This document shows positions 1 to 29,784 of a stretch of 29,784 nucleotides of DNA, one piece after another. Location of the stretch: contig MU270162.1 of the NCBI GenBank assembly GCA_021432635.1, positions 1 through 29,784 on the forward strand. Reading direction: 5' to 3'. Under the pieces are notes generated by a model. That model was not told the DNA's origin and ran no database searches. It saw only the letters and a list, made by a program, of their open reading frames with translations. The translations under genes were made by a program, and so were the position numbers. Numbering within the stretch: the stretch's first letter is position 1; each line of letters opens with the position of its first letter. The DNA comes from Thozetella sp. PMI_491 (lineage: Eukaryota > Ascomycota > Sordariomycetes > Chaetosphaeriales > Chaetosphaeriaceae).

Positions 1-619
1 CTTAAGATAAAAGAAAATAATTATTAGGGATAGTATTATTATCTAAAAAGCTCCTTAAGCCTTTTAAATTAAGGTTTCTTTGTCTAGTTAAGTCTAAACA
101 CTTATTCTTACCCTTTTTTATTCCTTATTACTTTTTGAAGTAAAGTATTAAATCTTTTTAATTTAAAATACTAACTCTTATTAAAATATATAACTAATAA
201 AATAGAAAATATATTAAATAGTATTTAATTTAGCTAGAAAAAGTTTTAAAAGAATAGTTTCTCTCTAGTTAAAGCTTAGATATTATTAACTTTTTAATTA
301 ATAACTTTAATTATAATTAAAAGGGTAAAAATATAACTTTTTCCTTAAAATATATAGACTATAAATATAATATTAAAAACTTTTTCTTTTCTAAGCTAAT
401 TCCTTGTATAATTACTTTAACTCTTTTTAAGAATTAGATTAATACTTTAAGTGTTAAGTATTAATTTAAAGGAAGCTTTTAAGAGTTAAGTAACTAGAGA
501 GATAAACTTTAACTTTATTTAATAGCTATTTATTATATATAGTATTATTATTACTATTAAATATATTTTAATTAAAGCTTTTACTATTATTATTTTTATT
601 ATTAAGGCTATTATTACTA

Positions 620-1760
620 TTTTTTACTCTCTTTATCTTATTAATATTAATACCTTTATTAATAATATTATTAGGCTTTACTAGTATCTTATTATCTTTT
701 ATAATAATTATTTTATTAACTTAGTTAAATTATTTTATTTTAGTTAAAGTATAAGTTTTAGATAAAAATACTTCTTTTAAAGTCTTAAAGTAATAGGCTT
801 TATTTATACTTATTTTATCTATTTTATAGAGTTTTTTTTATCTATATATTAGCTTTTAGCTTTATAACTTATTAATCTTATAAGTTAAGTTATAAATAAT
901 TATAAGGTACTTTAATACTACTTTTTATCTATTAAAGTGCTTTTTACCCTTAAAATATAACTATTAGATATTAGTTATCTTTTAATAAACTCTTATAAGT
1001 CTCTTTTATATAGCTTATATTATATTATTATTAATAGTTATAAGTCTTACTTTAAAAAAAATACTTCTTTTAATTAATAATATTATTAATATTATTATAG
1101 ATAGATTTTTAGTCTATTAGTCTTTAGGTTAATATATTATTTTTAATAAGTATTATAGACTATAGTTTAATTAGTAAATAATATATTTAATAAGTAGTTT
1201 ACTTATTCTTTAATATTATTATTTATTACTTTTACTAACTTATTAATAATTATTTAATACCCCTTTTTACTAATACTATTTACTTATAAATTATAGGGTA
1301 AGATAATAATTCTTTTAATTTTAAATCTTTTATAAGCTTTAATTATTTTACTCTTATTTTCTAAGCTATTATTTATAACTATTTTAACTAAGATTTTATA
1401 TCTTATAATAATATTATACTTAAGGTATTATACTACAATTCTTAAGGTTATTTTACTAATTAAAAAAGCTTTAGCTTAACTTATTAATCTATAGTAAAAT
1501 ATTAAGAGATTTATTTTACTTTAATTAATTAATAAGTATTAGATATTAATATATTAATAGTAAAATAAGTATAGAGTTAAAAAGATATAAATCTTTTTAT
1601 CCTTATATTACTTTAGATCTTACTTTTAGTATAGCTTATAAAACTAAACTTATATTTTAATATACTTATATAGTTTATACTAGTAATAATAATATTTAAT
1701 ATATCTATAAGTTAGTTTTTATCTTTAATATTTTATCTTAGTATAATATTATTATAAGAT
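620..1760 (-). pseudogene. Integrase remnant of element A
   Basis: Integrase would have inserted the cDNA of element A into chromosomes. The zinc-binding HHCC region is the part I can place. On the minus strand a Gly/Lys/Arg-type segment leads to a Tyr/Trp-rich stretch and then a Cys-x2-Cys pair, now TAT AAG CTA TAC, with codons at 1638-1640 and 1629-1631. The pair lies 268 codons downstream of the RNase H aspartate in the same frame, a normal distance for this family. The catalytic core should lie between about 620 and 1600. The translation there is collinear but too eroded for me to place the D, D and E residues, so the left limit is a guess. The protein cannot be made, as many in-frame stops are present. 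Confidence 0.55.
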
Positions 1761-2029
1761 TAACTCTTATTATTTAAGATTATTAATTATTTAATAGTAT
1801 AATATCTTATTTATCTTTTATAATTATAATATCTAGTTAAACACTATATATTTATAACTATTAATTTTTTCTTAATATAGTCTTAATTTATTTATACTTT
1901 ATAGTTTATAAAATAATATAAGGTAGTTAATAATAGCTTTATATTTTTTAGATTAGACTTTTATTAACCTATTTTATTATATTTATAAGATAGATATAGA
2001 TATAACTTTATATAAATAAATCTAAGTAT

Positions 2030-2460
2030 TTATAAAGTTATCTAAGTTATTTTTTACTTTTCTTTCTCTTTCGTTAAAAGTACTAAGAGGTTTTTAAGAT
2101 AATATATTTATTATAATATTCTTAACTCTTAGTATATATTTAATTATAAAATTAAAGTTATAAATCTATAAAATCTGTCTTATAAGAAGAGTATTAAGTA
2201 GGTCTAAGGATATCTTATTAAGCTAGTATATAAAGACTTTAATATCTATTTTAATTATAAAGTAAACTTTATATAGATATTATTATAGCTACTTAAATAT
2301 AACTAAAAGTCTATAATATTTATATTTAATAATATTATATTGTTTTTTAATATTTATTTAAAAACTACTTTTATACTAGTTAAAATATAAAAAGTCTTTA
2401 ACTAGTTATAATAATACTACTCCCTATCCTTTAAGACTTATATCTATATATAATATAATA
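2030..2460 (-). pseudogene. RNase H remnant of element A
   Basis: This is the RNase H domain that follows RT in Ty3/gypsy polyproteins and removes the RNA template. On the minus strand it opens with a V-D-x-S-L-x-G-x-G type motif whose aspartate codon GAT (2442-2444) is preserved. It continues with the family's conserved Tyr/Lys-rich central part. It closes with the H-x-x-G-x-x-N-x-x-x-D-x-L-S-R type motif (about 2085-2145), here recognisable as ILRVKNIIINILSQKP when the TAA is read as Gln. The frame is continuous with the RT F-x-D-D-I site 165 codons upstream. Stops in frame are RIP-type TAA/TAG. The charged stretch just after it (2030-2085) probably starts the linker to integrase. Confidence 0.7.
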
Positions 2461-2689
2461 TATCTATATCTTTTAAAATAGTCTAGGTTAATTAATATTA
2501 ATATAATAATAACTATTTATTTTAAGTCCTTTATAAACTTCTTTTAATTAAAGCTTTAATTAAATAGAATACTTTTCTTTTAAAAGTAGAAGAGTAGTTT
2601 TATAATTATTATAAAGTTAATAATCTATATATAATAAAATCTAATTATATTAAAAAAGTCTCTTACTTTTAAGATAGTTTAATAGTTAG

Positions 2690-3490
2690 GCTATTTAATA
2701 ATCTTAAAGACTTTAACTTAGGCAGAGCTATAGCTATATATTTTATAGATATACCCTAGGATTATTATTATATTATAATATTATTAGGATTTCTTTCTAG
2801 CTATTATTACTTTAATAAGCTTATAGTTTAATAAGGCTAAGTTAATATTATTAATATATTTTATAATATAATATTAGACTTTAAGTAATATAACTTTATT
2901 ATTATAGGTTATAGTTAAACATTTAATATAAATATTATTAAAGAAGGCTTTATAATTAAGTTAGTTATACTTTATAATAAGATATATATATAAAACAAGC
3001 TAATTAAAGTAGTAAATATTATTAGGTCTTTACTCTTTAGGTTTAATAAGACTTAATTATATCTAAAGAAGAGGTTTAAAAGAGATAAGAGTTTATATAT
3101 AATAAACTCTTTAAATAAGCTATCTACTTTTAATAGTAGGAATATATCTTTAATTATAATACTATTAATCCTTTATATATTATTAATAATCTATAAGCTA
3201 TTATTCTTCTTTTTTATAAGGAACTAGAAGTTTTTATATAAAGTATAACTCTTCTTAAAGACTTTTTAAGTAATATATTCCTTAAGTATCTTAATAACTT
3301 TATCTATAAGTACTAAGGATATTAGAATTAATCTTTTCTACTAGGCCTTATATAAAATAGTCTTAATATATTATAAAGAGATAACCTTAGGGTTAATTAT
3401 ACTTATATCTTTAAAGTTCTATACTAATACTTCTTCTTATATATAAAAAATATAAGTTAAAACCTTTTATTCATACCTAGTTAAACCTTA
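2690..3490 (-). pseudogene. Reverse transcriptase remnant of element A (F-x-D-D-I type)
   Basis: Read leftwards on the minus strand from 3490, the translation shows the RT blocks in order. First come a template-grip region with Lys-Lys-Lys-Asn and a following L-R-I-I-N-D type block (about 3137-3214), then a D-L-F-S-x-Y-D-Q type block (about 3000-3075), then the catalytic block now reading F-F-N-N-I (2931-2945). Both Asn are one G-to-A step from Asp. Then comes the conserved K-K-S plus G-Y-I thumb region (about 2740-2830). Phe in place of the usual Tyr before x-D-D marks a lineage apart from elements B and C. Between the L-P-Q-G type block and F-x-D-D the distance is about 40 nt, shorter than I expect from the family, and the frame shifts by one there, so a small deletion is likely. 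Confidence 0.75.
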
Positions 3491-3499
3491 AATACCTTT

Positions 3500-5460
3500 A
3501 AATATTTACTCTAATTACTTTAAAGTTAACCTTAAGCCTTTCTTAATCTTACTAAACTTTAATATAAAGAATTTATTATAAGGCAAGGTATTACCTCTTT
3601 ATTACTAGACTTTTTCCTTAGCTTTAATTAGCTTATTAAACTTCTAGTAAATATTACCTTTAAAGACTAAGCTATTACTTAGTTTATTATTAATAAGATA
3701 TACTTTCTTTCCCTTTCTTTTATATAATATATTAGTCTAGAGAATTATATTAGGAGGACTTTTTTCTTTTAGATTTTAAACCTCTTATAAATTAACTTAT
3801 ACTCCTTTAGTAAATCTAATAAGGCTAATACTATTAGATTTACCTCTTCTCTTTTATTATTCTTTCTTTTGTATAAATCTCTCTTACTAGCCTATATAAA
3901 CTAGTAAAGCTAAAGACTTTTAAAGTAAATAATAATAGACTTATTTAATAATCTTAACCTAAATAAATCTAATAAGCTCTTCCTTCTCTCTTACCTCTAC
4001 TTACTTTAAGACTTTTTTACTAATAAGTATCCTAATATACTTATTAATTAATATTTTCTTAAGATATTAGATTTTTCTTTTTAAGATAATAATTCCTTAC
4101 TAGTAATTATTATATAGATAATTATATTATTAAAAGCTATTAATACTTTAATTATAAGTATAAAATTATAGTTAAAAATAAGCTTTATTTCTATAAAAAA
4201 AGGTATTTTTAATAGTATTTTATAGCCTTTCTTTCTTAATAGGTTAATATAAAAGTAGATATTAACTTTATAGTTATTAAGCTAGACTATTTTTATTACT
4301 TTATTAAAGAAGGGATATATATCTCTATAGATAAACCTAAAGTAAGTATTAGTTATTATATATAAGGTCCTAAATTTTATAGCTAGGTTATAACTAATAA
4401 AATAAATCTTAAAGGTATAATTTAATAATACTTATATCTTATTATTATTTAAATAGTATTCTGCCTTATAATAAAGTATTAAAAAGCTATAAATCTTTTA
4501 AATACTTATTCTTTTAATCTAATTAAAATAGCCTTTTAGCTAAAAAGACTTTAATATATTACTATAAATTTATTAAATTTACTTTTATATATCTAGCTAA
4601 ATAACTTTCTTTATTAGCTAAAAGGTATTATTATATTAAAACTTATTTAATATAACCCTTATATCCTCTCTTAAGATAATTAATATAATTATAAACTAAA
4701 TATTATAATTAAAGACTTTAATAACTTACTTACTAGCTTTTTTTATAATATTATTACTAAGGTTAACTACTAATCTTAAATTAATTATTCTCTATTTTAA
4801 TAATAATCTAAGATTATAGGTAAACTTAAAGCTAAGTATAATTAAATCCCTTATAAAAACTTTAAGTTTTTAGTTTATAGCTATATTTAATAAGGCTTAA
4901 AATACCTTTTTTAGTTCTTTTTTATAAACTTTCTTATTAATTATTAGGTTAGTATTACTAACTTAAAACTTATAACTTATAAAAATACTTTTAGTTGGGA
5001 TATTATTAGGCTTAAATTAGTTAAAGCTAATAAATTAGTTTAGAATTAACTTTAATCCTTTCTCTTTAATAATACCTATTTTAATTTTTTTCTTATCTTT
5101 ATTATTACTTTTTACCTAACTTATTCTTTTCTACTTTATAGTAGTATTTACTTTAGTAATAAAAGTAGTATTAACCTTAGCTATTTTTACTATTAATATC
5201 TTAGTTTAATTATTTATTATACCTTGTTTATAAAAAGATATATTATACTCATCTCTATTATTTTAAATAATAATCTTATTAAGATTACTTATACTTAGAA
5301 CTTAAGCATATTATTAATAAGTATTATAGTAAATTATCCTATAATTAGACCTATAAGGTCTTTAAATAAACTAGTCTAATAGGTTTAAATCTTATAGTTT
5401 TTATTCTTAACTAGCTACTTTTATTATATTTAAAAATTACTTATCTTAAAGGGTAGTATA
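3500..5460 (-). pseudogene. Probable pre-RT linker, protease and gag region of element A
   Basis: From 4090 down to 3500 the minus-strand translation is rich in Lys, Arg and Glu. It ends in a segment resembling the conserved block that precedes RT in this fungal gypsy lineage (a P-H-D-E-x-x-x-P-K-F type motif at about 3540-3600, Pro and His now Leu and Tyr). From about 4090 to 5460 minus-strand coding character persists, with long runs broken only by TAA/TAG. I could not identify a zinc knuckle or the protease D-S/T-G. Calling it gag/protease rests on position upstream of RT, not on motifs. The 5' limit is set only by the start of an almost pure A/T stretch near 5480. Confidence 0.4.
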
Positions 5461-6621
5461 ATAAGGAATATTCTTATAATATATATTTCTTTATTTATTT
5501 TTAGTATTTTATATATAATATTTAAGTAAATTTAAATATTATATATATAAAATATATATTTTTTAATATATTATATAATCTTAATAAGATAATAAACTAA
5601 ATAATAAATATATTTATTATTATAGATTATTTTATATTTTAAAATAATATAGTTAGTTTTTTTATAATAAAAATATTTAACACTAGGTTATTAAAAGCTT
5701 TTATAGTTCTAAGCTATTATTAAGTACTTTTTAAGGTTTAATTTATTATTATAATTAAAATTATAAGCTATAGTATTTACTTAAACCCTTTTACCTTTAA
5801 TTATAAATCATTCTTAAAGCTTTTTTATATTAATTTTTAATTAGCTAAACTTATTTATTAAATAATTAATAATATCTAGCTTTTTTAACCTATTATTAAG
5901 TTAAGCTTTAAATACTTTAGTAATAACCTTAATAAGATTTTACTCCTCTTAAAGTAAAGGTTAGCTTTAACTAGGCGATTTTTAAGTCTTTTTTTATATT
6001 TATAATAGTAGGTAAATCTATTAATAATCTTATTATTTTTTAAGTTTCTTTTCTTACTTTTCTTTATTATAGTTATTAATTAAATACTTAAGTTTATTAT
6101 AAAATATATCTTAGATTTAAAAAATTAACTTATCTATACTTATTCTTAAGATAAAATATAGGTAAGATTTTATATTTATTTTAACTATTAATATAAAAGG
6201 TCTAACCTTTAATAATATCTTTAGCTTTTAAAATATAATACTAAAAGACATATATCTTTTTTTTTAAAATATAGTTAGACTTAATATATAATAAATAAAG
6301 TTAAAGTTAGTTAAGTAATAAGTTATATCTATACTATTAAAAATTAGTAATATTAAAGCCTTAAAAAATAATAATAGCTAGCCTATCCTTTTATAATAGA
6401 TAAAATTATAAATAAAATAACTCTTAACCTGTTTTAAGTTAAGCTTATTATCTTTTAAAAACTCTTTTATTATAAAATAGTCTAATATTTATTAGCTTTA
6501 AATAATAATAGTTATAACTTTTAAATCCTTTAACTTTAACTAAGAGGATATATTTAATAATATATAAGTATTAAGTTCTTTTATTTTAATAATATAATTT
6601 TAAGTAATCTTAAAGGATAAG
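5461..6621. other. Unassigned AT-rich stretch between element A and element B
   Basis: The first 200 bases (about 5481-5660) are nearly pure A and T with TATATA-rich runs. The rest has faint minus-strand coding flavour: a Lys/Arg-rich translation at about 5850-6080, broken by RIP-type stops. I recognise no domain. It may hold the 5' LTR and leader of element A or another element fragment. Base 6621 was contiguous with base 17445 (allowing for one ATTAT) before element B inserted. Confidence 0.35.
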
Positions 6622-6626
6622 ATTAT
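6622..6626. repeat. Target site duplication of element B, left copy (ATTAT)
   Basis: ATTAT lies immediately before the 5' LTR and is repeated exactly at 17440-17444 after the 3' LTR. Five bases is the usual duplication length for Ty3/gypsy integrase. The site sits in an ATT-repeat context (GATTATTATTATTATAG), so on its own it would be weak. It coincides with the ends of two LTRs of identical length. Confidence 0.8.
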
Positions 6627-6935
6627 TATTATTATAGCTACTAGCCCTAACTATAGATTAGACTATCTACTACAAGTATATAGACAAATAAATAGCTACA
6701 ATTACCTAGTAGCTACCTAGCCACTAATCTCTATACAGCTATATATATTAAGATTATAACAAGTAAAAGAGCTATAAATACCTAGAGGCCTTAACCCCCT
6801 AGATATACCCCTAATTAAAGCTAAAGAGTAGTTATATTACCTTTTTCTCCCTAATCTTTATCTTAGAGTCTTTAGTTACTTATCTAAAATATAGTTAACT
6901 AGCCCTATTATTACCTTATAAAGCTTATTATAATA
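6627..6935 (+). repeat. 5' LTR of element B (309 bp)
   Basis: It aligns end to end with 17131-17439 at the same length. It starts TATT, against an expected TG start that RIP would turn into TA, and ends ATA, from an expected ACA. Differences from the 3' copy are almost all C/T or A/G transitions. One exception is T at 6629 against G at 17133. This copy keeps six CpA and no TpG that I can find, the opposite of its partner. It would have carried the promoter, but no TATA box stands out in such AT-rich DNA. Confidence 0.93.
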
Positions 6936-7499
6936 CTACTTTAAGATTTAAAACAATATAATTAGAAAGCTTAGAATATCCCACCCTTACAGACAACCTA
7001 TACTAAGCTTTATAAAGCTGTTTTATAATAGAACAATCCTAGCTTTAAGGAGCTACTGATTATTACTTATACCAAGTATTAACTATATCTAGTCTAACTA
7101 GCTAGATTATAATCCTACTAGTATTAATTTATACCCCCTTTCTCTAATTTAATTTACTAATAAGTAAGTGATAAAACTATTAACTTATAACTAATACCCT
7201 AATTATAACTAGTATTATTTCTTCCTTACTTTCTCTGTTTTTATATATTCTTATGCTTAATCTCTATTATATATATATATATAAGAGGAAGCCCTATAAA
7301 TACTTATTATATAATATAAGAGTGATATATTATAAACCCCTTTTCTTTCTCTAAGCCTTAATTATATTATTCTTTACTCTAGGGAACCCTTCTTATATAT
7401 AAGAATAGCTTTAAGAGAACCCTTATATAGAGCTATAAGCTTACTGTTAGGAGGTATCTTTATTTGCCCCTTTACTATTGTATTAATCCCTTTAAAGGA
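6936..7499 (+). other. Leader of element B, between 5' LTR and gag
   Basis: No domain is seen in this stretch. The primer binding site should start near 6936, but the bases there (CTACTTTAAGATTT) do not convincingly match a tRNA 3' end after RIP. A TA-dinucleotide run occurs at about 7268-7281. One ATG lies at about 7253, too far from recognisable gag to be chosen as its start. Confidence 0.5.
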
Positions 7500-8960
7500 T
7501 AATATCCCTTTAATATATAGATTCCTTATCTTAAAGGATAATTATTAGAGCTATACTAAGTATTAAATATATTAAAAGTAGTAGAAAGCTGTTATAAAAG
7601 ACATAGCACTATTAGATATTATTAATAGTAAGTAGCTTTCCACTAAGATTTAAGACTATATTATAAAGCTCTTAATATAGCTCTTAAGACTAATAGTTAA
7701 AGGCTAAAGTAAGCTTATAAAGCTTATATATAACAACTTAATCGACTAGATCCTTATATACCTTATTATAAAAGAACTATTATTAGCCTTAATAATAATA
7801 GGTAAATATTATAAAGACTAGATAATAAAGCTACTATAGTTATTATATATAGTATAAAACTAGCTCTCCTTTTGCTTTAACTAGTAAGTTACACTAAAAG
7901 ATTAAGTCTATTCTTTAAAAGCCTTTATAACTAACTCTTTAATATAATAATATAATTAGACACTATTTAGTAAAGAAGTACTATCTCTAGATTAATAATA
8001 AGTACTTATAATATTAAACTAACCTAAAACTATCTCTAACCGCTCCTATCTAAAAGACCTATAAATAAGAAAGAGTCTAGACTATAAGGACTAGAAAATC
8101 TAGATTAAAAACAAACTAATAATAAATTAGGTAATCTTCTCTATTAAAGTGGAAAAAATAGCTTATATTATTAGCTAGACTACTAGTATAACAGTATAAT
8201 AATTATACCTATAAATAGCTTAAGGTATAATTAATCTCTTTATAGATTTTATAGAGTTATTAGACTTTTTTAATACCTATTTCTCTAATTAAATAAAGAA
8301 ATAAATAGCTTATATAAAACTTAAATATATATAATTTATAAAAGGCTTTAATTTTAACAAGTTTATTATAGAGTTTATAACCTAAGTATAATATATTAAA
8401 CTATATAAAAAAAACTAGAAAGAAACTCTATATAAAATACTTTATATAAACCTTAGGAAAGCTATAATTAACTAATATAATAATATTATAATACTATTCT
8501 AAGAATATATTATAATAGTTAAAAAACATGCCTTTCTAGACTAATAAAAGTATAAGCAGGTAGCTTACTACTAGTAAAGTACCCTCTAGTAAATAAAAAC
8601 CCCTAGATTAATATTATATATAACTCTATTTCCTGTCTAACCCTATAGAGGAATATCTTACCTAAAACCCTTTATACCCCTAGTAAAGGCTACTCTTTAA
8701 TTAATAGCACTAATTAAACACTGTTTTAACTATAATTAACCTAGCTATAAGGCTATAATATACCCTAAGTTAAAACAACTCAGACTAATTATATAAATCC
8801 TAAAGCTTAGTAAAGATAATAATAACAACGTCTTAAGAGAGGATTAAGAGGAATAATTGACTAGTAATAGTATTAGAAGCTCTAATTATAACTTATTAAA
8901 CTAATAGGCTAAAAGTAAGCCTTTATCCTAGCTGTTATTATAGTATTAATAAGAGTTAAT
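7500..8960 (+). pseudogene. Gag remnant of element B with CCHC zinc knuckle
   Basis: Gag forms the virus-like particle that packages element RNA. The plus-strand translation is collinear from about 7500. A capsid-like region at 8230-8540 includes an F-F-N-T-Y-F motif (phase set by codon 8272). A basic, Pro-containing linker follows, then a nucleic-acid-binding zinc knuckle at 8722-8763. Its positions fit C-x2-C-x4-H-x4-C: the first Cys is still TGT, while the second Cys codon is TAT, the His codon TAT and the last Cys codon TAC, each one RIP transition from TGT, CAT/CAC and TGC. The capsid motif and the knuckle share a frame. After the knuckle an acidic, Asn/Ser-rich tail runs towards the protease. 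The true start codon is not visible. Confidence 0.8.
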
Positions 8961-8989
8961 CTTAACCTTATATATTTAATTAGGGGGAA

Positions 8990-9940
8990 GTAACTAATAA
9001 TACTTATAAAGCTTTTATTTATAAGTATAATACTATAATTTAATACTCTAGTTAATACTAGAGTTAATCTTTACCTTTTACTATAACTAAACCTTATTAA
9101 ACAAGTTATTAAACAGCTAAGAGTATAATATTAAAAGCTATTAAAACTAATCCTTATTAAAGGCTTTAATAAAGTCTTATCTTAAAAGATCTCTAACACT
9201 TTAATAGTCTACTTATTAGTAGATTATTATAAGCTTTTAAATTAATTACTATTAAAGCTAATAATAAGGTATAAGTTAATTATAGGTAATAAATTCCTAA
9301 AGGAATACTATATTATTATTATACTATATAATTATAAGATCTACTAGCTTTTTACCTCTCTACCTATATATAATATCTTTAATATTATCCTTCCCCCTTA
9401 TATAAAGCCCTTATATATAAGGATAAACTACTAGTATAATATTAAATATTATACCCTAGCTTAAAATTATAACAAGAAGTACTAATTAGACAGGTATTAC
9501 TTAGGATAAATATTTATAATTTAAAGAGTATCTTTAGACTTTAAACCTATAAATAAATTTAATTACTACTCTTTAGCTATAAATAAACCTATTATAAGGA
9601 TAAAATATACTTATAGTTATTCTTAGGACAATAATCTTAAAAAGATAGAGTATTATCTTAAGAATAAGCTTTATATACTACTATCTCTACTATAAAAGCT
9701 ACTAAAGGCAAAGAATTAACTATCTCTTATCTCCCTATCCTTAATTAATATAGTTAGATTTAAAAGGGAATAGTTATAGATAAAGAATAATATAGATCTA
9801 GACTACTTTATTAAAACTATCTTTTTAAACGAGATTAATACTATAATTTAAAATAAAAGACTAGAGACTCTTCCTAGCAAACCTAAAATAGAGAAGTTAG
9901 TCTATAAGTACTAGTTAAACTATCTTATAGATCTAACCCT
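8990..9940 (+). pseudogene. Aspartic protease region of element B
   Basis: The retroviral-type protease cuts the polyprotein. The active-site block lies at 9048-9068, where the codons CTA GTT AAT ACT AGA GTT AAT read L-V-N-T-R-V-N. One G-to-A or C-to-T step at three codons gives the expected L-V-D-T-G-A-N/D pattern, with the catalytic aspartate codon at 9054-9056. Its phase equals that of RT and integrase and is one base behind gag. Downstream, hydrophobic segments around 9230-9420 fit the protease fold (an L-I-I-G-N-x-F-L block near 9280-9300). The 9480-9940 part, a linker to RT, has coding character but no motif I recognise. Stops are all TAA/TAG. Confidence 0.65.
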
Positions 9941-9949
9941 CTTTTTCTC

Positions 9950-10534
9950 CTACTAGTAATCTAACGAGCTACCCCTAGATAATTAATAAGGTAAGATTAA
10001 AATTAACTTAACCACTCTTTTTAAGATTAAGATATATCTATTATATAAAATAAGTATAGACCAGTTAAAGTATATATAAGACTATTTAATAAAGAGCTAC
10101 TAAAAAGGCTTTATTATATATAGTAAAGTATTTATAGTATTACTTATCCTTATTATTAAAAAACCCTATAAAAGATAATATTTTTATATAAACTATAAGT
10201 GTTTTAATACTATTTTTAAGAAGAATATCTTCCCCCTACCCTTAATTAATAAAATACTAGACTAGATCTCTTATATAAAGGTCTTTATAAAGCTAGATAT
10301 TTAATAAGTATTTTATTAGATTAAGCTTTATCCTAACTTTATTAATCTAACTATATTTTAAACTAGGTTTAATATATTTATATACTAGGTTATATTATTT
10401 AGCTTAATTAATAAATTAATAGTTTTTTAAGCCTATATTAATAAGGTATTAAACAACTTATTAAACATTTATTATACTATTTATATAAATAATATATTAA
10501 TCTACTTTAATTATCTAAAAGATTATAATAACTA
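9950..10534 (+). pseudogene. Reverse transcriptase of element B, 5' part (up to the MULE insertion)
   Basis: RT copies element RNA into DNA. In order I see a K-G-F-I block followed by K-K-P (about 10105-10165), an N-x-K-x-F-N-T-I-x-K-x-x-x-P-L-P-L-I block (about 10190-10250), an F-x-K-L-D-I-x-x-x-F block (about 10280-10315), an R-F block with F-x-L-x-N-x-x-x-x-F-Q (about 10360-10430), and the catalytic site at 10482-10493. That site now reads Y-I-N-N and is one G-to-A step per codon from Y-I-D-D. The reading frame is cut 41 bases later by the MULE and resumes in the same phase at 13975, because insert plus duplication total 3432 bases, a multiple of three. Stops are RIP-type. Confidence 0.88.
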
Positions 10535-10542
10535 TATATAAT
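10535..10542. repeat. Target site duplication of the MULE, left copy (TATATAAT)
   Basis: TATATAAT abuts the left terminal inverted repeat and recurs exactly at 13967-13974 next to the right one. Eight to eleven bases is usual for Mutator-like elements. The low-complexity sequence weakens it as lone evidence, but it sits exactly at both inverted-repeat ends inside a split RT gene. Confidence 0.8.
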
Positions 10543-10639
10543 AGGAATTACTAGGGACATATAACAAATTACTATAGATATATAATCTTATAGATATATA
10601 ATAGTTTTACTACTTTTTATTAACCTAAATTTTTAATGT
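10543..10639 (+). repeat. Left terminal inverted repeat of the MULE (97 bp)
   Basis: It pairs base for base with the reverse complement of 13870-13966. Five mismatches are seen, all transitions. The first base here is A where the partner implies G. That G-to-A is exactly what RIP makes at a CpA created by the flanking target base on the other strand. The arm contains an internal direct repeat, TATAGATATATAAT, twice within about 35 bases, possibly transposase binding sites (inference). Confidence 0.93.
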
Positions 10640-11120
10640 TAATACATGTATCACACTTAAAATTCTACTAAAGTACCCCAAGCTATTTTAACTGTTTTTC
10701 TTTAGTTAAGCTAATATAAACACGTCTTATCGCCTCTTTAAAAAGCTTTAGTTAAACTATAGTAATAATAACCTAATGCTTATCCCTGTTTACCTGATTA
10801 AAAGCTAGTAATAGTAACGCTTTAATACTATAACTTATTTAAAACAGCTGCTTCTTAAACGACAATATTAAAACCTAACACTTAACTCCCCTAGTTTATC
10901 AGATATCACTAATACTTTAAGAACTAGTGTTAGTCCTTACTATAGTGTTAGTGATAATAACGCTATACTAAACCTCTTTTCTGCGTTTTTAAAACATTTT
11001 ACAATTATCTCTTACCCGTATAATAAAGTATTTAATAACCCTTTATAAACTACTAAGAGTAATTTAAAGATTTATCTACTAGATTAATTTACTAAATATC
11101 CCTAACAAGTAAAATAGAAT
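10640..11120. other. Left subterminal region of the MULE, weakly mutated, no domain
   Basis: This non-coding-looking stretch keeps CpG (for example around 10722, 10731, 10818, 10970 and 10983), CpA and TpG, unlike almost all other DNA here. An imperfect inverted repeat (10904-10916 with 10944-10956, 12 of 13 pairing) could form a hairpin, and TAGTGTTAGT occurs twice inside and beside it. It is probably the 5' untranslated or promoter region of the transposase. No TATA box can be singled out. Confidence 0.5.
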
Positions 11121-11429
11121 TATATTTATATTCCTGTCCCAGGCCCTGAGTCTGCTAAAATTACTTATCTCTAAAATCAAGCTACTTTCTAGTTGTTATT
11201 TATTATAACTCTAGTTATATCGCCCTAGGCCTAGTTTACCTTTACCTTAAAGCTTATTTAAGAGGTAATTAATATAGATTAACAACTTACCTTTAACCTT
11301 ATATAGTTATATAAATAAGTTTGCTACTAGTAGGAGAGATAGGGATATTCCCTGCTTTAAGATCTAATCTCCCCCTTTTTAAGGAAAGCCCTGCCTTTAT
11401 ATCCAGGCCTACTAATAAAGTAAGATAAT

Positions 11430-13370
11430 TATATATTAGGGTTAGAGTCTAATAAATTAATTATACCTTTAATCTTAAACCTACTTATACCAGGCAAACT
11501 AGCTGCTTTTATAAAAGAGTTTTTTAATATAGTTAATACTTTTAGTAAAGCTAATAGATTTATTATTAGTAGATATAATAGCTATACCTAAGATAGCTGG
11601 GTAATATAGTATACTTTTTAGTGTGACTGTTATAAAGTGCCTTAGTCTAGTAGGGGAGAAAGACTTTAAAATTAAAAGCCCTAGAAGTATAGCTGTAAGT
11701 GGAAAGTTATTATTAAGGCCTTTAAAAAAGGCAGGTAGCTTCTTTAGAAATATACTAACTTAGAGTACCTTTAATATAATTATATACCTAGTATTAATTT
11801 ATCTACCTATTCTACTTATAAAAGGCTTACTAACTTTATTAAGGAGTTAATTAAGTCGATAAGTTAATAGATAAGTATCTAGGCATATAACGTCTAAGTA
11901 ATTGTTATTAAATAGCACCCTAAATTAGTTTTAACTAAGAAAGATATTTATAATACTAGGGTAAAGAATAACTAGGAGAAGCTTAATAGTTATAGCTTTA
12001 TTACTGCCTTGATTAAGTTGTTTAATAATAAAAAGATTCCTTATATCGTAAAATAGGCTGATAATAATCTAAACTATTTACTAGGACTTATATAGACCTA
12101 TCCTTTTTATATATAGCTATAAAAGTAATTTTCTAAGGTGATAAGTTTTAATAATACTTATAATACTAACCACTATAAGCTTCCCCTGTTTTAAGTAACT
12201 AGTTAAACCTGCCTAGGAACTGTCTTTAACGCTATATTTAACATAATTAATAATAAGAGGCTTAAAGGGTTTTAATTTCTAGTTAATACTATCTAAGAAC
12301 TAGCTAACTAGCATGAGATTTAACTTTTTAATATAGTAATTATTAACTTTAATATATAGATAAAAAAAGCTTTTAAAGCTGCTTTCTTAGACATATAACA
12401 ATAGCTATATATCTACTATATTAATTCAAATGTTTTTCTCTAGTTAAAAAGGAAGTGGAAACAACCTTTTACTCTAGATAATAGTAATATTAATAATAGC
12501 GATAGAGAAGTCTAGGTCTTACTTAATTCTAGTGATAGAGATATAATCTAAGATACTAAAAAGCTAGATAAAACCCCTCTAGGGCTAATTACTTATAATT
12601 ATAAGGGGGTACTAGTACTTTAAAAGTTTATTATATTTACTAAGACTAAAGAGGAATATAAAGAGGTTTAGGCTAATATCTATAAGGAATTTAATAACTA
12701 AAGAGTTATTTTTATATATTTTTATTAAATATATATAAGTATATAAGCTTAATAAGCCTAGTGTTATATTTAAAGGTATTAAAACTTTAATATCTAGGTT
12801 ATATTTAAGATAAAAGCAAGTAATAATAATATTAAAAGCTACCTCTTAAATAGTATAAGCTACTTATATCGACTAGTTAAGGCTATTAAAGAAATACTTA
12901 GTGATTAGGAGAAAGATTTTATTAATATTTATATATAGGATAAGGTGCTTTTTTCTTATAAGTATTTAAGACCTAGGTTAAAATACCTAGGTAAATTATA
13001 GACAGTAATATTTAAAAAGGGTTTTTAACTTATTACTATACTATATTATAAGGTAAAGATAATAATCTTATTAGTTAAAAACCCTAGGCTATAATTAATT
13101 AGCTCTTATAATAATGATTACTTTATTTTTATCTAGCTAGGTATGTCTTACCATTATAAGATCTATAAGGTCTTAAAGACTAGGAGTGTCTTTACTAAGT
13201 GGGATATTTATTTATAGTAGTATATCTATAAGCTAATCTTTAAAGATCTTTATTAGTAGATTTATAACCTAAAGATTATTATATTACTATATAATAAGCT
13301 AAGTAATAGTATATAGCCTCTACTAGTCCAACTGTATATAAGTAATTAGAGCTAGTTGTTAACCTAGAAT
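11430..13370 (+). pseudogene. MULE transposase remnant
   Basis: The transposase binds the inverted repeats and catalyses cut and paste. A zinc-binding FAR1/WRKY-GCM1-like part comes first, with Cys-Asp-Cys (11622-11630), a later Cys-Lys-Trp-Lys (11694-11705), and a His-containing end near 11775. A segment with K-K-D-I-Y-N-T-R follows (11937-11960). The first DDE block at about 12144-12175 reads F-N-N-T-Y-N-T-N, with the catalytic Asp codon now AAT at 12153-12155. It ends in the K-L-P-L block typical of MULEs. The second catalytic block at 12339-12353 reads V-I-I-N-F-N. A SWIM-like Cys/His segment lies at about 13140-13180. Stops are TAA/TAG only. Coding flavour continues upstream to about 11115, but that start is uncertain. 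Confidence 0.85.
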
Positions 13371-13869
13371 AGCAGCTAGCTAGCTAGCTATTATAGCTAA
13401 CCTTTAAAAAGCTAGAATAAGGCTATACTTGCCTGATTAAAGCTTGAAAAAGCTTAAAGTAGCTAGTTATTAAAAGGGGGAGAAGTATTATAGTATTAAA
13501 GTAATTAGTAGGTACTAGTTATCTTAGGTACTAGGGTAATAACTAAGGTGTATATAAGTAGTTAAAGGACTTAGCTAAATATTTAAAGGCTAAGAAGCTA
13601 GTAGGAGTAGATAAGTAATAATAATAAGAGATCTTAGTATTAACTATAGTTATTATAGTTATATAGATAATAGTTAATAATATATTAGGTATTTCTAGCA
13701 CTTTATATAATAGTCGTTACACTTTACAGGCTTAATATACTTACTTTTTATAACAGCTATTATAAAATCTTAATAAGATACTTAGCTACTTATCTAAAGA
13801 TTACTAGTGTAAAAAAAGGCTATTATTAATAAGTTTTACTTACTGTTTTTATAAGGTAAGTAATTATAG
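13371..13869. other. Right subterminal region of the MULE with a short GCTA-type repeat
   Basis: It may contain the C-terminal tail of the transposase up to about 13540: low-complexity, Gln/Lys/Arg-rich when read through RIP stops. A run of TAGC/GCTA units occurs at 13373-13391. From 13540 to 13869 no domain is seen. Confidence 0.45.
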
Positions 13870-13966
13870 ACATTAAAAATTTAGGCTAATAAAAAGCAGT
13901 AAAACTATTATATATCTATAAGATTATATATCTATAGTAATTTATTATATGTCCCTAATAATTCCC
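13870..13966 (-). repeat. Right terminal inverted repeat of the MULE (97 bp)
   Basis: It is the reverse complement of 10543-10639 with five transitions. Read inward on the minus strand it begins GGGAATTATTAGGGACAT. It abuts the second TATATAAT. Confidence 0.93.
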
Positions 13967-13974
13967 TATATAAT
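13967..13974. repeat. Target site duplication of the MULE, right copy (TATATAAT)
   Basis: Exact copy of 10535-10542. The RT reading frame of element B continues immediately after it. Confidence 0.8.
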
Positions 13975-14290
13975 AAGTAGTTAAATAGCTATAAAATATT
14001 AGACTATATAATAATATTAAAAAGACTAAATATTATACTATTAGTATTAAGTTCCTAAGATTTATAATTACTATAAGAGGTCTTTATATAAACCCTAATA
14101 AGATAGTTATAGTTATAAACCAAAAGCTCTTTAAAAATATATATAAAATATACTCTTTTATTAGGTTTTATAACTTTTACTATTATTTTATATATAACTT
14201 TAATTATATTATAAAGCCTTTAATAAATCTAACTAAAACTAGTATATTATTTATATAGGAAAAATATTAATAGGATATATTTAATCAACT
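13975..14290 (+). pseudogene. Reverse transcriptase of element B, 3' part (thumb/connection)
   Basis: It resumes after the MULE. The conserved K-F-L-G-F-I block is visible at about 14055-14070 (Gly now Arg), followed by an I-N-P-x-K-I block (about 14090-14110) and an F-x-x-F-Y-N-F-Y-x-x-F-I block (about 14155-14200). This is the standard order of the Ty3/gypsy RT thumb and connection. The frame equals that of the 5' part. From 13990 onward it has a collinear copy in element D starting at 26512. The few bases next to the MULE have no counterpart there. Confidence 0.85.
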
Positions 14291-14299
14291 AAAATATAG

Positions 14300-14700
14300 C
14301 TTAACTAATACTTTTATTCTTAACTATTACTTGTTAATCACTAAGACTATATTAGAAATAAATACCTTTAATAACGTTTTAAGAGTAGTATTACTTTAGA
14401 GACACTTTAATTAAAGCTAGTATTTAATTAATTACTTCTTTAAGAAAATAATTAGTATTAAGACTAAATATTTAATCTAGGATAAAGAGTTACTAGTAGT
14501 AGTTTATATTTATAAGTATTAATAAGCTAAGCTTATAAGACTAATTATCCCTTTTATAATTATAACTAATTATAAAGCCCTTAAACACTTTATAACTAAG
14601 TGTCTCTTAAATAATAGATAAGTATATTAGGTTTAAAAACTATCTACTTATAACTATAAGATTACCTATCGACTAGACAAGTAAAATATCCTAGTTAATA
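14300..14700 (+). pseudogene. RNase H remnant of element B
   Basis: RNase H degrades the RNA strand during reverse transcription. The first block reads L-E-I-N-T-F-N-N-V-L near 14350-14385. The catalytic Asp codon is now AAT at 14361-14363, and the Glu before it remains GAA. Then come V-L-L-Q, an I-Q-D-K-E-L block (about 14475-14495, preserved), an I-I-T-N-Y-K-A-L block (about 14560-14590, Asp to Asn) and a Y-K-I-T-Y-R end (about 14650-14675) before N-I-L-V-N-T-L (about 14685-14710). All fit the Ty3/gypsy RNase H order. Stops are RIP-type. Confidence 0.87.
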
Positions 14701-14899
14701 CCCTGTTAAAAAAGTTAGAGCTTATTTATATAATAAGAGAATATTATAATTAAGAGTAAATTATAGAAATACTAGATCCTTAATAAATAGTCCTTATCTA
14801 TATAATCTCCTTACTTATTATTAAAATTATTATTATAAAACTATTAGATAATATATTATTAATAAATTAGATTCTATAGGTAAATTAAGCTATAAAAAG

Positions 14900-16090
14900 G
14901 AGTTAGTAATATATAGACTCCCTTAATTAGGGCTTTAAAATAGATCTTTTACTTTATAATAATCTTTTTATTATCTTAAACATATTAGGTTTAAATAGTA
15001 TACCCCTTTAGACTACTCTTATTAAGTAGGCCTATAAACCTAAGGTTAGTAGGTATTTAAGATATAATAAGACAAAAGAACTATTAAAAAGGCTATATTA
15101 TTAGCTATTATTAAACACTAATATAAGATAATATATTATAAACTATTAATCCTATTATTAAAGTAAGATCCTATATAATAAAACCCTTAGACTACTTTAA
15201 CTACTTCTTATCCTATTAATACTATAGTAAGATATTATAATTAATAGTAAGGATATATTTAAGGACTATATTAGGTATAACTATACTTAGGTTATTATAG
15301 ATTGCCTTAGTAAATACCCCTTTATACTCTTAAAGTATAAGGCTAATACTATTAAAGATATAGTAAAGCTGTTCTACACTTATATCTAATATATCTTTAA
15401 CTCTCCTAATACTATAGTCTTTAATTATAAACTATAGTTTGTCTTAGCCTTTATAGATAAGATATACTAGCTGATAAGTATAAAATAAAAACTTTTTACT
15501 ATTAATTATCCCTAGATAAATAACAACTCTAAAGTAGTAATATAATAGATTAATTAAAAGCTATATTATTATTATAGCTACTTTTAAGATAATTAGTTAA
15601 AGTATTTACTAGTATTAGACTTTATATAGGTAATTACTCTTTATATAAGTATTAAAGTAGCTCTTTATAAGATTAATATAAGGATAATACTAAAGCTATA
15701 CTATAATTAACATAAGTAAATAACTATTAAGTAAGGCTATACTAAGGATTTAATATAATTAAAGGCTTAGTAATTTATAAACTATACTTATAAAGTATAG
15801 AAATAAGTAAAGAAACGCCTAGTTATAATATAGGCTTATTAAAGCTACTAAGTTAATAAGTACTATTAAAAGCCTAATTTTAGGGTTAATAACTAAGCTT
15901 TTATCTCTATAAAGGGATAAAGCTTTAACTAGCCTAGTTTAAAGCTAGAGAAGTAGATAGATAGCCTGTTTAAGATTATAAAGGTATATAATAGTACTTA
16001 TATATTAGATCTTTTACTATCTTATAAAATACACCTAGTATTTAATATAAGCTAGTTATAAAAGGTATTAAACAACTTACTCCTAGGGTA
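14900..16090 (+). pseudogene. Integrase remnant of element B, D35E register intact
   Basis: The N-terminal zinc-binding part ends in a Cys-x2-Cys pair, both now TAT, at 15144-15146 and 15153-15155. The core follows with the block before the first catalytic Asp at about 15220-15250, then V-I-I-D-C-L-S-K-Y (about 15290-15320). The second catalytic Asp codon is now AAT at 15423-15425 and the catalytic Glu codon now AAA at 15531-15533. The last two are 36 codons apart, giving exactly 35 residues between them, the retroviral D35E spacing. The C-terminal part is basic and ends with an H-L-V-F-N-I-S type block (about 16030-16060), typical of Ty3/gypsy integrases. The protein is dead through stops and lost catalytic residues. 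Confidence 0.9.
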
Positions 16091-16136
16091 ATTATAGCTA
16101 AAGTTAAAGCTTAATATTATTAATAAAGAGTTTAAA

Positions 16137-16295
16137 TAAGAGGTTAACTACTTAAAGGTATTATATATCTATTATAAGAAACTAGAATATAAGGCTTAAT
16201 AGATAAGGTATAATCCTAATAATAAGTAGTATTATACCTTTAGCTTTTATAATATATTATAAATGATTTAATACTTTTATAAGGAATATCTAGAT
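16137..16295 (+). pseudogene. Chromodomain-like tail of element B integrase
   Basis: In the pol frame (codon 16140) a segment starts E-V-N-Y-L-K-V-L. It runs through a K-L-E-Y-K-A block and an I-R-Y-N-P-N-N-K block, then a Y-Y-T-F-S-F-Y-N block. The aromatic positions and the order match the chromodomains that fungal gypsy integrases use to target chromatin. Trp codons appear as TAG/TAA. Element D has a 20-bp deletion inside this domain. It could instead be an unrelated C-terminal extension, but the position supports the call. Confidence 0.7.
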
Positions 16296-17120
16296 ATTTT
16301 TAAACTATTAATAAAACTAAATAAGTAGCTTTAAGCTATTAGGGATAATTAATAGCTAGATAGCTCTAATTAGGATAATAAGCCTTATAAACTTAACACC
16401 TAGAAAAACCTCTACTAATAGCCTTACTTTTAGTAGATAATAACCCTAAGAGTTGCTAACTCTAGATTCTCTTATAATTTAACTATAATTTTAGAGTTAT
16501 AATCTTCTTAAGCCTTACCCTACCTAATAATTAGATAAAAATGCCTTTATTAAGAGAGATAGGGTTAATATTTTCTAACGCTTATCCTAAGAGTATATTA
16601 GTAGATATATTAGTATAGTGGTTTAGTTAATTATTTAGGGTTTTAGAGGTAAATACTAGGCTAGTGTTTGACGCTAGATATAGTTAAGAGTTTTTCCTTA
16701 TAGAATTATTCTTACTACTTTTTTAAATGTAAAAAGCTAGTTAAAATTACTGGTAATAGTAATAAGTTTTTTTATATATTTATCTTTAACTTTAAGGTTT
16801 TTTAGTGAGATAAATAAACCTTATATGCTCTGTAAATATTACTTTAAAGTTAAAAAGGATAGTATTTAAACTAATCTATAAGGGTAATCTCTAGGTATAT
16901 TGTTAAGCCTACTAAGAATACCCTTGTTAAGGTTAAGCTCTGCCTAGTAGGATTACTTATATAATTTAAAGGGATATAGATAGTAGCTAGCTTTCTTTTT
17001 ATATGGAAAAGAGAGGGTTAATATAGGAAAACCTTAGAGGATAAAGTATATACTTAGTGTTACCTGTATTAGTTTATTTTACTTTTTACCTTTTTTTTTT
17101 AGGGATGAAAAATAAGCTTT
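16296..17120 (+). other. Region between pol and the polypurine tract of element B
   Basis: About 830 bases follow the chromodomain. The first part (to about 16550) keeps plus-strand coding character and is probably the C-terminal tail of pol. Further on no domain was found on either strand, and I saw no antisense zinc-cluster pattern like that in element C. TpG is retained here (for example 16660-16680, 16750, 16820-16840) while CpA is rare. Element D preserves the whole stretch at 28800-29618 in more mutated form. Confidence 0.5.
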
Positions 17121-17130
17121 AAAAGGGGGG
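17121..17130 (+). promoter_or_regulatory. Polypurine tract of element B
   Basis: AAAAGGGGGG immediately precedes the 3' LTR. It would prime plus-strand DNA synthesis and fixes the element's orientation as plus. Element D has AAAAGATAGG at the same place. Confidence 0.88.
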
Positions 17131-17439
17131 TAGTATTATAGTTGTTAGCCTTAACTATAGATTAGACTATTTATTATAAGTATATAGATAAATAGATAGT
17201 TATAGCTATTTAGTAGCTGCTTAGTTATTAATCTTTATATAGCTATATATATTAAGATTATAGTAAGTAGAAAAGCTATAGATACTTAAAGGCCCTAGCT
17301 CCTTAGATATACCTCTAATTAAAGTTAGAGAGTAGCTATACTACCTTTTTCTCTTTAATCTTTATCTTAGAGTCTTTAATTACTTATTTAAAGTATAGTT
17401 AACCAGTCCTATTACTACCCTGTAAAGCTTGCTGTGATA
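17131..17439 (+). repeat. 3' LTR of element B (309 bp)
   Basis: Same length as the 5' LTR and collinear throughout. It keeps six TpG and one CpA, where the 5' copy has six CpA and no TpG. At each of those six TpG the 5' copy has TpA, and at each of the 5' copy's six CpA this copy has TpA. It ends GCTGTGATA and is followed by the ATTAT duplication. Confidence 0.93.
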
Positions 17440-17444
17440 ATTAT
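17440..17444. repeat. Target site duplication of element B, right copy (ATTAT)
   Basis: Exact copy of 6622-6626, directly after the 3' LTR. Confidence 0.8.
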
Positions 17445-17640
17445 AGTTAAAGCTTATAATAATATTATTTCTTTATAATTACTTTTTATTATAGCTTAAA
17501 GTATATCTTATAATTTTATTAATATTAGTTTTATTAATATATAGTTATTATTAGTAATACTTATAATTAAAAAAGTAGATCTTATAATAGCTTTATTAGT
17601 GTTATTATTAGTATTACTAATAATATATAGATTTATAGTT

Positions 17641-17712
17641 AATACTATAATAATAATAATATTAATAATATTAATAATATTAATAATAATAATAATATTA
17701 ATAATAATAGTT
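17641..17712. repeat. AAT/ATTAATA low-complexity tract
   Basis: Runs of TAA/TAATAT units with no interruption by G or C over about 60 bases. If read as protein it is poly-Asn/Ile-like. It may be a degraded ACN/AAC-type coding repeat or a simple microsatellite. Confidence 0.7.
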
Positions 17713-18764
17713 ATAACAGTAGTATTAAAAGTAATAATAGTAATAAACTAGCTAATAATTAGAAAAGTAAGTCCTTTACTAATATTAATAGTATTACTAA
17801 TAGTATTACTAATAATATTACTAATATATAAGCTAGTAGTTAGGGTAGTAATACCTACAAAAGTAGGTTTTTTACTAGCTCTTAATTTAAAACTTATAGT
17901 AAGGATATATTTAAAGTATCTAAGGCTTTTTTCTTTAATAGTATTAAGCTTATTACCTTTATTAATATTATAATTAAAGCTCTTATACTTTTTTTACTTA
18001 ATTACCTCCTCTTTTTTAAAGCTTTAATTATTCTTTTATTTTCCTAGTTAATATACCTTTCTTTTTACTTAACTATAAGCTTTACTTAAAGATAAAACTT
18101 TTTAACTTATAAAAAACTATCTCTTTTTTTCTTGTTATTATTTCTTTTTTTTTAATATCTTTAATATATTTTAATACTTTATCTTCTTTTTTCTCTTTAG
18201 CTTAACTAATTTAAGTCTTACTTATTAGATTAAATAATTTATATATTAGTATAATAAGACTACTTACTTTTTTTAATACTAATATATTTTTATATTTTTT
18301 CCTTTTTATAGATTATATTTTAGTTAGATAGTTAATAGTATTAATATAATAAGATAAAAAGGGTTTTTATTAGAATAATACTTTTCTAAATGTTTATACT
18401 TTATATAACTAGTTAAAAGTATTTATTTACTAGTTTCAGCTTATTTAAAGTAAGAATACCCTTTAATTAACTAACTTCTTAAGGTTTTTTATAAAGGTGT
18501 TTTATAGTAAAGCTTTAAATATTAAAAAAAGTATTTTAACCTTTCTTTAAAAGTTAAGATTAATATAAATAAGGGTTATATTATAATTAGCTTAAAGTAA
18601 AAAAGCTTTTTTTAATACCTTATTTTTATAATAGAGTTAAAGTATAAAAAAAAGCTTTTTTCTTTTTTTATTAGTAAGTACTTATAGCTTTAAAAGTAGT
18701 AGTTAACTCTAATATAATCTTACCTCTTTTTAGACTTTAATTAGATAAATAAGATAAGACTCTA

Positions 18765-19085
18765 ATAAACTATCTTTTTTAACTATCTTAAGTTAATTAT
18801 TTACTAATTATCTTTAAATAGTTTTAATATTTTAATTAAATAGCCTTTAGTTATAAAGCTTAATAAGATATCTTTTTTAATTATTTTAAGCTAATTATTT
18901 ATTAATTATCTCTAGTTTTAATATTTAAGGTTTAACTAGACTATTTTATAGTTTATAAAGTTTATTTAAGGTCTAATTAAGCCTTTTTTTAATAGGAATC
19001 TATTTCTTTTACTACTTTAGCTTATTAGCCTTAAAAGAATTATCTTCCCTAACTATTTTAAGCTAATTATTTACTAATAGTTTTT
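18765..19085 (+). repeat. Three diverged copies of a ~45-bp repeat
   Basis: Similar segments occur at about 18769-18812, 18865-18909 and 19038-19085. Each runs ATCTT, a T/C-rich stretch, AACTAT or AATTAT, TTAAG, then T/C-TAATTATTTA-T/C-TAAT. Differences are mainly C/T and A/G. A weaker fourth match lies near 19185-19215. Spacing is uneven (about 95 and 170 bases). In one plus-strand frame each gives a similar short peptide with Asn-Tyr and Gln-type stops, so it may be a degraded protein repeat. Confidence 0.55.
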
Positions 19086-19903
19086 TAAGGTAATATAATT
19101 CCCTTATTTTAATACTTATATTAGTTTAAATAACCTTTCTTATATTACTTAAGATTAGGGTTAAGTAAAGGTAAAAATAAATAACTTTACTTTTAACTAT
19201 CTTAATTAACTTAAGATTAATATAGGTTTTTATTATTTATTAGGGTCTTTTATTATATTTATCTTTATAGTTTCTTATTACTTATTATTTTTAGTCTTAA
19301 TAAGTAAAAGTAATTACTATAATTAAAGCCTAGCTATTATTTTTAAGCTATTTATATATTACCTTTTATCTTAGATCTTTTTATTATTACTTAAAAGGCT
19401 TTATTAAAGTATTTTTAACTAGACCCTTATATAAAAATAAGGAGTAAAAAGTAAAGTATATATAAAATAACCTATATATAATACTATTACTATATATTTT
19501 ATAGCTTAGTAGCTATAATATAAAACTAATACTATAACTTTATAATCTAGTTTATAGGTAAAGCTATTAAAATAGTATAAGTTTAATAGTATATAAAAGA
19601 GAGTGTATTAATATAAGATCTAATAAGTATTAAGCTTTAATTAAGGTATAATAAATATATAAGAATAAAGTAAAGCCTTATAATAATTATATAAAGTAGT
19701 CTTATAATTAGTTTTATCTAAGAAAATAAATATATAAAGTTAATTATTAGAATAATAGACAAATAAATCCTTAATTATTAATAACTTAATATTTTTTATC
19801 TTTAAGGTAGAATAGTATCTTTTAACTACTTATATAAATTAAGCTAGTATAGCCTAGTTAAACTAAGGTTTAGATCTATTATATAATTTCTCTTATATTA
19901 GGG

Positions 19904-19908
19904 CTATA
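19904..19908. repeat. Target site duplication of element C, left copy (CTATA)
   Basis: CTATA precedes the left LTR and recurs exactly at 26417-26421 after the right LTR. Confidence 0.85.
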
Positions 19909-20339
19909 TATTATAACACTAAAATCTTAAGGTTAGTATTCTTAATATATAAGGGATTTTTTCCTAAGATAGGAAGGGTAAAGACAAGTAGAGTATTAAT
20001 CAATTAATAGATGTAAAATCTAAAGTATAAGCTAAGGTAGCTTAAATAGATTAATTACTAAAGAGTAAAGGCTAACTAATCTATCTAGGTAAAGACTATA
20101 GTTTTATATATTAGGTTACTTTTTATAGCTTATCTACTCTAAGAAGCGCTAGTAATCTAGTTTACCTAATGATCTAGATTACTACTAAGCCTTTAGGGAG
20201 GTAATCCTTTCTTATTAGTAGAATATTTATATAAGTGCCTAAAGTATTTATTAAGGGTTTTACCTTTACTAACTATTAGGCTTAAACACTAAGCCTTATT
20301 AATAGTTATAAGGATATAGTTAATACTTTAATTATAATA
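19909..20339 (-). repeat. 3' LTR of element C (left copy, 431 bp)
   Basis: It aligns with 25986-26416 at the same length, with mostly transition differences. The outer ends read TATTATAA (left) and TTATAATA (right), against TTATCATAACA-like ends in the partner. This fits original TG...CA ends. It contains a perfect 10-bp inverted repeat, AGTAATCTAG (20151-20160) with CTAGATTACT (20174-20183), which is imperfect in the partner LTR. Confidence 0.93.
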
Positions 20340-20340
20340 T

Positions 20341-20354
20341 AAGCTCTCCCTTTT
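20341..20354 (-). promoter_or_regulatory. Polypurine tract of element C (minus strand)
   Basis: Read on the minus strand it is AAAAGGGAGAGCTT, adjoining the LTR. It confirms that element C points leftwards, in agreement with gag and pol. Confidence 0.82.
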
Positions 20355-20439
20355 ATATTAATATTTATAGCAACTTATAAGTAGGCCGTAGCCTATATTT
20401 ATTAGTTAATAGGTTATTATAATTTCTTTTTTTTTATAT

Positions 20440-21036
20440 TATTATTTTTAATAGGATATCTAGTCTTTTAGAGAAGCGAAAAATTATTTTAGGTAAGACT
20501 TATAAGTATTATTATTTAGTTAAATATATTAAGTAGTATAATATAAAAGTAATTATACTTTATATATATTGTTTTAATAAGAGGGTTAAATATATTATAT
20601 TATTATAGTTTTTAAAATATTTAAATTATATATATCTAGGGAAATTATATAATAGTTTTTTAATAGGGATAATATATAGGTTTAATATTTTATTATTTTA
20701 CTAACTTTAGCTAATAGGTGTTTTTTAGTTTTATATAATATAATAGAGTTAAAAAAGATAAAAGAAGAGGAAGAAGAGATATAATATTATATATTTAAGG
20801 CCTTAGCTAAGTTAAAACAACTATATTAGTAAAAATATCTTCTTTAGGCTAGGGGTAAAAAGTTATTTAATTATAAGATAATTAGTTTAAAAAAGGATAA
20901 CACTAGGGAGATATTTTTTAAGTAGTATATAATAAGTAAGGTTTAGTCCTTTAAAGCTTTAAAGGTAATTAATTAAAAGGCAATAGGTTTTAACTTAGTA
21001 TTAGTTAATTAAGGTTTTAATAGTAAAACTATTAAA
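20440..21036 (+). pseudogene. Antisense ORF remnant in element C with a Zn2Cys6-like cluster
   Basis: On the plus strand, opposite to gag-pol, six codons fall at 20561, 20570, 20591, 20618, 20627 and 20648. That is C-x2-C-x6-C-x8-C-x2-C-x6-C, the spacing of fungal Zn2Cys6 binuclear clusters. The second is still TGT, and the other five are TAT, one G-to-A step from TGT. The basic Asn-Lys-Arg-Val-Lys stretch before the third position suits such a domain. Further on, in another frame (codon 20746), come five Glu in a row, then a Lys/Leu/Gln-rich probable helix, an A-R-G-K-K-L-F block and an I-I-S-L block (about 20746-20910). I recall similar cysteine-cluster plus helix proteins as hypothetical proteins in fungal genomes. 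A frameshift between about 20660 and 20740 links the parts. The end is near the pol stop, so the genes converge. Confidence 0.65.
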
Positions 21037-21039
21037 TAA

Positions 21040-21180
21040 ACTCCTATAAATTCTCTAGGTGTTTACTAAGTTCCCACATATTTTTACTAGTATTATATCT
21101 TATCTACTTAACTAAATACTCTAATCTATCTTTAATATTATAAAAATCTATAACTTTCTCAACTTTATATTCTAGTTATT
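21040..21180 (-). pseudogene. Chromodomain of element C integrase
   Basis: The minus-strand translation gives the chromodomain order clearly. First is an E-Y-K-V-E-K-V-I-D block, then a D-R-L-E-Y-L-V-K block with a TAG at the Trp position, then an I-R-Y-N block. It closes with N-M-W-E-L-S-K-H-L-E-N, where the Trp codon TGG (complement of 21074-21076) has survived. Chromodomains bind methylated histone H3 and steer integration into heterochromatin in chromoviruses. It shares the pol frame and ends the polyprotein, tail to tail with the antisense ORF. Length and motifs are normal, and confidence is higher than for element B. Confidence 0.88.
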
Positions 21181-22500
21181 TATTAACTTTTATATATTTA
21201 TTTAACCTAGTGTTTTTTAGTATTAGTTTAAGTAGTAAGATATAAAAAATAAGATATATTTATATTATTATAAATAGTTTTAGTTTATAGATAACTTTAC
21301 TAGTTTATTTTTTAAAGTCTAATTTATTATTTAGTCGTATTATTTTAATATTTCTTTATAAAAGGTAGACCTTATCTCTCTTTTAAAAGGTTAGTCCCTT
21401 TAACCTTTTCTAGTTAATATATTTACTTATTTAATTATAGATAAACTTAAGTTTTTTTTTTATAAGTTTGTATAAAGTTTTTAGTTTTTTAACTCTTAAT
21501 CTTACTTTAAGATTCTCTTTTAAGTTAAAAGGGGTTTAATAAACCTTTAGTTTAAAACTATAATTAGTAAAGAATAAGAATATTTTAATAGATTTTTATC
21601 TAGTATTATTATAGGTAAACTAAGTGATTAATAGTAGTTATACTTAATTATTTTATTTATAGTTAATATAATAATATAAGTATTATTCTATAGTTTAATT
21701 AAGTTTTTCTATTTATTTATTAGACTATAAGTAGTAAGCTATTAATAATTAGTGTTTAGTTTTAAGTTAAGCTATAAGGGCTTTTTAAAAGTTTAAGGTA
21801 AATAACTTATCCCTATTACTAATTAACTTATCTAATAGTTTATAATTTATAATAATATTTTTTATAAATATATAGGCTAGTTTTTTAGTATTACTAGCTT
21901 TTTTATATAGGATAAAATAGCTATACTTAATAAGTCTATTAGTAATTATTAAGATACTATTAAAAGATACTTTAATTAAGGGTTTTTTTAAAAGTAATAG
22001 TTTTATAATAAAGTCTAGAGAGACTAAGCTCTATAATTTTTTAAGGATTAGGAAAGGTTGTAATTCTTTATAGATCTTATACTGATTTACCTTGCTTTTA
22101 TTATATTTATTATATTTTCAGAATTACTTTTTTTATAATTTTCTTAGCTTTAAAAAAGTTATAGGTATAATATAGTTATTCTAGAGTTTTAATAACTCCT
22201 TAATATTTATAAGAGAAGATTTTATATAATTTCTTTACTAGGTCTTATTATAAAGTATTAGGGATATAAGTCTTTTTATAAAATTAGTAGACTTTATTTT
22301 TCTTTTTTATATTTTTACTAAGGCTACTTTATATAAAGTTTATAAAGTCTTAATTATTAAAGACTTTCTTAATCTTATTAGTCTAGTTAAGATCTAAGAG
22401 GATTTAAAAGGTAATATTTAGCTTTTAAAAAGCTTAGCTTAGGCTTTTATTTTTTAAGACTATTAAGATGTTTTATATATATAGTTTTAATTCTTATATA
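21181..22500 (-). pseudogene. Integrase remnant of element C, D35E register intact
   Basis: On the minus strand a Cys-x2-Cys pair, both now TAT (22112-22114 and 22103-22105), ends the zinc-binding part. The core follows: S-L-D-F-I (about 22005-22025, Asp preserved), I-I-T-N-R-L-I-K-Y-S-Y-F (about 21925-21965), and the second catalytic Asp codon now AAT at 21815-21817 within L-I-S-N-R-D-K-L-F. Then S-N-K-Q-I-E-K-L-N-Q has the catalytic Glu codon GAA preserved at 21707-21709. The second Asp and the Glu are 36 codons apart, so exactly 35 residues lie between. The C-terminal part (21200-21560) is Lys-rich. Sequence character is that of Tf1/skippy-like chromoviruses (family knowledge, not a search). 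Confidence 0.9.
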
Positions 22501-22539
22501 TAGTTTTTTTTTAGTTAAGAGTATTTACCCTAGTATTTT

Positions 22540-22880
22540 CTAGTCCCTTTTTATATATAATTTTAAAATCAAATTCTAAGAGAAATTTAGTCTATCTAAT
22601 TTATTATTTATTAAGCTTTTTATTAGTTATAAAATAAGTAAGGTTTTTATAGTTTATATAAATAATAACTTAGTGTTATACTTTATAAAGATAAACCTTT
22701 TATTCTTTAAGGGCTTTAATAATAGCTATTAGTTCTTTATTATATATCTAGTAATTAATTTCTACTTTTTTAAGCTTTTTTAAGAAGAAGATAACTAGGT
22801 GTAATAGTTTTTTTTTATTGTATTATTTAAGTTATCCTTTTATTATAAAGTCTAAAGAGTTAGTTTTAACTTTATATAGT
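22540..22880 (-). pseudogene. RNase H remnant of element C
   Basis: The minus-strand translation shows F-F-x-K-K-L (about 22785-22810), E-I-N-Y-x-I-Y-N-K-E-L-I-A-I-I-K-A-L (about 22700-22770), an I-N-Y-K-N-L-T-Y-F block where Asp has become Asn (about 22630-22675), and an R-Q-T-K-F-L-L-E-F-D-F-K-I block (about 22560-22605). This is the canonical order of the Ty3/gypsy RNase H, with many residues unchanged. The frame is shared with RT and integrase. Trp, His and Gln positions are the ones lost, as RIP predicts. Confidence 0.92.
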
Positions 22881-23850
22881 TTTACTAGGTTTAAGAATAT
22901 AAGTATAGGTTTACTTAAGATTTATAACTTAATAGTTTTAAAGGCTTTACTAGCTTAATTATTTTACTTAAACTTAATCTCCTTATAGGTAAGCTTAGTA
23001 AGTAATAGGGTAAGTTTACTATAACTTTTTATAAAGTAGTGGTAATAATTAGTAAATCTAAGAAAATCTTATACTTCTTTTATTATTTTTAATAGTAGCT
23101 AGTCTTATATTACTACTACTTTTTTAGGGTTTATTTTAATAAATCTAGGGGTAATTTTAAATCTTAAAAAGATAGTTTTTTTAGTGTAATATTATATTAG
23201 TTATTAATAATAAAAATATAAGTAAATAGTCTTAAGTTTAAACTAGTAGCTATTATAAAAGTCTTTATTTTTAGGTTGTCTTATTAACTTTTTATAAGTA
23301 ACGTCTATTGTTTTTTATCTAGTTTTATCCTAAGGTTAGCTATAAGTATTAATTTTTATTTATAAGTTATAGCTTATATTATATAAGGTTTTTAAGCTAG
23401 GGCTTAAGTCTTATATTAATAAATTACTTTTATATATATTCTATAGCTTTAATTTATTCCTTTATAGTTTTTATTTATAAATTAATAAGGTCTTTTCTTA
23501 TAAGAGTATATCCTTATACTTTTCCTTAGTATTATTATATAGTTTTCTCTAAATAATAGTATAGGTATATTATTAAAATATATTATATTATATTTAGCTT
23601 GTTTTTATAATATATTAAAAACTAGGGGTTTAGCTTAAAGGTAGCCTATTTATTATATTAGTCTTTTATTTCTTAATACTTTGTTTTTTCTTATAAGTAT
23701 AGGTTATTAATTTACTATGTCTTATACCTAATAGAAAAGAAATTATACTTTAGTTTATCTATAATATATGTTTTATATAGTATAATATATTATATCTAGG
23801 TAATTTCTTTATAGTATTTATACTAAGGGCTTATTTAAGAATTATCTTAA
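22880..23850 (-). pseudogene. Reverse transcriptase remnant of element C
   Basis: The thumb/connection part is clear on the minus strand. It has F-L-R-F-K-I-T-P-R-F-I-K-I-N-P-K-K-V (about 23120-23175), then D-F-L-R-F-T-N-Y-Y (about 23045-23075) and F-I-K-S-Y-S-K-L-T (about 23010-23035). All are in the frame shared with RNase H, integrase and chromodomain. Upstream, from 23180 to about 23850, palm and finger motifs should lie. I could not place Y-x-D-D or the other blocks with confidence, although the distance from the zinc knuckle is normal. Frameshifts or heavier mutation are the likely reason. Confidence 0.75.
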
Positions 23851-24840
23851 TAATTTAGTCGTTAGTTATTTTTTAAAGAGTCATAGTATAAAACTCTGTC
23901 TATAGGGAATAATATATATTTCCCTCTTAGGGTTAAGTTAAGTCTAATCCCTAGGTATTCTTAAACTATAAAGAGAGGTATATTATATAATTCCTCTGTT
24001 GGTTTTTCTTTAATTTTTAGTAGGCTGTTAAACTCTTTTCCTTATTGTCTAGATATATAAAAGGCAAGTTATTTATCGCTTTTTTTATAGATATAAGTCC
24101 TAATAGTAGAGTTATCTAACTATATCTTTTAGACTTCTCTATTATTATAATATACTATTATAAGATATTGTTTAAGGTAGTCTAATTATTTAAATATAGG
24201 CGTTAAAATATCTAGTTATAAGAGTTTCCTTAGTTGTTATTTACTAATAGGTTCTTATCTTATATATAGGGTATTATTTTTAATATATATATTATATCTA
24301 AGGTTATTTAGATTTAAGAATTAGTATTTCTTCTTATTTTTAAAGTAGTTGTTATATATTTTCTATAGCTAATAGTTTAGTTTATTGTCTTAATTTTTTA
24401 CATATTTTAAGGGTAGTAGTATATAAGAGAGTAAGTGCTTTTTATAACAAATATATATTGTTATTTCTCCTTATTCTTAAATATAATAGACTTTCTTACC
24501 TTAATATTTTAAGCAGACCTTAGCTCTATCTGTTTTATATAGTTTATCTAGTCTATAGTATATAATTAGCTTTAGTTTTTATATAATTAGGGTTATATTA
24601 TTTTTAACTAATAATAGTAAGTAGTTTATTTTAATTATTATCTTAGGATATAATATAGCTTTTCTAGTTACTAGTTTATTTAGGTTTATATATTAGTATA
24701 GAGATAGTTTTTTTATTAGTACTATAATATAAGTATTATTAAAATCTATAATATTATAGGCTAGGTTGTCTTATATAATTATACTTAAGGTCTAAACTAG
24801 TTTATACTATATTAGGTTAGCTAACTATTTTTTAAGTATT
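23850..24840 (-). pseudogene. Gag C-terminus/protease region of element C (motif not placed)
   Basis: This lies between the zinc knuckle and RT, where the aspartic protease is encoded in related elements. The minus-strand translation keeps coding character: charged, with Arg-Gly-Lys and Glu-rich segments near 23930-24060. I did not find a convincing D-S/T-G. The shift from the gag frame to the pol frame (+1) must happen somewhere between 24870 and 23131. Confidence 0.45.
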
Positions 24841-25760
24841 AGTTTTTAACCTATCTTTTTTAGTTATTTATATATATTAATATAATATCCCTTTTTTTAA
24901 TAGTTATAATACTTAACGTTTTTAGGGTTTTATTTTAGTTTTTATTATATTATATTTAAGTCTATAGGTCCTATATAAGTGTTATATACTATTATTTAAT
25001 AATTCTAATATTAATTAGTAGATTACTTAGACTAGTTGTTCTATTATAATCTTTTAGTATTAGCTAATTATCAGGACTTTTACTGTTATTTTTCTATCCT
25101 TTATTTATATAATTAGTTATTAATATAAGATGTTATTTCTATATATAATAAGAAATCTTCTAAAGGGTTAAGCTTTAAGACTTTATCCTTAACTTTGCTT
25201 TTAAGTCCTTAATAAAATAAGAATTTCTTGGTTTTATTAATATAATCTAAAAGTAAATAAAGTTATTAGAATTTTATTATATACTAGACTATTAAACCTT
25301 TTTACTTAAGTTAGTATAGGTTTTAGTCCTACTAGTATTTCTTATCTAGTTCTTAAAAAAAGGATTTTAAGGCTTGTTTATATCTTATATAAGTTATAAA
25401 AATATTATAGGTTTTTAATCTGAGTTTTAAAGTAAATCCTTTTTTAAAAAAGTTTATAAGGTATAGTTTAAACTATATTAGTGCTTTTCCTTTTAAGAAT
25501 AAATTAGTATATATTACTTTTTTATATTTATTTTAAAAGCTATTAGTATAAAAACAGTAATAAGCTCTTATTTAAGCTAGGTAGCTTTTTAAGTGTCTAT
25601 AGGTACTATTAAAAGGCTAGGGCTAGTTAAGCCTTAGCTTTTCTTATCTTTTAACAGGGGTTATAATAATATTAGCAGTAGTATATATAATATATAGATT
25701 ACTTTTAAGTTAAGGCACTTAGGTAGTATTACTGTATAGTTTACTAATAAGTTTTTTCAT
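24841..25760 (-). pseudogene. Gag remnant of element C with start codon and CCHC zinc knuckle
   Basis: An ATG on the minus strand (25760-25758) opens a frame that reaches the zinc knuckle 283 codons later with no net indel. The translation has a Pro/Phe-containing N-terminal block (about 25600-25640) and a capsid block with F-L-K-G-K-A-L-I-x-F-K-L-Y-L (about 25450-25495). There are further helices with F-L-F-Y-Q-G-L-K (about 25205-25230). The nucleic-acid-binding knuckle at 24870-24911 fits C-x2-C-x4-H-x4-C: all three Cys codons and the His codon are now TAT. Stops are TAA/TAG only. Start choice rests on the ATG being in frame and well placed ahead of the first conserved block. Confidence 0.88.
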
Positions 25761-25985
25761 TTAAAAGAGATTCCTTTTTATACTTATATATTTAATATTA
25801 TCTCTATTATTATTAGCGTCTTTTATTTTTTAGTTAAGGCTATATTAAGTAGGAGCTTTTTCTTTTTTCTTATTAGACTTATTAGAATTATAGCTACTAG
25901 TAGATAGGGTATTTTTACTAGATATATTAACTATAAAATATTATTAATTACACTTGTCTTATCCTTTAAAAAAGAGTAATTAATA
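25761..25985 (-). other. Leader of element C
   Basis: 225 bases between the 5' LTR and the gag ATG. On the minus strand the primer site should begin at 25985 (TATTAATTACTC...). It matches no tRNA end that I can recognise, and self-priming as in Tf1 cannot be judged by eye. Confidence 0.55.
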
Positions 25986-26416
25986 TATTATAATATTAAG
26001 ATCTTAAGGTTAGTATTCTTAATATATAGGAGATTTTTTCCTAAGGTAGAAAGGGTAGAGATAAGTAAAGTATTAATTAACTAATAGGTATAGAATCTAG
26101 AGTATAAGCTAAAGTAGCTTAAATAAATTAATTATTAAAGAGTAAAGGCTAACTAATCTATTTAGGTAGAGACTATAGTCTTATATACTAGGTTGCTCTT
26201 TATAGCTTATTTATTCTAAGAAGCGCTAGTGATCTAGTTTACCTAGTAATCTAGATTGCTGCTAAGCCTTTAAAGAGGTAATCCTTTCTTATTAGTAAAA
26301 TATCTATATAGGTACCTAAGGCATTTATTAGGGGTTTTACCCTTACTAACTACTAGGCTTAAGTACTAAGCCTTATTAACGGTTATAGGGATGTGGCTAA
26401 TACCTTAATCATAACA
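25986..26416 (-). repeat. 5' LTR of element C (right copy, 431 bp)
   Basis: It aligns with 19909-20339. This copy retains more G and some TpG/CpA at its right end (AACGG, GATGTGG, ATCATAACA at about 26380-26416). Read on the minus strand it starts TGTTATGATTAAGG, a normal TG start. It would hold the element promoter and transcription start. Confidence 0.93.
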
Positions 26417-26421
26417 CTATA
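26417..26421. repeat. Target site duplication of element C, right copy (CTATA)
   Basis: Exact copy of 19904-19908. Confidence 0.85.
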
Positions 26422-26511
26422 CTAGGTAAAAAGAAAAATCTACTAACTACCCTTAGCTTAATATAAGCTTATATCTAAATAGTAAAACTATATAATTAAG
26501 TATTAATTCTT
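26422..26511. other. Short unassigned stretch between elements C and D
   Basis: About 90 bases that do not align with element B upstream of the element D breakpoint. They were joined to 19903 before element C inserted, so they belong to whatever occupies 19590-19903. Confidence 0.5.
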
Positions 26512-27240
26512 TAAAATATTAAACTATATAATAATATTAAAAAGATTAAGTATTATATTATTAATATTAAGTTTCTTAGATTTATAATTATTATAAGAGG
26601 TTTTTATATAGACTTTAATAAAATAATTATAATTATAAACTAGAAACTTTTTAAAAATATATATATAATATACTCTTTTATTAAGTTTTATAACTTTTAC
26701 TATTATTTTATATATAACTTTAATTATATTATAAAGCCCTTAATAAATCTAATTAAGATTAATATATTATTTATATAAGAAAAGTATTAATAAAATATAT
26801 TTAATTAGTTAAAATATACCTTAATTAATACTTTTACCCTTAGTTATTACTTATTAATTACTAAGACTATATTAAAAGTAAATATCTTTAATAATATTTT
26901 AAAAGTAATATTATTTTAAAGATACTTTAATTAAAACTAGTATTTAATTAGTTACTTTTTTAAGAAGATAATTAGTGTTAAAACTAGATATTTAATCTAG
27001 GATAAAGAGTTACTAGTAATAGTTTATACTTATAAGTATTAATATATTAAACTTATAAGATAAATTTTTTTTATAATTATAATTATATATAAAGCTTTTA
27101 AGTACTTTATAATTAAGTATCTCTTAAATAATAAATAAATATATTAAGTTTAAAAATTATCTACTTATAACTATAAGATTATTTATTAATTAAATAAGTA
27201 AAATATCTTAGTTAATACTTTATTAAAAAATTTAAAGCTT
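26512..27240 (+). pseudogene. RT end and RNase H remnant of element D
   Basis: Aligns with 13990-14710 of element B without obvious indels. The RT K-F-L block and I-N-x-x-K-I block are near 26570-26630. RNase H with the preserved I-Q-D-K-E-L type block (TAG for Gln) is near 27000-27015. The RNase H catalytic block around 26880 reads L-K-V-N-I-F-N-N, so the Glu retained in B is also lost here. RIP-type stops are more frequent than in B. Confidence 0.85.
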
Positions 27241-27419
27241 ATTTATATAATAAGAGAATATTATAATTAAGAGTAAACTATAAAAATATTAAACCCTTAA
27301 TAAGTAGTTTTTATTTATATAATCTCCTCTCTTATTATTAAAGTTATGATTATAAAACTATTAGATAATTTATTATTAATAAATTAAATCTTATAAGTAA
27401 ATTAAGCTATAAAATAATA

Positions 27420-28620
27420 TTAATAATATATAAACTCCTTTAATTAAGGTTTTAAAATAAATCTTTTACTTTATAATAATCTCTTTATTATTTTAAATAT
27501 ATTAGGTTTAAATAATATACCCCTTTAAACTATCCTTATTAAATAAGCTTATAAGCTTAAAATTAATAGGTATTTAAGATATAATAAAATAAAAGAACTA
27601 TTAAAAAGATTATATTATTAGTTATTACTAGGTATTAATATAAGATAATATATTATAATCTATTAATCTTATTATTAGAGTAAGATTTTATATAATAAAA
27701 CCCTTAGATTACTCTAACTACTATTTATCTTATTAATATTATAGTAAGATATTATAATTAATAATAAAGATATATTTAAGGATTATATTAGGTATAATTA
27801 TACCTAGGTTATTATAAATTACTTTAATAAATATCTCTTTATATTTTTAAAGTATAAAATAAATATAACTAAAGATATAGTAAAGCTATTTTATATTTAT
27901 ATTTAATATATTTTTAACTTTTTTAATATTATAATCTCTAATTATAAACTATACTTTATCTTAGCCTTTATAAATAAAATATACTAGTTAATAAGTATAA
28001 AGTAAAAGATCTTTATTATTAATTATTCCTAGATAAATAATAACTTTAAAGTAATAATATAATAGATTAATTAAAAACTATATTATTATTATAGCTACTT
28101 TTAAGATAACTAATTAAAGTACTTATTAGTATTAGACTTTATATAAGTAACTACTTTTTATATAAGTATTAGAATAACTCTTTCTAAGATTAATATAAGG
28201 ATAATATTAAAGCTATATTATAATTAATATAAGTAGATAATTATTAAGTAAGGCTATACTAAGGATTTAATATAATTAAAGGCTTAAAAGTTTATTAACT
28301 ATACTTATAAAGTATAAAAATAAGTAAAGAAATATCTAGTTATAATATAAGCTTATTAAAGTTATTAAGTTAATAAGTATTATTAAAAGCCTAATTTTAA
28401 CATTAATAACTAAGTCTTTATCTTTATAAAGAGATAAAGCTTTAACTAGCCTAGTTTAAAGCTAGAAAAGTAGATAAATAATCTGTTTAAGATTATAAAG
28501 ATATATAATAATACTTATATATTAGATTTTTTATTATCTTATAAAATATACTTAGTATTTAATATAAGCTAGTTATAAAAGGTATTAAATAACTTACTTT
28601 TAAAGTAGTTATAATTAAAA
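27420..28620 (+). pseudogene. Integrase remnant of element D
   Basis: Collinear with 14900-16090. The second catalytic Asp codon is now AAT at 27940-27942 and the catalytic Glu codon now AAA at 28048-28050, again exactly 36 codons apart. The zinc-binding Cys codons align with those of B and are also lost. The conserved alignment without indels makes this pair a good source for measuring transition types. Confidence 0.85.
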
Positions 28621-28649
28621 ATAAATCTTAATATTATTAATAAAAAGGT

Positions 28650-28790
28650 TAAATAAAAGGTTAACTATTTATAAAAAACTACAATATAAACCTTAATAAG
28701 TAAGATATAATACTAATAATAAATATTATTATATCTTTAGCTTTTATAATATATTATAAATAATTTAATACTTTTATAAAGAGTATTTAA
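28650..28790 (+). pseudogene. Chromodomain remnant of element D with a 20-bp deletion
   Basis: Aligned with element B, the 20 bases at 16154-16173 are missing at the junction 28670/28671, so the first third of the domain is lost and the frame shifts. The remaining part still shows the Y-N-x-N-N-K and F-Y-N blocks. This is one of few indels between the two copies. Confidence 0.7.
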
Positions 28791-29618
28791 ATACTTTTAA
28801 ATCACTAGTAGAACTAAATAAATAACTTTAAGCTACTAAGAATAATTAATAACTAGATAGTTTTAATTAAGATAATAAGCCTTAAAAACTTAATACTTAG
28901 AAAAACCCTTATTAACAGCCTTATTTTTAATAAATAATAATCTTAAAGGTTACTAACTTTAAATTCTCTTATAATTTAATTATAATCTTAGAGTTATAAT
29001 CTTATTAAGCCTTACCCTACTTAATAATTAAATTAAAAACACCTTTATTAAAAGAGGTAGGGTTAATATTTTTTAGTAGTCTCCTTAAAAATATATTAAT
29101 AAATATATTAATAAAATAGTCTAGTTAATTATTTAAGGTTTTAAAGGTAAATACTAGGCTAATATTTAACTCTAGATATAGTTAAGAGTTTTTCCTTATA
29201 AAATTATTCCTATTATCTTTTTAAATATAAAAAGCTAATTAAAATTACTAGTAATAATAATAAATTCCCTTATATATCTATCTTTAATTTTAAGGTTTTA
29301 TAATAAGATAAATAAACTCTATATACTTTATAAATATTATTTTAAAGCTAAAAAAATTAATATCTAAACTAATTTATAAGAGTAACCTTTAGGTATATTA
29401 TTAAGTCTATTAAAAATATCCTTATTAAGGTTAAGCTTTACTTAATAAGATTACTTATATAACCTAAAGAGATATAAATAATAGCTAACTTTCTTTTTAT
29501 ATAGAAAAAAAGGGTTAATATAAAAAAGTCTTAAAGAATAAAATATATACTTAGTATTACTTATATTAGTTTACTTTACTTTTTATCTTCTTTTTTTTAA
29601 AGATAAAAAATAAGCTTT

Positions 29619-29628
29619 AAAAGATAGG
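29619..29628 (+). promoter_or_regulatory. Polypurine tract of element D
   Basis: AAAAGATAGG directly before the LTR, the mutated counterpart of the AAAAGGGGGG of element B. The single T is a transversion relative to B, which RIP does not explain. Confidence 0.78.
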
Positions 29629-29784
29629 TAGTATTATAACTATTGGCTTTAACTATAGATTAAACTATTTATTATAAGCTATATAAATAAGTAGATAGTT
29701 ATAACTACCTAATAATTACTTAGCTATTAATCTTTATATAGTTATATATTAAGACTATAAATAATAAAAGAGTTATAAGTGCTT
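29629..29784 (+). repeat. 3' LTR of element D, first 156 bp
   Basis: It begins TAGTATTATAACTATTGGC, matching the start of the 3' LTR of element B, and remains collinear to the window end, where about half of the LTR is cut off. Confidence 0.88.

What the first reader, a model, noticed from the sequence alone, without database searches (positions are those of the whole stretch)
20440..21036. Antisense Zn2Cys6-like ORF carried inside a chromovirus
Seen: on the strand opposite to gag-pol, between the chromodomain and the polypurine tract, six codons (TAT or TGT) fall at exactly C-x2-C-x6-C-x8-C-x2-C-x6-C, followed by a run of Glu and a Lys/Gln-rich helix-like part with A-R-G-K-K-L-F. Known: this spacing defines the fungal Zn2Cys6 transcription-factor cluster, and some plant Ty3/gypsy elements carry antisense ORFs of unknown role. 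Inference: element C carries a captured or long-associated DNA-binding gene, perhaps controlling element or host transcription, driven from near the 3' LTR and converging on pol.
Basis: partly seen in the sequence, partly recalled or inferred. Interest (0 to 1): 0.82.

Follow-up and report, generated by a model that had tools for sequence, protein, structure and literature searches.

The report
Antisense regulator gene paired with LTR
A fungal retrotransposon carries, on its reverse strand, a gene that looks like a fungal zinc-cluster DNA-binding protein, and each version of this gene goes with its own version of a short control-like stretch in the element's terminal repeat while most of the nearby element is shared, which suggests that the element regulates itself and tells its own type from others.

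Summary
The spacing is real. Window 20561-20650 (+) holds TAT/TGT codons at C-x2-C-x6-C-x8-C-x2-C-x6-C. A little-mutated natural copy (L050) has cysteine at all six. Of 62 aligned copies, 50 keep the pattern with TGY or TAY codons only. Pfam's best match is Zn_clus, below cut-off; 10 of 11 weak fold matches are Zn2Cys6 domains. In a purine/pyrimidine comparison, blind to RIP, codon position 3 varies most in 12 of 12 comparisons, so the antisense frame was under selection.

The larger finding lies outside the coordinates. Among otherwise similar elements the antisense gene falls into four families plus one singleton. An LTR stretch (20131-20214), just upstream of the gag-pol TATA-like box, is equally divergent and matches the gene family in 54 of 54 copies and 2 of 2 readable hold-outs. 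DNA between and around the two blocks differs little (least among families 1, 3 and 4), and U5 types are shuffled. I read this as a regulator with cognate LTR sites, perhaps immunity-like. Binding, expression, splicing and sign are untested. Antisense genes in fungal Ty3/gypsy elements are known (Boty brtn).

The parts
19909..20339 (-). 3' LTR of element C (element on the minus strand)
   Evidence: Paired with 25986-26416, 87.7% identical over 432 columns; edges set by reading the TSD CTATA at 19904-19908 and 26417-26421
25986..26416 (-). 5' LTR of element C
20104..20110 (-). TATA-like box of the sense (gag-pol) promoter in the 3' LTR; copy in the 5' LTR at 26181-26187
   Evidence: Sequence reading; its surroundings show 0 fixed transversions between families in 80 to 82 columns
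20131..20214 (.). Variable LTR (U3) segment, family-1 type, proposed regulator-binding region; lies 21-104 bp upstream of the sense TATA-like box (limits set by my anchors)
   Evidence: Type equals antisense-gene family in 54 of 54 copies and 2 of 2 readable hold-outs
26208..26291 (.). Copy of the variable segment in the 5' LTR
   Evidence: 75 of 84 bases identical to the 3' copy, no transversions
20343..20354 (-). Polypurine tract next to the 3' LTR
   Evidence: Sequence reading
20376..20384 (+). TATA-like box of the antisense gene, between PPT and start codon
   Evidence: TATAAGTAG; PPT-to-ATG stretch nearly invariant between families 1, 3 and 4
20456..20680 (+). Antisense gene, first coding part (start codon ATG in 15 of 55 copies, ATA in 40 including this one)
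   Evidence: selection
20561..20650 (+). Six-cysteine cluster (Zn2Cys6-like); codons at 20561, 20570, 20591, 20618, 20627, 20648
   Evidence: all six TGT in L050
20681..20727 (+). Intron-like spacer (approximate limits)
   Evidence: 48 indel runs here, 47 not multiples of 3, against 3 in part one and 7 in part two over 55 copies
20728..20946 (+). Antisense gene, second coding part (Glu/Lys-rich, coiled-coil-like), stop TAG at 20944-20946 (the stop is at this place in the family 1 and 2 copies; the column differs in family 3)
21026..21169 (-). Chromodomain at the end of pol
   Evidence: Pfam PF00385, E 7.1e-5, 23.1 bits, cut-off 25.1
22571..22957 (-). RNase H domain of pol (matched in two frames)
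   Evidence: Pfam PF17919 and PF17917

Best explanation
The antisense gene encodes a small DNA-binding regulator of the element: an N-terminal Zn2Cys6-like cluster and a C-terminal coiled-coil-like part, possibly joined by splicing. It is transcribed from a promoter between the PPT and the ATG, or in the adjoining LTR. The protein most likely recognises the variable segment of U3, which lies directly upstream of the gag-pol TATA-like box in both LTRs and also upstream of its own gene. Gene and segment form a co-adapted pair that stays together while the DNA around and between them is exchanged. The sign is inferred: an autorepressor giving type-specific immunity fits best, because rare new specificities would then escape repression by resident copies and several types would coexist on one backbone. 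Shown: conserved coding sequence, six cysteines, perfect association of segment and gene types in the copies read, near-identical intervening and flanking DNA in families 1, 3 and 4. Inferred: DNA binding, target, sign, splicing, expression.
For: Six Cys in L050. YRY codons at the six places in 53 to 55 of 55 copies; the six Cys codons are R/Y-conserved in all four families, 6 of 6, against 19 of 69 other codons (p 0.0009). Codon position 3 has most transversions in 12 of 12 exon-by-pair comparisons; Fisher p 3.4e-5 for families 1 v 2 and 9.3e-4 for 3 v 4. Pfam Zn_clus is the top match (E 0.0066, 17 bits, cut-off 21). 10 of 11 Foldseek matches are Ppr1, Pho7, Leu3, Gal4 or Put3 domains, all with E above 1. 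Segment and gene type agree in 54 of 54 (segment R/Y distance within families at most 0.077, between at least 0.198) and in 2 of 2 readable hold-outs, at segment distance 0.000 to their own family (gene family read; 2 further loci gave no segment). Divergence among families 1, 3 and 4 is almost confined to about 20131-20220 and 20461-20980, with 0 to 3 sites per 40-bp bin elsewhere. U5 types occur in families 1 (10a/7b), 2 (11a/10b/1 unclear) and 3 (6a/5b/1 unclear); family 4 has 3a. pol tail, 15 family-1 and 7 family-2 copies: 0 fixed transversions in the first 447 columns, 6 shared polymorphisms, 14 others, against 85 fixed of 482 in the gene. The segment is rich in repeated 6-mers in 5 of 5 copies tried: L050 11 v 2.3 in shuffles (p 0.0005), L041 17 v 2.0 and L060 13 v 1.1 (0 of 2000 each), L052 and L068 p 0.02.
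Confidence: 0.62

Rival explanations
1. Variant of the best explanation with the other sign: the antisense protein activates gag-pol from its own LTR type (private activator) rather than repressing it.
For: The segment sits 21-104 bp upstream of the sense TATA-like box, an activator position; most characterised Zn2Cys6 proteins activate (recalled).
Against: It gives less obvious reason for several coexisting private specificities on one backbone, unless privacy keeps non-autonomous copies from profiting.
Confidence: 0.3
2. Linkage without function: U3 and the 3'-terminal gene travel together in reverse transcription and both happen to be fast or old, with no protein-DNA contact.
For: Both lie at the 3' end of the genomic RNA, and U5 comes from the 5' end (recalled), so U5 shuffling alone does not require selection. 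Family 2 is also somewhat diverged between the two blocks (13 to 17 sites of 233 to 237).
Against: Between the two blocks 231 to 235 columns show 0 to 3 transversions among families 1, 3 and 4, pol next to the gene shows none fixed between families 1 and 2, and the gene is selected as protein. Homogenised DNA on both sides and in the middle should break a neutral association.
Confidence: 0.2
3. The antisense RNA acts, through double-stranded RNA silencing of gag-pol; the protein is secondary.
For: The genes converge; antisense RNAs of LTR elements are discussed in this role (passages of PMC7264820).
Against: The frame is under protein-level selection with six conserved cysteines, and the coding part ends before the chromodomain (stop at 20946, chromodomain from 21026).
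Confidence: 0.08
4. The cysteine cluster is a nucleic-acid-binding knuckle with a packaging or integration role rather than a transcriptional one.
For: Pfam and fold matches are weak.
Against: Spacing and the weak matches point to Zn2Cys6 domains, and the association with a promoter-side LTR segment would be unexplained.
Confidence: 0.08

Closest known systems
brtn, antisense gene of Boty-like Ty3/gypsy elements of Botrytis cinerea and Sclerotinia (Zhao et al. 2011, Virology 417:248; paper not held; seen only as cited in PMC7264820)
   Same: Fungal Ty3/gypsy element with an additional antisense gene between pol and 3' LTR
   Different: I could not compare sequences; no LTR co-variation is mentioned in the passages seen
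Antisense ORFs of plant Retand (TRP28 domain), Grande gene23, RIRE2 (PMC11963269 passages and Discussion section; PMC7264820 passages and section 7)
   Same: Same place and orientation; predicted DNA binding or nuclear location; regulatory role proposed by those authors
   Different: Different domain (TRP28), plants; no paired LTR segment in what I read
HBZ / APH antisense proteins of HTLV (passages of PMC10186651)
   Same: Antisense gene expressed from the 3' LTR, spliced form, protein lowers LTR-driven sense transcription
   Different: HBZ is a bZIP protein that interacts with CREB-2 and other factors; no family-specific LTR sites in what I read
Immunity regions of lambdoid phages (recalled)
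   Same: Repressor gene and its operators vary together as a module on a shared, recombining backbone
   Different: Bacteriophage, unrelated proteins; repression shown there, only inferred here
Gal4-type Zn2Cys6 transcription factors (Ppr1, Leu3, Pho7, Gal4, Put3)
   Same: Six-cysteine spacing within the family range (range recalled), short helices in the weak model, coiled-coil-like part after the cluster (read from the sequence)
   Different: No middle domain seen; below the Pfam cut-off; encoded inside a retrotransposon

Membership tests
Zn2Cys6 (Zn_clus, PF00172) | Six cysteines at C-x2-C-x6-C-x5..12-C-x2-C-x6..8-C (range recalled) | tested here: met
   L050 has six TGT codons at the spacing; 50 of 62 copies keep it in TGY/TAY
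Zn2Cys6 (Zn_clus, PF00172) | Score above the curated Pfam cut-off | tested here: not met
   17 bits against 21, E 0.0066; L052 no match; host factor L069 scores 41
Zn2Cys6 (Zn_clus, PF00172) | Binuclear-cluster fold | tested here: inconclusive
Zn2Cys6 (Zn_clus, PF00172) | Binds two zinc ions and DNA | not testable with these tools
   Needs protein
Chromovirus (Ty3/gypsy with chromodomain) | LTRs, TSD, PPT, RNase H, C-terminal chromodomain | tested here: met
   chromodomain slightly below cut-off in this mutated copy. Reverse transcriptase and integrase gave no Pfam match in the pieces searched
brtn-like antisense genes (Boty) | Sequence homology to brtn | not tested
   Paper and sequence not held
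Immunity-region-like regulator/operator module | Regulator and control sites vary together on a shared backbone | tested here: met
   54 of 54 copies plus 2 of 2 readable hold-outs; divergence map. That the segment is a control site is inferred from position and repeats
Immunity-region-like regulator/operator module | Regulator binds its own sites and represses | not testable with these tools
   Needs binding and reporter assays

The most novel reading that the evidence does not exclude
LTR retrotransposons of this fungus carry a heteroimmunity system: an antisense Zn2Cys6-like repressor and its cognate U3 operators form an exchangeable specificity module, at least five types of which coexist in one genome on one recombining backbone, so that each type limits its own copy number and ignores the others.
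Probability: 0.35. Interest if true: 0.95.

Novelty: new variant of a known kind. Interest (0 to 1): 0.82.

Why it matters
The function of antisense genes between pol and the 3' LTR is an open question; the two papers I read in part call it unknown and suspect regulation (PMC7264820, PMC11963269). Here the target is suggested by the sequences themselves: a short LTR stretch that changes with the gene while its surroundings hardly change. That makes the question testable by a simple binding swap. If the pair represses, it would be self-encoded, type-specific copy control in an LTR retrotransposon, built on phage-like logic, and would explain why the gene sits next to the LTR copy whose U3 is inherited.

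Tried and rejected
Protein-database searches with the mutated alignment (3781 candidates, none at E 0.01 or better), with part one of L050 (3 candidates, none at E 10) and with part two (39 candidates, none at E 10); viral contigs (16 pattern matches, none confirmed) and genome contigs (213, none). These collections may hold few fungal sequences, so absence says little.

Rows dropped: L023 (identical to L024). L030, L040, L042, L043, L046, L049 and L063 got no family; of these only L046 had a readable segment. L066 had a family but no readable segment. In the hold-out test L070 and L071 gave no segment; L073, meant to hold the 5' LTR of the L050 element, gave none either. Of the 83 pol-tail matches, some of them pieces of one copy, not all were fetched. 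The NCBIfam search failed and was not repeated.

Full report
What is there. The window is contig C147 of an unnamed 72.3-Mb genome in 157 contigs. It is very AT-rich (12-27% GC) and looks RIP-mutated. Element C is a minus-strand LTR element: LTRs at 19909-20339 and 25986-26416, target-site duplication CTATA, RNase H and a chromodomain, and a polypurine tract at 20343-20354. The Glu run and ARGKKLF follow in another frame.

Is it more than chance? From the window alone, modestly: 0.2% of 2000 shuffles give the strict spacing. Copies in the same genome settle it. One search gave 48 matches; the pol-tail search gave 83, some of them pieces of one copy. I aligned 62 copies (63 regions less one duplicate). 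L050, with about 50% GC, looks hardly mutated and reads MSSPLEKRKTISGKTRERHRLAEYIEQYGVEAAMPCTRCFNKGVKCIVSLRSSKCLNCVRLGKPCDGSLVG, with cysteine at all six places. Of 62 copies, 50 have the whole pattern with only TGT, TGC, TAT or TAC; cysteine codons occur at every place (3, 15, 9, 10, 7 and 5 of 50); spacing is x8 in 39 and x9 in 11. Of the 12 others, five (L030, L040, L042, L046, L049) are truncated or unlike, L046 having a related cluster with x7; one is partly N (L043), one has a replaced start (L063), three have one changed codon (L011, L041, L064) and two have a one-base indel (L022, L066). The class Y-R-Y at the six places holds in 53 to 55 of 55 family members, and all six Cys codons are conserved between four families against 19 of 69 other codons (p 0.0009).

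Is it a gene? RIP changes only C to T and G to A, so purine/pyrimidine coding ignores it. On that coding codon position 3 differs most in 12 of 12 comparisons (6 family pairs, 2 coding parts) and position 2 least in 11 of 12. Pooled over both parts, position 3 exceeds positions 1 and 2 for families 1 v 2 (45/147 v 41/296, p 3.4e-5) and 3 v 4 (58/146 v 72/292, p 9.3e-4). The two parts are in different frames in L050 and L052 and in 37 of 55 copies; 18 of 55 have them in one frame (1 of 17, 9 of 22, 8 of 13 and 0 of 3 by family). Frame-changing indels are packed into the roughly 50-bp spacer: 47 of 48 runs there are not multiples of 3, against 3 runs in part one and 7 in part two over 55 copies. 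Part two has no early start codon in L050 or L052. In L046 and L074 the two halves run in one frame apart from stops. The stop column of L050 is not TAG-like in family 3, so the end of the gene may differ there. I infer an intron in at least part of the families, without proof.

What is the protein? Pfam's top match to part one of L050 is Zn_clus (E 0.0066, 17 bits, cut-off 21); part two matches only PHM7_cyt below its cut-off (E 0.036), which I take for chance. PDB sequences: one match, Leu3, E 4.7. The single-sequence model is weak overall (pLDDT 59) but 72-77 over residues 41-60, within the cluster. Of 11 Foldseek matches 10 are Zn2Cys6 domains, the best Ppr1 at 1.5 A over 31 columns, all with E above 1. 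I call it Zn2Cys6-like, not a certified member.

The unexpected part. Genes of different families differ by 18-25% (part one) and 19-36% (part two) in transversion-type sites. Yet the R/TATA block of the LTR shows 0 differences in 80 to 82 columns. The distal U3 and the PPT-plus-leader between LTR segment and gene show 0 to 3 in 231 to 235 columns among families 1, 3 and 4, and 13 to 17 in 233 to 237 when family 2 is involved. pol shows none fixed between 15 family-1 and 7 family-2 copies in 447 columns. Inside the LTR one stretch breaks the rule: 20131-20214. Its type follows the gene: 17 family-1, 22 family-2, 12 family-3 and 3 family-4 copies, 54 of 54, with segment distance at most 0.077 within and at least 0.198 between families. 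Two copies kept out of the definition, L074 and L075, have segments at distance 0.000 from families 4 and 2, to which their genes belong by reading; two further loci tried gave no segment. L046 has a fifth gene and a fifth segment. By contrast, U5 types a and b are mixed in families 1, 2 and 3. In 40-bp bins the divergence among families 1, 3 and 4 is almost confined to about 20131-20220 and 20461-20980, with 0 to 3 sites per bin elsewhere; the second block matches the coding sequence 20456-20946.

How it probably works. The variable segment lies 21-104 bp upstream of the sense TATA-like box and 162-245 bp upstream of the antisense one. It is rich in short repeats in the five copies tested. 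A DNA-binding protein that varies together with repeats at a promoter is most simply a regulator with its sites. Because U3 of the 3' LTR is the copy that is inherited (textbook reverse transcription, recalled), a gene next to it stays with its sites. That adjacency also explains part of the linkage without function; but the homogenised middle and edges argue that mixed pairs are lost by selection. Repression is my preferred sign, activation the chief rival.

What is known. Antisense genes at this place are known in plants and in Boty of Botrytis and Sclerotinia (PMC7264820 passages and one section; PMC11963269 passages and Discussion); their function is called unknown and a regulatory role is suspected. 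HBZ of HTLV is a working parallel (PMC10186651 passages). Ten full-text searches, judged by their listings, showed me no paper on an LTR segment paired with an antisense regulator, nor on a Zn2Cys6 antisense gene of a retrotransposon; one search listed 20 of 26. Subscription papers such as the brtn paper are not in that library, so this is not proof of novelty.

Limits. One genome; no expression, binding or splicing data; families defined by me from the gene region, though unsupervised clustering of the gene columns gives the same four groups for the 54 copies; gag and most of pol were not compared between families.

Noticed in passing
L023 (C132:57200-60000) and L024 (C25:1-2400): Identical cassette regions on two contigs, one at a contig start: a duplicated stretch or an assembly duplicate.
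   Followed up: no
L013 (C25:820300-824800): Two family-1 copies on opposite strands with their antisense regions about 1.2 kb apart.
   Followed up: no
window 19981-20060 and related loci: At least two U5-side LTR haplotypes (a, b) are spread over the antisense-gene families, a sign of recombination between elements.
   Followed up: partly
window 13966-17280 and 26488-29777: A second repeat pair, 85.6% identical over 3.3 kb, outside element C.
   Followed up: no
window 17635-17745: Trinucleotide microsatellite that mimics the six-cysteine spacing on the minus strand.
   Followed up: yes
L050 385-795, minus strand: A 137-codon stop-free stretch opposite the cysteine part, without ATG; probably a by-product of the antisense frame.
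   Followed up: no
L030, L040, L042, L049: Copies with a related pol tail but truncated or unlike DNA in place of all or part of the antisense gene; not explained.
   Followed up: no
L069 (C89:124400-127200): Host gene with a typical Zn2Cys6 domain (41 bits), the one match to the antisense protein that is clearly not an element copy.
   Followed up: partly
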